Made by a program: the position numbers and the translations under genes. The notes below the pieces were generated by a model, which saw nothing but the letters and a program-made list of their open reading frames with translations, had not been told where the DNA came from and ran no database searches. DNA of 55,204 bases from Sinomicrobium pectinilyticum (GTDB taxonomy: Bacteria; Bacteroidota; Bacteroidia; Flavobacteriales; Flavobacteriaceae), in NCBI RefSeq assembly GCF_003725735.1, contig NZ_RJTM01000005.1, positions 1-55,204 on the forward strand, read 5' to 3'. Below, piece by piece: positions 1 to 55,204 of the stretch (the stretch's first letter is position 1; every line of letters begins with the position of its first letter).

Positions 1-967
1 TGTCAGCGTGATACCTTTTAACGAAATCGGTGAAGCGGAGGGTTGTACCGGGATCGGTTTTACCACGGAAACCCTTCCGACCGTCCCTGGCTGTACTACT
101 ATAACAGGCCCGTCTGACGGTGCCACCGATGTAGCCATAAATACCAACATATCCTGGAACACCATTGCTGATGCCGACGGGTATTACATTTCAATAGGTA
201 CCGCTGCCGGGGGAGCGGATATCGTCGACCATCAGCAGGTGTCCGGGAATACATATAGTTTGAGTTTCGGACTGGAAGAGAACACCACTTATCACGTCCG
301 CGTAGTGCCATACAACACCCAGGGAAATGCTACCGGCTGTACCGAAACCAGTTTTACTACGGAAACTTTAGCGACACCCCCTAATTGTACCGTTATAACA
401 AGCCCGACTGATGGCGCCTCCGATATAGCCACAGATACAGATATAGCCTGGAACACCGTTGCTGATGCCGATGGGTATTATATTTCAATAGGTACCGCTG
501 CCGGGGGGGCGGATATCATCGACCGTCAGCAGGTGTCCGGGAATTCTTTTAATCTTCATTCCGGACTGGACGAAAATACCACCTACTATGTGGCGGTCAC
601 ACCCTATAATATACAGGGAAGTGCTTCCGGATGTATGGAGATCAGTTTCACGACCGGGACGGGGGTAGATATTAATAAAACAAAATACGGCTTTTCTCCC
701 AATGGTGACGGGATTAACGATTTCTGGGAAATAGAAGGTATAGAAAACTATCCCGACAACACGGTTTCCGTGTACAACAGGTGGGGGGATGTGGTGTTTC
801 GTATGGATAATTATGACAACCATTCCAGAGTATTTACGGGAGTTGCCAATAAACTCACCGGATTAGGTGGCGGCAGGTTGCCTTCGGGGACCTACTTCTT
901 TGATGTGCTCCTCCGGAAGGGGAATGATCTGAAAAAAGTAAAAGGATTTTTGGTTTTAAGACGTTAA
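1..967 (+). CDS. Secreted Fn3-repeat protein with T9SS type B C-terminal domain (5' partial)
   Basis: This is the 3' end of a larger secreted protein. The frame is open to the left edge (first full codon at base 2), and the residues before the first possible start still match the internal repeat, so the true start lies outside the window. Two fibronectin-type-III-like units of 98 residues (294 bp) are visible, each with the WNT(I/V)ADADGYYISIGTAAGG core and a VxPYNxQGxAxGC end, and part of an earlier unit precedes them. The last ~95 residues begin SPNGDGINDFWEI, contain YNRWGDVVF, and end in a short basic tail. This is the gliding-motility/CHU_C type B sorting domain read by the type IX secretion system. 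The PorP/SprF gene starts one base after the stop, as is typical for type B cargo. Likely exported and cell-surface or secreted; ligand unknown. Confidence 0.9.
   Translation, partial: VSVIPFNEIGEAEGCTGIGFTTETLPTVPGCTTITGPSDGATDVAINTNISWNTIADADGYYISIGTAAGGADIVDHQQVSGNTYSLSFGLEENTTYHVRVVPYNTQGNATGCTETSFTTETLATPPNCTVITSPTDGASDIATDTDIAWNTVADADGYYISIGTAAGGADIIDRQQVSGNSFNLHSGLDENTTYYVAVTPYNIQGSASGCMEISFTTGTGVDINKTKYGFSPNGDGINDFWEIEGIENYPDNTVSVYNRWGDVVFRMDNYDNHSRVFTGVANKLTGLGGGRLPSGTYFFDVLLRKGNDLKKVKGFLVLRR
88..675 (+). repeat. Tandem 294-bp Fn3-unit repeat, two copies
   Basis: Two in-frame units start near 88 and 382. The DNA is almost identical across the core (roughly 160-240 compared with 454-534), and many synonymous positions are also shared. 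This points to recent duplication or gene conversion rather than ancient Fn3 divergence. The edges diverge more. Confidence 0.8.
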
Positions 968-968
968 G

Positions 969-1886
969 ATGAAGAGTAGAAAGAGATATAGATTGATGTT
1001 GCTTATGGTGCTGTTGGGATCGTACTTTGTTTTTGGTCAGCAAACCGCTTTATTTCCCGAATATAATTACAATCCTTTTATCATTAACCCCGCTTATACG
1101 GGAATGGCTTCGGGTGCGGAGGCAACGCTCAGCCATTACGGATATATCAACAGTGTGGAAGGAAGCCCGAAAAGTTTCTCCCTGAGTGCTCATTCGCCTG
1201 TATCCCGGGGAAAAATGGGACTGGGTGCCGCGATTTCCCGCGACAGGATCGGGGTCACCACAAATACCCATGCCTTTGCAGCATACTCCTATAAAATATT
1301 TTTCGATTATAAAAATGATCGGCCAGACTGGCAGATCTACAATCAGAATGTGCTTTCGTTCGGGCTGACCGCCGGGGTGCACCAGTTCAACGATAACCTG
1401 CTGGAACTCGGTATCGTGGACGACCCTGAGTTTTCTGAAAATATCAATGCGACCATACCTGTGGTAGGGGTCGGTTTTTTATATAATTGTGCCGATTTTT
1501 ATGCGGGGGTTTCAGCCCCGAATATTTTAGGAGATAAACTGGCTTCGAGAGATGACCTGAACCTGTCCAATCCCGTCTACGGGTATTTCGGGTACCGCTT
1601 TTTTGCAAACCGGTTCAACGAGATCGTGATAAAACCCAATATGTTATTGAAGTACGAAGATGGGGCCCCCGTGCAAATAGATGTGAATCTTGCCACAAGT
1701 TTCGGGAATAAATTTGAGGTCGGGGCCGGCTACCGCAGCAGTTCTTCCGTGAATTTCCTGGCCGGGATCTATCTGTTCCGGTATTTCAGGCTTATTTATC
1801 ACTATAATCTAGGGCTGAAAAACACTGTATTAGGGAACATTCATGGTATTGTGCTGTCATACTCTTTCGGCAGTGAGTATTTTTAA
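969..1886 (+). CDS. PorP/SprF family type IX secretion membrane protein
   Basis: A 305-aa protein with an N-terminal signal peptide (basic MKSRKRYR, hydrophobic LMLLMVLLGSYFVFG, then Gln-Gln). It has the family hallmark NPFIINPAYTGMASG shortly after the signal and ends as a beta-barrel-like protein with alternating hydrophobic strands. PorP/SprF proteins are outer-membrane components of T9SS, and many paralogues sit directly behind a type B cargo gene and are thought to help anchor or export it. The gene starts one base after the stop of the Fn3 cargo gene, so the two are probably co-transcribed. Length is normal for the family. It is probably the dedicated partner of the upstream cargo rather than the core PorP, which is inferred from position only. 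Confidence 0.9.
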   Translation: MKSRKRYRLMLLMVLLGSYFVFGQQTALFPEYNYNPFIINPAYTGMASGAEATLSHYGYINSVEGSPKSFSLSAHSPVSRGKMGLGAAISRDRIGVTTNTHAFAAYSYKIFFDYKNDRPDWQIYNQNVLSFGLTAGVHQFNDNLLELGIVDDPEFSENINATIPVVGVGFLYNCADFYAGVSAPNILGDKLASRDDLNLSNPVYGYFGYRFFANRFNEIVIKPNMLLKYEDGAPVQIDVNLATSFGNKFEVGAGYRSSSSVNFLAGIYLFRYFRLIYHYNLGLKNTVLGNIHGIVLSYSFGSEYF

Positions 1887-1942
1887 TAAGAAGAAAATAA
1901 GGGAAAATGAAACTGATGTATTCAGAATAATTATGAACACAT

Positions 1943-2482
1943 ATGAAATCAACCGCTAAAACATTGCTGTTACTCTTCACAGGATTAATTTTTCTTTCCT
2001 GTCACCAGACCTCACCCCGGGAAGATTTGGAAATCACTGTTTTAAATGCCAATCTGGTGACAAGCAGGTACATACCTTCATTCTTTGAGGAACTCCGGGA
2101 ACTGGAAAAACAGGGCCGTATTACCGTATTTAAAAATGGTGAAATGAAAAAGGGTACCGCTGTGGAATATATTATGCAAAACACAATAGCCCCTGTTGAC
2201 GAATCCATAAAGAAAGTCGAAGAATTAAAACTGAAAGATGACACTGAAGACCTGATCGCCGCTTCCCGGGAGGTATTGCAGTACGGTAAGGAAATTTTTG
2301 AAAACGAATACAGGAATATTGCAGAGATGCTGGATGCAAACAGGTCACAGGCAGAAATAGACTCGGCCATTCACAAATTGTTTAAGGACCACGACCGGGA
2401 GATGGAAAAGAAACTCAGGCACCTGAACCAACTGGCCGTTCCTTATGCAAAGAAGCACGATATCCCGTTGAATTTCAGATAA
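1943..2482 (+). CDS. Small predicted lipoprotein, unknown function
   Basis: A 179-aa protein with a lipoprotein signal: basic start, hydrophobic [13 protein letters not shown], with Cys at about residue 20 in an L-S-C lipobox. The mature part is predicted to be mostly helical and highly charged ([22 protein letters not shown]; later repeated E/K-rich helices). No enzymatic motif was recognised. The gene overlaps the 3' end of the convergent RND pump gene by 8 bp and lies 56 bp after the PorP gene, so it may be the last gene of the secretion cluster or an independent unit. Probably attached to the periplasmic face of a membrane. I do not recognise the family. Confidence 0.75.
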
Positions 2483-5400
2483 ATTTCCTTTTTTTGACAA
2501 TTATACGAAGGTCTTCCTGGGCCAGGTAAAGACAGGGAACAATAACCAGGATGATAGAAGTGGCGAATACAATCCCGAAACCTAATGAAATAGCCATCGG
2601 GATGAGGTAAAATGCCTGTGAAGAAGTTTCCAGGATAATCGGTGTAAGCCCCCCGAAAGTAGTTAAAGTGGTCAGCATGATAGGGCGGAACCGCCGTATC
2701 CCCGCTTCGTGAATGGCTTCGTAGGCCGATTGGTCCTTTCGTATTCCATTGGCGTAATCGATCATGATAAGGGAGTCATTGACCACAACACCGGCCAGCG
2801 CTATCATGCCCATTAAACTGACCAGTGAGAGGTCGTAACCGAGAATAATATGGCCGATCACAGCGCCAACTATTCCGAACGGAATTGCCGAAAGCACAAT
2901 AAAGGGTTGAATATAATTGTTGAACGCCAGGGCCAGCAATGCATAAATAAGCATAAGAGCCATGGAGAAGGTCCCCCACAGGGAATTTGTCGATTCCCGC
3001 ATATCGGCCTGGCTTCCTTCAAAGGTCCATGTAAGCCCCGGGTAATCGGCCCGTAACTGCGGAAGTACTTCTTTCTGTATAGCGGCGAGGACCCGGCTAA
3101 CGGCATTGGCCGGTTCGGCATCCATTCCCACATTTACCACCCTTCTTCCGTCCCGTCTGTTAATGGAAGTAAATGCTTCTTTTTCTTCTACTTCCACCAC
3201 ATCCAGCAGGGGAACCTCCACGCTATCCGGTGTCCGGATAAGGAAATTTTCCAGGTTTCGTATGTCCTTGCGTTCTTCCAGCGGCAGCTTTACCCGTATT
3301 TCCACTTCGTTATTGCCCCGCAGCTGCCGCATGGCGAGCGCACCGAAAAAAGCGTCCCTCACCTGCCTGCCCACCTCGGATGAGGTTAATCCCAGGTTTC
3401 TTCCCTGCGGAAGGAGCTTGAAGTCGTACTGCATTTTACCCTTATCATAATTGTCGCTCACATCACGGGTATTTTCAAAAGTTTCCATGCGTTCCACAAA
3501 AGCCCGGCTTGCCTTTTCGAGGACTGAAATATCCGTATGGCTCAGATCCACGCTGATATCCTGGCGCGCACCGCCGGGTCCGCGTTCGGCTTCGAAAGTA
3601 ATCTGGTCTACACCGCGTATGTCACCAATATTATCACGCCAGATGGCAATAAGCTCTGCTGCGGTCATATCGCGTTCATCCGGCGGGCGCATCACGATTT
3701 CCACATCGATGAAATTCTGTCCGCGGACATTGGTTTTTATGCCTTGTGCCACTTTGTACAGATCGTTTTCCGAAAACATTTTGCGGGTGGCTTCGGTGAC
3801 TTCTTCGGCTACCTCCGCAGCCTGGTCGGGCGTGGTCCCTACCGGGAGCCTGATCCCCGCTTCAATTTCGTCGGCAGCGATTTCGGGCATTAAGATCATT
3901 CCCATATGGTCACTGTAACCAAAGCTTCCCACGATGAGCAGCAAGGCTACTGCAGCTGTCAGCGTGATGTAACGGAACCGGAGGCATTTATCCAGAAAGG
4001 GACGATAATATTTCTGGATGATACGATCGAATCTCCTGGCGAACCTGTCCTGCGCACTTTCGAGTTTAAGCAGAATACCTTTTTTCCTTTTCTTCCTGAT
4101 ATGTCCCAGGTGGGATGGCAAAATAAACAGGGCTTCTATCAGGGAGATCAATAAGATAACAATGACCACGGCCGGAAGGGGCCACCAGAATTTACCGGTC
4201 TCCCCGGGAATGAGCAACAGCGGTATAAAAGCAATAACGGTAGTAAGTATACTGAATAATACCGGTCTTGACACATCCCCGGTACCTTGTATGGCGGCCT
4301 GCATGATACCCATGCCCTGCTGACGGTATTCATATACATTTTCCCCCACCACAATGGCATCGTCCACCACGATCCCCAATACTACAAGAAATCCGAACAT
4401 GGAGATCATATTGATACTTACACCTATTATCGGCAGGAGTGTTATTCCGCCGATAAAGGAGACCACCATGCCGATCATTACCCAGAAAGCAAGCCGGTAT
4501 TCCAGGAACAGGGTCAGAATGACCATGACAATAACAATAGCCATTAAACCGTTTTCGGTAAGGAGAGAAAGCCGTTCGCGATAGTCCTCGGCCCGGTTGC
4601 TGTCAATACGATACTGAACGCCGGGAGGTAGCTGCAAGTCGTTCAAAATGTTTTTCACCAGTTTTTCAATGTCAAGCGGCGATTGATTTCCAACCCTGAA
4701 AATCTCCATATTTACAGCTGCTTTTTGATTGAACTGGCCGTGAAACCCGGTTTCTTCAAATCCATCGGTAATGATAGCTATGTCCCTTAATTTAACCTGT
4801 GCTCCTGTAGGGGAGGAGGCAATGGTGATATTGCCGAATTCTTCCGCCCACTGCTTGCGTTCCTTCAGCCTGAGGAGGATCTCTCCGGAACTGGTTTCTA
4901 CTGCCCCGGCCGGAATATCCCTGCTGGATTGTTCGATAATATCGGCAACCTGCCCCAGTGTCAGCTGGTACTGGCGCAGATTGTAATGCGGAATTTCTAT
5001 ACGGGTTTCATAATCCGGAACGTTGTCTAAAGTGACCTGCGTAATTTCGGGCTGACTTAAAAATTGGTTTCGCAGATGTTCGGCCAGTTTACGGAGGGTC
5101 CAGATATCGGCATCCCCGTATAAGGAGACCTGCATCACATCGCGCTGACGGTCTTGTAAGACTACTTCGGGCTCTTCGATATCATCCGGAAATGTCCGTA
5201 TGCGGTTCACGGCCTGGTCGATATCCTGAAATGTTTTCATCCGGTTGGTCCCTGCCACAAGTTCGATAGTTACGGTTCCCGAACCTTCCTCCGCCGTAGA
5301 TACGATTTCTTTGATACCCTGCACTCCCCTGATGGATTCTTCCACCGGTAACAGTATGCCTTGTTCCACTTCTTCGGGTGCGGCACCGGGATAAACAACA

Positions 5401-5576
5401 CTGACCTCAACAAAATCCAGTTGAAACTGTGGGAAGACCTCTTTTTGTATGGAAAACATGGTATAAATGCCGCCGCCTACCAGTAAAAACATCAGCAAAT
5501 TTGCAGCAATAGAGTGCCGTGCCATATAAGCGATAATGCCATTGCTTTTGTGTTTATGAAGGTGTTGCTCTTCCAC
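2475..5576 (-). CDS. RND efflux transporter permease (AcrB/HAE-like)
   Basis: A 1033-aa inner-membrane proton antiporter, the pump of a tripartite efflux system. It has the RND architecture: a first TM near residues 15-35, a large periplasmic loop with [21 protein letters not shown], a TM cluster, and the same pattern duplicated in the second half. The proton-relay aspartate pair is present in TM4 ([14 protein letters not shown]). The equivalent of AcrB Lys940 in TM10 is not Lys ([14 protein letters not shown]), a pattern I associate with the more divergent bacterial RND branch. The start is a GTG codon followed by EEQHLH. It is the last gene of a minus-strand operon, 21 bp after the adaptor gene. 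The substrate cannot be read from sequence. It could export drugs, detergents or lipids. A heavy-metal (CzcA) role seems less likely. Confidence 0.93.
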
Positions 5577-5597
5577 AGTGATCTCGTTACACTTTAT

Positions 5598-6776
5598 TTA
5601 ATCGGTGACCGAATCTTTTTCGGTTCGCAGGGGAACTCCCTCGGTTACGGTACTGATATTCGTGGTGACTATCTTTTCTCCGCCTTGTATTCCATCGGAA
5701 ATATAAACATGGTTCGCATCGATCAACCTGATATTTACCTCCCGGATTTCCAGTTTTCCGTCATGCATGACCCAGACGGTCCGGTTATTGCGCAGGTGAT
5801 TGCGATCCAGTTTTACGACCTGTTCTATTCTTTTTCCCTGGATATGGGCTTCCACAAATTCGCCTACCATGAGGGTGGGGATGTTTTCGTCCGGAGTTTC
5901 AAGGCCTAACGGATCGGGGACCTTGACCAGCAAACGTGCCAGGCGGGTTTGCTGGTCCAACGCCCCTATTTTTTTGTGCAGGTAACCTGTTCTGCTTTCG
6001 TTTTCTCCCCAGGATGTTTTGTTGCTGATCTTTACGACGGCCCCCTGTTCTTTATCTGATGAAGGGAAAGACAGCCATTTTAATTTGTTGATGGGCAGGC
6101 TCACCTCTACCCAGTAATAATCTATTCCTACGAGCCGTCCCAGATTATCGCCGGGAGTAACCTGAGAACCTGTGGTAACATTCTGTGAAATGACCTGGGC
6201 ATCGAACGGTGCACTTATGCGCGTCCGCCGTACGTTTAATGTTGCCTGGTCAGCGGCTGCCCTGGCAGCCTGGAGCTGGGCTTTTACGGCATTTAACTGG
6301 GGCTGCCGTAACACCAGCGACTTTTGTTTATCGGATAAAGAATCGGCACCGACCAGTGCAAAATCCTGTTCGGCAATATGTTGCCGGCCCATTTCTATGG
6401 TTAAATTGGTTTCTGCCTGGAGTAATTCGCTTTTGCGCAGTTCCAGTTGGTTTTCATAATCCGAGGGATCGATTTTTAACAGCAAGTGCCCCTTTTTTAC
6501 CACACCGCCCGGCACAAATGCTGCTGTACGTTGAATGACCTGTCCGTTCACCAGGGGACTCAATTGTACGTCTTCTATGGGTTGTACCGTTCCGGTAGCC
6601 ACAAATTCCGGGATAAACGAGCCTTCTTTCACGGCTTCCACACTTACCAGCATGGCCGTTTTTTTGGTGGCCGCTTCACTCTTTGCCGTAGGTTCCGTAG
6701 TAAAAATGAGGAAGACAATGGCTATCGTAACCAGCAGAATTAATGCACAAATAATCAGGATGCTCTTTTTATTCAT
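5598..6776 (-). CDS. RND efflux periplasmic adaptor (membrane fusion protein)
   Basis: A 392-aa HlyD/AcrA-type adaptor that bridges the inner-membrane pump and the outer-membrane channel. The N-terminus has a single anchor (IICALILLVTIAIVFLIFTT). A lipoyl half-motif follows (GTVQPIEDVQLSPLVNGQVIQ...GGVVKKGHLLLKID), then an alpha-helical hairpin with QLELRKSELLQAETNL and QLQAARAAADQATLNVRRTRI, then the second lipoyl half (SAPFDAQV) and beta-barrel/proximal domains. Length is normal. It sits between the TolC-like gene (11 bp upstream) and the pump gene (21 bp downstream), so it is the middle gene of a three-gene operon. There is no lipobox, so it is TM-anchored rather than lipid-anchored. Confidence 0.93.
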   Translation of the reverse strand: MNKKSILIICALILLVTIAIVFLIFTTEPTAKSEAATKKTAMLVSVEAVKEGSFIPEFVATGTVQPIEDVQLSPLVNGQVIQRTAAFVPGGVVKKGHLLLKIDPSDYENQLELRKSELLQAETNLTIEMGRQHIAEQDFALVGADSLSDKQKSLVLRQPQLNAVKAQLQAARAAADQATLNVRRTRISAPFDAQVISQNVTTGSQVTPGDNLGRLVGIDYYWVEVSLPINKLKWLSFPSSDKEQGAVVKISNKTSWGENESRTGYLHKKIGALDQQTRLARLLVKVPDPLGLETPDENIPTLMVGEFVEAHIQGKRIEQVVKLDRNHLRNNRTVWVMHDGKLEIREVNIRLIDANHVYISDGIQGGEKIVTTNISTVTEGVPLRTEKDSVTD

Positions 6777-6787
6777 AATCTTTTGGA

Positions 6788-8203
6788 CTAATTCGGACTA
6801 TCGGTATTGGCTTCGTTTTCCCGGCCGGTATTAAAACCTCCCGCCAGGGTCCGGTATAAATCGATTCGTATTTCGTATAATTCCTGTTGTGTTTCCAGCC
6901 AGTCGCGCTGTAATTGTTGTTGTTGCTCCAGGGCCAGTAGCACATCGAGGTATTCCGTAAAACCGTTCAGGAATTCGATATGCAATTGCTTATTTACTTT
7001 TTCGGCCATGCTCAACCGGTTTTCCAGGACGTCCAGGCGTTTGAACTGGTTTTCTTCCCGGATCAAGGCATTTTCAACTTCCTGAAAAGCCGTAAGCACG
7101 GTTTGCCCGTATTGATAAAGTTGCTGCATTTTTACTGCTTCTGTCCTGTCTACCTCTGCCCGCAGCCTTCCCCAGTATAAGATCGGGGCCAGCAGGTTTG
7201 CCCCGAGTGTATATGCCCAGCCCGAAAATAGCTGGCGGTATTCATTGGATCGTGCCTGCATGGAGAGGTTTAATGACAGCCGGGGAAACTTATTCCGGAC
7301 GACTGCGGCCATATCGCGATCGGCGGCGAGCAATAAATTATACTCACGTTGCAGGTCCGGCCGCCTTCTGATAAGTTCCAGGGGGAGCCCGGTGACGGGA
7401 AGATCGGGGAGGTCGGGCAATGAATCCCGCAATTCCGTAGTAAAATCCTGGGGGGATACCCCTGTAAACACGGCGAGTTGATTCCTCAGAACATTTAAAT
7501 TGGTCTCATAAATAATGTATTGATCTTTGGCTTCTTCCAGTAACTGGCGCTGGCGCAGGATATCCACACCTTTTATTTGTCCCCCTCCGAAACGGGCCCG
7601 GATTAGTGTAATGATTTTCTGATTGGTTTCAATTTGTTGGGTAGCCAGTTTCAATTGTTTTTTAGTCGTAAGGAGTTGAAACCAGACTATTGCGATCTCG
7701 GCAGACAAGGTCATGGCTGCGGCCTGATAATCGTAATATGTGGCCTGCAACCTGAAATCTTCGGCACTCAGATCGGTCCGTATCCTTCCCCATAAATCCA
7801 CTTCATAGTCGGCCGAAAGTCCCAGTTGGGTGTTTTCCCCTCCGGCAAAATCGGGTTTCGGGCGGCTGATTGCCGTTTGTGCGTTTGCCTCGATATCCGG
7901 CAGTAAAAAAGTAGATTGTGTTTTGCGGATGGCCTCGGCTTCTTTCAGCTGATACCATATACTTGTCAGGTTCATATTATTGGCGAAGGCGCTGTCCATT
8001 AAGATATTCAATTGTTCATCCCGGAATGTTGTCCACCATTTATCTGGCATAACGGCGTAACCTGTCGATGAAAAACTTTCCGGTTTTCCTACAGGGGCCT
8101 CGATAACCTTCATTTCGGGAGAACAGCACACAAAACCCGTCACCAATAAAACGAATGCTGAAAATTTTCTCGGGGATGATATGTTTGGAGAATGTGATAT
8201 CAA
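6788..8203 (-). CDS. Outer-membrane efflux protein, TolC/NodT family lipoprotein
   Basis: A 471-aa outer-membrane channel subunit and the first gene of the efflux operon. A signal peptide ends in VTGFVCCSPE, a lipobox-like site, which fits the lipid-anchored NodT/OprM group. Two TolC-type repeats are visible: long coiled-coil helices (QLKLATQQIETNQKIITLIRA and the paired EKVNKQLHIEFLNGFTEYLDV), strands such as LSADYEVDLWGRI, and the family motif P-x-L-P-x-L...GLPLELIRRRPDLQ. The only in-frame start upstream of the signal peptide is TTG at 8203. No in-frame ATG precedes it before a stop. No regulator gene is adjacent. Confidence 0.92.
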   Translation of the reverse strand: MISHSPNISSPRKFSAFVLLVTGFVCCSPEMKVIEAPVGKPESFSSTGYAVMPDKWWTTFRDEQLNILMDSAFANNMNLTSIWYQLKEAEAIRKTQSTFLLPDIEANAQTAISRPKPDFAGGENTQLGLSADYEVDLWGRIRTDLSAEDFRLQATYYDYQAAAMTLSAEIAIVWFQLLTTKKQLKLATQQIETNQKIITLIRARFGGGQIKGVDILRQRQLLEEAKDQYIIYETNLNVLRNQLAVFTGVSPQDFTTELRDSLPDLPDLPVTGLPLELIRRRPDLQREYNLLLAADRDMAAVVRNKFPRLSLNLSMQARSNEYRQLFSGWAYTLGANLLAPILYWGRLRAEVDRTEAVKMQQLYQYGQTVLTAFQEVENALIREENQFKRLDVLENRLSMAEKVNKQLHIEFLNGFTEYLDVLLALEQQQQLQRDWLETQQELYEIRIDLYRTLAGGFNTGRENEANTDSPN

Positions 8204-8621
8204 TGGACAGGTATATTAAGGAAATGTTCCGAAATTAAAACAGGTCTTTTAAAAGTAGAGTTTTTTGCTTAGTTGACCAAATATCAATGAGATAAGGTGG
8301 AAACTCTTCACCGGTTTTAAAACGCCTGTTACATAACCGGATTTATGGTGCTTTAGAGATAGGACTACCAAATATGCATAACCGGTCAGGAAAGATAGGA
8401 ACGTTTTTATACCCGAATAATCACGTATTGCCGGTTTCGGTGAGATTTAAGTACTGGATTTTCAGATCTGTAGTGATTTAAGCAGACAAAACAAAAAGTG
8501 GCAGAATAGAATTAAGAAAACACGAGGTAATACTGTTAAAATGGTCATATTTTTTATAATTTTTAAAGTCACTATTTTATTTTTTCCTATCTTGAAGGTA
8601 CCGGCAATCATGTTAAGTATA

Positions 8622-8788
8622 TTAGAGCATGTTTAAAAAGAATTCAATTGGCTAAAAAAATGCCCTTTTTGCCCCATATTTGTCTTTTTCTCGCCTCATA
8701 GCTACGGCTATGCGGCTCAAAAAAGCCTTCATATGGAACAAAAATCATCATTTTTCGCTACAATCAATTCTTTTTAAACAAGCTCTAA
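8622..8788. repeat. 167-bp imperfect palindromic (MITE/REP-like) element
   Basis: The ends are inverted copies: TTAGAGCATGTTTAAAAAG at the left and the reverse complement of TTAGAGCTTGTTTAAAAAG at the right. Complementarity continues inward with mismatches to a central hairpin, CATAGC-TACG-GCTATG (8697-8712). The whole element could fold into one long stem. It has no coding potential. Shape and placement suggest a non-autonomous palindromic repeat, but no transposase or second copy is visible here. Confidence 0.7.
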
Positions 8789-8894
8789 GAAAATTAGGTG
8801 TTGTTGATGATTGCCGAAAGAACCGGAGATCGTGAATTTTATGCTCCGGGGTACCGGAAGATCCGGAAAGTTTTAGCTTCCCGGAAGTGTGGTA

Positions 8895-8929
8895 CCCGTT
8901 CCATCAATGAAATAATCTGATGGAACGGG
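8895..8929. repeat. Perfect 12-bp inverted repeat hairpin
   Basis: CCCGTTCCATCA at 8895-8906 is exactly complementary to 8918-8929, with an 11-nt A/T-rich loop. No T-run follows on either strand, so it is not a standard intrinsic terminator. It may be an RNA stem or a protein-binding palindrome. Confidence 0.6.
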
Positions 8930-9399
8930 AGATGCAGGCCGGTCAAGGCAGGAAGTTTTCCCCGAAGCTGGGAGATAAACGAAAATTTGTTGAATTCACC
9001 TGTGCCCCGAAACGGGAAGGCCGCAATACCATTCCTCTCGGGATGACCGATAATTTTTTTAATTAGGAATGTAAACCATATGCTGTTTATGGTACCGGAA
9101 TGCCATGATTCCCGAAGGCTAAAAACGCGGAAGGAATTTCAGGCAATAGTTCATAAACAGTTCTGCAGAAGGATATACGACTCCTTGTTTAACACTGGCA
9201 GAGAAAGGGAACGGAGGAGAGAAAGAGTCTGGGACTTATCCTGTGAAGAGGGAGGGCCTGTGTTTTCTTATTTGGAAGAATAATTTTTTCTTCCGTTCTT
9301 CTTTCATTATCGGTATAGGACAAAGCCCTGTAACGGGAACTTCTCTCCCGGATTTTTCGGTCATAAACCTTTTAACACATTTGTTTAAATACCTGACCT

Positions 9400-12066
9400 A
9401 TGACGGAAAAGAAAAAATCTGAGCAGTTTGAGACAGAAAACAGGGAATGGCTGGATGCTCTTCGATGGCAGATAAACAATGCCCCTTCGGGAAGGGCACG
9501 GGAAATTTTACAGCTTCTCCGGGATGAAGCCGCAAAACATGGCATTTTCCCGTCACAAGAATTGCAGACCCCTTATATAAATTCCATAGGAACGCTCCAG
9601 GAATCTGCATACCCGGGAAACCTGAAACTTGAGGGAAAGTTAACGGGATTGATCCGCTGGAACGCTATGGCCATGGTAGCGAAAGCAAACCGGGAATTAA
9701 AAGGGATCGGCGGACATATTTCCACTTATGCTTCCATAGCCGATCTCTGGGAGGTAGGCTTTCACCATTTCTTCAGGATAGACGAGGATGGAAAAGCAGA
9801 TATGGTTTACTTTCAGGGACATGCCTCTCCCGGAATTTATGCCCGTGCGTTTCTGGAAGGGAGATTAACGGAAGAAAACCTACGGCATTTTCGCCGGGAA
9901 ATAAAATATGAAGACGGGCTTACCTCTTATCCGCATCCGCATTTAATGCCGGAATTCTGGAGGTTCCCGACAGTTTCCATGGGGTTGGGCCCTATCATGG
10001 CTATTTACCAGGCCCGGTTCAATAAGTACCTCAAACAGCGGGGACTTATTTCTGAAAATAAACAGAAGGTATGGGTTTTTGTGGGGGACGGCGAAATGGA
10101 CGAGCCCGAAGCACGGGGTGCCATAAGTGTAGCGGCAAGAGATAAACTGGAGAACCTCATTTTTGTAGTGGACTGTAATCTGCAACGGCTGGATGGCCCT
10201 GTGAGAGGAAATGCAAAAATAATACAGGAACTGGAAGGCCTTTTTAAAGGTGCCGGCTGGAATGTGATCAAAGTGCTTTGGGGAAAGGACTGGGATCCCT
10301 TGTTTGAAAAAGACAAAAGCGGAAAATTGATCAGGTTGTTGAACCGGTTACCGGATGGGCAGTTCCAAAAATTTGCTTACGAAGACGGTGCTTTCCTGCG
10401 GAGTGAATTGTTCGGAAAAGAGAAAGAATTACAGGAATTGGTAAAAAACTATTCCGATACCGAATTAAAAGATCTGAAAAGGGGAGGCCACGATCCTGTT
10501 AAAATATATAATGCCTATAAAGCGGCTTCGGAACATAAAGGCGCTCCTACGGTGATCCTGGCGCAGACAATTAAAGGATACGGCCAGGGAAGTGCGGGAG
10601 AGGCCAGTAATGTATCGCATCAAACCAAAACGCTGAAAACAGAGCACTTAAAATATTTCCGGGATTTTTTTCATATACCTGTTTCCGACGACGAGTTGGA
10701 AGAGATCCCTTTTGTAAAACCGGATGCGGATAGTGAAGAAATGAAGTACCTGCAACAAAGAAGGGAAACGTTGGGAGGATATATCCCGAAGCGGGAAGAC
10801 AAGAGTACGGCGTTACCACCGCCGGATAACTCGGTTTTTGCTCAGTTTTTAAAAGGCTCGGGAGATAATGAAGCCGCTACTACCATGGTAATGGTACAGT
10901 TGCTGGGAAAATTATTAAAGGATGAAGCATACGGAAAGCATATCGTTCCCATTATTCCCGATGAATCCCGCACATTCGGAATGGAATCCTTGTTCAGCCA
11001 GGTGGGGATTTACACTCCTGAGGGACAGAAATATGAACCTGTGGACCAGGACAGCCTTTTGTACTATAAGGAATCAGACGATGGAGTCATTATGGAAGAA
11101 GGAATTACGGAAGCGGGTTGTATGGGAGGTTTTATCGCTGCCGGTACGGCGCATATCACTCATGGATTTCCTATGATCCCCTTCTATTTTTTCTATTCCA
11201 TGTTTGGTTTTCAGCGCACGGGTGATCTTATGTGGGCGGCAGCCGATGCCGGTGCACGCGGTTTCCTGATCGGGGGAATTTCCGGACGTACCGGCATACC
11301 CGGCGAAGGCCTGCAACACCAGGACGGCCAGAGTCATCTGTATGCTTATGCATTTCCTAATGTAATGGCTTATGATCCTTCTTTTGCCTATGAACTCTCC
11401 GTAATTGTCAAAAACGGCCTGGAACAGATGTATGTGGAAAAAAGGGACCTGTTCTATTATATCACAGTTGGAAATGATACCTATCCAATGCCCGAAATTC
11501 CGGAGGGATGCGAAGAAGGGATTGTGAAAGGGATGTACAAGTATAAAAAAACATCACTGGATACGAAAGCGAAGAAGGCTCATCTCTTCGGGAGTGGCGC
11601 CATTCTGCCGGAAGTATTGGAAGCGGCAAACCTGCTGGAGGAAGAATACCGGGTTGCTGTGGATGTATGGAGCATTACCAGTTATAAAGCTTTGTATGAC
11701 AATGCAATGGATACGGAACGGAATAACCGGCTAAAAGCACAACTCAACAGGGAACCTTCTTATATAGAAAAATGCCTGGAGAAGGAAGAAGGTGTCTTTG
11801 TGGCCGCTTCAGATTTTGTAAAAGCACTGCCGGAATCCATTGCTACATGGTTTCCTTCGAAACTAAGCTCTCTAGGGACCGATGGATTCGGAAGGAGTGA
11901 CGGACGAAAAGAATTGCGCCGGTTTTTTGAGGTAGATCGCAGACATATTGCCTATGCGGCACTTTACGATCTTGCGGTTACCGGTAAGATAAAGGCTGAA
12001 GATCTTGAAAAGGCAGCAAAAAAATTAGAATTGGAGCCGGATAAGATAAATCCAAGAACGTCTTGA
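9400..12066 (+). CDS. aceE: Pyruvate dehydrogenase E1 component, homodimeric type
   Basis: An 888-aa thiamine-diphosphate enzyme that decarboxylates pyruvate and transfers the acetyl group to lipoyl-E2. It is the single-chain alpha2 type known from E. coli, not the alpha/beta type common in Bacteroidetes. It shows RWNAMAMVAKAN, HISTYASIADLWEVGFHHFF, the ThDP/Mg motif GDGEMDEPEA...DCNLQRLDGPV (from about residue 229), and GQDGQSHLYAYAFPN-like regions in the C-terminal half. Length matches E. coli AceE (887 aa). It heads a four-gene operon with E2 25 bp downstream. The start ATG at 9400 gives an N-terminus in line with the family (SEQFETENREWLDALRW). The operon separates it from the efflux genes by 1.2 kb, so it has its own promoter. 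Confidence 0.96.
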   Translation: MTEKKKSEQFETENREWLDALRWQINNAPSGRAREILQLLRDEAAKHGIFPSQELQTPYINSIGTLQESAYPGNLKLEGKLTGLIRWNAMAMVAKANRELKGIGGHISTYASIADLWEVGFHHFFRIDEDGKADMVYFQGHASPGIYARAFLEGRLTEENLRHFRREIKYEDGLTSYPHPHLMPEFWRFPTVSMGLGPIMAIYQARFNKYLKQRGLISENKQKVWVFVGDGEMDEPEARGAISVAARDKLENLIFVVDCNLQRLDGPVRGNAKIIQELEGLFKGAGWNVIKVLWGKDWDPLFEKDKSGKLIRLLNRLPDGQFQKFAYEDGAFLRSELFGKEKELQELVKNYSDTELKDLKRGGHDPVKIYNAYKAASEHKGAPTVILAQTIKGYGQGSAGEASNVSHQTKTLKTEHLKYFRDFFHIPVSDDELEEIPFVKPDADSEEMKYLQQRRETLGGYIPKREDKSTALPPPDNSVFAQFLKGSGDNEAATTMVMVQLLGKLLKDEAYGKHIVPIIPDESRTFGMESLFSQVGIYTPEGQKYEPVDQDSLLYYKESDDGVIMEEGITEAGCMGGFIAAGTAHITHGFPMIPFYFFYSMFGFQRTGDLMWAAADAGARGFLIGGISGRTGIPGEGLQHQDGQSHLYAYAFPNVMAYDPSFAYELSVIVKNGLEQMYVEKRDLFYYITVGNDTYPMPEIPEGCEEGIVKGMYKYKKTSLDTKAKKAHLFGSGAILPEVLEAANLLEEEYRVAVDVWSITSYKALYDNAMDTERNNRLKAQLNREPSYIEKCLEKEEGVFVAASDFVKALPESIATWFPSKLSSLGTDGFGRSDGRKELRRFFEVDRRHIAYAALYDLAVTGKIKAEDLEKAAKKLELEPDKINPRTS

Positions 12067-12091
12067 TCTGTAAACATTAAAAACAACTAAA

Positions 12092-13495
12092 ATGGCTAAA
12101 GAAGTAAAAATTCCACAAATATCAGAAGGTGTTGATTCTGCCCGCGTTTCGGAAATCCTCATAGAAACGGGAGATTATATAGAAACGGACCAGTCGGTAA
12201 TTGTCCTGGAAACGGACAAGGCATCTGCAGAAGTCCCTTCCTCACATGAAGGTACGGTAAAAGAAATAAAAGTAGCCGAGGGCGATGAAGTAGAGGTAGG
12301 GGCTGTTGTACTGATTCTTGAAGAAGACGGAAAAGAATCGGGGGGTGAAGAAGAAGAAAAAGAAGAAGAGGACGCCAAAGGAAAAAAAGAGAAAGAAAAT
12401 AAAAAGAAGAAAGATAAGGAAGAGGAAGGTGATAAGAGGGAAGAAGAAGAGGTAGAAGAAGGGAGAAATAAAACACCTGAAGATAAGGAGGGAAAGGAGA
12501 AAAAGGATAAGGAAGAGGAACCTGAAGACAAAGAAAAAGAGGAGGAGAAGGAAGAGTCCGAAGAAAAGAAAAAAGAAGGAACTGATGACGAAAGAAAAAC
12601 GGGAGAGGAGCTTCCTGCTTCCCCTATGGTGAGAAAACTGGCCAGGGAACTGGGAGTGGATCTGGCATCTGTGGAAGGAAGCGGACCCGGCGGAAGAATT
12701 TCTGAAGAAGATGTGAAATCGTACACGAGGAAACAAGGTACGGACAAAGCAGCGGAACCAAAAGGACTTTCTCTTCCCGATTTCAGTAAATGGGGTGCTG
12801 TGGAAACAAAATCCCTGTCAGGGATACGGATGGCAACCGGAAAAAATACCACTGCTTCATGGCAGCACATACCTCATGTTTTTCAATTTGATGAGGCGGA
12901 TATTACAGGGATTGAACAATATATGGAAAAGAACCGGGAAAAAGTGCAGAAGGAGGGTGGTAAGCTCACCATCACGGCCATATTGGTGAAGATAGTGGCC
13001 AATGCGTTACAACAGTTCCCCAAGTTCAATGCAAGTGTAGATATGGAACGCAAAGAGATGATCCTGAAAAAGTATATCAACATCAGCATTGCGGTAGCTA
13101 CGGATAAGGGGTTATTGATGCCTGTGATCAAAGATGCGGACCGGAAAAATATTATTGAGCTGGCCGTGGAGATCACTGAAGTGGCTGAAAAGGCACGAAA
13201 CGGAAAATTAGGGCCGGAAGAAATGGAGGGTGGAAATTTTTCCGTTTCAAATCTGGGAGGAGTCGGGGGCACTAATTTTACTCCCGTTATTTATCATCCG
13301 CAGGTTGCCATCCTGGGAATTTCACAGGCTGCCATCAGGCCTATATATGTAGGAGGCAACTTTGAGCCCAGGGAAATACTCCCGTTGAGTTTATCCTATG
13401 ACCATCGCCTTATTGACGGGGTAGAAGGGGCCGGGTTCCTTAGCTGGATAAAACAGGCATTGGAAGACCCGTACAAAGCATTACTGGGAGCTTAA
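12092..13495 (+). CDS. aceF: Pyruvate dehydrogenase E2, dihydrolipoyl acetyltransferase with hypercharged linker
   Basis: A 467-aa core subunit that accepts acetyl groups on a lipoyl arm and makes acetyl-CoA. It has one N-terminal lipoyl domain (residues 1-78) with the lipoylated Lys43 in ETDKASAEVP. A linker at residues ~80-173 is almost only Glu, Lys, Asp and Arg: I count 72 charged residues in positions 81-170. A peripheral subunit-binding domain follows (SPMVRKLARELGVDL...GPGGRISEEDV, ~177-212), then the CoA-acyltransferase domain from ~235 with the catalytic motif DHRLIDG near residue 440. Usual E2 linkers are Ala/Pro-rich, so this one is odd. The E1, E2 and E3 genes are adjacent, so the complex is complete in the operon. 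Confidence 0.95.
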   Translation: MAKEVKIPQISEGVDSARVSEILIETGDYIETDQSVIVLETDKASAEVPSSHEGTVKEIKVAEGDEVEVGAVVLILEEDGKESGGEEEEKEEEDAKGKKEKENKKKKDKEEEGDKREEEEVEEGRNKTPEDKEGKEKKDKEEEPEDKEKEEEKEESEEKKKEGTDDERKTGEELPASPMVRKLARELGVDLASVEGSGPGGRISEEDVKSYTRKQGTDKAAEPKGLSLPDFSKWGAVETKSLSGIRMATGKNTTASWQHIPHVFQFDEADITGIEQYMEKNREKVQKEGGKLTITAILVKIVANALQQFPKFNASVDMERKEMILKKYINISIAVATDKGLLMPVIKDADRKNIIELAVEITEVAEKARNGKLGPEEMEGGNFSVSNLGGVGGTNFTPVIYHPQVAILGISQAAIRPIYVGGNFEPREILPLSLSYDHRLIDGVEGAGFLSWIKQALEDPYKALLGA

Positions 13496-13511
13496 ATATT
13501 AAAACATCACT

Positions 13512-14930
13512 ATGTCAAAAAGAGATAAAAAAGAGATAGTTATCATCGGCGCCGGCCCCGGAGGATATGCCGCAGCTTTCCGGGCTGCAGATCTCGGCCG
13601 TTCCGTTACGTTGATAGGCCCGGAAGCAGATCCCGGGGGAACCTGCCTTTTCTATGGCTGTATTCCGGTTAAAACTCTTCTGGAAACGCTTCAGATAAAG
13701 GAGAAAACCGCTAAATCCGAAACTATGGGCCTCCGTTTCGAAGCTCCCGGAACAAACCTTAAGAAAATAGCGGCCTGGAAAGACAAAGTAGTAAAAGAAC
13801 TTACCGAAGGTATAGGCCTGTTATCCGAGGAAAGGGAAATAGAATACATACAAGGTAAAGCCTCTTTCTTAAGTGCAAATGAAATAGAAATTGAAACCGG
13901 AGAAGGAAAAAAACAGGTATATGAATTTGAAAATGCCATCATCGCCACCGGTGCTGTTCCCAGAAAACATCCTAACGCAAAACTTGACCATGAGAAAATA
14001 CTGGATTCCACAGATGCCCTTGCACTTGATGGTATCCCTGAACGTATGCTGATTATTGGAGGGGGGTACATAGGACCTGAAGTGGGCAGTATTTATGCTA
14101 CCCTGGGGAGCAGGGTTTCCATAGTGGAAAGTGACTCCCGCGTACTCTCCTGGGTGGACCAGGACCTGGTGAAAGAATTTGAAAAGGGTAATGAGGGATT
14201 GTTTGATGAATATTTTTTTAAGACCGAGGTGGATAGCGTAGCTGTTAAAGATCAGAAAGTAACAGTGGAAATGAAAAATCAGGAAGGTCAATGGAAAAAA
14301 GAATATGACCTTGTCCTGGTTGCCGTGGGAAGAATCCCGAATACCACAAATCTGAACCTGGAAAAAGCAGGGGTGGAGATCGATGATGAGGGTTTTATAA
14401 AAACAGACGGGAAACAAAAGACCATCCGTAAGAATATTTATGCTATTGGCGATGTCACCCGGCAACCGCTTTTCGCCAATAAAGCTGCACACGAAGGACG
14501 CCTCGTGGCAGAGGAGATAGCCGGGGAAGATACGGGGAGATATAATCCGAAGGCTATTCCCTCCGTGGTGGCTACTACCCGGACAGAGATGGCATGGTGC
14601 GGACTTATGGAAACAGAGGCAGAGGAAAAAGGAATAGCTGTAAAAGTGACACGGTATCCGTGGACAGCTTCCGGAAGGGCTGCTTCTATAGGGATTACCA
14701 ATGGCCTTACAAAACTGATTTTCGATGCGGGAAACGGAAAAATACTGGGCGGGGGCGTTGTTGGTAAGACAACGGGGAGTCTCATTTCCGAGATAGCCCT
14801 GGCCATAGAGATGGGGGCTACAGCCGGGGAAATAGCCCTGAGCATTCACCCGCATCCTACTTTATCTGAAACAATAATGGAAGCTGCTGAGCTTTTCTCA
14901 GGAAGAGCCACCCATTTTAAAGGAAAATAA
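13512..14930 (+). CDS. Dihydrolipoyl dehydrogenase (E3) paralogue 1
   Basis: A 472-aa FAD-dependent disulfide oxidoreductase that reoxidises dihydrolipoamide with NAD+. The FAD fingerprint is GAGPGGYAAAFRAADLG near the N-terminus. The redox disulfide C-LFYG-C is intact (GGTCLFYGCIPVK), although the usual SKALL is VKTLL. The NAD fingerprint is GGGYIGPEVGS, with Pro and Val replacing the common Leu-Glu-Leu pattern. The C-terminal catalytic His-Glu motif HPTLSE is present. It lies 16 bp after E2 and 6 bp before a second E3 gene that is clearly paralogous throughout. It diverges more from the family than the second copy (ATTRTEMAWCG where TNPEIAWCG is usual). It is likely active; whether it serves PDH or another lipoyl enzyme is open. 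Confidence 0.9.
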   Translation: MSKRDKKEIVIIGAGPGGYAAAFRAADLGRSVTLIGPEADPGGTCLFYGCIPVKTLLETLQIKEKTAKSETMGLRFEAPGTNLKKIAAWKDKVVKELTEGIGLLSEEREIEYIQGKASFLSANEIEIETGEGKKQVYEFENAIIATGAVPRKHPNAKLDHEKILDSTDALALDGIPERMLIIGGGYIGPEVGSIYATLGSRVSIVESDSRVLSWVDQDLVKEFEKGNEGLFDEYFFKTEVDSVAVKDQKVTVEMKNQEGQWKKEYDLVLVAVGRIPNTTNLNLEKAGVEIDDEGFIKTDGKQKTIRKNIYAIGDVTRQPLFANKAAHEGRLVAEEIAGEDTGRYNPKAIPSVVATTRTEMAWCGLMETEAEEKGIAVKVTRYPWTASGRAASIGITNGLTKLIFDAGNGKILGGGVVGKTTGSLISEIALAIEMGATAGEIALSIHPHPTLSETIMEAAELFSGRATHFKGK

Positions 14931-14936
14931 ACAGTT

Positions 14937-16370
14937 ATGACAGAAGAGCAGAAAAGGGAACTAGTAATCATTGGTGCAGGCCCCGGGGGGTATGCCGCCG
15001 CATTTCGTGCTGCCGATCTCGGTGTAAAAGTCACTCTTGTTGACCCGGAAGCAAACCCCGGCGGCGTATGCCTTTACCGCGGGTGCATCCCCTCCAAAGC
15101 GTTGTTACATGTTACCGGGACCAGGCAGGAGGCTGCAAAGGTGGGAAACCGCGGCCTCGAGTTTAAAGACCCGGAAATGGATCCGGAAAAAACAAACGAC
15201 TGGAAGAACAATATTATAACCAAACTGACCCGGGGGCTGGGACAACTGGCCGGGTCCAGAGATATAGAATATATACAGGGAAAGGCAAAATTCAAATCTT
15301 CAAATACACTGGAGATCAAACCGGAAGACGATGAGGCATTTGACCTGGTATTCGGGAAGGCAGTGATTGCTACCGGCTCGGTCCCTTTGAGTTTACCGGG
15401 GGTAAAAACCGACCACAAGAATATCCTTGATTCCATAGATGCTTTGGAAATAAATGAGATCCCGGAAGAGATGCTGGTTGTAGGGGGAGGGTACATAGGC
15501 CTTGAATTGGGGAGTATGTATGCAGTATTGGGCTGCAGGGTTTCGATAGCCGAAATGGCTTCGGGATTTTTACCGGGGACGGACCGGGACCTTGTGGAGG
15601 TATTTGAAAAAGAGAATGAAAATCTTTTTAAAGCCGTATATTTTAATACCCGAGTGGAACATGTAGAGACAGGAAAAGAAAAGTTACAGGTCTCTCTTAC
15701 GAATGATGAAGGAACACAGGAGAAACAATATGACAAGGTACTTGTTGCGATAGGAAGGAAACCGGATACGGAGTCCCTGGACCTGAAAAATGCAGGTATA
15801 GAGACAGATAAGAACGGGTTTATAAAGGTAGATCCGCGCCGGCAAACCAATATCCCCGGTATTTTTGCAATAGGTGATCTTACCGGGGAACCGTTTCTGG
15901 CACATAAAGCCACTTATGAGGGAAAGATAGCCGCAGAGGTAATAGCCGGTGAACCCGGAGCAGTTTATGACCCCAGGTCGATTGCCGGTATCGTATTTAC
16001 CAATCCTGAAATTGCCTGGTGCGGGCTTACGGAACATATGGCCGAAGAAAACGATATCAGCTTCAAAGCTGGTAAATATCCGTGGACGGCCTCGGGGCAT
16101 GCGGTGATGATGGAGACAGGGCAAGGGCTCACCAAATTACTTTTCCATCCCGAAACCGGAAGAATACTGGGAGGAGGGGTTGCCGGAAAAAATGCGGGTT
16201 CTCTTATTCCGGAAATTTCCTTTGCTATAGAAATGGGAGCAACGGCAGGAGAACTCGTTTCGGTTATTCGTCCTCATCCCACCTTATCGGAAACCATAAT
16301 GGAAGCTGCCGGATTGTTTTTTGACAGCACTACCCATGTACTTTCGGAAAAGAAAAATAAATCAGACTGA
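14937..16370 (+). CDS. lpdA: Dihydrolipoyl dehydrogenase (E3) paralogue 2
   Basis: A 477-aa E3 closer to the family consensus than its upstream paralogue. It shows GAGPGGYAAAFRAADLG for FAD, GGVCLYRGCIPSKALLH with both redox cysteines, GGGYIGLELGSMYAVLG for NAD, AIGDLTGEPFLAHKA, FTNPEIAWCGLTE, and PHPTLSE at the dimer-interface active site. It is the last gene of the PDH operon, and the next gene converges from the other strand 77 bp away. The duplication is not a fresh copy: protein similarity is clear but many positions differ, and DNA identity is low by eye. The most economical reading is that this copy is the PDH E3 and the other is specialised or part of a mixed dimer. Confidence 0.92.
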   Translation: MTEEQKRELVIIGAGPGGYAAAFRAADLGVKVTLVDPEANPGGVCLYRGCIPSKALLHVTGTRQEAAKVGNRGLEFKDPEMDPEKTNDWKNNIITKLTRGLGQLAGSRDIEYIQGKAKFKSSNTLEIKPEDDEAFDLVFGKAVIATGSVPLSLPGVKTDHKNILDSIDALEINEIPEEMLVVGGGYIGLELGSMYAVLGCRVSIAEMASGFLPGTDRDLVEVFEKENENLFKAVYFNTRVEHVETGKEKLQVSLTNDEGTQEKQYDKVLVAIGRKPDTESLDLKNAGIETDKNGFIKVDPRRQTNIPGIFAIGDLTGEPFLAHKATYEGKIAAEVIAGEPGAVYDPRSIAGIVFTNPEIAWCGLTEHMAEENDISFKAGKYPWTASGHAVMMETGQGLTKLLFHPETGRILGGGVAGKNAGSLIPEISFAIEMGATAGELVSVIRPHPTLSETIMEAAGLFFDSTTHVLSEKKNKSD

Positions 16371-16447
16371 CCTTTTGAAATCGAAAAAAACAAGCATTTA
16401 TACCTGTTCCGGCATAGGCCGGGCCTTAGGGATATCCGGTGAATACT

Positions 16448-17071
16448 TTATGCAAAAGAATGGATATAATTCAATCCTTTTGATCGGAGTTTCGGATCAT
16501 TATAACCATAAAAATCAATGTTATTCTCTGCCGCAGCTTCATAATCATTGATACTGTCCCCGATGAGGCAAACTTCGGAGTTCTCGTACCCGAAATTCCG
16601 GAGGGTATTTGTGACGAGAGAGATTTTAGGTTCCGGGGAACCCTGGATGCTTTTAAAATACGGGGATAAATCCAGTTTGCGGCACAGGAACCGCAGCTCG
16701 TCCCCATCGGAACCGGAAACCACATGCATTTCATACCGGCTATGGTTATTTTTTATGAAATCCAGTGTTTCCCGAATCAGCCTATCCCTTGAAGTAAGGT
16801 CTTTCCTCATAATTTCGGAGTATGCCTTTGTCCATTTCTCCACTTTTTCCTCATTCACCTCTTGCCGTAAGACCGTTTTCATAAAGTATCTGAACTTTAC
16901 ATAGCGGGAAAGCCCTTTGTTTTTATGATGGTATTGCAGTAATTTTTCAACCTGCTCCGGGGGATAACCGGATAAAACTTCTCTGAATCCCTTTTCCCTT
17001 ATATCCATGGAATCAAGGATCACGCCGTCAAAATCCCATAGTATTACTTTTTTGTTTTCAAATTCTTTCAT
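16448..17071 (-). CDS. HAD-superfamily phosphatase (phosphoglycolate-phosphatase-like)
   Basis: A 207-aa soluble haloacid-dehalogenase hydrolase. The HAD motifs are in order: I, ILWDFDGVILDS (nucleophile and acid/base Asp); II, HVVSGSDGDEL (Ser); III, a Lys in GSPEPKISLV; IV, CLIGDSINDYEAA. The cap is a small helical insertion (residues ~18-90). The substrate is not determined; phosphoglycolate phosphatase and beta-phosphoglucomutase relatives share this layout. It is the last gene of a minus-strand train, 57 bp after a P-type ATPase gene, and it converges on the PDH operon. Its place among hexose-phosphate enzymes suggests a sugar phosphate or a damaged metabolite as substrate. Confidence 0.85.
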   Translation of the reverse strand: MKEFENKKVILWDFDGVILDSMDIREKGFREVLSGYPPEQVEKLLQYHHKNKGLSRYVKFRYFMKTVLRQEVNEEKVEKWTKAYSEIMRKDLTSRDRLIRETLDFIKNNHSRYEMHVVSGSDGDELRFLCRKLDLSPYFKSIQGSPEPKISLVTNTLRNFGYENSEVCLIGDSINDYEAAAENNIDFYGYNDPKLRSKGLNYIHSFA

Positions 17072-17128
17072 AATAAACAGTTCAGGATTAGTAGTTCAGG
17101 TAAATATGTGAACAAGAGAGGTTTGATC

Positions 17129-19858
17129 TTAAAAAAGATCTTTCTTAAATTTCAGGTATTTGTATAATTCGCCAACACCCACTATCAGGGAGGACAATGC
17201 CATCATGATAAGGATATGTGTATAAGGCAGGTCTTCGAATCCCATAAAATCCCTTAGAAATGGTATTTTTATTACCAGGACCTGAAGTATAATCGCCACT
17301 ATGAAGGCTATATTTACCCAATGGTTGCTCAACATCCCTATTTTAAATACGGATAACCGAAGTGAACGCATGTTATAAGCATTAAACAACTGGGTTGTGG
17401 AAACAATAATAAAAGCCCCCGTTCTTGCCATTACTTCTCCCTGGGGCAGATAATACTGAAAACTCAACAAGGTGAGAGTGACCATGACCGCAGATACCAG
17501 GAGGAGATATGGAAGGATATCCCATTTCAGTATCTTTTCGCTTTTTTTTACCGGAGGGTGATGCATACTGTCCCCATGTCCCTGTTCTGTAGCCAGGGCA
17601 ACGTCCATGATACCATCAGTGATCAGGTTGACATACAGGATCTGTGCAGCCGTAAATAACAAAGGCCATCCTATGGACATGCCGAAAATAAAGGCTATTG
17701 CAAAAGCAAAATTAGTGGTCAGTAGAAAATAGCTCGTTATTTTAACATTGTTAAAAACGGTTCTCCCTTCACGGATAGCGTTGACAATACTGCTGAAATT
17801 ATCATCCTGGAGTACGATCTCTGCGGCATCTTTTGCCACATCCGTACCACGCTTTCCCATGGCGATCCCCACGTCCGCGCGTTTCAGGGCGGGGGCGTCA
17901 TTTACCCCGTCCCCGGTCATTGCTATCAGGGTGTCTTTTGTCTGGAGCCTTTCTGCTATACGCAATTTCGTGTCGGGGTTCATCCTGGCGAAAATATTTA
18001 CATTTTCAACGTACCTGTCAAACTTTTCATCTTCTACATCCAGTTCTTTTGTAGTCAGGGAGACCGGGTATTCCCCTTCTTTTTCTTCGCCGGTCAGTAT
18101 CCCTATTTCCCTGGCAATGGCCGTGGCTGTTTTTTTGTGATCGCCGGTAACCATTACTACACGGATTCCTGCTGTTTTGCATTCTTCGATGGCTTCCGGT
18201 ACTCCTTTTGCAGGAGGGTCTATAATCCCGGTAATTCCTACCCATGTCAGGTTTTCTATATCATCATGGGAAAGATCCGCTTTTTTTTCGGTTTTTTTAT
18301 AGCCCAGGGCAAGTACGCGCAGGGCCTGATCTGCATAATTATCCATTTTTTCCCGGATTTCCTTTTTCTTTTCTTTATGCAGTTTTTGCGGTCCTTCCGG
18401 GGTCAGGTATTCCTTGCTTAGTGCCAGTATGCGTTCCGGCGCTCCAATAACAAAAATCTCGGGGCCTTCCCCGGTATCTACCAGTGACGCCCGAAATTTT
18501 TGTTCCGATTTGAAAGGGAGATCATCCAGCAGTTTGTATTGTGTGTAAGGCTCCTTTTCTTTAATCTTTGATTTTTTGCTGAGGACCAGCATGGCAACTT
18601 CAGTAGGATCTCCCGTTACTCCCGGTTCTTCATCATGTTCTTCCGTTTTGTCTTTTTTTCGTCGTGTTATATGCGCGTCGTTGCAGAATGCGGCGATGGC
18701 CGAAAGTTTCCGTTCCACAGGATTTTCTTTTAAATGAAATTCTTCACTATTTTCCGTGAATTTTCCCTCCAATTGGTATCCGGTTCCCGATACGGTTATT
18801 TCTTTTCCGCTGCCGGTGAATATTTTTTTTACTACGAGGATACTCTGGGTGATTGTTCCTGTTTTATCGGCGAGGATTACGGAAACGGACCCCATCATTT
18901 CGGTTGCGGTAAATTCCCTTATTAACGCTTTTTGCTTTGCCATACTGTTAGCTCCTATGGCCAATACAATGGATATGACTGCAGGCAGCCCTTCAGGAAT
19001 GGTAGAGACCAGTACTGCTATAGTGACCAGAAGAATTTCGCGGAATTCATAATCCTGTAGCCAGTATCCCAGGGAAAAAATGATCACTGCAGTGATAATG
19101 GCAATAACCGCCATTTGTTTTCCCAGTAAATTTGTTTTTTTTCTGAAATTGGAATCCTGCATCTCCATTTTATCCATGGATGTTGCTATTTTCCCGATTT
19201 CGGTATTTCCTGCTATGGCTGTGACTACAGCCTTTCCCCGGCCATTAACGACATTCGTGCTTTTCCAGACCATACCAAACCGGTCCCCGATGGCAGCATC
19301 TTCTTCTACGGCATTGGGATTTTTATCGACCGGCATGGATTCGCCGGTTAAAGAAGCTTCGGCGGTACGCAGTTCCTTTGTTTCCAGCAACCGGCCATCT
19401 GCCGGAATGGTGTTTCCTTCTTTCAGTATCACAATATCGCCGGGGACAACGTCTTCAGAGGAAATTTCCCGTTCCTCCCCATCCCGTAAAACAAAAGCGT
19501 GTTTCTGGCCGAGACTTTTGATGGCCTTGATTGCCTTTTCGGCTTTATATTCCTGAGTGAACCCCATAATCGCATTAAAGAGTATCACGGCCACGATTAT
19601 ATAAACGTCAGCCATCTGGTCCGCCCACCAGGCAACTCCGGCGGCAACAAACAAGATCAGTATGAGGAAATCCTTGAACTGCTTAAGGAATAATACCAGG
19701 GGGTTCATACCTCCTTTTTCCTCCAATTTGTTCTTGCCGAATTCTTCCTGTCTCTTCTGTGCTTCTTCAGAAGAAAGGCCTTCGGGTTTTCCCGAAACTT
19801 TCTCCAGGGCTTCCTTACTGCTTATACTGTGATATGGGTGTTTTTGATCTATGTCCAT
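17129..19858 (-). CDS. P-type cation ATPase, P2/SERCA-like (paralogue 1)
   Basis: A 909-aa ion pump with an N-terminal cation_ATPase_N region (HSISSKEALEKVSGKPEGLSS). It carries LTGESMPVDKNP in the actuator domain, IPEGLPAVISIVLAIG in M4, the phosphorylation site DKTGTITQS, a KGVPEA/MVTGDHKKTA hinge, TGDGVNDAPALK, and a C-terminal transport domain with YVNLITDG in M6. By eye, the SERCA M5 acid (E771) is replaced: the segment aligned to SNVGE reads TNFAF. The M6 Asn and Asp are kept. So it is P2-type, but the ion may not be Ca2+. The gene is 25 bp downstream of ppsA, so the two are probably co-transcribed. Mycobacterial CtpF belongs to this broad family. Confidence 0.92.
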   Translation of the reverse strand: MDIDQKHPYHSISSKEALEKVSGKPEGLSSEEAQKRQEEFGKNKLEEKGGMNPLVLFLKQFKDFLILILFVAAGVAWWADQMADVYIIVAVILFNAIMGFTQEYKAEKAIKAIKSLGQKHAFVLRDGEEREISSEDVVPGDIVILKEGNTIPADGRLLETKELRTAEASLTGESMPVDKNPNAVEEDAAIGDRFGMVWKSTNVVNGRGKAVVTAIAGNTEIGKIATSMDKMEMQDSNFRKKTNLLGKQMAVIAIITAVIIFSLGYWLQDYEFREILLVTIAVLVSTIPEGLPAVISIVLAIGANSMAKQKALIREFTATEMMGSVSVILADKTGTITQSILVVKKIFTGSGKEITVSGTGYQLEGKFTENSEEFHLKENPVERKLSAIAAFCNDAHITRRKKDKTEEHDEEPGVTGDPTEVAMLVLSKKSKIKEKEPYTQYKLLDDLPFKSEQKFRASLVDTGEGPEIFVIGAPERILALSKEYLTPEGPQKLHKEKKKEIREKMDNYADQALRVLALGYKKTEKKADLSHDDIENLTWVGITGIIDPPAKGVPEAIEECKTAGIRVVMVTGDHKKTATAIAREIGILTGEEKEGEYPVSLTTKELDVEDEKFDRYVENVNIFARMNPDTKLRIAERLQTKDTLIAMTGDGVNDAPALKRADVGIAMGKRGTDVAKDAAEIVLQDDNFSSIVNAIREGRTVFNNVKITSYFLLTTNFAFAIAFIFGMSIGWPLLFTAAQILYVNLITDGIMDVALATEQGHGDSMHHPPVKKSEKILKWDILPYLLLVSAVMVTLTLLSFQYYLPQGEVMARTGAFIIVSTTQLFNAYNMRSLRLSVFKIGMLSNHWVNIAFIVAIILQVLVIKIPFLRDFMGFEDLPYTHILIMMALSSLIVGVGELYKYLKFKKDLF

Positions 19859-19883
19859 AGGAATTGTTTTTCCCGGTCCGTAC

Positions 19884-22268
19884 TCAATGTTTTTTCTCGG
19901 CTTTCAGAATATTGGTGATCCCTTTTGCCACAGCATCCGGATTAAAGGAAATACTATCGATCCCCTGTTCTACAAGAAACCTGGCGAAGCCGGGAAGGTC
20001 ACTGGGTGCTTGCCCGCATAAACCTATTTTCCGGTCTTTCTTTTTAGCCTGCTCAATGGCCATACGTATGATTTGTTTGGAAGAGGGATTGGTTTCGTCA
20101 AACAGATAGCTTACCTGTGCCGAATCCCGGTCCAGACCCAGTGTAAGTTGGGTAAGGTCATTGGAACCGATGGAAAAACCGTCAAAAATTTCGGCAAATT
20201 TTTCTGCCTGGAACACGTTGGAAGGAATTTCGCACATGACATAGATCTGCAGGTCATTCCACCCCTGTTTTAAACCGAAATCACCCATGAGATGTACCAC
20301 TTTTTCTCCTTCTTCCGGGGTGCGGCAGAAAGGTATCATCAGTTTTACATTGGTAAATCCCATCTCATCCCTTACAATTTTCATGGCTTCACATTCCATT
20401 TCAAACCCATCTTTGTATTCATCGCTATAGTACCTGGAAGCACCTCTGAAACCGAGCATGGGATTTTCTTCGTCGGGTTCGAATTCTTTTCCGCCGATCA
20501 GGTTCGCATATTCGTTTGATTTAAAATCACTCATTCTTACAATGACATCACGAGGATAGAAAGCGGCCGCAATAGTGGCGACCCCCTCTGCTAATTTTTC
20601 AATGAAGAAAAGCTCTTTTTTTTCATAGGAAGCCGTTAACCCGGAGATTGTTTGCCGGGCTTTCCTGTCTTTCAGTTTATCAAAATACCGCAGTGCAAGC
20701 GGATGGATCTGTATAGCGTTGTTTATTACGAATTCCAGACGCATTAAGCCAACACCTTTCACGGGATAATTACTGTAATTAAAAGCCGTGTCCGGATCGG
20801 CCAATATCAACATGACTTCGGTTTGAGGCTGTTCATAACTTCCGAAATCGATATCTTCTTCTTCCCACTCCAGAAATCCTTCAAATACATTCCCCACATC
20901 TCCCCCGGCACAGGATACGGTAATTTCCTGCCCGTCTTCGATGGCTTTTGTTGCATTTTCGGTACCAACAACCGCCACGGCGCCCAGTTCGCGGGCTACA
21001 ATGGCCGCATGGCTTGTGCGTCCGCCACTGTTGGTAATAATAGCCGATGCCTTTTTCATCACATTGTCCCAATCGGGATTGGTGATTTCAGTTACTAAAA
21101 CATCTCCTTCCTGTAGTTTGTCGGACTCATCGGGAGAGTTTAAGATACGGCTTATGCCTTTTGTTATCTTATCTCCGATCCCGGTACCGGAGGTAATGAT
21201 CTTTCCTTCCTTTTTTAAATGGTACTCTTTGATCCTGGTTTTGTCTTTTCCGGAGTGCACTGTTTCGGGCCTGGCCTGTACAATGTATAAATTACCGTTC
21301 TCTCCGTCTTTGGCCCACTCAATATCCATAGCACGTTTATAATGTTCTTCGATTTCCAGGGACCACACGGCAAGCCGTATTACTTCCTCGTCAGTAAGAA
21401 CATATTGTTTTTGTTTCTCCGGAGGTGTTTTTTTGTTTGTTGTCGTGGTGTCGTTTTTTTTCTTTCCGCTGGCATAGATCATGGATTTTTCTTTGGTCCC
21501 CAGTTTTTTGGAAATAATGGAACGCATTCCTTTTTTTAAAGCGGGTTTGAAAATATGGAATTCATCTGCGTTAACGGCTCCCTGGACCACATTATCGCCG
21601 AGGCCCCATGACCCTGTAAGAAAAATCACTTTTTCATAACCGCTGTCCGGTAGAATGGTGAAAATAACTCCCGCTGAAGCTTTGTCTGAACGGACCATTT
21701 TTTGTACCCCGGCCGACAAGGCTACTTTCATGTGGTCAAAACCATTGTGTTCCCGGTAACGGATGGCACGGTCAGTAAAAAGTGAAGCAAAACATTTTTT
21801 ACAGGCTTCAAGGGTTTGCTCCGGGCCCTGAATATTCATAAAGGAATCGTGCTGGCCCGCAAATGAAGCTTCGGGGAGATCCTCGGCGGTGGCACTGCTT
21901 CTTACCGCTACGCTGGTAAGGGAGTCTTCTCTTTTCTCCAGTTGTCCGTAAGCTTCTTTTATTTTTGCTGCGAGTTCTTCGGGAAATTCCCCTCGCATGA
22001 TTTCTTCCCTGATCTTTTTTCCCGTCTCGGAAAGATTTTTAAAATCTTTTTTGTCCAGTTTATCGAGTGAAGCGGTTAGTTTTTCTCTTAAATTATTGTG
22101 TTCCAGGTAATCCCGGTACGCTCTGGCCGTAGTGGCAAACCCGTCCGGGATACGGATACCTTTTGGGTTCAATTGGTTTATCATTTCCCCCAGCGAGGCA
22201 TTTTTACCTCCGACTTCTGCCGTATCCTCGCTACTCAGATCTTTAAAAAAACGAATATATGGGTCCAT
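19884..22268 (-). CDS. ppsA: Phosphoenolpyruvate synthase
   Basis: A 794-aa enzyme that makes PEP from pyruvate and ATP (pyruvate, water dikinase), the gluconeogenic bypass of pyruvate kinase. The N-terminal ATP-grasp domain begins VGGKNASLGEMI and includes RSSATAEDLPEASFAGQHDS. The phosphohistidine domain has GGRTSHAAIVARELG with the catalytic His. The C-terminal TIM barrel has ENPMLGFRGASRYY and the active-site Cys region GLCGQAPSD. Length is right for PpsA (E. coli 792 aa). It starts a second minus-strand group (ppsA, ATPase, HAD) after a 384-bp gap, so it probably has its own promoter. A Lys/Asn/Thr-rich insertion with several consecutive Thr (GKKKNDTTTTNKKTPPEK) near residue 275 lies outside the motifs. 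Confidence 0.95.
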   Translation of the reverse strand: MDPYIRFFKDLSSEDTAEVGGKNASLGEMINQLNPKGIRIPDGFATTARAYRDYLEHNNLREKLTASLDKLDKKDFKNLSETGKKIREEIMRGEFPEELAAKIKEAYGQLEKREDSLTSVAVRSSATAEDLPEASFAGQHDSFMNIQGPEQTLEACKKCFASLFTDRAIRYREHNGFDHMKVALSAGVQKMVRSDKASAGVIFTILPDSGYEKVIFLTGSWGLGDNVVQGAVNADEFHIFKPALKKGMRSIISKKLGTKEKSMIYASGKKKNDTTTTNKKTPPEKQKQYVLTDEEVIRLAVWSLEIEEHYKRAMDIEWAKDGENGNLYIVQARPETVHSGKDKTRIKEYHLKKEGKIITSGTGIGDKITKGISRILNSPDESDKLQEGDVLVTEITNPDWDNVMKKASAIITNSGGRTSHAAIVARELGAVAVVGTENATKAIEDGQEITVSCAGGDVGNVFEGFLEWEEEDIDFGSYEQPQTEVMLILADPDTAFNYSNYPVKGVGLMRLEFVINNAIQIHPLALRYFDKLKDRKARQTISGLTASYEKKELFFIEKLAEGVATIAAAFYPRDVIVRMSDFKSNEYANLIGGKEFEPDEENPMLGFRGASRYYSDEYKDGFEMECEAMKIVRDEMGFTNVKLMIPFCRTPEEGEKVVHLMGDFGLKQGWNDLQIYVMCEIPSNVFQAEKFAEIFDGFSIGSNDLTQLTLGLDRDSAQVSYLFDETNPSSKQIIRMAIEQAKKKDRKIGLCGQAPSDLPGFARFLVEQGIDSISFNPDAVAKGITNILKAEKKH

Positions 22269-22652
22269 CAGTTCATGATTTTAGCGGTTAGACATATCTT
22301 TAATTTAAAAAGATTAACTGTAATAGACTCCTTATGATTTGTTAAAAGTCAGCCTGAATATATTAAAGTTCAGTGTTGTACTAAAGTGGAAGAACGGCTG
22401 GTAAATTTTTTTGGACCCGAAGTGGAAAAGGTATGGATGTTGCGGTGCTTTTCTCAGAATATTTTTCCATAATTTCAGGTGATTTTACAGGAAGAAGGGA
22501 AGGACTTGATTTTTTCGCGATTTTGTTAGTACTCCTCCTGAAGTTACAGGAAACCTTCTCCTGCGAATAAAACCGATCTATTTCGGAACCCTATGTTGCA
22601 ACAGCTCTGATTGAATGGGAGCCATCGGGGGGCAGAGGAGGAGTTGGCCGGG
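22269..22652. other. 384-bp gap between pfkB and ppsA
   Basis: There is no convincing gene on either strand. It lies upstream of ppsA on the minus strand, so it should hold that promoter, but I see no clean TAnnTTTG with a TTG partner. No strong hairpin with a T-run was seen. Confidence 0.5.
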
Positions 22653-23597
22653 TCATTTATCTGTGGTTTCTTTTTCTTTTAACCACCGGAATATTTTTTC
22701 CACATCCTTTTTCCGGCATAATTCGGTGCCGGGTGTCATGGTTGCAGCCGTACCTGCGGCGACCCCCCATTTTACTGCATCCTGGAGGTCATCGCCACGG
22801 GAAAGGGACAAAACGATTCCTGCTACCATGGAGTCTCCCGCACCTACAGTACTCTCCTGTTTTACGGTAGGAGGGACCACATAATTAATGGTGGTTTCAG
22901 TAACTACCATGGCTCCCCGTGCGCCAAGGGAAACGATCAGGGTTTCCGCTTTACCTTCGCTTATTATCTTTTTTGCGATCTCTTCCTGCTCCAATCCTGA
23001 TATTGTCTTTTTTCCCGCCAGGGTACTTAACTCCGCCAGATTAGGTTTCATTATACATACCCCCATTTCCGCGGCTTTTATTAAAGCCTGCCCCGAAGTA
23101 TCTACTACACATTTGATATTTTTGTTTTTCGCGATTTCAGCGATTGTTCCGTAGAAATCATCCGGAACACCCGGAGGTAAACTACCACTGGCAACAAGGT
23201 ATTTTATTTCACCTGGCAGCCTGTGTACCGCATCAATACATTTCCGGAGTTCTTCCTGGTCCAAATTTCCCCCGGGCATCCCAAACCTGTACTGGTTTCC
23301 GGTGGTTTTTTCCATGACCATCAAATTTTCCCGGGTGGGGTTTTCCACATGAATCCGGTACTGGTCTGTTCTTTCCTGTTTAAGTAATTCTTCTATTTTA
23401 TTGCCTGCCGGGCCACCGGCCGCATAAATAGCCAGTGATTCGCCCCCGAGAATATGTATGGCCCTGGAAACATTGATCCCGCCACCGCCGGGTTCATAAT
23501 TCGGTTCTTCACATCTCAGCTTTTTTTCCGGCTGAAGTTTATCTATGGAAGTACTTTTGTCAAGGGCCGGGTTAAGAGTTAAAGTCGCTATATTCAT
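22653..23597 (-). CDS. pfkB: 6-phosphofructokinase II, PfkB family
   Basis: A 314-aa ribokinase-fold sugar kinase. The N-terminus MNIATLTLNPALDKSTSIDKLQ and the EPGGGGINVSRAIHILGG motif are the hallmark of E. coli Pfk-2. The C-terminal signature GAGDSMVAGIVLSL contains the catalytic Asp and the anion hole. It probably phosphorylates fructose 6-phosphate with ATP. 1-Phosphofructokinase or tagatose-6-P kinase are alternatives within the family, but no PTS or tagatose genes are nearby. It is 75 bp downstream of the P-type ATPase gene and last in the trehalose-side operon. The nearby ppsA performs the opposing gluconeogenic step further down glycolysis. Confidence 0.9.
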   Translation of the reverse strand: MNIATLTLNPALDKSTSIDKLQPEKKLRCEEPNYEPGGGGINVSRAIHILGGESLAIYAAGGPAGNKIEELLKQERTDQYRIHVENPTRENLMVMEKTTGNQYRFGMPGGNLDQEELRKCIDAVHRLPGEIKYLVASGSLPPGVPDDFYGTIAEIAKNKNIKCVVDTSGQALIKAAEMGVCIMKPNLAELSTLAGKKTISGLEQEEIAKKIISEGKAETLIVSLGARGAMVVTETTINYVVPPTVKQESTVGAGDSMVAGIVLSLSRGDDLQDAVKWGVAAGTAATMTPGTELCRKKDVEKIFRWLKEKETTDK

Positions 23598-23672
23598 TAT
23601 TCGGGTTTTTATAAATTGTCTGTTTTACGGTCTTTAAAGGTTTTTACCGGGAATGCTGTTCCTGTTTGAATT

Positions 23673-26372
23673 TCAAAAGTTTTTTCTCATGAGTTTTCCG
23701 GCTTGTATGATGAGCAAAGGCAGCAGACTGGTGATAATAATAAGTCCCCAGATACGCGGTTCCAGTTTCCGCAAAGAAAGGACATCCGCAATCGCCGGAA
23801 TAAAATAGGCTGCTATGAGTATCGAAAAGCACAGTCCCAGGGCCATCCAGATATAATTGTTCCTTGTCACCTGGTTGTTCAGAATATGTTCGTCAGCTTC
23901 TCTCATATTGAATACATGGAGCAACTGCGCGAATGCCAGGCTGAAAAAGGCAATGTTATTTGTTATTTCTTCAGGTTGGTCCCAAACAAAATGGGCAAAG
24001 AAATAGGCTCCCGAAATGCATATTGTAAATATCACGCCATAAAGGGCAATCCGGGCCCAGTTTTTTTTGGTGAGAATAGGTTCTTCGGGATCCTTGGGAG
24101 GTTTTTTCATAATTCCCGGATTTCCTTCTCCGACTCCCAAAGCCAATGCGGGAAAAACATCGGACAGCAGATTGAGAAAAAGCAGTTGTAACGGGAGTAA
24201 AGGCAGGGTGAACAAGGTAAAACTTATCAAGGCGATTATCAGTATTTCACTCAGGTGATAAGAGAGCTGGTAAATAATGAACTTCCTTATATTACCAAAG
24301 ATGATACGTCCCTGTTCAATGGCTTTCACAATGGAACCGAAAGCGTCATCTTTTAATACCATATCAGATACTTCCTGAGCAACCTGCGTTCCTCGTTTTC
24401 CCATGGCTATCCCTATATTGGCCCTTTTAAGTGCGGGGGCATCGTTTATGCCATCGCCCGTCATCCCCACTATTTCTCCGTTTTTTTGAAAGTGTTTGAT
24501 AAGTTCCAGTTTCTGGGCAGGGTCCACTCTGGAAAATATACTGCCCGTGAATAATCGGGAATCGTCTTCTTTTTCCAGTTCTTCGCCGAGTTTTTGTCCG
24601 GAAAGCACTCCATTCCCGCTTTTCTCCTCCCGGTCATATAAGCCTACCTGCTCTCCGACATTTTTAGCGGTTCCGGGATGGTCTCCGGTAACCATCATTA
24701 CTTTGATCCCCGCATTTTTACAGGTATTGATGGCGTCGGCAACTTCTTTCCGGGGAGGGTCAATAAAACCTATCAAACCGGCAAAAACCATTCCGCGGAT
24801 AAAGTCTTCGGCTTCTTCTCCTTCCGGAAGAATATCAGTGTTCCTATAAGAAAATGCCAGTACACGGAACCCTTCTTCGGACAATTCGTCATTTTTTTTG
24901 TGCCAGTACTCTTTTTCTTTATCCGTAAAGTCTTTTACTTCTTCGCCGGTCAGTATTTTATCCGAGCGATCGAAAATGGCATGTGCAGCACCCTTAGCGG
25001 CTACATAAAACCCTTCATTTTCCCGGTATACGGCCCCCATTACCATCGTGCCGGAATCGAACGGATCGTGTAATTTTCTTTCCAGACCACGGATTTTCCG
25101 GTAGAGGTCAGGATTAAGCTTTTGAGTAAAGTCCAGTAAAGCGATCTCCAGCGGGTCTCCTTCTCCTTTTTCGTTTTCCCCTTCTTCCAGGCGTGCATCA
25201 TTTGCCAGTGCCGAAATTTTGAAAACGTGAAGAAAATTTTCATTTTTTTCCGGGTCCTGCTGTTCTTGTATAGTGGGTTTGGCATTTTGCCATTCGGCCT
25301 TCATTCTCAGATCCCCGGGCAGATATAAGGTGCTTACGGTAAGTTGGTTCATTGTGAGGGTGCCGGTCTTGTCGGTGAAAATAATCCCGGTTTCCCCTAA
25401 CGTTTCCACAGCTTCCAGTTTTTTTACGATCACGTTTTTTTTCGCCAGGCGAAGCATTCCCCTTGCCAGGGCTATACTTGCCACAATAGGCAGGCCTTCG
25501 GGAATGGCCGCAATTGTCCAGGCAATGGAAGTCTGGATCAGCGAATAGTGTTCTTCTCCGGCGATCCACCCTATGACCAGAAAAACAACGGCCAATCCTA
25601 TAGTGATGTAAATAAGGTTTTTGACCAGTTTGTTTAGTTTCTTATTTAACGGTATCTCATCTTTTTTTTCTTCTCCTACCATCGCCGAAATGCTGCCCAG
25701 TACGGTTTGCATCCCTGTAGCGTAAACGACGGCTTTTCCCGTGCCGCCGCTTACTGCTGTTCCTTTATACAGGATATTGTTTCTGTCAGCTACGGGTTTT
25801 TCTTCCATTAGAGCAGCAGAAGATTTCTTTACCGGAACCGATTCGCCGGTTAAGGGAGATTCATCCACTTCCAGTTCATTCTTTTCCAGTATGCGTGCAT
25901 CGGCGGCGATAAGATCACCGGCTTCCACGATCAGGATATCACCGGGAACTATTTTTTCGGCATCTATTTTTTCTTCTTTGCCATTTCGTAATACCCGCGC
26001 CTCTATTCTATCCAGTTCCTTCAGGGTCTTCATGGATTTCTGGGCTTTGTATTCCATCCAGAAACCAATTCCCGTATTTATGAGCAATACAATAACTATG
26101 GTAATCCCCTCGGCAATATCGCCAAAAATGAACGCCAGTACGGATGCAGCGGATAAAAGGTAAATTACGGGATTGTTTATCTGAGAGAGGAGAATTTTCC
26201 AGATGCTGTTATCTTCTTGTTTCTCGAGGATATTCCTGCCGTATTTACGAAACCTCTCTTCAATATCCTTGTCGGTTAATCCCTTATTTGAATCTACGGA
26301 AACCGCTTCTAGCACTTCCTCCGCAGACTTTAAATAGACATTTTCGATATGTGTACCTGTTCCATTCTGCAT
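23673..26372 (-). CDS. P-type cation ATPase, P2/SERCA-like (paralogue 2)
   Basis: An 899-aa pump with the complete P-type set: LTGESVPVKKS in the actuator domain, IPEGLPIVASIALARG in M4, DKTGTLTMNQLTV at the phosphorylation site, MVTGDHPGTAKNVG, TGDGINDAPALKRANIGIAMG, and LFLNLLSDVFPALALG in M6. By eye it keeps the M5 Glu of Ca2+ pumps (YHLSE) but has His where SERCA has Asn768, unlike paralogue 1, which keeps the Asn and loses the Glu. It lies 22 bp after GH65 and 75 bp before pfkB, inside one operon. It is the closer analogue of DosR-regulated CtpF by position next to otsB1-like and pfkB genes. The ion is unproven. Confidence 0.92.
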   Translation of the reverse strand: MQNGTGTHIENVYLKSAEEVLEAVSVDSNKGLTDKDIEERFRKYGRNILEKQEDNSIWKILLSQINNPVIYLLSAASVLAFIFGDIAEGITIVIVLLINTGIGFWMEYKAQKSMKTLKELDRIEARVLRNGKEEKIDAEKIVPGDILIVEAGDLIAADARILEKNELEVDESPLTGESVPVKKSSAALMEEKPVADRNNILYKGTAVSGGTGKAVVYATGMQTVLGSISAMVGEEKKDEIPLNKKLNKLVKNLIYITIGLAVVFLVIGWIAGEEHYSLIQTSIAWTIAAIPEGLPIVASIALARGMLRLAKKNVIVKKLEAVETLGETGIIFTDKTGTLTMNQLTVSTLYLPGDLRMKAEWQNAKPTIQEQQDPEKNENFLHVFKISALANDARLEEGENEKGEGDPLEIALLDFTQKLNPDLYRKIRGLERKLHDPFDSGTMVMGAVYRENEGFYVAAKGAAHAIFDRSDKILTGEEVKDFTDKEKEYWHKKNDELSEEGFRVLAFSYRNTDILPEGEEAEDFIRGMVFAGLIGFIDPPRKEVADAINTCKNAGIKVMMVTGDHPGTAKNVGEQVGLYDREEKSGNGVLSGQKLGEELEKEDDSRLFTGSIFSRVDPAQKLELIKHFQKNGEIVGMTGDGINDAPALKRANIGIAMGKRGTQVAQEVSDMVLKDDAFGSIVKAIEQGRIIFGNIRKFIIYQLSYHLSEILIIALISFTLFTLPLLPLQLLFLNLLSDVFPALALGVGEGNPGIMKKPPKDPEEPILTKKNWARIALYGVIFTICISGAYFFAHFVWDQPEEITNNIAFFSLAFAQLLHVFNMREADEHILNNQVTRNNYIWMALGLCFSILIAAYFIPAIADVLSLRKLEPRIWGLIIITSLLPLLIIQAGKLMRKNF

Positions 26373-26394
26373 TGCGAGGTCATATATTTAAGAA

Positions 26395-28815
26395 TTAATC
26401 TTTGTTATTTTCTGTCCCCAGCCCGAGATGAAATTCACGCATTTCCCCCCTGTTGAATTCATGAATTGCGTCACGGACACCAATATTCATTTTATCACTC
26501 CATCCTTCTTCAAAGGCAATCCTTAGCTTTTCATGCCCTGCAGTGAAACAGATCCGGTGGTTTCTGTAATTTATGCACAGGGAAATCTCTTCGATACTGT
26601 CCGGTAATTTGGGGTCTATCCACAAAGCATCATCGCGTATGGAAAGGCCGGCAAAATTACGCTGGATAAGGTCGAGGGATCCCGCCATGGCCCCGAGATG
26701 GATTCCTTCCGGGGTAGTCCCACCCTGAATGTCTTCGAAATCACTGATGAGGAGCGCTTTAAAATTCTTCCAGGACTGTTTCTTGTCGTATTTGGATAAC
26801 ACCCAGGAAAAGACGAACCGGCTTAGGGTAGAACCATGGGAGGTCCGCTCTTTATAATATTCGATGTTTTGCCTGATATGGTCTTCCTTAAATTCATAAC
26901 CGAGATGGTGAAAAATGGTATGAAGTTCCTCCTTTGAAAAAACATAAAAGAGCATCAGCACATCGGCTTGTTTACTGGCTTTATATGTATTGGGACTGTT
27001 GCCTTCGCTTTCAAGAACCCGATCCAGGCGTTGAATGTCACCATATTTTTCCCGGTATTCCTCCCAGGGGAACTCCTGTAGTTGTTCATAACCTTCAAAC
27101 TGGTTAATAATACCATCTTTAATAAAGGGAACGAATATTTTTTTGCTGATTTTTTTCCACAGGGACAATTCTTTTTCATCAATGGCCAGGTGCAGAAGCA
27201 ATTCTTCCTTTCGGCTTTTTTCGATAAGATCGAGGATCTCAAGGGCTTTTTGCAGTACCCAGGCGGTCATTACATTGGTATAGGCATTGTTTTTTAGTCC
27301 ATGTTCACCGGAATCGGGATAGGAAGTATGGTACTCATCGGGCCCCACCACATGGTGTATTTCATACCGGTCGCGGTCCCGGTTGTATTTAGCTTTACCG
27401 GCCCAGAACCGGGCGATGCTGAGAAATATTTCGGCTCCGTAATGGGAAAGAAACAGCCTGTCCTCGGTAGTTAAATAATAATTCCAGATATTATAGGCTA
27501 TGGCAGCGTTTACATGCCGTTGGAGATGGGTATTGTCAGGTATCCAGTTTCCCGATTTGGGGTTGAGATGTATAACCTGGCTTTCTTCCCTACCGTTGCT
27601 GCCGCTTTGCCAGGGGAACATGGCTCCTTTATACCCTTCCTTTTTGGCAGCGTATCGCGCTTCGTCCAGTCTGTAGTACCGGTACATTAGCAAGCTTCTG
27701 GTAATTTCCGGAAACCGGAGGTTAAAGTAGGGGAAAATATATAGTTCGTCCCAAAAAACATGTCCGCGGTAGGCTTCTCCGTGTAAGCCCCGGGAAGGTA
27801 CCCCGACATCGAGGGGAATTGTGTTCGGAGAGATTGTCTGCAGGTTGTGGAATATGTGAAGCCGGACCAGCTGCTGGACCTTTTTGTTACCGCTAATGCC
27901 AATATCTGCCCGGTGCCATAAAAACTGATACGCGTCTTGCTGTTTTTCGAGCATTTCCGAAAAGGGGCCTGCCCGTTGTATATCTTTGCGTGCTTCAAGC
28001 GAAGGTTCGCTGATCGAAGGGTCCCGGCTCGTATAAATCGCCGCAACTTTTTCAATCGTATATTTTTTACCTTCTTCGGCATGAAAACCCAGGACCTGCT
28101 CTATGTACTTGTCTTTCTGGTGACTGGAGACAGTCGTTTTCAATTGTTTTTTTTCTTGGGTGTAGATCCTGGTGCGTGCGGCCTGTGCCATGGTAATATC
28201 CGACTGCGCAGTCCGGACAAGTAAAAGAATAACATCTTTATCGATCACTTCAGAATAAAGAGGTTTTAAATGCCTGTTTTCGAGCTCCCTGTACCTGGCG
28301 ACGTTATTATTAATTACCGTACCGTCAAGGGCTGTCCGTATTTCTATATCTCCACTCCAGTTCTCAGGAGTAAAGTTCCATTGTATCCCTGCCAGATGCA
28401 TGTCTTTCATGCTTACCAGGCGGCGGCTTTCTATAGAGGTTATCCGGTAATGAGGGTCTTTTATCCTGAATTTCCTGGTGAGGATCCCTTTTTTCATTTC
28501 CAGCTTCTGTTCGTAGTCCAGGACCTCCGTTTCTTCCAGGTTTAACCATTCTCCTCCTTCGGGCCTGAAACTCAGGCAAAGCCAGTTCGGGAAATTTACC
28601 AGATCTTCGTTTTCTAAGGTCCTTCCTGCAATTTCGGTTTTGGCCCTGTTATACCCTCCCGCAATATAGGTCCCGGGATAATTGAATTCGTTGTTAGAGT
28701 TTTCTTCGGCAGCTCCACGGGTTCCGAGATACCCGTTCCCCAAAGTGCACAATGCTTCCCTTAGTTTTTGTTCCTTGGGGTCCCAACCGTGATATGTAAG
28801 ACAAAAAGTATCCAT
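26395..28815 (-). CDS. Glycoside hydrolase family 65 disaccharide phosphorylase (trehalose/maltose type)
   Basis: An 806-aa soluble GH65 enzyme. These inverting phosphorylases split alpha-glucobioses with phosphate and release beta-glucose 1-phosphate. It has the N-terminal beta-sandwich (GNGYLGTRGAAEEN), an (alpha/alpha)6 barrel with HGEAYRGHVFWDEL and the general acid in GPDEYH (Glu494), KASKQADVLML, and the phosphate-binding HGSTLSR loop. It sits 16 bp downstream of a beta-phosphoglucomutase/trehalose-6-P-phosphatase fusion, which would take its product to glucose 6-phosphate and argues for trehalose or trehalose 6-phosphate as substrate. Maltose, kojibiose or nigerose cannot be excluded. 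In M. tuberculosis OtsB1 (Rv2006) the same three domains occur in one chain in this order. Confidence 0.9.
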   Translation of the reverse strand: MDTFCLTYHGWDPKEQKLREALCTLGNGYLGTRGAAEENSNNEFNYPGTYIAGGYNRAKTEIAGRTLENEDLVNFPNWLCLSFRPEGGEWLNLEETEVLDYEQKLEMKKGILTRKFRIKDPHYRITSIESRRLVSMKDMHLAGIQWNFTPENWSGDIEIRTALDGTVINNNVARYRELENRHLKPLYSEVIDKDVILLLVRTAQSDITMAQAARTRIYTQEKKQLKTTVSSHQKDKYIEQVLGFHAEEGKKYTIEKVAAIYTSRDPSISEPSLEARKDIQRAGPFSEMLEKQQDAYQFLWHRADIGISGNKKVQQLVRLHIFHNLQTISPNTIPLDVGVPSRGLHGEAYRGHVFWDELYIFPYFNLRFPEITRSLLMYRYYRLDEARYAAKKEGYKGAMFPWQSGSNGREESQVIHLNPKSGNWIPDNTHLQRHVNAAIAYNIWNYYLTTEDRLFLSHYGAEIFLSIARFWAGKAKYNRDRDRYEIHHVVGPDEYHTSYPDSGEHGLKNNAYTNVMTAWVLQKALEILDLIEKSRKEELLLHLAIDEKELSLWKKISKKIFVPFIKDGIINQFEGYEQLQEFPWEEYREKYGDIQRLDRVLESEGNSPNTYKASKQADVLMLFYVFSKEELHTIFHHLGYEFKEDHIRQNIEYYKERTSHGSTLSRFVFSWVLSKYDKKQSWKNFKALLISDFEDIQGGTTPEGIHLGAMAGSLDLIQRNFAGLSIRDDALWIDPKLPDSIEEISLCINYRNHRICFTAGHEKLRIAFEEGWSDKMNIGVRDAIHEFNRGEMREFHLGLGTENNKD

Positions 28816-28831
28816 GCTATATAATTGAATT

Positions 28832-30370
28832 TTATAACCGTGTTTTAAATTGTCTCAGAAATTCGGTTACTTCACCGGTATTTTGCAGGGTATAGACGGC
28901 TGAAGTTTTTTTGCCATGAGAACTTACCAGTATTCCGATACCGTCTTCCCTGACTGCTTTAAAAGCATCTTCATCTGTAATATCATCACCTATATATATG
29001 CGCAAATACTTTGTTTTGTCCCATCCGAGTTTTCGGGTAAGCCAATCCAATGCACGTCCTTTGTTCCAGTCAATGTCCGGTTTGAGTTCCAGTATCTTTT
29101 TTCCGCCACCTCCCTTTAATTCCGGCCGTTTCCTGATTTCCTTATTGACTTCCTCTATCACCTCCTGTATGTCCTTGTCTTCCACGTTGCGGTAATGCAC
29201 TGCAATGGCAAATCTTTTTCGTTCTATTGCAACCCCTTTTATATTTTGGAGTTTTTCATTTAAATTGTTTTCTGCTTTATCAAGAGCGAGGGTAATTTCC
29301 TTTTCCGATTCATGGACCATTTCCAGATTGTCGGGGCCCGAAATATCAAAACCGTGGCTTCCGGCATATATAATCGTATCTATGTCTACTTTTGATTTCA
29401 CATCTTTTCGATCCCGCCCGCTTACCACGGCCACAGGGATAAGCTCTGATAATTGATACATGATTTCACGGTTTGCATCCGGTAGTTCCGCATCTTCAGG
29501 GTGGGAGACTATGGGAGAGAGGGTACCGTCAAAATCCAGGAAAAGAGCAGGTTTTTTCCGGCCTTTTAACTCCATCATCTTTTCTATGTTATCCAAAGCT
29601 TTCGGAAGCGCATCCGGTTTGTTTTTTCTTTCTGTTTTTAAATTTTTAAGTTCCGTAAGTTCATTTACCACGATATCCGCCCCGGCATCCGCAAGGGACT
29701 TTTCTGTGGCATTTCGCGCCACTCCGATTACCTTGGAGAATTGCCCTTTTTTGCCGGCCTGTACTCCCAATATTGCATCTTCTATAACTATGGTTTCATC
29801 CACCGGAACGTTTAAATATTCAGCGGCTTTCAGAAAAATGTCGGGCGCAGGTTTTCCTCTTAATTTTTCGTGCTTTAATGTCATTCCGTCTACCCGTACT
29901 TCAAACCACTGTTCCATATTCGCTTTTTCCATTATATATCTGCAATTACGGCTGGAAGAGATTACGGCTAATTTGATATTTTCTTCCTTCCATTTTTTTA
30001 GCATCTCCCGGGCATCTTCATATATGGTTACACCTTCTTTTTCAATTAATTCCAGGAAGATCTTATTCTTTCTCTTTCCTAACCCGTACACCGTATTTTT
30101 CTCGGGGAGGTCATGAGGGTTTCCTTCAGGTAAATAAATAGATCTTGATGCCAGAAAATTTTTAATTCCGTCGTGCCGGGGAATGCCATCAATATATTCG
30201 GTATAGTCCTTTTTGATATGCAGAGGCTGGAAATTTTCCCCGGTATAATCTCTCAGAAATTCATCAAACATTTGTTTCCATGCCTTGGCATGTACGACCG
30301 CGGTTTTTGTTATTACACCATCCATATCGAGTATGGCGGCCTTAAAACGGAAGCTGGCAGTTTTTGACAT
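28832..30370 (-). CDS. Fused beta-phosphoglucomutase / trehalose-6-phosphate phosphatase
   Basis: A 512-aa two-domain HAD protein. The N-terminal half (~1-245) is beta-phosphoglucomutase-like: AAILDMDGVITKT (nucleophile Asp and acid/base Asp), ISSSRNCRYI, GKPAPDIFLKAA and VIEDAILGVQAG. The C-terminal half (~265-512) is OtsB-like: LFLDFDGTLSPI, VSGRDRKDV, AGSHGFDI, ELKPDIDWNKGRAL and IGDDITDEDAF. Both active sites look complete. I chose ATG 30370; an in-frame TTG two codons earlier is possible. The first domain would isomerise beta-Glc-1-P to Glc-6-P, and the second would make trehalose from trehalose 6-phosphate. GH65 follows 16 bp downstream. No OtsA (trehalose-6-P synthase) is in the window. 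First gene of the operon. Confidence 0.9.
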   Translation of the reverse strand: MSKTASFRFKAAILDMDGVITKTAVVHAKAWKQMFDEFLRDYTGENFQPLHIKKDYTEYIDGIPRHDGIKNFLASRSIYLPEGNPHDLPEKNTVYGLGKRKNKIFLELIEKEGVTIYEDAREMLKKWKEENIKLAVISSSRNCRYIMEKANMEQWFEVRVDGMTLKHEKLRGKPAPDIFLKAAEYLNVPVDETIVIEDAILGVQAGKKGQFSKVIGVARNATEKSLADAGADIVVNELTELKNLKTERKNKPDALPKALDNIEKMMELKGRKKPALFLDFDGTLSPIVSHPEDAELPDANREIMYQLSELIPVAVVSGRDRKDVKSKVDIDTIIYAGSHGFDISGPDNLEMVHESEKEITLALDKAENNLNEKLQNIKGVAIERKRFAIAVHYRNVEDKDIQEVIEEVNKEIRKRPELKGGGGKKILELKPDIDWNKGRALDWLTRKLGWDKTKYLRIYIGDDITDEDAFKAVREDGIGILVSSHGKKTSAVYTLQNTGEVTEFLRQFKTRL

Positions 30371-30884
30371 ACTCAATCTTTTTTGTTTTTTACCTCCTAC
30401 TTAGCACTTCTTTCTAAGATAAAAAATCTTTTTCAGACAAAGGAATGAAAGAGGTTAATTAATAAAACATTAGGAAAAAACAGGAGGTATTGAGAATCGA
30501 TAATTAAAACAGCTTGTAACATGTTCATTATACTGTAGTTATCCGAAGTATGGAGAGGCTATCCGGATAGGAGGGTGGAGGACGAATGAAAAGAGATAGA
30601 TGAACGGCCTGGGATCTCCGGTATAAAGTGTAAGAAAGAGAGAAGTCTGTAATATTCAGGTTTTTTGGATCGTGTGCCCGGCGGAATGATTTTTCCGATC
30701 ATTTTGTGCACGGCCCGAAGCAACAGGCAGTAAGAGAAGCTGTACAGACTCTATGTTCGTCTCTTCCGGGAAAGAGCAAAAGAGCCCCTGATATCCGGCC
30801 TCTTTTCAGTATCTGTTAAAAAGGATTTAATTAGATGGAGAAAACTCCCGTACACTCCGTAAATTTGCCCTAAATGAGAAAACC
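30371..30884. promoter_or_regulatory. Divergent promoter region between the trehalose/ATPase operon and the Kdp regulator
   Basis: This 514-bp AT-rich region has no gene. It contains a perfect 12-bp palindrome CTATCCGGATAG (30559-30570), a short inverted repeat AATGAT...ATCATT (around 30687-30705), and a -7-like TAAATTTG (30860-30867) reading right. On the minus strand, TTCCTTTG about 70 bp before the fusion gene is a one-mismatch -7 candidate. No sigma-54 site was found facing left. Confidence 0.45.
30860..30867 (+). promoter_or_regulatory. Candidate Bacteroidetes -7 box (TAAATTTG) for the response regulator
   Basis: It matches TAnnTTTG, and transcription would start near 30874, so the GTG start at 30885 would have a leader of only about ten bases. 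No good TTG at -33 was found. Confidence 0.4.
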
Positions 30885-32228
30885 GTGATATCTTCTATCC
30901 TGATCATAGACGACGAAAAAGACCTTTTGAACATGCTTGCCCGTATCCTGGAACTGGAAGGGTACCGGGTTTATAAGGCAGAAACCGCAAAAGCGGGGAA
31001 AGAGGTTTTAAGGCAACAGGTAATACACGTTTTATTGGCCGATGTAAAATTACCGGACGGAAATGGGATTTCCCTTGTCGAAGAATACAAAAGTATCAGC
31101 CCGGAAACCGAGGTTATATGTCTTACCGCTTACGGCAATATTCCCGATGGAGTACAGGCCATTAAAAACGGGGCCATGGATTACCTGGTGAAAGGAGATG
31201 ACAACCGGAAGATCATCCCTTTGGTGAGTACGGCCGCCGAAAAATCACAATTGCGATTTAAAATCAAAAAGCTGCATGCCCGGATCCAGGGGGATTATGG
31301 ATTTGATAAAATTATCGGTACCTCCGGAGCGATAAGAGAAGCCATACAATTGGCGCAAAAAGTGGCCCCGCTGGATACCACGGTTTTGCTTAACGGCGAA
31401 ACCGGGACCGGAAAAGAGATTTTTGCCAAGGCCATTCACGCCCATAGCGAACGAAAGACCGAGCAGTTCCTGGCCATTAATTGCAGTGCGCTGGGGAGGG
31501 ATATTCTGGAGAGTGAGCTTTTCGGACATAAGAGCGGGGCATTTACAGGGGCACAAAAAGACAAAAAAGGATTACTGGAAGAAGCCCACCAGGGCACCGT
31601 GTTCCTGGACGAGATCGGGGAAATGGATATCGACTTACAAGCTAAGATATTACGGTTTCTGGAAGAAGGTACTTTTATCAAACTGGGGGACACAAAAGAG
31701 ACCAAAGTGGATGTCCGGGTTATTGCCGCCACACATCGTGATCTTAAAGCCGGAGTAGACAAGGGGATTTTCAGAGAAGACCTGTATTACAGGCTTTCCG
31801 CATTTACAGTAGTGCTTCCCTCGCTTAATGAACGCGCAGAGGATATTCCGCAGCTGGCGGAGTATTTCATAAAGCTCTTTAATGCCAAAAACAGGAAGCA
31901 GGTCGCGCGGATGAGCCCGGAATTTCAAAAAGCCCTTCAACAGCATCACTGGAAAGGCAATATCCGGGAATTGCGCAATATTGTGGAAAGAGCGATAATC
32001 CTTGCGGAGACGGAAGTCCTGGAGGCAGAACTGCTCCCGATGGATTTTTATTTTTCCAGGTACCTGGCCAAAAATGCTTCCGTACTTTCATTGAAAGAAG
32101 TAGAACAAAACCATATTCAAAATATACTGGAATATGTAAATGGTAATAAAACGAAAGCCGCAAAACTACTCGGTATTGGGCTAACCACACTGTACCGGAA
32201 AATGGAAGAATACGGTCTTCATCTGTAA
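30885..32228 (+). CDS. Sigma-54-dependent two-component response regulator (NtrC family)
   Basis: A 447-aa regulator. The receiver domain (1-120) has the acidic pair Asp9-Asp10 and the phospho-acceptor Asp53 (LADVKLPDGNG). The AAA+ domain has Walker A GETGTGKEIFAKAIH and the sigma-54-contact loop GAFTGA (218-223). The C-terminal Fis-type helix-turn-helix is NKTKAAKLLGIGLTTLYRKMEEYGL. The start is GTG 30885; an upstream ATG at 30874 stops after four codons. It lies directly before the kdp genes, and a sigma-54 promoter with tandem palindromes sits between them. It therefore most likely activates kdp, with the separate histidine kinase at the far end of the operon as its partner. This replaces the OmpR-type KdpE of Proteobacteria. 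Confidence 0.93.
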   Translation: MISSILIIDDEKDLLNMLARILELEGYRVYKAETAKAGKEVLRQQVIHVLLADVKLPDGNGISLVEEYKSISPETEVICLTAYGNIPDGVQAIKNGAMDYLVKGDDNRKIIPLVSTAAEKSQLRFKIKKLHARIQGDYGFDKIIGTSGAIREAIQLAQKVAPLDTTVLLNGETGTGKEIFAKAIHAHSERKTEQFLAINCSALGRDILESELFGHKSGAFTGAQKDKKGLLEEAHQGTVFLDEIGEMDIDLQAKILRFLEEGTFIKLGDTKETKVDVRVIAATHRDLKAGVDKGIFREDLYYRLSAFTVVLPSLNERAEDIPQLAEYFIKLFNAKNRKQVARMSPEFQKALQQHHWKGNIRELRNIVERAIILAETEVLEAELLPMDFYFSRYLAKNASVLSLKEVEQNHIQNILEYVNGNKTKAAKLLGIGLTTLYRKMEEYGLHL

Positions 32229-32263
32229 ATCTACTTTAACTTCCATACCGCACTTACATCCGG

Positions 32264-32316
32264 ATACCCTTTCATTTTGAAAAAACCTTTTCATTTTGAA
32301 AGGGTATTCTTTTTTT
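32264..32316 (+). terminator. Inverted repeat plus T-run after the regulator gene (terminator and/or activator site)
   Basis: ATACCC at 32264-32269 pairs with GGGTAT at 32302-32307, and the arms extend inward through TTTCA/TGAAA. A run of mostly T (32308-32316) follows. It can act as an intrinsic terminator for the regulator transcript. The same bases contain two copies of TTTCATTTTGAAA, listed separately. Confidence 0.5.
32270..32301 (+). promoter_or_regulatory. Tandem palindromes TTTCATTTTGAAA, probable enhancer sites for the sigma-54 activator
   Basis: Two identical 13-bp sites of the form TTTCA-N3-TGAAA occur at 32270-32282 and 32289-32301, 19 bp apart centre to centre (about two helical turns). 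They lie about 90-120 bp upstream of the sigma-54 -24 element. That is a typical distance and arrangement for an NtrC-type activator. Confidence 0.65.
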
Positions 32317-32389
32317 ATGGGAAAACATCTTTTTATTATTTAGCTTACAATCAAGTTTTTACGTTTTGTTTGAGGTGCGGTTTTTCCCA

Positions 32390-32405
32390 TGGCATGAGAT
32401 TGGCA
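32390..32405 (+). promoter_or_regulatory. Sigma-54 (-24/-12) promoter of the kdp operon
   Basis: The sequence TGGCATGAGATTGGCA fits the RpoN consensus TGGCAyG-N4-TTGCw, with GG at 32391-32392 and GC at 32403-32404 separated by exactly ten bases. Transcription would start near 32416, 28 bp before the first small ORF. The upstream gene encodes a sigma-54 activator. Confidence 0.8.
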
Positions 32406-32443
32406 TTGCGATGTATCGAACAAATATAATTATTCATACATCT

Positions 32444-32542
32444 ATGGAAATACTTTTGAGTTTAGCTATGATCCTGCTGACAGTTGCGGGATTTATCATT
32501 CTTTTTAAATCCGTCGACTGGTTCGACGACCTTATCCGGTAA
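32444..32542 (+). CDS. 32-aa single-pass membrane peptide at the head of the kdp operon
   Basis: The peptide starts MEILLSLAMILLTVAGFIILF and ends SVDWFDDLIR: one TM helix followed by an acidic, aromatic tail. It is the first open frame after the sigma-54 promoter. It is not KdpF, which is found 390 bp downstream with its usual sequence. It may be a Kdp accessory or regulatory micropeptide. The evidence is position, hydrophobicity and a clean ATG-TAA frame. Confidence 0.5.
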   Translation: MEILLSLAMILLTVAGFIILFKSVDWFDDLIR

Positions 32543-32554
32543 ATAATCCTGACC

Positions 32555-32935
32555 ATGTTAACAGAACAAGACGCATCAGACCTTATCCGTCTCGAATTTC
32601 CGGAGACGGCGACCATTAAGAATTTTTCGGCCCGTTTGGAAATCCTTGCACAAAAAACGGATGTAACACTGGGTTTTCCCCGGACTGAGAAAACTGCCGG
32701 CATATTGCAATTGGTAAATTATCTTTTTGTACATGGAAGCAGGTATGTCCAGGTACAATTGATCGATCATTACTTCAAACTGCTGAAAAAGGTAAAATGC
32801 CGGTTTAACCTGAAACGGAAGGTGAATATGCAAAAGGATATTTTACCGGCTGATACGGATAAATTCCAAATTCATTACCGGTGGCGGTGTACCCATCACT
32901 ATTCCCGATTAACCTTAATAACCATAAAATCATGA
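32555..32935 (+). CDS. Hypothetical 126-aa protein before kdpF
   Basis: An open frame lies between the 32-aa peptide (12 bp gap) and kdpF (4-bp ATGA-type overlap). The first ~90 residues look protein-like (EQDASDLIRLEFPETATIKNF, helical, with Leu periodicity). The C-terminus (YRWRCTHHYSRLT) looks less natural and may be read-through of non-coding sequence. No domain was recognised. The overlap with kdpF favours translation; otherwise this stretch would be a 390-nt untranslated leader inside the operon. Confidence 0.4.
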   Translation: MLTEQDASDLIRLEFPETATIKNFSARLEILAQKTDVTLGFPRTEKTAGILQLVNYLFVHGSRYVQVQLIDHYFKLLKKVKCRFNLKRKVNMQKDILPADTDKFQIHYRWRCTHHYSRLTLITIKS

Positions 32936-33009
32936 TTGTACTTCTGATATTAGCCGTAGTGACCCTGGCCTATCTTTTTTATGCCATTGTAAAACCTGAA
33001 AAATTCTGA
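32932..33009 (+). CDS. kdpF: KdpF, small subunit of the K+-transporting ATPase
   Basis: A 25-aa single-TM peptide starting MIVLLILAVVTLAYLFYAIV and ending KPEKF. The YLFYAIVKPEKF end is the classic KdpF signature. KdpF stabilises the KdpFABC complex in the inner membrane. It ends two bases before the kdpA ATG, as usual. Confidence 0.9.
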   Translation: MIVLLILAVVTLAYLFYAIVKPEKF

Positions 33010-33011
33010 AT

Positions 33012-34706
33012 ATGTTACATAAAGAAATTATAGGGGCAACCCTGATTTTTGTACTTTCTGTCACCCTGGCCTGGCCATTGGGAAAATTTATAGTGAAGGT
33101 GTTTCGGGGAGAAAAAAACCGGATGGATTTTATGTCCCCGGTAGAAAAAATGATTTTCAGGATAAGCGGGGTCAATCCCGATAAAGAAATGGACTGGAAG
33201 CAGAACATGAAAGCCTTGCTGGGATTAAACCTGCTTTTTTTTCTCGTAGCATTTATCATTCTTTCGATTCAGGGCATTATAAAATTATGGAACCCGGCGG
33301 GAACCGGAAACTGGGAGCCCACCCTGGCTTTTAATACGGCCATCAGCTTTATGACCAATACCAACTTGCAGCACTATTCCGGGGAAACCGGAGCAAGCTA
33401 TTTTACCCAATTGGCGGTATTCACCTGGTTGCAGTTCGTCAGTGCCGGGACCGGGATGGCAGCCTGTGCCTTACTGTTCCGGGGGCTGGCCAATCGGAGT
33501 TCCGGGGCCCTGGGAAATTTTTACAACCTGTGGCTTAAAAGCTGTACCCGCATCCTGTTGCCTTTGGCCGTGATATTGTCGCTTATACTTACGCTCAATG
33601 GTACCACAACCAATTTTAAAGGCCTTCAGGAAGTATCTACCCTGGAAGGAGAAACACAAATGGTGGCCGGGGGACCGACAGCCCCGATGGTTGCCATTAA
33701 GCAACTTGGGACTAATGGAGGCGGCTTTTTCGGACCGAATTCCACTCATCCCTTCGAAAATCCCAATTACCTGACCAATATGGCCGAGAATATAGCCATA
33801 TTGCTTATCCCCATGGCTCTGGTATTTGCATTCGGATTTTATATGAAACGGAAAAAACTGGGTATTTACCTTTTCGGGGTGATGTCCCTTTTGTTTATAT
33901 CTTTTGTGGCCGTATCTGCCTGGCAGGAAGTGGAGGGCAACCCCAATTTTGCCGGAATGGGACTGGAACAAACGGTGAATATGGAAGGGAAGGAAGTTCG
34001 TATAGGGCCCGTGGCTTCTTCCTTGTGGGGAGTATCTACAACATCTACATCCAACGGATCGGTAAACTCTATGCATGATAGCCATACCCCGATCTCCGGA
34101 GGGATATTTCTCCTGGATATGTTTATCAATGCTATTTATGGTGGTGTAGGGGTAGGGTTTATCAACTTTTTTGTCTTTATGGTCATTGCGGTGTTCATAG
34201 CCGGACAGATGATAGGCCGTACCCCGGATTTCCTGGGGAAAAAACTGGAAGCCAGGGAGATCAAGATCGCAGCCATAGTGGTTATTCTTCACCCGTTGTT
34301 CATCCTGGCGGGGACGGCTATATCCGGTTACCTGGTCACTGCAAACCCGGACCTGGGTTGGTTGAACAATCCCGGGTTTCACGGATTTTCGGAAATGATG
34401 TATGAATTCACCTCCGCCTCGGCAAACAACGGTTCGGGCTTTGAAGGATTGGGGGATGATACTCCCTTCTGGAATATTGCCACGGGAATTGTAATGTTGC
34501 TGGCGAGGTTTCTGCCTATTATCGGCCCGCTTGCCATTGCAGGGTCACTTGCTGCAAAAAAACAGGTGCCACAGACAGTGGGAAGCCTGCAACCGGAGAC
34601 CCCGGCTTTTGCCTCGGTGTTGCTGGCGGTCATTCTCATTATATCTGCCCTGGCATTTTTTCCGGCATTGGCTTTGGGACCTATAGCCGAGTATTTTTCC
34701 TTTTGA
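33012..34706 (+). CDS. kdpA: K+-transporting ATPase subunit A (K+ channel subunit)
   Basis: A 564-aa polytopic inner-membrane protein and the K+-selective, SKT-derived channel subunit of the KdpFABC high-affinity pump. It shows the pore-loop motifs SFMTNTNLQHYSGE, QLGTNGGGFFGPNSTHPFENPN, and SASANNGSGFEGLGDDTPFWN near the C-terminus, each with the selectivity-filter glycines. Length is normal (E. coli 557 aa). kdpB starts 57 bp downstream. The operon is probably made under K+ limitation from the sigma-54 promoter upstream. Confidence 0.97.
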   Translation: MLHKEIIGATLIFVLSVTLAWPLGKFIVKVFRGEKNRMDFMSPVEKMIFRISGVNPDKEMDWKQNMKALLGLNLLFFLVAFIILSIQGIIKLWNPAGTGNWEPTLAFNTAISFMTNTNLQHYSGETGASYFTQLAVFTWLQFVSAGTGMAACALLFRGLANRSSGALGNFYNLWLKSCTRILLPLAVILSLILTLNGTTTNFKGLQEVSTLEGETQMVAGGPTAPMVAIKQLGTNGGGFFGPNSTHPFENPNYLTNMAENIAILLIPMALVFAFGFYMKRKKLGIYLFGVMSLLFISFVAVSAWQEVEGNPNFAGMGLEQTVNMEGKEVRIGPVASSLWGVSTTSTSNGSVNSMHDSHTPISGGIFLLDMFINAIYGGVGVGFINFFVFMVIAVFIAGQMIGRTPDFLGKKLEAREIKIAAIVVILHPLFILAGTAISGYLVTANPDLGWLNNPGFHGFSEMMYEFTSASANNGSGFEGLGDDTPFWNIATGIVMLLARFLPIIGPLAIAGSLAAKKQVPQTVGSLQPETPAFASVLLAVILIISALAFFPALALGPIAEYFSF

Positions 34707-34762
34707 TCCATGTACCCTTATTATCAGAAAAGATAAATTCAATATTACTAAATAAATGAAAA

Positions 34763-36799
34763 ATGAATTCCAGGAATAACATCTTAAATAAAAGCATCCT
34801 GAAAAGTGCGTGGAAAGAGTCCTTTATAAAACTCAGCCCCGCATCGATGATGAAAAACCCGGTGATGTTCACCGTCGAAATAGGTACACTGGTCATGATT
34901 GCAGTTAGCTGTATATCTCTTTTTGTCCGAAGCGAAAGTATAGGCAGCTTCGGGTATAACTTTGCCATTACCCTGATCCTGGTCATTACCCTCTTGTTTG
35001 CCAATCTGGCGGAAGCCATAGCGGAAGCCCGTGGCAAAGCACAGGCAAATGCCCTGAAAAAAACGCGCACCGATACCATGGCCAAACGCTTGCTGGTAGA
35101 TGGTACCATAAAAATGGTAAATGCTACGGAACTCCGGAAGAACGATATTTTTATTGCAGAAGCCGGTGATGTCATCGCGGCAGACGGAGAGATCGTGGAG
35201 GGATTTGCATCTATCGATGAATCTGCCATTACAGGGGAGTCCGCTCCTGTCATCCGCGAAGCGGAAACCGATCACAACAGTGTTATCGGGGGGACGAAGG
35301 TATTATCGGATACCATAAAAATAAAAGTGACATCCGAGCCGGGAGAATCATTCCTGGACAAAATGATTGCCCTTGTAGAAGGGGCCAATCGCCAGAAAAC
35401 ACCTAATGAAATAGCCCTCACCATACTTTTGGCCAGTTTTACCGTAGTATTCCTGATCGTTACCGTGACCTTGCAGCCATTTGCCGCTTACAGCAATACC
35501 CTGTTGTCCGTTGCCGCCCTGGTGTCCCTGTTCGTATGCCTGATCCCCACAACTATCGGCGGATTGCTTTCTGCAATCGGTATTGCCGGGATGGACAGGG
35601 CCTTGTCTGCCAATATCATTGCCAAATCCGGTAAGGCGGTGGAAACGGCAGGGGATATTGATGTATTGCTCCTGGACAAGACCGGGACCATTACCATAGG
35701 TAACCGCAAGGCCACTCATTTTTATCCCCTTGACGGTACGGACGAAATGTCTTTTGCCTGCCTGTGTGCTATGAGTTCTGCTTCGGATAATACTCCGGAA
35801 GGTAAATCCATAGTGGAACTTGCCGAAGGTTCGGAAGTCTTCCTTGATGATCTCCGGGATGTTGAGATTAACGAGTTTATAAAGTTTACTGCCGAAACCC
35901 GCATGAGCGGTGTGGACCTTAAGGACGGGCGACAGATACGAAAAGGGGCCTGGGATGCCATTGAAAAATGGTGTGATATAGCACCCGGATTACTTCCACA
36001 GTTCCGGGATAAGGTCAGGGAAATTGCCGAAAAAGGAGGTACACCGCTGGCCCTTGGTGTGGATAAAAAGGCTTTGGGGGTCATTCAGCTGGAAGATATC
36101 ATAAAACCTGGAATACAGGAACGTTTTGCCCGGTTCCGGAAAATGGGTTTGAAAACCGTGATGGTCACCGGGGACAATCCCCTCACCGCCGCTTTTATAG
36201 CCCGGCAGGCCGGGGTGGATGACTTTATTGCCGAGGCCAGGCCGGAGGATAAGCTGTTATATATCAAAAAAGAGCAGGAGGCCGGAAAACTGGTAGCCAT
36301 GATGGGAGACGGGACCAATGATGCCCCGGCCCTGGCGCAGGCCGATGTGGGTATAGCCATGAACAGCGGTACCCAGGCGGCCAAGGAAGCAGCCAATATG
36401 GTTGACCTGGACAATGACCCTACCAAACTCCTGGAAGTAGTGGAGATAGGTAAACAGCTGCTCATTACCCGGGGAAATGTCACCACGTTTTCCATTGCCA
36501 ATGATGTGGCCAAATATTTTGCCATCGTTCCGGCCTTGTTTGCCATAAGCATTCCGGGGCTGAATATGCTGAACATCATGAGGCTTGAAAGCCCGGAGTC
36601 GGCCATACTTTCCGCGGTGATCTTCAATGCGGTCATTATTCCCGCATTGATCCCCCTGGCACTACGGGGCGTAAAGTACCGCCCGATGGGGGCATCGGCC
36701 CTGTTAACGCGAAACCTGCTGGTCTATGGCCTCGGTGGAATAGCCCTGCCCTTTGTAGGGATAAAACTTATTGATATGATCGTCAGTATATTCTTATAG
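34763..36799 (+). CDS. kdpB: K+-transporting ATPase subunit B (P-type ATPase)
   Basis: A 678-aa P1A-type ATPase that powers KdpFABC. It has [14 protein letters not shown] in TM1, [15 protein letters not shown] in the actuator domain, [20 protein letters not shown], the phosphorylation site [18 protein letters not shown] in the nucleotide domain, [14 protein letters not shown], and [23 protein letters not shown]. All motifs are intact and length is normal. A large palindromic repeat lies between it and kdpC, which may affect the ratio of the subunits. Confidence 0.97.
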
Positions 36800-36802
36800 A
36801 TC

Positions 36803-36877
36803 AGCTTATAGCCCCCTTTTCTCCCGAAAAAGGAAAGGGTTCCCCTCACGAAGGGAACCGGGGGAGTTCCATAAGCT
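36803..36877 (+). repeat. Palindromic REP-like element between kdpB and kdpC
   Basis: AGCTTAT (36803-36809) pairs with ATAAGCT (36871-36877) and CCCCC (36812-36816) with GGGGG (36860-36864). Two inner hairpins (CCCTTT...AAAGGG and GGTTCCC...GGGAACC) give a branched fold. There is no T-run. It resembles the GC-rich intergenic palindromes at 46353-46515. Confidence 0.65.
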
Positions 36878-36905
36878 CAAAATAAAATTTTAAAAAGACA
36901 CAATA

Positions 36906-37472
36906 ATGAAATCATTAAGAACAATTTTTGGCTTAACCTTATTGACACTTCTGTTATTCGGCATGGGATATCCCCTTGCCATGGTGGGATTAGGTACTGT
37001 CCTTGCCCCGGATGGTGCCCGGGGAAATCCCGTATATCAAGGGGAAAAATTGATCGGGTTTGAAAATATAGGCCAGGATTTTCACAGCAACCGGTATTTC
37101 TGGGGCCGGCCGTCTGCGGTAGGTTATGATGCATCCTCTACCGGAGGGTCGAACTACGGGCCTACGAATCCGGAATACCTGGAACTGGTAAAAAACAGGA
37201 TAGATACCTTGATGAAATATCATCCCGGGCTGGTTAAAAAAGATATTCCTGTAGACCTGGTCACGGCATCCGGTTCGGGATTGGACCCCCATATTTCCAA
37301 AAAAGCAGCCCTGATCCAGGTTCATCGCATTGCGCAGGTAAGAAAGGTCCCCGAAAATAAGTTACGGGAATTGATAGAAAATCATGCCGAAAATTCTTTC
37401 TTTGGAGGTCCTGATAATTATATTAACGTACTGAAACTTAATATGGCCCTGGACGAACTGGAAATCAGGTGA
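36906..37472 (+). CDS. kdpC: K+-transporting ATPase subunit C
   Basis: A 188-aa protein with one N-terminal TM (residues ~8-28) and a periplasmic domain; it acts as the catalytic chaperone of KdpB. Family motifs include GNPVYQGEKLIGFENIGQDF, YFWGRPSAVGYD, SGGSNYGPTNPE (here TGGSNYGPTNPE) and the signature VTASGSGLDPHIS. It is separated from kdpB by 106 bp holding a palindromic element, and followed 91 bp later by a porin gene. Confidence 0.96.
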   Translation: MKSLRTIFGLTLLTLLLFGMGYPLAMVGLGTVLAPDGARGNPVYQGEKLIGFENIGQDFHSNRYFWGRPSAVGYDASSTGGSNYGPTNPEYLELVKNRIDTLMKYHPGLVKKDIPVDLVTASGSGLDPHISKKAALIQVHRIAQVRKVPENKLRELIENHAENSFFGGPDNYINVLKLNMALDELEIR

Positions 37473-37517
37473 TAACCGGATTCGTAAAGTAAACTGAATA
37501 TACACAAAAACAGCTGG

Positions 37518-37548
37518 CCGGTACTTCGGCTGCCGAACGAAGTACCGG
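37518..37548 (+). repeat. Hairpin between kdpC and the porin gene
   Basis: CCGGTACTTCG at 37518-37528 is perfectly complementary to 37538-37548, with a 9-nt loop. The only following tract is A-rich (TAAAAACAAA), so it is not a classic terminator. It may be an attenuator or a processing/stability element. Confidence 0.6.
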
Positions 37549-37563
37549 TCTAAAAACAAACGA

Positions 37564-38658
37564 ATGAGATCTTATCCATTTTTTATTACTGCTTTACTGG
37601 GGCTTGGTACCATTCAGGCCCAGGAAAAAGCGAATACCCTGACCGTTTCGGGATATTTGGACACTTATTACAGTTATTTTACCCATAATACAGATGCTAA
37701 TGCATTCCAGCCTTATACCACGGTCTCGGCCACGAATAAGCGGTTCGGACTGAATGTGGCCCAGATCGGTGCACATTATAAGTCAGATAAGATAAGAGGA
37801 AATCTCACTTTACACTGGGGAGATATAGCCCGGGCTACATGGTCCGAAGAGTACCGGGCAGTCCAGGAAGCCAACCTCGGGTTCCGGATTGCGGAAGATT
37901 TATGGATAGACGCAGGATTTTTCACCACCCATATAGGGACGGAAAGTTTTTTACCAAAAAATAATTTTCTCAGTTCTACCGCCGTTGCAACCTATAACGA
38001 ACCGTTTTACCAGGCGGGGGTCAAAATTTCATATGAGGGTTTTGAAAAACTCTATATTGAACTGTGGGCGGTAAACGGGTATAACTCTTTCCTGGATGTC
38101 AATGATGCCAAATCATTCGGAATATTACTGGAATACCGGTTTAATGATGTCACCTCACTTACTTATACCAATCTCCTGGGAAGGGAATCTCCGGATGAAT
38201 TTCCGGTAAAACAGTACAGGATGTATCACAATCTGTACCTGAACACAACACTGAACGATAAATTGTTCTTAACTTTAGGAGCAGATATAGGAGTGCAGTC
38301 CAATACGGCAAAGGACCGGAACAAAAGCGCATTTATGTATAATGCCCTGGCGACGGTCCGCTACCGGTTCCATCCGCAATGGTCAGTGACAGCAAGAGGG
38401 GAGAGGTTTAAAGATGAAGAGGGTTTTATCAGTGGCCCTGTACCCGGTATTAACGGAGAAGAAATGGGGCTTGGCCTTTGGGGGGTGACCCTGGGCGGAG
38501 AATACAGGCCGGTAACTAACAGCTATATCCGGGGGGAGGCCCGGTTTCTTCGTGCAGACAAAGATATAGCCCTCTTTTCGGACAACCATAACACCAATGA
38601 GCGATGGGAACTTATGGTTACTTTTGGCTATTACCTGGACCACCTTTTTAATTTTTAA
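37564..38658 (+). CDS. Outer-membrane beta-barrel porin (OmpL-like, beta-barrel porin-2 family)
   Basis: A 364-aa protein with a signal peptide (MRSYPFFITALLGLGTIQAQ, cleaved around AQ) and alternating aromatic beta-strands through the whole length, ending in YYLDHLFNF with a terminal Phe. The start TVSGYLDTYYSYFTHNTDANAF and the central QANLGFRIAEDLWIDAGFF-like region fit the putative beta-barrel porin-2 family found in Bacteroidetes. It lies inside the kdp operon between kdpC and the KdpD half, so it probably provides an outer-membrane entry path for K+ when the pump is made. That role is inferred from context alone. Confidence 0.85.
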   Translation: MRSYPFFITALLGLGTIQAQEKANTLTVSGYLDTYYSYFTHNTDANAFQPYTTVSATNKRFGLNVAQIGAHYKSDKIRGNLTLHWGDIARATWSEEYRAVQEANLGFRIAEDLWIDAGFFTTHIGTESFLPKNNFLSSTAVATYNEPFYQAGVKISYEGFEKLYIELWAVNGYNSFLDVNDAKSFGILLEYRFNDVTSLTYTNLLGRESPDEFPVKQYRMYHNLYLNTTLNDKLFLTLGADIGVQSNTAKDRNKSAFMYNALATVRYRFHPQWSVTARGERFKDEEGFISGPVPGINGEEMGLGLWGVTLGGEYRPVTNSYIRGEARFLRADKDIALFSDNHNTNERWELMVTFGYYLDHLFNF

Positions 38659-38659
38659 G

Positions 38660-39796
38660 ATGCCTGGTAAGAATACAGATAACGGTACGGAAAAAGACGG
38701 CTTCCTGCATCTTATCCAAAGACGTAAAAAGGGCCGGCTCAAGGTATATATCGGCATGATAGCCGGAGTGGGAAAGACGTACAGGATGTTACAGGAAGCC
38801 CATCAATTGCTGGAAGCAGGGGTGGATGTACGTATCGGTTTTATTGAAACCCATGGCCGGGAAGAAACACAGGTTTTGGTGCAGGATATCCCGGTAATCC
38901 CGTTGAAGAATGTTTTTTACAAGGGCCGGGAATTGGAGGAAATGGACCCGGATGCCATTATCCTGTCCCGGCCCGATGTGGTACTGGTCGATGAACTGGC
39001 CCATACCAACATTCCCGGAAGCAAGAATGAAAAACGTTGGCAGGATGTGGAGGAACTCCTGGATTACGGCATAAATGTCATCACTGCATTTAATGTTCAG
39101 CACCTGCAGAGCATGACGGATAAGGTAGAGAATATTTCCGGTATAGAGATCAGGGAAACCATTCCGGACAAAATACTGAATGAGGCCGATGAGGTTGTTA
39201 ATATAGACCTTCCTGCCGAGGACCTTATCAAACGCCTGAAGGAAGGGAAAATCTATAAGGGGGAGCGGGCAGAACGGGCGCTGAATAATTTTTTTCAGCC
39301 CGAAAAAATATTACAGTTAAGGGACCTGGCACTGCGAAAAGTGGCTTCCCAGGTAGAGAAGAAAATAGAACGTAGTCTGCCCGCTACGGGACGTATGCAG
39401 CTGGAACGTTTTATGGCTTGTATCAGTACCAACTCTGAAAGCGGAAAACACATTATAAGAAAAACAGCGAGAATAGCTGATTATTACCATGCGGAATGGT
39501 TTGTGGTCTATGTAAAGACACCGAGAGAAGATGTGTTTAAGATCGACCTGAAGACCCAACGTAAATTGTTGAACAACATGCAGCTGGCCAGAGAGCTTGG
39601 GGCGCAGGTCATCACTATACGCGAAGAAAATATACCCAGGGCTGTTTTTCGCAAAGCCGTGGAACTGAAAATTACCAATATCGTTATGGGAAAACCGCAC
39701 TTTTCCCTGTGGAGGCAACTAAGGGGAAAAAATTACTTCGACAAATTGTTAAAGTACTTATTGGATACCGAGATAGATGTTATTATTGTTTTTTAA
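38660..39796 (+). CDS. KdpD N-terminal sensory protein (KdpD domain plus USP domain, no kinase)
   Basis: A 378-aa cytoplasmic protein equal to the N-terminal half of KdpD. It has Walker A GVGKTYRMLQEAH, VRIGFIETHGRE, Walker B DVVLVDELAHTNIPGS, and a universal-stress-protein domain from about residue 250 (FMACISTNSESGKHIIRKTARIA...TNIVMGKPHFS). There are no TM helices and no kinase domain. I chose ATG 38660, one base after the porin stop, rather than an in-frame ATG 63 bases upstream inside the porin gene. It probably senses K+/nucleotide state and acts on the separate kinase 51 bp downstream or the response regulator. Confidence 0.9.
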   Translation: MPGKNTDNGTEKDGFLHLIQRRKKGRLKVYIGMIAGVGKTYRMLQEAHQLLEAGVDVRIGFIETHGREETQVLVQDIPVIPLKNVFYKGRELEEMDPDAIILSRPDVVLVDELAHTNIPGSKNEKRWQDVEELLDYGINVITAFNVQHLQSMTDKVENISGIEIRETIPDKILNEADEVVNIDLPAEDLIKRLKEGKIYKGERAERALNNFFQPEKILQLRDLALRKVASQVEKKIERSLPATGRMQLERFMACISTNSESGKHIIRKTARIADYYHAEWFVVYVKTPREDVFKIDLKTQRKLLNNMQLARELGAQVITIREENIPRAVFRKAVELKITNIVMGKPHFSLWRQLRGKNYFDKLLKYLLDTEIDVIIVF

Positions 39797-39847
39797 AAAG
39801 GAAGGAGTTGTTAACAGAGGCTTTGTTTCTCCCGTAAATTACATGTT

Positions 39848-41626
39848 ATGAAGTTTAAGACCAAATTACTGCTCTCCTTCGGTTTTTTATTTATTATCAT
39901 CCTGTTATTGGGACTGGTAGGCAGTTTTTATGTCAAAAAACTCGGAGAAGAAGCTTCGAATATTCTGAAGGACAACAACCGTACATTGCAGTATATGCAA
40001 CGGATAAATACGGAAATCGATGCCATCGAAAAAATACTGGTCCTCAATCTGCCCGGTCGGGTAGAGCCGTATTTGTCCGAAGTGAATGCCCAGCTCCGGC
40101 TTCAAAAGAATAATATTACCGAAACGGGGGAAGCAGGGCTCACCCAAAAACTGGAAAAGAATATAAAGGACTTTACTGAAATACTGGATAAGGGCCGAAA
40201 GCGGGAAAGTATGGAATCTCTTTTCCTGATAAGGGAACTTACCGATCAGATCTATGAGATCAATCAGGAAAAAATATCGGAAAGCAATCAAAAGGTCAAT
40301 GACACTTCCGACAGGGTATTCGTTTCCATGGTTATTATCGCTTTTGCCACACTTGTGATCGGACTTTTCTTTACATTCGGCATGCCCGGTTATCTTACCA
40401 GGTCCATTAAAAAGTTTGACAAGGCTATTGACAAGGTATCCCGGGGAATATATGATGTAAATGTTCCGGCGAACCGAAAAGACGAATTCGGGCATTTAGC
40501 CGCTTCCTTTAATTTGATGGCACTCAAACTCAAGGAGTTCGAACAGAGTAACTATGCGAAAATCCTTTTCGAAAAGAACAGGCTGGATACCATTATCAAC
40601 CAGCTTTCCGAAGCTATTATAGGACTGGATCAGAACAAGCATATCCTGTTTGTCAATCAACGGGCACTTGCTTTACTGGGATTGAAGCAAAAAGAAATCC
40701 GGGGAAAATATGCACCGGATATTGCCATGCATAACGAATTAATGCAGAATCTGATCCGGGAATTAATGATAGGAGGCTATACCGGAGATTATGCGTCCCA
40801 TCCCATTAAGGTTACGGAGGACAAGAAAGAAAAGTCTTTTTCCAAGGATATTATCGATATTATAACAAATCCGACAGGTGAAGGGGAAAGAAAAATCCTG
40901 ATAGGGCATGTGATCATTTTAACCGATATCACGGAGTTTGCCGATAAAGACAAGGCCAAAACCCGTTTCATGGCTACATTAAGCCATGAATTAAAAACCC
41001 CGGTAGCAGCAATTGATATGGGGGCGGGGTTGTTGCAAAATAAAAAGACGGGGACCTTGAACGAAGAACAGGAAGAATGGGTGAAAACCATTGTGCAAAA
41101 CAATGACCGCATAAAGCGGACGATTAATGAAATACTGGACCTGTCCAAAATAGAAAGTGGCAGTATAGACGTGTTGAGTTCCCGGACAAAAGTAGGCTAC
41201 CTGGTAGACTCTGCCATTCTGGGGATACAACCGTTTATTAAAGATAAGAAATTAACGGTACAAAATCTTTCGGTCGTAAATGAATCGGAAGTCCTGGCGG
41301 ATCCCCAGAAAGTGATCTGGATATTGAATAATTTTTTGACCAATGCCATCCGTTACTCTCCTGAAGAGGGGACGATAAAGGTAAGTGCAGAGGCAGAAGG
41401 TTATTTTATCAGAATCTCGGTAACTGACCAGGGGAAAGGGGTCGATCCCGCACAGAAAAAAACTATTTTTAAACCCTATTCCAGGCTTAAGGGCGACCAA
41501 TCCGAAGGTACCGGGCTGGGACTTGCCATCTCCAAGGAATTTGTCGAGGCTATGGGAGGAAGTATAGGTTTGTTTTCCAGGGAGGACCAGGGGGTAACAT
41601 TCTGGATTAAGCTGAGAAAGCCATAA
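39848..41626 (+). CDS. Membrane sensor histidine kinase (HAMP-PAS-HisKA-HATPase), partner of the Kdp regulator
   Basis: A 592-aa kinase. It has TM1 (~8-28), a periplasmic helical region (~29-155), TM2 (~158-182), a HAMP linker, a PAS-like domain (~240-345, LDTIINQLSEAIIGLDQN), HisKA with the phospho-acceptor His380 in LSHELKTPVAAID, and a HATPase domain with the N box NNFLTNAIRYSPEE, G1 DQGKGVD and G2 GTGLGLAI. It is last in the kdp gene train. It carries the catalytic half that the KdpD-like protein lacks, so the two genes together form a split KdpD. The cognate regulator is probably the sigma-54 activator at the head of the cluster. Confidence 0.92.
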   Translation: MKFKTKLLLSFGFLFIIILLLGLVGSFYVKKLGEEASNILKDNNRTLQYMQRINTEIDAIEKILVLNLPGRVEPYLSEVNAQLRLQKNNITETGEAGLTQKLEKNIKDFTEILDKGRKRESMESLFLIRELTDQIYEINQEKISESNQKVNDTSDRVFVSMVIIAFATLVIGLFFTFGMPGYLTRSIKKFDKAIDKVSRGIYDVNVPANRKDEFGHLAASFNLMALKLKEFEQSNYAKILFEKNRLDTIINQLSEAIIGLDQNKHILFVNQRALALLGLKQKEIRGKYAPDIAMHNELMQNLIRELMIGGYTGDYASHPIKVTEDKKEKSFSKDIIDIITNPTGEGERKILIGHVIILTDITEFADKDKAKTRFMATLSHELKTPVAAIDMGAGLLQNKKTGTLNEEQEEWVKTIVQNNDRIKRTINEILDLSKIESGSIDVLSSRTKVGYLVDSAILGIQPFIKDKKLTVQNLSVVNESEVLADPQKVIWILNNFLTNAIRYSPEEGTIKVSAEAEGYFIRISVTDQGKGVDPAQKKTIFKPYSRLKGDQSEGTGLGLAISKEFVEAMGGSIGLFSREDQGVTFWIKLRKP

Positions 41627-41987
41627 CAAGCAAACATAGCTGATTTGCCCTTACCCGATCCATTTTTCCTTTGTTTTTTATAGTAAATATCACCGGAAGA
41701 GTATTTTTCCACCATATTTTCAGCATACAGGACATCCCGGTCTGAAGATGGCTTGCTGGGAGCCAGCATGCTATGCCTCTCACTACAACAGGCAGGACAG
41801 TACGGGATACTCCATTTAAATGTTGTATATACATTTATGAAAAATTGTGAGGTGATCTGACTTTCACAATGCTCTACGCCGGAGTTATCTCAGGGATACT
41901 ACGCCATTTATTCCCGAAAACCTTGAAATAGAACGGTTAAAACAGAGGATTTAAGAATTCATTATAGGAATTCAGTATAAAAGTTAA
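41627..41987. other. 361-bp gap between the Kdp kinase and the GH28 gene
   Basis: No convincing gene is seen. A short hairpin TGCTGG-GAG-CCAGCA lies around 41755. The promoter of the GH28 gene must be here or just upstream of it, but no TAnnTTTG box was found close to 41988. Confidence 0.5.
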
Positions 41988-43622
41988 GTGATGAAATTAA
42001 AAAACAAATATACAGGCCCCGGCTTATTTCTCATGATGGCAGTTTTCTTTTCCTGTAGTGAAAAAACGAAAGTAGCGAAGGAAGAAAACTATTTTCCGTT
42101 GGATAGCCTGGTCACTGTAAACGAGGTTGGAGCCGGAAACATGCCCGATACCATTGCCGAGGTTCATGCACCTTTTAAAATGCCCGGTTTTAAAAGGCCG
42201 GTGTTTCCGGAAAGGACAATTTCCATCAGGGAAAAAGGAGCGCAACAAAACCGGCTGAGCACCAAAGCCATTCAGGAAGCCATAGATGAGATCAGTAAAA
42301 AAGGAGGGGGGAGAGTTGTTATCCCCGAAGGGAAATGGAGATCCGGGAGAATAAGTTTAAAAAGCAATGTCAACCTACACCTGGAACAAGGTGCCGAACT
42401 TTATTTTAGCGGAGCACTGGAAGATTACCGCCCGGCAGTATTTACCCGCCATGAAGGTGTGGAGGTCATGTCTCTGGGAGCCTGTATATATGCGTATAAA
42501 CAGGACAATATTGCCATAACCGGAAAAGGAACATTGTACGGCCCGGAAGAGGGGCCGGTAAAAGACCAGATGATGACCGAAGATGTCACCGAAAAATTTG
42601 TTCCTGTTGAAAAGCCTGTGGAAGAACGGGTTTATGAGGGATATAACGGGGAGTCCATTTTTCTTCCGATGTTTATTTCACCTACCGATTGTACCAATGT
42701 TTATATTGAAGGGATCACGCTCGAACGATCTGCTTTTTGGAATATAGTGCCGGTTTATTGTGACGGGGTGATTATCCGGGGCGTAACCGTAAATTCGGTC
42801 GGGATTCCCCGTGGCGACGGTATAGATATAGAATCTTCCCGCAATGTACTTATCGAATATTCCACACTCAACAACGGTGATGACTGTTTTACGATGAAAG
42901 CCGGCCGGGGGAAAGACGGGATCCGGGTGAACAGGCCTACCGAAAATGTTGTTGTCCGTTATTGCCTGGCCAAAGAGGGGCATGGAGGAATAACGGTAGG
43001 AAGTGAGACAGCAGGTAAGATCAATAACCTTTATATACACGATTGTGTTTTTGACAATACGGGAGTAGGCATACGCTTTAAGACCCGGAGGCCCCGGGGC
43101 GGAGGAGGAGAGAATTTTATTTATGAAAGGATACGGATGAACCTGCGGCAAACCGCTTTTCGCTGGGATATGCTGGGGAGTGAAATGTATGTCGGAGATC
43201 TTGCAAAAAGGGAACCGTTTTTAGAGGTGAATGAACTGACGCCGAAATTTAAGGACATTCACATTAAAGATATTCTGGTAACACAAGCCTCAACTTTTGT
43301 GAATATCAACGGAATTCCGGAATCACCGTTGGAAAATCTGCTTATGGAAAATATACGTGTAGAAAATAGCAAGCGGTTTTTTAATGCAGATGATGCAAAA
43401 AACCTGAGGTTTAAAAACGTATATGTAGCCAGCCGGGATTCTCTGATGAAATTTCTGGACACCCGCGATGTGATTTTCGAAGACTCGGAGTTTAGGGTGA
43501 ACGGAGGGGAAATTCATACTCAAATAAAAGGAGACCTTTCCGGGAATATTCAGTTTAAGAACACCAGTCCGTCAAAGCCACAGGATTGGGAGAAAACTAC
43601 ATATAAGAGAGCCCAAGAATAG
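41988..43622 (+). CDS. Glycoside hydrolase family 28 (polygalacturonase-like) lipoprotein
   Basis: A 544-aa protein with a lipoprotein signal (LFLMMAVFFSCSEK, Cys at ~24). The mature part is a right-handed beta-helix: it starts with STKAIQEAIDEISKKGGGRVVIPEG, the pectate-lyase-superfamily entry, and carries GH28 active-site-like motifs: RGDGIDIESS (for NTDG), NNGDDCFTMKAG (GDD), EGHGGITVGSE (GHG) and GIRFKTRR (RIK). The NTD motif is altered to GDG at its start, so the exact linkage may differ from plain polygalacturonase. It is probably anchored in the outer or periplasmic membrane and trims a pectin-type glycan. It lies 42 bp before the RuBisCO-like gene and may feed that pathway. Confidence 0.88.
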   Translation: MMKLKNKYTGPGLFLMMAVFFSCSEKTKVAKEENYFPLDSLVTVNEVGAGNMPDTIAEVHAPFKMPGFKRPVFPERTISIREKGAQQNRLSTKAIQEAIDEISKKGGGRVVIPEGKWRSGRISLKSNVNLHLEQGAELYFSGALEDYRPAVFTRHEGVEVMSLGACIYAYKQDNIAITGKGTLYGPEEGPVKDQMMTEDVTEKFVPVEKPVEERVYEGYNGESIFLPMFISPTDCTNVYIEGITLERSAFWNIVPVYCDGVIIRGVTVNSVGIPRGDGIDIESSRNVLIEYSTLNNGDDCFTMKAGRGKDGIRVNRPTENVVVRYCLAKEGHGGITVGSETAGKINNLYIHDCVFDNTGVGIRFKTRRPRGGGGENFIYERIRMNLRQTAFRWDMLGSEMYVGDLAKREPFLEVNELTPKFKDIHIKDILVTQASTFVNINGIPESPLENLLMENIRVENSKRFFNADDAKNLRFKNVYVASRDSLMKFLDTRDVIFEDSEFRVNGGEIHTQIKGDLSGNIQFKNTSPSKPQDWEKTTYKRAQE

Positions 43623-43664
43623 AACTCAGACAGTATCTGAATACTGGTAACTACCATTTATTGC

Positions 43665-44915
43665 ATGGAAAGAATAAAAGCTACATACTATATCGAGACC
43701 CCTTTTGATATAGAGAAATCGGCAAAAGTCCTGGCCGGGGAACAGTCTACGGGAACCTTTGTGAAGATCCCCGGCGAAACAGCAGAACTGAAAGAACGAT
43801 TTGCTGCCCGGGTGGAGCAGATCAGATACCTGGAAAGTGTTTCACAACCTGCCATGCCCGGTACTCATGCCGATTTTCCATCTTATCACCGGGGGATGGT
43901 GGAAGTGTCCTGGTCGGTTGAGAACTTTGCTTATAATCTGCCAGCGCTGATTTCGACACTGCAGGGGAATCTATACGAGTTAAAACAATTTACCGGTTTA
44001 AAACTGATGGATATCGAAATGCCTGCCAGTTACGCAGCACACTTTAAAGGACCCCGGTTCGGCATTGAAGGCTCCCGGAAACTTACGGGCGTTAATGAAA
44101 ACCGGCCTGTGATGGGGACCATAATCAAACCCAGTATAGGAATGACTCCCGAACAAACGGCCCGCCTTGTGCAAACACTGGTAAATGCCGGAATTGATTT
44201 TATCAAAGATGACGAATTAATGACTTCTCCGTCCAATTCTCCTTTTAAAGCCCGCGTTGATGCAGTGATGCGTGTCATTGACGAGTATGCCGATAAAACG
44301 GGGAAAAAAGTGATGTACGCTTTTAATATCAGTGACGGGATCGATGAAATGCTCCGGAATTATGAATATGTCTGTGCAAAGGGAGGAAATTGTGCTATGA
44401 TAAGTTTGAATAGTGTAGGGCTTTCCGGAACTAAAAAAATATGCGATCAGGGAGAACTGGTCATTCACGGACATCGCAACGGATGGGGTATGATGAACAG
44501 GCACCCCTTATTGGGGATCGATTTTTCAGCCTATCAGAAGCTGTGGCGGCTGGTCGGTGTAGATCAGATCCATGTTAACGGGATTCAAAATAAGTTCTGG
44601 GAATCAGATGATTCGGTTGTCAGTTCCATTAAGGCCTGTTTAAAACCGATGTTAGGCGGGTATACCGTATTGCCCGTAGTTTCTTCGGGGCAATGGGGCG
44701 GACAGGCTCCCGAGACCTATCGCAGAACAAAGACCACAGATTTGCTCTATATGGCAGGAGGAGGAATAATGGCGCACCCCGATGGTCCGGAAGGCGGGGT
44801 GGTTGCATTAAAACAGGCATGGGAGGCCGCTGTGAACGGAATGTCTGTGGAGCATGCGGCAAAGAAATATGCGGCTTTCGGGAAATCGGTTAAAAAATTC
44901 GGATCGGAGGTATGA
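43665..44915 (+). CDS. RuBisCO-like protein (form IV), candidate 3-oxo-isoapionate-4-phosphate decarboxylase
   Basis: A 416-aa RuBisCO large-chain homologue. The TIIKPSIGMTPEQ motif (Lys155) and the metal/carbamate site DFIKDDE (Lys181, Asp183, Glu184) are kept, and so is a VIHGHRNGWG...DQIHVNG His region. The C-terminal phosphate-binding segment is SSGQWGGQAPET...MAGGGIMAHPDG. The loop-6 GK motif of true RuBisCO is replaced (VNGIQNKFWES), so this is not expected to fix CO2. It overlaps the next gene, a DUF1537 acid-sugar kinase, by 4 bp. The pair RLP plus DUF1537 kinase is known in D-apiose/apionate catabolism as OiaX and OiaK, where the RLP decarboxylates 3-oxo-isoapionate 4-phosphate to L-erythrulose 1-phosphate. 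I infer that role or a close relative of it. Confidence 0.88.
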   Translation: MERIKATYYIETPFDIEKSAKVLAGEQSTGTFVKIPGETAELKERFAARVEQIRYLESVSQPAMPGTHADFPSYHRGMVEVSWSVENFAYNLPALISTLQGNLYELKQFTGLKLMDIEMPASYAAHFKGPRFGIEGSRKLTGVNENRPVMGTIIKPSIGMTPEQTARLVQTLVNAGIDFIKDDELMTSPSNSPFKARVDAVMRVIDEYADKTGKKVMYAFNISDGIDEMLRNYEYVCAKGGNCAMISLNSVGLSGTKKICDQGELVIHGHRNGWGMMNRHPLLGIDFSAYQKLWRLVGVDQIHVNGIQNKFWESDDSVVSSIKACLKPMLGGYTVLPVVSSGQWGGQAPETYRRTKTTDLLYMAGGGIMAHPDGPEGGVVALKQAWEAAVNGMSVEHAAKKYAAFGKSVKKFGSEV

Positions 44916-46261
44916 GTTCTGATGAGGGATTATTACTGGCTTTTTATGGCGATGATTTTACAGGCTCTACCGATGCCCTGGAATTTCTGAGTTGTGCCGG
45001 GGCAAAAACAATCTTGTTTGTTGAACCGCCTGCACCGGAACAGCTCAGAAAATATAAGGATCTCGACGCCATAGGTGTTGCCGGGATGACCAGGGCTATG
45101 GACAATGACGCCATGCATAAAGAATTAATGGCTGCATTTCCGGCATTGAAGAAAACCAATGCCCGGCATATTCACTATAAAGTCTGTTCCACATTCGATT
45201 CGTCCCCGGAAACAGGCAGTATCGGAAAAGTCATTGACATTGCTGCCGGGATATTTTCAAATGATTGCATCCCGCTTTTGGTCGCAGCCCCGGTACTGGG
45301 AAGATATTGTGCCTTTGGAAATCTCTTTGCCCGTATGGGCATTGGCAGTAATGGTCAGATATATCGTCTGGACCGCCATCCCTCAATGAAGAACCATCCG
45401 ACAACACCGGCCGATGAAAGCGATCTGAGGTTACACCTTGCAAGGCAGACCCTGAAAAAGATCGGACTGGTAGATGTGCTGGAGGTCAATCTTCCCGAGG
45501 ATGAACTGGCCGGAGTGTACCAGGATAAAGTAGATAAAGGTGCCGAGATCATGCTCTTTGATGCCATGTACAAAGAACAATTAATGCCCATTGGCAGGTT
45601 GATCGACTCAAGGACAAGTGAGGACAGACCGCTTTTTTCGGTCGGGTCTTCAGGGATTGAAATGGCTTTGGGAGAGCATTGGCAGGCTACGGGCAGACTT
45701 CGGAAACCGGCCGGCTGGCCCGAAATTGACCGTGTAGATCAACTGCTGGTGGTCTCGGGAAGCTGTTCTCCGGTGACTTCTTCCCAGATATCCTGGGCAA
45801 CTGCTCATGGTTTTGAAGCCATTGTAATAGATACCCCGGCCATAAGCCGGGGACAGGATATTGATAAAATGTTACGGGATTATACAGAGCAGGTTGTAAG
45901 CCTGTTACAGGAACATAAGAGTGTTATAGTGCATACGGGATGCAGGGAAAATAAAGATCCGGATCTCGTAAACCCGAAAACAGATACGGCAAAATTATTC
46001 GGTTCCTTCCTTGGAAAAATAGTAAAGGAAACAGCAACCAGAACAGGCTTAAAACGAATTGTTGTCGCAGGAGGGGATACCTCGAGTTATGCTGCCCGTA
46101 CCATGGGAATCGAAGCCGTTGAAATGATAGCCCCCCTGACCCCCGGAGCCCCGCTTTGTAAGATACATGCCCCCGGTTCACCTGTGGACGACCTGGAAAT
46201 TAATTTTAAAGGAGGCCAGGTAGGCGGTGCAGACTATTTCGGGATGTTGCAAGGCGAGTGA
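44912..46261 (+). CDS. Four-carbon acid-sugar kinase family protein (DUF1537), OiaK-like
   Basis: A 449-aa kinase of the OtnK/DUF1537 family, which phosphorylates small acid sugars with ATP. The N-terminal substrate domain opens FYGDDFTGSTDALEFLSCAG. The C-terminal nucleotide domain has VVAGGDTSSYAARTMGIEAVE, TPGAPLCKIHAPGSPVDDLEINFKGGQVGGADYFG. Length is usual for the family. It overlaps the RuBisCO-like gene by 4 bp, so translation is coupled. By analogy with OiaK it would phosphorylate 3-oxo-isoapionate just before the RLP step. Erythronate or threonate kinase activity is the alternative, but the PdxA2-type partner expected for those routes is not present. Confidence 0.88.
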   Translation: MSSDEGLLLAFYGDDFTGSTDALEFLSCAGAKTILFVEPPAPEQLRKYKDLDAIGVAGMTRAMDNDAMHKELMAAFPALKKTNARHIHYKVCSTFDSSPETGSIGKVIDIAAGIFSNDCIPLLVAAPVLGRYCAFGNLFARMGIGSNGQIYRLDRHPSMKNHPTTPADESDLRLHLARQTLKKIGLVDVLEVNLPEDELAGVYQDKVDKGAEIMLFDAMYKEQLMPIGRLIDSRTSEDRPLFSVGSSGIEMALGEHWQATGRLRKPAGWPEIDRVDQLLVVSGSCSPVTSSQISWATAHGFEAIVIDTPAISRGQDIDKMLRDYTEQVVSLLQEHKSVIVHTGCRENKDPDLVNPKTDTAKLFGSFLGKIVKETATRTGLKRIVVAGGDTSSYAARTMGIEAVEMIAPLTPGAPLCKIHAPGSPVDDLEINFKGGQVGGADYFGMLQGE

Positions 46262-46557
46262 GAGCAGAGGGATGTTTAAAATATTTAAATAATCTAAAGT
46301 GAATAATGTTTAAGTTGTTCAGGTCAAAAACATTGAATTGTAAAAAAGAGTTCCTCCCTTTAGACAAAGGGAGGTGGGCAAACTTTAGTTTGGTCGGAGG
46401 GTTTGATAACCCAAGCCATAGGTATTGTATAAAAGTTTGGGGTTAATCCCGGGATATGGGCTGGGTCAAACTCCCCGTCCCGCAAGCGGGACACCCCTCT
46501 TCGTCTGAAGAGGGGAGCCTTATCCATTATTCACGTTAATCTATAAAATCGATACAG
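46262..46557 (+). other. 296-bp gap inside the RuBisCO-like operon, filled with palindromes
   Basis: No gene is visible. The gap holds the palindromic element at 46353-46515. Without a clear promoter box before 46558 it is uncertain whether the racemase-like gene is transcribed with the kinase gene or separately. Confidence 0.6.
46353..46515 (+). repeat. GC-rich intergenic palindrome cluster (REP/BIME-like)
   Basis: There are three perfect hairpins: CCTCCCTTT/AAAGGGAGG (46353-46361 with 46366-46374), GTCCCGC-AA-GCGGGAC (46477-46492) and CCCCTCTTC-GTCT-GAAGAGGGG (46494-46515). TTTGGTCGGAGGGTTTGA and TCAAACTCCCCG in between may pair over a distance. It is similar in style to the kdpB-kdpC element. 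Confidence 0.7.
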
Positions 46558-47220
46558 ATGAAAAGTAAAACATTAGGGCTCATACATACATCGGCAACTT
46601 TGGTACCTGTATTTAAAGAGTTGTGTGATATCCTGTTGCCCGGTACAACGGTTTTCAATATTGTAGACGACAGTTTAATTAAAGACGTCATCCGGAAAGG
46701 AAAATTAACCCGGACAACGGCAAGGAGGGTTGTAGATCATGTAGGATCGGCAGAAATTGCAGGGGCAGATCATATTCTGGTGACATGTTCATCCATCGGC
46801 GCGGCAGTAGAAGTAGCGGACTCCCTTACAGAAGTACCCGTTCTGCGCGTGGATCAGCCTATGGTAGACCTGGCCATAAATACCGGTACCAGGATCGGGG
46901 TTATCGCTACCCTTCCGACTACCCTGGAACCTACCAGTGATCTGGTAAGGCGAAGAGCTCTGGTGGCCAAAAAGAAAATTGATATCACTTCCAGATTGTG
47001 TGAAGGTGCCTTTGATGCCCTGATGAATGGTGATCCCGACAAACACGATGACATGGTAGCAGGCGCACTCAGGCAACTGGCCGAAGAAGTGGATGTGATC
47101 TTACTGGCTCAGGCCTCTATGGCCCGGGTGGTAGAAAAACTGGGTGAAGCGGATAAAAAAGTGCCTATCATTTCAAGTCCGTCGGAGGCTATTAAGCACC
47201 TGGCTTCAATATTAAACTGA
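46558..47220 (+). CDS. Asp/Glu racemase-superfamily protein with a single catalytic Cys
   Basis: A 220-aa soluble alpha/beta protein of the Asp/Glu/hydantoin racemase superfamily. The N-terminus is GLIHTSATLVPVF. The first catalytic cysteine region ILVTCSSIGAAVE (Cys77) is present. The position of the second cysteine, usually L-(A/G)-C-T, reads LLAQASMAR, so Gln185 replaces it; the only other Cys residues are 23 and 148. Two-cysteine racemisation therefore looks unlikely. Single-Cys members of this fold include arylmalonate decarboxylase. It is followed 2 bp later by the BASS transporter gene, so the two are tightly coupled and probably belong with the RLP/kinase genes. The reaction is unknown; a decarboxylase, isomerase or tautomerase step on an acid sugar is my guess. 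Confidence 0.8.
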   Translation: MKSKTLGLIHTSATLVPVFKELCDILLPGTTVFNIVDDSLIKDVIRKGKLTRTTARRVVDHVGSAEIAGADHILVTCSSIGAAVEVADSLTEVPVLRVDQPMVDLAINTGTRIGVIATLPTTLEPTSDLVRRRALVAKKKIDITSRLCEGAFDALMNGDPDKHDDMVAGALRQLAEEVDVILLAQASMARVVEKLGEADKKVPIISSPSEAIKHLASILN

Positions 47221-47222
47221 CC

Positions 47223-48551
47223 ATGATCGGAAAATTACAGAGAATAAGCCTTTATATCAGCTTTTTAGCGGTTGTATGCATGGGGGGAATGTTCCTTGCA
47301 AAAAATGACTTGTGGCAGCTTTTTATGGTTGCCGCCGCTTGCTTTTTTTCTGTCGGGATCGGTGCTGTTTCATATTTAAAGGGATACCAGTATACGGCCT
47401 GGATCATAACAGCGGTTATTGCCGCTTTATGCTATCCCTCAAATTTTCTCCATTGGGGAGATCTGGACCTCAGACACCCCTGGCTGGTTCTCCTGGTCAT
47501 ACAATTTGTAATGTTCGGAATGGGAGTTCAGATGAAGTTAAAGGATTTCAGCGGTCTTAAGACCTCGTTCCGCGGCGTTCTGGTCGGGTTATTATGCCAG
47601 TTTTCGATAATGCCGATAATCGGTTTCATCTTAACCCGCGTATTTGATTTTGAACCGGAAATAGCGGCCGGGGTCATACTTATCGGAGCCTGTTCCAGTG
47701 GTTTGGCTTCCAATGTCATGGTCTACATTGCCCGTTCTAATCTGGTTTTATCGGTTACGGTAACCGCCGTTGCAACACTGGTAGCTCCTTTTCTGACGCC
47801 ACTGTTAATGAAAGTGCTGGCGGGCACCCTGGTTGAAATTGAGTTTGTCAATATGATGATACAGATCATCAAGATCGTCCTGGTCCCTATCGGTGCGGCA
47901 TTATTATACGACCATCTTAAAAATACAAATCACAGGGTATTGAAAAAAATGAATGTCATTGTCCTTATATGCTTCACCTGGTTAATAGCCCTTCCTTTGG
48001 GATTGTGGAAATTTCTGGAAACCCATCTTTCAGATGAAGCGCTTCAGTCTGCCGAAATTTTCGGATTTATATTAAGTGCCATTGTAGCCGGGGCTGTATA
48101 TTACAAGCTCACCGGATATTTTACCGGACTGGACAGGTTTATGCCTTATGTTTCAATGTTCGGTATTATTTATTTTACAGCGATAACAACGGCTGCCGGA
48201 CGTGATAATTTACTGCGCATAGGACCCTTGTTATTTTTGGCTTCGGTTATTCACAATACATTGGGATATATATTTGGTTACTGGTTCAGCCGGGCCTTAA
48301 AACTGGATAAGAATTCCGCCCGTTCTATGGCCTTTGAAGTTGGCCTGCAAAACGGGGGAATGGCTTCCGGGTTAGCGGCCGTAATGGGGAAACTGGGTAC
48401 AGTCGGACTGGCAGCAGCCGTATTTAGTCCCTGGATGAATATTTCAGGATCACTTTTGGCTAATTACTGGAAACGAAATCCGGTAGATGCGAAAAAAACT
48501 GTAAGGAAGCCCAAACATAAATTCGGGATCTTGAAAAGTTTTCAAAAATAA
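47223..48551 (+). CDS. BASS-family sodium/organic-anion symporter
   Basis: A 442-aa inner-membrane protein of the bile acid:sodium symporter superfamily. An N-terminal extension of about three hydrophobic helices precedes the core. The core begins MFGMGVQMKLKDFSGL and has GACSSGLASNVMVYIARSNLVLSVTVTAVATL, the crossing-helix Na+ site region, and in the second half EVGLQNGGMASGLAAVMG, the second crossing helix. It is 2 bp after the racemase-like gene. Relatives carry pantoate, pyruvate-type acids or sterol anions, so in this context import of the acid-sugar substrate of the operon is likely. The C-terminus is basic and cytoplasmic. Confidence 0.88.
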   Translation: MIGKLQRISLYISFLAVVCMGGMFLAKNDLWQLFMVAAACFFSVGIGAVSYLKGYQYTAWIITAVIAALCYPSNFLHWGDLDLRHPWLVLLVIQFVMFGMGVQMKLKDFSGLKTSFRGVLVGLLCQFSIMPIIGFILTRVFDFEPEIAAGVILIGACSSGLASNVMVYIARSNLVLSVTVTAVATLVAPFLTPLLMKVLAGTLVEIEFVNMMIQIIKIVLVPIGAALLYDHLKNTNHRVLKKMNVIVLICFTWLIALPLGLWKFLETHLSDEALQSAEIFGFILSAIVAGAVYYKLTGYFTGLDRFMPYVSMFGIIYFTAITTAAGRDNLLRIGPLLFLASVIHNTLGYIFGYWFSRALKLDKNSARSMAFEVGLQNGGMASGLAAVMGKLGTVGLAAAVFSPWMNISGSLLANYWKRNPVDAKKTVRKPKHKFGILKSFQK

Positions 48552-48711
48552 GATCTGGTCATGGCCGCTTTGTCATCCGGATCAATGGTCAGCCTCCTTC
48601 GGAACCATCGGAAGAGACTTTTATGATCATAAAAACAATATATTGGATTAAACCTTTAAAAATATATAACAAAAGATATTTCGAGATCAATATGAGACGT
48701 TTAAATAAGTT

Positions 48712-49173
48712 CTATATGGGAAAGCCATAGCTTATTTTTGTGGTATCCATTACTACATGCGTATAAAAATGTTTAAGGTTCTTATTATCCATTAAATATT
48801 GTTTTGAAAATTGTTCAAAATGAGTCATGTCCCTTGTTTGTACAATTAAAACAAAATCGTAACTCCCGGTAACATAATAACATTGAAATACCTCCGGGCA
48901 AGCTTTCATATCGGCTTTAAACTCATCAATTTTAGCAGAGCTTCCCTCGTGAAGTATGACATCAACCACAGTGGTTATACCAACCCCCAATGCGGATGAT
49001 GAAACAATGGCAATTTCTGCTTCAATAATTTTTTCCTTTCTAAGCCTTGAAATCCTTCGTTGAACGGCACTTTGACTAAGGTTTAATTTTTCACCCAGCT
49101 CTTGTGTAGTGAGCCTATTGTTTTGCTGTAGCAGTCTTAATATTCCTTTATCAAAATTATCTAAGTCTTTCAT
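48712..49173 (-). CDS. Lrp/AsnC family transcriptional regulator
   Basis: A 153-aa DNA-binding protein. The N-terminal helix-turn-helix is LDNFDKGILRLLQQNNRLTTQELGEKLNLSQSAVQRRISRLRKEKII; the C-terminal RAM/ligand-binding domain has FKADMKACPEVFQCYYVTGSYDFVLIV. Length is usual. It is divergent from a GNAT gene with a 138-bp shared intergenic region, so it probably controls that gene and itself in response to an amino acid or related ligand. The coding sequence is more AT-rich than the neighbouring operons. Confidence 0.93.
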   Translation of the reverse strand: MKDLDNFDKGILRLLQQNNRLTTQELGEKLNLSQSAVQRRISRLRKEKIIEAEIAIVSSSALGVGITTVVDVILHEGSSAKIDEFKADMKACPEVFQCYYVTGSYDFVLIVQTRDMTHFEQFSKQYLMDNKNLKHFYTHVVMDTTKISYGFPI

Positions 49174-49255
49174 AAATTATTTGATTTTTTATTTAAAATA
49201 AGTTTTTTACCCGTTTTGTAGATAAAAAACATGAAATTAATCACGAATGTACGCA

Positions 49256-49263
49256 TAAATTTG
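49256..49263 (+). promoter_or_regulatory. Candidate -7 box TAAATTTG for the GNAT gene
   Basis: It matches TAnnTTTG 49 bp before the start codon, inside the Lrp/GNAT divergent region. No ideal TTG lies at the -33 distance. An Lrp operator is expected nearby but was not identified. Confidence 0.4.
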
Positions 49264-49311
49264 TACCGTAAATAAAGAACATTCCATTAATTTCTTTTAA
49301 TTTTTAGCGAG

Positions 49312-49821
49312 ATGAAAATAGAAAACAGCACCTTAGAAGATTTAAAAAACATTCTGTCGCTTTATGCTTCTGCAATTGCGTATCAGAAAGAAAAGAAAGG
49401 ATTGCCATGGCCAAATTTGGACAGAGAAATGATAGAAAAAGAAATAATTGAAAAAAGGCAATGGAAACTAACTATTAACGGTACAATTGCTTGTATCTGG
49501 GTAACAACCTTCGATGATCCTGAAATTTGGGGAGAGAAAAATAACCAGCCAAGTATTTACTTACACAGAATAGCCACGGACCCCGTTTTTAGAGGATTGA
49601 ACGTCATTGCCAAAGTTTTTGACTGGACAAAGACTTTTGCCCGTGTAAACCAAAAGAATTATATACGGTTGGATATTGCCAGTATTAACCCCGGTTTGAT
49701 AACAATGTACGTCAGGAACGGTTTTAAATTTATTGGAATGAATAAAATGGGGGTTTCAGAAAGCCTGCCGGCTCATTACAACAATGCAACTGTTTGTCTT
49801 TTTGAAATGAAACTAAATTAA
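49312..49821 (+). CDS. GNAT family N-acetyltransferase
   Basis: A 169-aa acetyl-CoA-dependent acetyltransferase. The GNAT core is visible as the substrate strands GTIACIWVTTFDDPEIW, the acetyl-CoA motif A region IYLHRIATDPVFRGLNVIAKVFDW, then YIRLDIASINPGLITMYVRNGFKFIG. The substrate is unknown. It is divergent from the Lrp regulator, a common arrangement for a regulator-controlled amino-acid or drug-modifying enzyme. It is AT-rich relative to the rest of the window, as are its neighbours, which suggests a different origin for this small block. Confidence 0.87.
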   Translation: MKIENSTLEDLKNILSLYASAIAYQKEKKGLPWPNLDREMIEKEIIEKRQWKLTINGTIACIWVTTFDDPEIWGEKNNQPSIYLHRIATDPVFRGLNVIAKVFDWTKTFARVNQKNYIRLDIASINPGLITMYVRNGFKFIGMNKMGVSESLPAHYNNATVCLFEMKLN

Positions 49822-49856
49822 ACTGACTTGTTGGAATATAAACTTAAATGTATTAA

Positions 49857-50093
49857 ATGGACAATTTATTTATTGATGCTGTGGGATATTTGGGTTTGGG
49901 CATTAACCTGATCTCTATGGCACTCGATGGTGAAAAGAAATTAAGAGTGTTTTCATTAGTTGCAAATTCAATCTATATTATTTACGGTTGCTTTTTAGTT
50001 GCATTTCCTATTATTATAGGATCTTCTATTGCCGTGGCATTGCATACTTTAAGGTTGAGAAAATTATCAACAAGAAAAAAGAATTATGATTGA
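49857..50093 (+). CDS. Small membrane protein, YgjV-like
   Basis: A 78-aa protein with two or three hydrophobic helices (DAVGYLGLGINLISMALDGEKKLRVFSLVANSIYIIYGCFLVAFPIIIGSSIAVALHTLRL) and a basic tail. The pattern of a D/E-x-K-K-L turn between helices, and a N-x-I-Y-I-x-Y-G segment, resembles the YgjV inner-membrane family. Function is not known. It starts 35 bp after the GNAT gene and is probably co-transcribed with it. Confidence 0.7.
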   Translation: MDNLFIDAVGYLGLGINLISMALDGEKKLRVFSLVANSIYIIYGCFLVAFPIIIGSSIAVALHTLRLRKLSTRKKNYD

Positions 50094-50137
50094 TAGGATT
50101 TCTCATCATGAAAAGAATTATATAAGGTTTTTGGCCC

Positions 50138-50453
50138 GGGGTTAAACAGACAGTTTCGGCAATTGAAAACCGGTGATTGAATAATCCGAGTCTTAGTAGG
50201 ATAGAAAATATCTTAGAAGCACCGGATGGTGACGTTTCATTTAAGACACTGATTTCTGTAAAATATATGGCTGTGTTTCGTGCCGAATGCAACGGCCGAA
50301 ATCAAACTTCATCCAACCAGGTAAGGAGATTAATATAGAAGAATTATAGGAGAGGTTTCGCTACATTTTAAGAGGAGAAACAAATAACCCTTTGATGAAA
50401 CCGAAGTTACAATTATCGAAAAAAGCTCATTTTATGAAGAGAATCTAAATTGA
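50138..50453 (+). pseudogene. Decayed gene, probably an XRE-type HTH regulator relic
   Basis: In one frame the sequence reads GVKQTVSAIEN, a stop, then NNPSLSRIENILEA, which matches the recognition-helix end of Cro/CI-type HTH domains. Further on, YILRGETNNP continues after a +/-1 frame change as FDETEVTIIEKSSFYEENLN and a stop. The in-frame stop and the frameshift indicate a broken gene. The start is not identifiable. Confidence 0.45.
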
Positions 50454-50501
50454 CACGAAGATAGCTGTTTGTGCTTTAACAGACTACTGTTTAGAAACAT
50501 A

Positions 50502-50519
50502 AAAGGGAGCAAAGCTCCC
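50502..50519 (-). terminator. Possible terminator hairpin after tRNA-Leu
   Basis: GGGAGC at 50503-50508 is complementary to GCTCCC at 50514-50519, with a short loop. Read leftward (minus strand) it lies about 20 nt beyond the tRNA 3' end, and a T-rich stretch (reverse of the AAAA at 50498-50502) follows. Confidence 0.5.
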
Positions 50520-50537
50520 TGTTTTCTATTTATTCTG

Positions 50538-50619
50538 TGCGCTCGAGAGGATTCGAACCTCCACACCTTACGGCACTGCCGCCTGAAGACAGCGTGTCTA
50601 CCAATTTCACCACGAGCGC
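50538..50619 (-). tRNA. tRNA-Leu (anticodon CAG)
   Basis: Read on the minus strand, the acceptor stem GCGCTCG pairs with CGAGCGC followed by discriminator A. The D-arm contains AATTGGTAGAC. The anticodon arm CTGTC-TTCAGGC-GGCAG gives anticodon CAG. A long variable arm (class II) and a GGTTCGAATCC T-loop follow. This fits tRNA-Leu. CCA is not encoded. Confidence 0.95.
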
Positions 50620-50655
50620 ATTTTATTAAAGAACTCCTTTCCTCAAAAGGGTAGG

Positions 50656-50685
50656 CAAAAGTAAATAAAGTTTGGGAATCCACAA
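50656..50685 (-). promoter_or_regulatory. Bacteroidetes promoter of tRNA-Leu
   Basis: On the minus strand a TTG (50683-50685) is followed after 19 bp by TACTTTTG (50656-50663), matching the TTG-N17-23-TAnnTTTG consensus. The predicted start lies near 50648, about 30 nt before the mature tRNA. Confidence 0.65.
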
Positions 50686-50828
50686 AGTCATATTTTAAAA
50701 CATTTTGGAAATAATTATAAACTTGTTGAATTACAATATGATCTGGTCTCCTTTATATATAATGCCCCACGGGAATACAGCGATGAACGGAGTACATACT
50801 ACAAAGGAACCAGAGTAATAAACCGCTT

Positions 50829-51002
50829 TTAGTATTTACTTTTATAATAGTTTTTGATAGTGATAAACACCGGGATGAAGAGCAGGATATTGGCAATAGT
50901 ATCTGCAACAACGCCTCCTATTAGTGCCGAAATAAGTGCATATAACGAAATAATCCCCAGCACAATGGGAATGCCCCAGAGTTTGAAAAACTTACTTTGC
51001 AT
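50829..51002 (-). CDS. 57-aa membrane protein after the PepSY gene
   Basis: A small open frame, MQSKFFKLWGIPIVLGIISL at the start and ITIKNYYKSKY at the end, with two predicted TM helices separated by a Gly-Gly turn (ALIGGVVADTIANILL). Its ATG overlaps the last 11 bp of the PepSY gene, so translation is probably coupled. No family is recognised. It may be an accessory subunit of the PepSY reductase or siderophore-handling system. Confidence 0.7.
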   Translation of the reverse strand: MQSKFFKLWGIPIVLGIISLYALISALIGGVVADTIANILLFIPVFITIKNYYKSKY

Positions 51003-52128
51003 GGTCCCTTTGGTTTAAAAGTTTTTTCGACCTGATTTCCGATTTTCTTCTTGCAAACCACAGATAGAGCCCGGTAATAAGGATAATGATAGTCATAATA
51101 TCAAAGATTGCCCAGATAATTTTCAGGGTAATTCCCCCGTAATTGCCAAAATGGAGCGGTTGTGATATAAATAATGTATTCACATACCAGGGCATTTTCC
51201 TGGCATCGGTTATTTCACCTGTTTTCGCGTCTATGAGTACCGGCATCAGTAATTTTGAAGTAACTTCCGTATTTCCTTTCATAAACACGGCATAATGATG
51301 TTTGCTTGTAAATGGTGTTCCCGGATAGGCCACAACGGAAACATCCATGGAAGGTACCTTTTCTTCCGCAGCCTTTACGGCCTCGTTCAGTGAACTCAGT
51401 TTTCCTTCCGGGGGCTTTTCGTTACGGTAAGGAGCCGTCATTTCGGCAAGCTGCCCCTGTTGCCACAAGCCAAGTACAACATCCGAAAGGGTATTTATTA
51501 CCCTGGTAAGGCCTACTATGGTTAACCAGACAACCGTAACGATGCCCAGCAGGTTATGTGTATCCAGCCATTGAAGTCTTTTGGATTTGAGCTTTCTTAC
51601 CATACCGAAATCGAAATTCTTCATAATGGGGCCGTAGAGAACAATTCCGGACACTATGGAAATGAAGAAAAGGATTCCCATGAGCCCGAGGAACAGTTTA
51701 CCGGGTATGCCGGCAAACATATCCGTATGAAGGCGGAGCATGATATACAAAAATCCTTCGTTCTCCGGTTCGTTTAATATTTCTCCGGTGTATTCGTTGA
51801 TCAGGATATATTTGCTTTCCTCGAAATGGGCATCGGGTTTTTCTACCACGTCAAACAATACCTGGTTGGGATGTTCGTCCTTTTCCCAAAAAGCATATCG
51901 CACATGTTTTCCCGGGTTTTTGGATTCGGCGATCTCCGCAAGTCGGTCCAGGTCCATTTTCTGTTTTCCCCCGACGGTTTCTACTTCAAAATCATTCTGA
52001 AGATGCTCGATCTCTTCGTGAAAAATAAGAGGCAGGCCGGTAATGCACAACAGAAGGAGAAAAGCAGTGCATATGAGACTGGTCCATTTATGCCAGGAAA
52101 ACCAACGTTTGGCCGTTTTGAGGTTCAT
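50992..52128 (-). CDS. PepSY-associated TM helix protein (siderophore reductase-like)
   Basis: A 378-aa inner-membrane protein with four main TM helices: near residues 15-35 (WTSLICTAFLLLLCITGLPLIF), ~155-175 (LFLGLMGILFFISIVSGIVLYG), ~205-230 and ~345-365. Two PepSY-type periplasmic regions lie between them. His residues near or in the TMs (SWHKWTSL, LRLHTDMF, LDTHNLLG) fit the heme-binding PepSY_TM/PiuB-FoxB family, which reduces ferric siderophores in the periplasm. It lies downstream of a siderophore-type TonB receptor on the same strand. Its substrate is inferred from that. Confidence 0.9.
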   Translation of the reverse strand: MNLKTAKRWFSWHKWTSLICTAFLLLLCITGLPLIFHEEIEHLQNDFEVETVGGKQKMDLDRLAEIAESKNPGKHVRYAFWEKDEHPNQVLFDVVEKPDAHFEESKYILINEYTGEILNEPENEGFLYIMLRLHTDMFAGIPGKLFLGLMGILFFISIVSGIVLYGPIMKNFDFGMVRKLKSKRLQWLDTHNLLGIVTVVWLTIVGLTRVINTLSDVVLGLWQQGQLAEMTAPYRNEKPPEGKLSSLNEAVKAAEEKVPSMDVSVVAYPGTPFTSKHHYAVFMKGNTEVTSKLLMPVLIDAKTGEITDARKMPWYVNTLFISQPLHFGNYGGITLKIIWAIFDIMTIIILITGLYLWFARRKSEIRSKKLLNQRDHAK

Positions 52129-52269
52129 GATTTTTCTGTAAATATATTGTTTTTACTGATTCTAAATAATATGCGGGATAAGATTTTTGATAAGAAAGGG
52201 GGGAGGATTATTGCAATGATATTCCGGGGCAGTGATTTGATTATCGGGTTTCCTGGCGGATATGGCGGG

Positions 52270-52302
52270 AAAAATGCCGGGCAGATAATGCCTGCCAGGC
52301 AT
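52270..52302 (-). terminator. Intrinsic terminator after the TonB receptor gene
   Basis: On the minus strand a stem of ATGCC and GGCAG paired with CTGCC and GGCAT (one mismatch) has a 7-nt loop and is followed by TTTTT. It lies about 20 bases after the receptor stop codon and before the PepSY gene, so the two genes may be partly uncoupled. Confidence 0.6.
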
Positions 52303-52319
52303 CAAAGGGTCCTGGCAAA

Positions 52320-54833
52320 TTAAAATTTATAGGTTACGCTACCCAAAACATTGATAAGTGCCTGTGGGTTTGCAGTTGTATAACCGATCCAGTAGTGTTC
52401 ATTGGTGAAGTTGTCCGCTTTAACACCTATACGGAACTTTTTGGTGTCGTAAAAGGCATTGGCATTCAATACAAAATAACTGGGCAAGACGAATATTCCC
52501 TGCGATACGGAGTTTACGATTTTATTGTCGCTGGCATAATTTCCGCCTATTCCGAAACCGAGACCTTTCAGACCACCGTCCATAAACTGGTAGCTTGCAT
52601 TAAAGTTGGCCAGCCAGGGCGAGGAAGCGGTAGTGGGACGCCTATCGTAAACATCAGCATTGAGTTCGTCCGTACTGGTGTACCGGGAATCGTTATAACT
52701 GACACCGGCGATAAGGGAAAAACCCCTTAGAAGATAAGCATTAACCTCAAATTCTATTCCTTTGCTGGTAAGGCTCCCGGATTGCTTTTGTACGGCCTGT
52801 GCCCCGACGTATTCGCCGGTACTCAACAGGGAGTTCTTAACATCGATATTGTAATAGCTCAATGTCGCATTAATTCTTCCGGCCATCAAATTGGCCTTAA
52901 ACCCGCCTTCCCATTGGTTGGCTTTTTCCGGGTCGGACAGGGCCATATCACCATTGCTGTTGGTCAGGTAATACCCGTTGCTGGTAAAACTGTTCTGGAA
53001 GTTACCGAAGACGGAAAACTGGTTTCTGACTATTTCATACACTGCCCCGAATTTCGGAGACCATGCAGCTTGTTTGTATGCCTGTGTATCGGCCTGTCCG
53101 CTTTTTCCACCGTTGAACTGATTGTTTTCGTACCGCACGGATGCCATGACATTTAATCCTTCGGCAGGGGTCAGCACATCGGAAATATATGCACTGTAGG
53201 TATTTAAAACTCCTGTGATGGGGTAGGTATTATTGGCATTGAAATCATATCCCGGAGTATTTCGGAGTTCATCGTACCTGGCGCTAACAGTTTCCGCATT
53301 CATTGTAGCATAATCCCCTCCGGAAAAGGGCGCCCAGTCAAATACGCTGAAGAAAATAAAATTCTGCTCGTTTTTGGTCCTCAGATAATCGAAACCGGCA
53401 ACAGCGCGGTTCCTCATAGTGCCGAGATTAAAGTCCAGGTTAAAATTTTGCTGGATCTGAAAGTGTTTTTGTTTGCTGTCTGTCGTAGACTGGTCGGCTC
53501 TTACCACACCCAATCGCACATCATTCGGATCCTGGGTTTCTGTCGATTCCGGACCTATATAAAAATACGGATTGAAACCGTCGGATTGTGAATAGGCCGT
53601 ACTTACATTGGTGGACGATCGTATATGGTCGTTGATCCTGTAATTGATTTGTCCGAAAAAATTCCTTACCCTGGCTTTGGTGTTAAGATCGTCTCCCATA
53701 TAGGAGTTTTTATAATCGAGCCCCATTTTTTCAATGTCCCTGAAATTATCAGTTCCAAGTGCAGGGGAGAGATAGAAGAACATCTGCTCCGGGATCGCAT
53801 CGGTATCGAACCATTCGAGTTCCAGGTTGATGTCCAGTTTGTCATTAACCGTATAAGCCAGCGAGGGAATAAAGGCAAAATTGGAGTTTTTGGCATCCTT
53901 TTTCTGAAAATTCCCGGAATTCGTATAGGCCGTGTTCACCCGGAAAAGCAGTTTTTTATCTCTGGTTATGGGAGTATTGAAATCGGCCTGGGCCCTGTAG
54001 TAGTTATAGCTGCCGCCGATAACGGAAATATTGCCCCCGAGTCCGTCGTAAGGTTTTTTGGTAACCCGGTTGATGACACCCCCGTATGAAGTAACGCTAC
54101 TACCGAACAATGTTGCGGACGGGCCTTTTAAAACTTCCAGTTTTTCCAGGTTAATGGCGTCTATGGAGGTAGATACGGGAGCTACGAGCCCGTTTCTCAT
54201 AGAGTTATTGGAAATGAACCCCCTTAAGTTGACAAATGTACCACCGTCGCCCGACCTGTTTGTGGCATTCCACATTTTTTGCAATCCCGTAATGTTCCTG
54301 TAGGCATCATCTACGGTGTAGATAAGCTGGTTTGCCAGTACTTCTTTAGGAAGGGAAGAGTATACCTGGGGAGTCTCTATGGCCTTTAAAGGTATTTTGG
54401 CTACCGATTCCGTTTTGGAAGAGGAAGGTAATATGCTAATGAGATGCCCTTCGAGCGTCACACCCTGCAATTCCTCGCTTTTATCGTAGAGTGTTATATT
54501 CAGGTCGTAATCCGAATTGCTGACCGTAAGTTTCTCAGTGATCGTTTTTTTTCCGAGGTTTCGTATTTCTATGGTATACGTCCCTGCCGGGATCCGTTCC
54601 AGGACATATATACCTTTCGTATCGGTCGCAGTCCCTTTCTGCAGTTCTTTGATCATTACGGAGGCATTGGCAACCGGGGTCCCGAATTCATCGGTTACCT
54701 TACCTGTGATCTTGAAATATTGTTGTGTACAGTCGGTTAAGTAGGGAGGGGAATCGATATCTGAAGAGGCAACAAGGTTTAATGTATATAGCCCGAAAAG
54801 AGAACAGGCCAGGAAGGTACATGTTTTTTTCAT
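52320..54833 (-). CDS. TonB-dependent siderophore receptor with carboxypeptidase-like N-terminal domain
   Basis: An 837-aa outer-membrane receptor. A signal peptide (MKKTCTFLACSLFGLYTLNL) is followed by a carboxypeptidase-D-like regulatory domain (~residues 40-125: FKITGKVTDEFGTPVANASVMIKE...GTYTIEIRNLG). Next is a plug (~130-290: SSLPKEVLANQ, VDDAYRNITGLQ, FVNLRGF, EVLKGPSATLFGSSVTSYGGVINRVTKKP), then a 22-strand barrel ending in a Phe (LGSVTYKF). The plug matches the ferrichrome/siderophore receptor group. It imports a ferric siderophore with energy from TonB. The PepSY protein downstream would release the iron. A promoter lies 38 bp before the start. Confidence 0.94.
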   Translation of the reverse strand: MKKTCTFLACSLFGLYTLNLVASSDIDSPPYLTDCTQQYFKITGKVTDEFGTPVANASVMIKELQKGTATDTKGIYVLERIPAGTYTIEIRNLGKKTITEKLTVSNSDYDLNITLYDKSEELQGVTLEGHLISILPSSSKTESVAKIPLKAIETPQVYSSLPKEVLANQLIYTVDDAYRNITGLQKMWNATNRSGDGGTFVNLRGFISNNSMRNGLVAPVSTSIDAINLEKLEVLKGPSATLFGSSVTSYGGVINRVTKKPYDGLGGNISVIGGSYNYYRAQADFNTPITRDKKLLFRVNTAYTNSGNFQKKDAKNSNFAFIPSLAYTVNDKLDINLELEWFDTDAIPEQMFFYLSPALGTDNFRDIEKMGLDYKNSYMGDDLNTKARVRNFFGQINYRINDHIRSSTNVSTAYSQSDGFNPYFYIGPESTETQDPNDVRLGVVRADQSTTDSKQKHFQIQQNFNLDFNLGTMRNRAVAGFDYLRTKNEQNFIFFSVFDWAPFSGGDYATMNAETVSARYDELRNTPGYDFNANNTYPITGVLNTYSAYISDVLTPAEGLNVMASVRYENNQFNGGKSGQADTQAYKQAAWSPKFGAVYEIVRNQFSVFGNFQNSFTSNGYYLTNSNGDMALSDPEKANQWEGGFKANLMAGRINATLSYYNIDVKNSLLSTGEYVGAQAVQKQSGSLTSKGIEFEVNAYLLRGFSLIAGVSYNDSRYTSTDELNADVYDRRPTTASSPWLANFNASYQFMDGGLKGLGFGIGGNYASDNKIVNSVSQGIFVLPSYFVLNANAFYDTKKFRIGVKADNFTNEHYWIGYTTANPQALINVLGSVTYKF

Positions 54834-54870
54834 AGTTGTATTTTTTATATCACACCAGTTGATTACCGGA

Positions 54871-54904
54871 CAAATATAATTTATTTAGATTTAATACAAA
54901 TAAA
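54871..54904 (-). promoter_or_regulatory. Promoter of the TonB receptor with overlapping inverted repeat
   Basis: On the minus strand TTG (54897-54899) and TATATTTG (54871-54878) are 18 bp apart, a close match to the Bacteroidetes promoter. TTTATTT (54880-54886) and AAATAAA (54898-54904) form an inverted repeat covering the spacer, a plausible iron-repressor operator. The repressor is not identified. Confidence 0.6.
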
Positions 54905-55162
54905 AATAAAGTATTTTGCGTTCGTTATTTTATAAGCGGACTGCTGTCCGGAACAGGCAAAGAAAGTGGGAGTTACCTGCAAAAAAAGCGTATTTGGAGC
55001 ATCCTTGAATTTAAAAGAGTATATATTACCGGGCGGTTTGGAAATATTTTATGAATATGAAGAGGGAAGGAGAATAGAAGTTGATGGAATAGATGGTCTT
55101 ACCCGGAACGGGTATTTACATCATTCTGAAGAAGAGAGTCGAAAACCGGTCAAAACTGTTAA

Positions 55163-55199
55163 GGGCGAGGTCGGAAAATTCTGTTTTCCGACCTCGCCC
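55163..55199. repeat. Perfect 16-bp-stem hairpin at the window end
   Basis: GGGCGAGGTCGGAAAA (55163-55178) is exactly complementary to 55184-55199, with a 5-nt loop TTCTG. It could be a bidirectional terminator lacking a clear T-run, or a palindromic repeat unit. The window ends four bases later. Confidence 0.6.
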
Positions 55200-55204
55200 G
55201 GGGG

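Follow-up and report, generated by a model that had tools for sequence, protein, structure and literature searches.

Four adjacent genes of Sinomicrobium pectinilyticum, encoding a RuBisCO-like protein (RLP), a DUF1537 kinase, a protein with the Asp/Glu-racemase fold and a BASS-family symporter, form a conserved unit that comparative genomics ties to the GH127 aceric acid hydrolase (NCBIfam model NF049879). We consider it likely, at a probability of about 0.7, that these genes serve to import and degrade aceric acid, a constituent sugar of rhamnogalacturonan-II (RG-II); this estimate covers the substrate and the logic of the kinase-RLP pair. Aceric acid as the substrate is well supported by comparative genomics, while the individual reactions are predictions. 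The cassette probably enables soil and water bacteria to consume this rare sugar acid, a branched component of plant pectin.

RG-II is more complex than any other pectin; enzymes that dismantle its side chains have been described in gut Bacteroides, in work such as that on BT1017. Within one open-access library we found no account of aceric acid metabolism in any organism. The GH127 hydrolase frees aceric acid only; the cassette would be the subsequent stage. If this is true, aceric acid gains a named four-gene route and RLPs gain a new substrate, perhaps also a new product pair; recruitment of the racemase fold for sugar isomerisation would be suggested as well.

The four-gene cassette

The window (the whole stretch of DNA analysed, 55,204 nt) carries the cassette as listed in Table 1. 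All Pfam domains found in a search of the four proteins score above their gathering cut-offs. As the first-pass annotation had reported, the open frames of the RLP and kinase genes have 4 bp in common and the BASS gene starts 2 bp past the racemase-fold gene; the gap between the kinase and racemase-fold genes is 296 bp.

Table 1. Features of the cassette and the gene preceding it
Feature	Coordinates	Strand	Length (aa)	Pfam	Remark
GH28 polygalacturonase-family enzyme	41988..43622	+		PF00295 (77.4 bits)	42 bp upstream of RLP
RLP	43665..44915	+	416	PF02788+PF00016	
DUF1537 (four-carbon acid sugar kinase family) kinase	44912..46261	+	449	PF07005+PF17042	OiaK-like
Asp/Glu-racemase-fold protein	46558..47220	+	220	PF01177	
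BASS-family symporter	47223..48551	+	442	PF01758	nearest model PanS

The GH28 gene, which lies on the same strand and fell outside the interval of the first-pass annotation, may be co-transcribed with the cassette; its product scores 276.5 bits against the model of BT4155-like alpha-D-galacturonidase (NCBIfam cut-off 800). The GC content of the cassette (46.5%, versus 44.9% in the rest) gives no sign of foreign DNA. There were seven promoter-like matches, fewer than in shuffled sequences (mean 14.6), and 16 terminator-like matches, more than in shuffles (8.7, sd 3.3); from these counts no promoter or terminator was assigned. A Lrp/AsnC gene (48712-49173) was rejected as a cassette member, being a non-recurring neighbour with one weak match (28%, in locus L013) among the genes shown.

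The gene order RLP-kinase-racemase-BASS is kept in 68 of 80 related loci and the full set of four genes in 74, thus the arrangement is not a matter of chance, and the conservation of the neighbourhood that the first-pass annotation had looked to is borne out. The 80 loci are the best matches to the window RLP, a non-random set with many close relatives in which 16 loci are short; the counts do not include L001-L003, of which two are copies of the window's own locus and one has short flanks. The kinase is absent from two full-length loci, L019 and L025 (21 kb examined).

Link to the aceric acid hydrolase

The lead to the aceric acid hydrolase came from outside the interval annotated at first. 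We observed that a gene of this hydrolase lies directly upstream of the RLP gene, on the same strand and within 400 nt, in 25 of the 80 loci, and anywhere in the flanks examined (up to 10 kb) in 35; the flanks of the other 45 contain none, with the short loci included in the 80. The hydrolase is the commonest clustered neighbour, with 36 loci versus 17 for the runner-up family. Of the 36 clustered proteins, 35 were aligned (that of L016, which contains X, was omitted), and 34 of 35 match NF049879 at E-value ≤1e-270. At the level of whole genomes, 77 of the 80 cassette genomes have a hydrolase homologue at E-value ≤1e-150 and 69 have one above the curated cut-off. The S. pectinilyticum genome has its own hydrolase (1096.8 bits, above the cut-off) on a contig other than that of the cassette, where it adjoins SusC, SusD and two proteins with sub-cut-off PelZ matches. 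Representatives of other families neighbouring the cassette (GH106, GH141, GH78-like, BT1020-like and GH2) resemble RG-II enzymes.

In a set of 392 genomes of the phylum, the members of which are related to one another, an RLP of the cassette clade (E-value <1e-150) was present in eight. All eight have the hydrolase above the cut-off, versus 13 of the 384 non-carriers (Fisher p 1.6e-11; three of the eight carriers are also among the 80 loci, and five more genomes with hydrolase-family matches at E-value ≤1e-150 but below the cut-off were scored as negative). Other RLP matches, with 25-35% identity, occurred in 106 of the 392 genomes and were not scored as cassette carriers. The racemase-fold protein was found in all eight cassette genomes and in none of the 13 hydrolase-only genomes. 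The hydrolase does not need the cassette, because 13 of the 21 hydrolase-positive genomes lack it and because the control Bacteroides ihuae, which matches the hydrolase model at E-value ≤1e-150, is not among the RLP-bearing controls.

These observations also bear on the possibility that the cassette acts on a different acid of RG-II or pectin, e.g. Dha, Kdo or a galacturonate derivative, and that the hydrolase adjoins it merely through shared RG-II clusters. Several RG-II-type enzymes and GH28 genes do occur in the neighbourhoods, over half of the loci have no hydrolase in the flanks examined, and the hydrolase was the sole RG-II enzyme counted across the 392 genomes. Nevertheless, we consider this explanation improbable given the rank of the hydrolase among the neighbours, its position directly upstream of the RLP gene and its presence in every cassette genome of the phylum set as opposed to few of the others; furthermore, Dha, Kdo and galacturonate derivatives would not readily yield the branched beta-keto acid phosphate expected for this group of RLPs.

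Predicted functions of the four proteins

The RLP is a member of the RuBisCO superfamily (221.4 bits against PF00016, gathering cut-off 30.1). It scores 129.5 bits against the methionine-salvage model MtnW (TIGR03332, cut-off 513.6) and 242.5 bits against Form III RuBisCO (TIGR03326, cut-off 497.45); neither assignment was retained, and membership among RuBisCOs proper was rejected with scores far under the model cut-offs. The nearest models for the RLP and the kinase are OiaX (NF042437, 516.6 bits) and OiaK (NF042436, 407.2 bits), so that the two are homologous to the adjoining pair of D-apionate catabolism with which they were first equated, yet both miss the equivalog cut-off of 700. In the tree the RLP falls in a separate clade (support 100/97) outside the OiaX clade and next to four proteins of the OiaX group of decarboxylases (99/97), a placement that the long OiaX stem may affect; the form I and Rhodococcus rows also have long branches. 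The phylogeny proposed at first as a check thus gives a clade beside OiaX and not within methionine salvage.

The tree took 30 of the 90 clade rows of the residue alignment (87 distinct, three identical pairs being the same genome reached twice). The RuBisCO-equivalent residues E60, N123, K175, K201, D203, E204, H294, R295, H327, K334 and S379 are invariant in all 90 rows, the window RLP included, while the equivalents of K177, W66, H325 and G380 are altered in the window RLP. The four OiaX-group proteins (three annotated oiaX; 47.6-49.4% identity to the RLP) have instead D, G, Q and G/C at E60, N123, H327 and S379, respectively.

The racemase-fold protein matches PF01177 and has the fold of Asp/Glu racemases. 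Such racemases have two catalytic cysteines; here the first (C77) is retained and the second site is Q185, both in all 73 racemase-fold sequences, with the register of Q185 taken from weak profile alignments. This confirms the altered character noted earlier and, since the second cysteine is replaced by an invariant glutamine, suggests one-base chemistry. We predict that the protein is the aldose-ketose isomerase of aceric acid; to our knowledge no racemase-fold enzyme acts in this way. Homologues with identical motifs also occur in loci where the stretch read contains no RLP. Searched against the PDB by itself, the protein gave no match, and the profile gave weak racemase matches; another profile match, the designed TIM barrel 7mcd, was discarded as no stretch passes alone. 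The racemase-fold structure was built on 44 of the 73 sequences.

The BASS protein (114.5 bits against PF01758, gathering cut-off 24.3) stays below the equivalog cut-off of PanS (NF047939, 203.5 versus 400 bits) and is the predicted inner-membrane importer of aceric acid.

Proposed pathway

Aceric acid is 3-C-carboxy-5-deoxy-L-xylose, as stated in an excerpt of PMC8218411. The hydrolase, which has a signal-peptide-like N-terminus, would liberate it in the periplasm, and the BASS symporter would import it; the direct entry of an imported acid sugar, as envisaged at first, fits this scheme. The racemase-fold protein, with its one catalytic cysteine, would convert the aldose to a 2-ketose (a beta-keto acid) by proton transfer between C2 and C1, and the DUF1537 kinase, a predicted 1-kinase for the ketose form, would phosphorylate it at C1. 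The OiaX-type compound 3-oxo-isoapionate-4-phosphate is CH2OP-CO-C(OH)(COO-)-CH2OH; the phosphorylated ketose, CH2OP-CO-C(OH)(COO-)-CHOH-CH3, would differ solely in CHOH-CH3 for CH2OH, and we propose that the kinase product is a near homologue of the compound on which OiaX acts.

The predicted substrate of the RLP is 3-C-carboxy-5-deoxypentulose 1-phosphate. The enzyme would take off the C3 carboxylate to give an enediolate, re-add it at C2 and hydrolyse the C2-C3 bond, producing 3-phosphoglycerate and lactate (probably L). This chemistry is modelled on RuBisCO and on the transcarboxylase/hydrolase that we take to be OiaT, the products of which are 3-phosphoglycerate and glycolate. The likeness lies in the predicted reaction, carboxyl transfer followed by hydrolysis, and the predicted co-product is lactate in place of glycolate. 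An RLP with transcarboxylase/hydrolase activity is described for Xanthobacter autotrophicus in an excerpt of PMC6302742. The full three-enzyme route, in which isomerase, 1-kinase and RLP would convert the C6 acid to 3-phosphoglycerate and L-lactate with no loss of carbon, is put forward tentatively, as less probable than not.

Within the same aceric acid cassette the RLP could alternatively be a simple OiaX-like decarboxylase, giving 5-deoxypentulose 1-phosphate that an aldolase would split into DHAP and acetaldehyde. The substrate claim includes this case, so its odds overlap with those given above. The adjoining position of the OiaX group in the tree agrees with it, as does the glutamine (Q301) that the RLP and OiaX have in common at the RuBisCO H325 position; but the OiaX-group changes at the four sites named above are missing in every row of the alignment, and no conserved aldolase was seen in the neighbourhoods, as no family besides the four genes and the hydrolase occurs in more than 17 loci. 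We therefore regard decarboxylation as unlikely, and less likely than carboxyl transfer with hydrolysis.

The weakest alternative is breakdown of D-apionate, or of some other acid derived from apiose, by the cassette, as framed in the first-pass annotation: OiaX and OiaK are the nearest named families and apiose is an RG-II sugar (an excerpt of PMC6302742), but the separate RLP clade, the missed cut-offs and the tracking of the aceric acid hydrolase make it very improbable. The earlier proposal of an undescribed variant pathway is supported in part. The Rhizobium locus has triose-phosphate-isomerase and RpiB-type genes where the window has the racemase-fold protein and BASS. In line with the earlier claim of a missing oxidoisomerase, the Rhizobium query, presumably ApnO although no NCBIfam model names it so, matched none of 48 cassette genomes (46 distinct). 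It found three of six control records, including the one from which it was taken; an ApnO of highly divergent sequence could escape this search. Furthermore, the genes next to the cassette in locus L080 encode an ABC importer of the ribose type with DUF2291, an FGGY kinase and a split transketolase. Such a set agrees with apiose having a route of its own, and L078 has clustered relatives of the set. As for the TRAP-linked RLPs (L120-L122 and L135), our guess is that they are of the Xanthobacter transcarboxylase type.

Conservation and distribution of the cassette

The RuBisCO-like protein (RLP) and kinase genes of the window (see the table) overlap by 4 bp, the racemase-fold and BASS genes are 2 bp apart, and a GH28 gene on the RLP strand ends 42 bp upstream of RLP. 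A sample of ten proteins encoded at window positions 8-30376 showed nothing out of the ordinary; it includes efflux parts, a pyruvate-dehydrogenase-type E1, a cation ATPase, a PEP-utilising enzyme, a PfkB kinase, GH65 and a trehalose phosphatase. Terminator-like sites are commoner in window positions 41500-49400 than in shuffles (16 versus a mean of 8.7, sd 3.3).

Coordinates of the cassette and of the neighbouring sugar module
Feature	Coordinates	Strand	Basis
RLP, DUF1537 kinase, Asp/Glu-racemase-family protein, BASS symporter (cassette)	window 43665-48551	four genes, same strand	open frames and Pfam
Importer/FGGY kinase/split transketolase module	L080:528-7972
Clustered relatives of the module	L078:156-6735

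Genome contigs searched with the window RLP yielded 579 relatives, the best 80 of which define our locus set; 16 of these loci span less than 21 kb. The four-gene grouping pointed out in the first-pass annotation is conserved: all four genes are present in 74 of 80 loci, in 68 of 80 in the order RLP-kinase-racemase-BASS on a single strand. The racemase-BASS pair lies on the strand opposite to the rest in 4 of the 80 and ahead of RLP-kinase in 2; in the locus DNA examined no kinase was found in L019 and L025, both full-length loci.

The RLP clade occurs in Bacteroidota, Balneolota and Verrucomicrobiota. In a search of 60 relatives that counted the own genome, a match was found in just one of the others and in none of the five genus-mates sampled. 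The window RLP shares 77% identity with members from Pontibacter and Cesiribacteraceae, above the 67-69% to carriers in its own family. In Rufibacter tibetensis the cassette is carried by a mobilizable plasmid (L118:15001-19692), near GH28 and pectinesterase genes. Because few relatives carry the RLP, the closer match is outside the family and a plasmid copy exists, the cassette appears patchy in distribution and has probably spread horizontally.

Association with aceric acid hydrolase

Clustering of neighbour proteins gave one further frequent partner, present in 36 loci and directly preceding RLP in 26 of them (both counts include L003). This partner is GH127 aceric acid hydrolase: an example scores 1152.7 bits (cut-off 950), and 34 of the 35 aligned cluster members match the model at E<=1e-270. 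By tblastn with the own-genome hydrolase as query, the enzyme is encoded within the locus DNA examined in 35/80 loci, and in 25/80 it lies within 400 nt upstream of RLP in the same orientation. Most full-length hydrolases have, judged by eye, signal-peptide-like N-termini. Other recurring neighbours, by representatives, are GH106, GH141, GH78-like, BT1020-like beta-propeller, GH2, SASA esterase and GH28, all of which we take to be rhamnogalacturonan-II (RG-II) enzyme families. The own-genome hydrolase is on another contig (C166), where its neighbours are SusC, SusD and two proteins that match PelZ below the cut-off.

In a phylum survey of 392 genomes, own included (RLP at E<1e-150, hydrolase above the model cut-off), clade RLP was found in 8 and hydrolase in 21, all 8 being among the 21. 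Fisher's test gives p 1.6e-11 (3.0e-10 if the window's genome is left out), values that overstate independence since the genomes are related and that concern the hydrolase as the sole RG-II enzyme counted. Three of the eight carriers are also among the 80 (G138 = L032, G342 = L047, G079 = L062; identical RLPs). The 13 of 21 hydrolase genomes lacking the cassette count against the association; the racemase-fold protein occurs in 8/8 cassette genomes versus 0/13 of these others. A hydrolase homologue at E<=1e-150 is present in 77/80 cassette genomes (48/50 and 29/30) and exceeds the cut-off in 69/80 (45/50 and 24/30); the three genomes without such a homologue (L042, L046 and L071) are all metagenome-assembled. 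These data point to aceric acid as the cassette substrate, a case that is strong for a genomic inference.

RLP active site and putative reactions

The first-pass annotation likened the RLP-kinase pair to OiaX/OiaK of the D-apionate pathway. In the RLP tree the clade adjoins the OiaX group (99/97); the active sites differ. In 90 aligned clade rows (87 distinct), equivalents of RuBisCO E60, T65, N123, K175, K201, D203, E204, H294, R295, H327, K334, S379, G381, G403 and G404 are retained in 90/90, and those of W66, K177, H325 and G380 are altered; numbering follows RuBisCO, and a form I protein included in the alignment served to check the letters. In the four OiaX-group proteins, in contrast, the positions of E60, N123, H327 and S379 are occupied by D, G, Q and G or C, respectively. 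On the simplest reading, OiaX-type decarboxylases would have lost residues needed for re-carboxylation and hydrolysis that the present clade retained; the tree adjacency, together with the Gln that clade RLP and OiaX share at H325, weighs against it.

Aceric acid is 3-C-carboxy-5-deoxy-L-xylose (PMC8218411). Its 2-ketose isomer is a beta-keto acid that carries a branched carboxylate, and the C1-phosphorylated ketose shares its reacting core with 3-oxo-isoapionate-4-phosphate, a compound decarboxylated or transcarboxylated/hydrolysed by RLPs from Agrobacterium and Xanthobacter (PMC6302742). By our own arithmetic the atom balance closes for 3-phosphoglycerate plus lactate, and also for CO2 plus 5-deoxypentulose 1-phosphate; lactate would be in the L form, as aceric acid belongs to the L-xylo series.

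An RLP/DUF1537 acid-sugar pathway is of an already known kind; the substrate and the isomerase candidate would be new, and the transporter is different. The earlier suggestion of a variant or undescribed catabolic pathway is partly supported: by genomic inference the substrate differs from that of the OiaX/OiaK system. Individual enzyme steps are hypotheses. In the open-access literature searched we found, judging by titles and abstract beginnings, no account of aceric acid catabolism, and nothing on aceric acid together with an RLP.

Apiose and apionate

In Sphingobacterium (L080) the cassette adjoins a ribose-type ABC importer with DUF2291, an FGGY kinase and a split transketolase, members of whose clusters recur in L078 and partly in L082. 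The set resembles the apulose route; it looks like a D-apiose/apulose module sharing an island with the cassette, and apiose looks to be handled separately from the cassette where seen. A Rhizobium protein that we take to be the oxidoisomerase ApnO (no NCBIfam model gives that name) matched nothing in any of 48 cassette genomes (46 distinct); as a query it finds 3/6 control records, its own source among them. In Rhizobium etli IE4771 a gene annotated oiaX (L133:6971-8254) lies among aldo/keto reductases on a plasmid where this query had no match; the annotation may conceal another function.

Other RLP pairs and racemase-fold homologues

RLP genes paired with a DUF1537 kinase were also seen in L120, L121, L122, L123, L135 and L136, where the transporters are of TRAP or KdgT type, with a pyruvate kinase gene nearby in L120 and L123; these are probably other acid-sugar RLP pathways. 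The one-Cys racemase-fold protein has homologues (44-47% identity) accompanying FAD oxidoreductases in four rhizobial loci (L141-L144, around 7000-7700), whose examined stretches contain no annotated RLP; L144 has an otnK gene directly after the homologue. On a Croceibacterium plasmid (L140:6995-8922), where the examined stretch likewise lacks an annotated RLP, a racemase-fold homologue of 51% identity and an MFS transporter form a coupled pair, flanked by a TonB receptor and carbohydrate genes.
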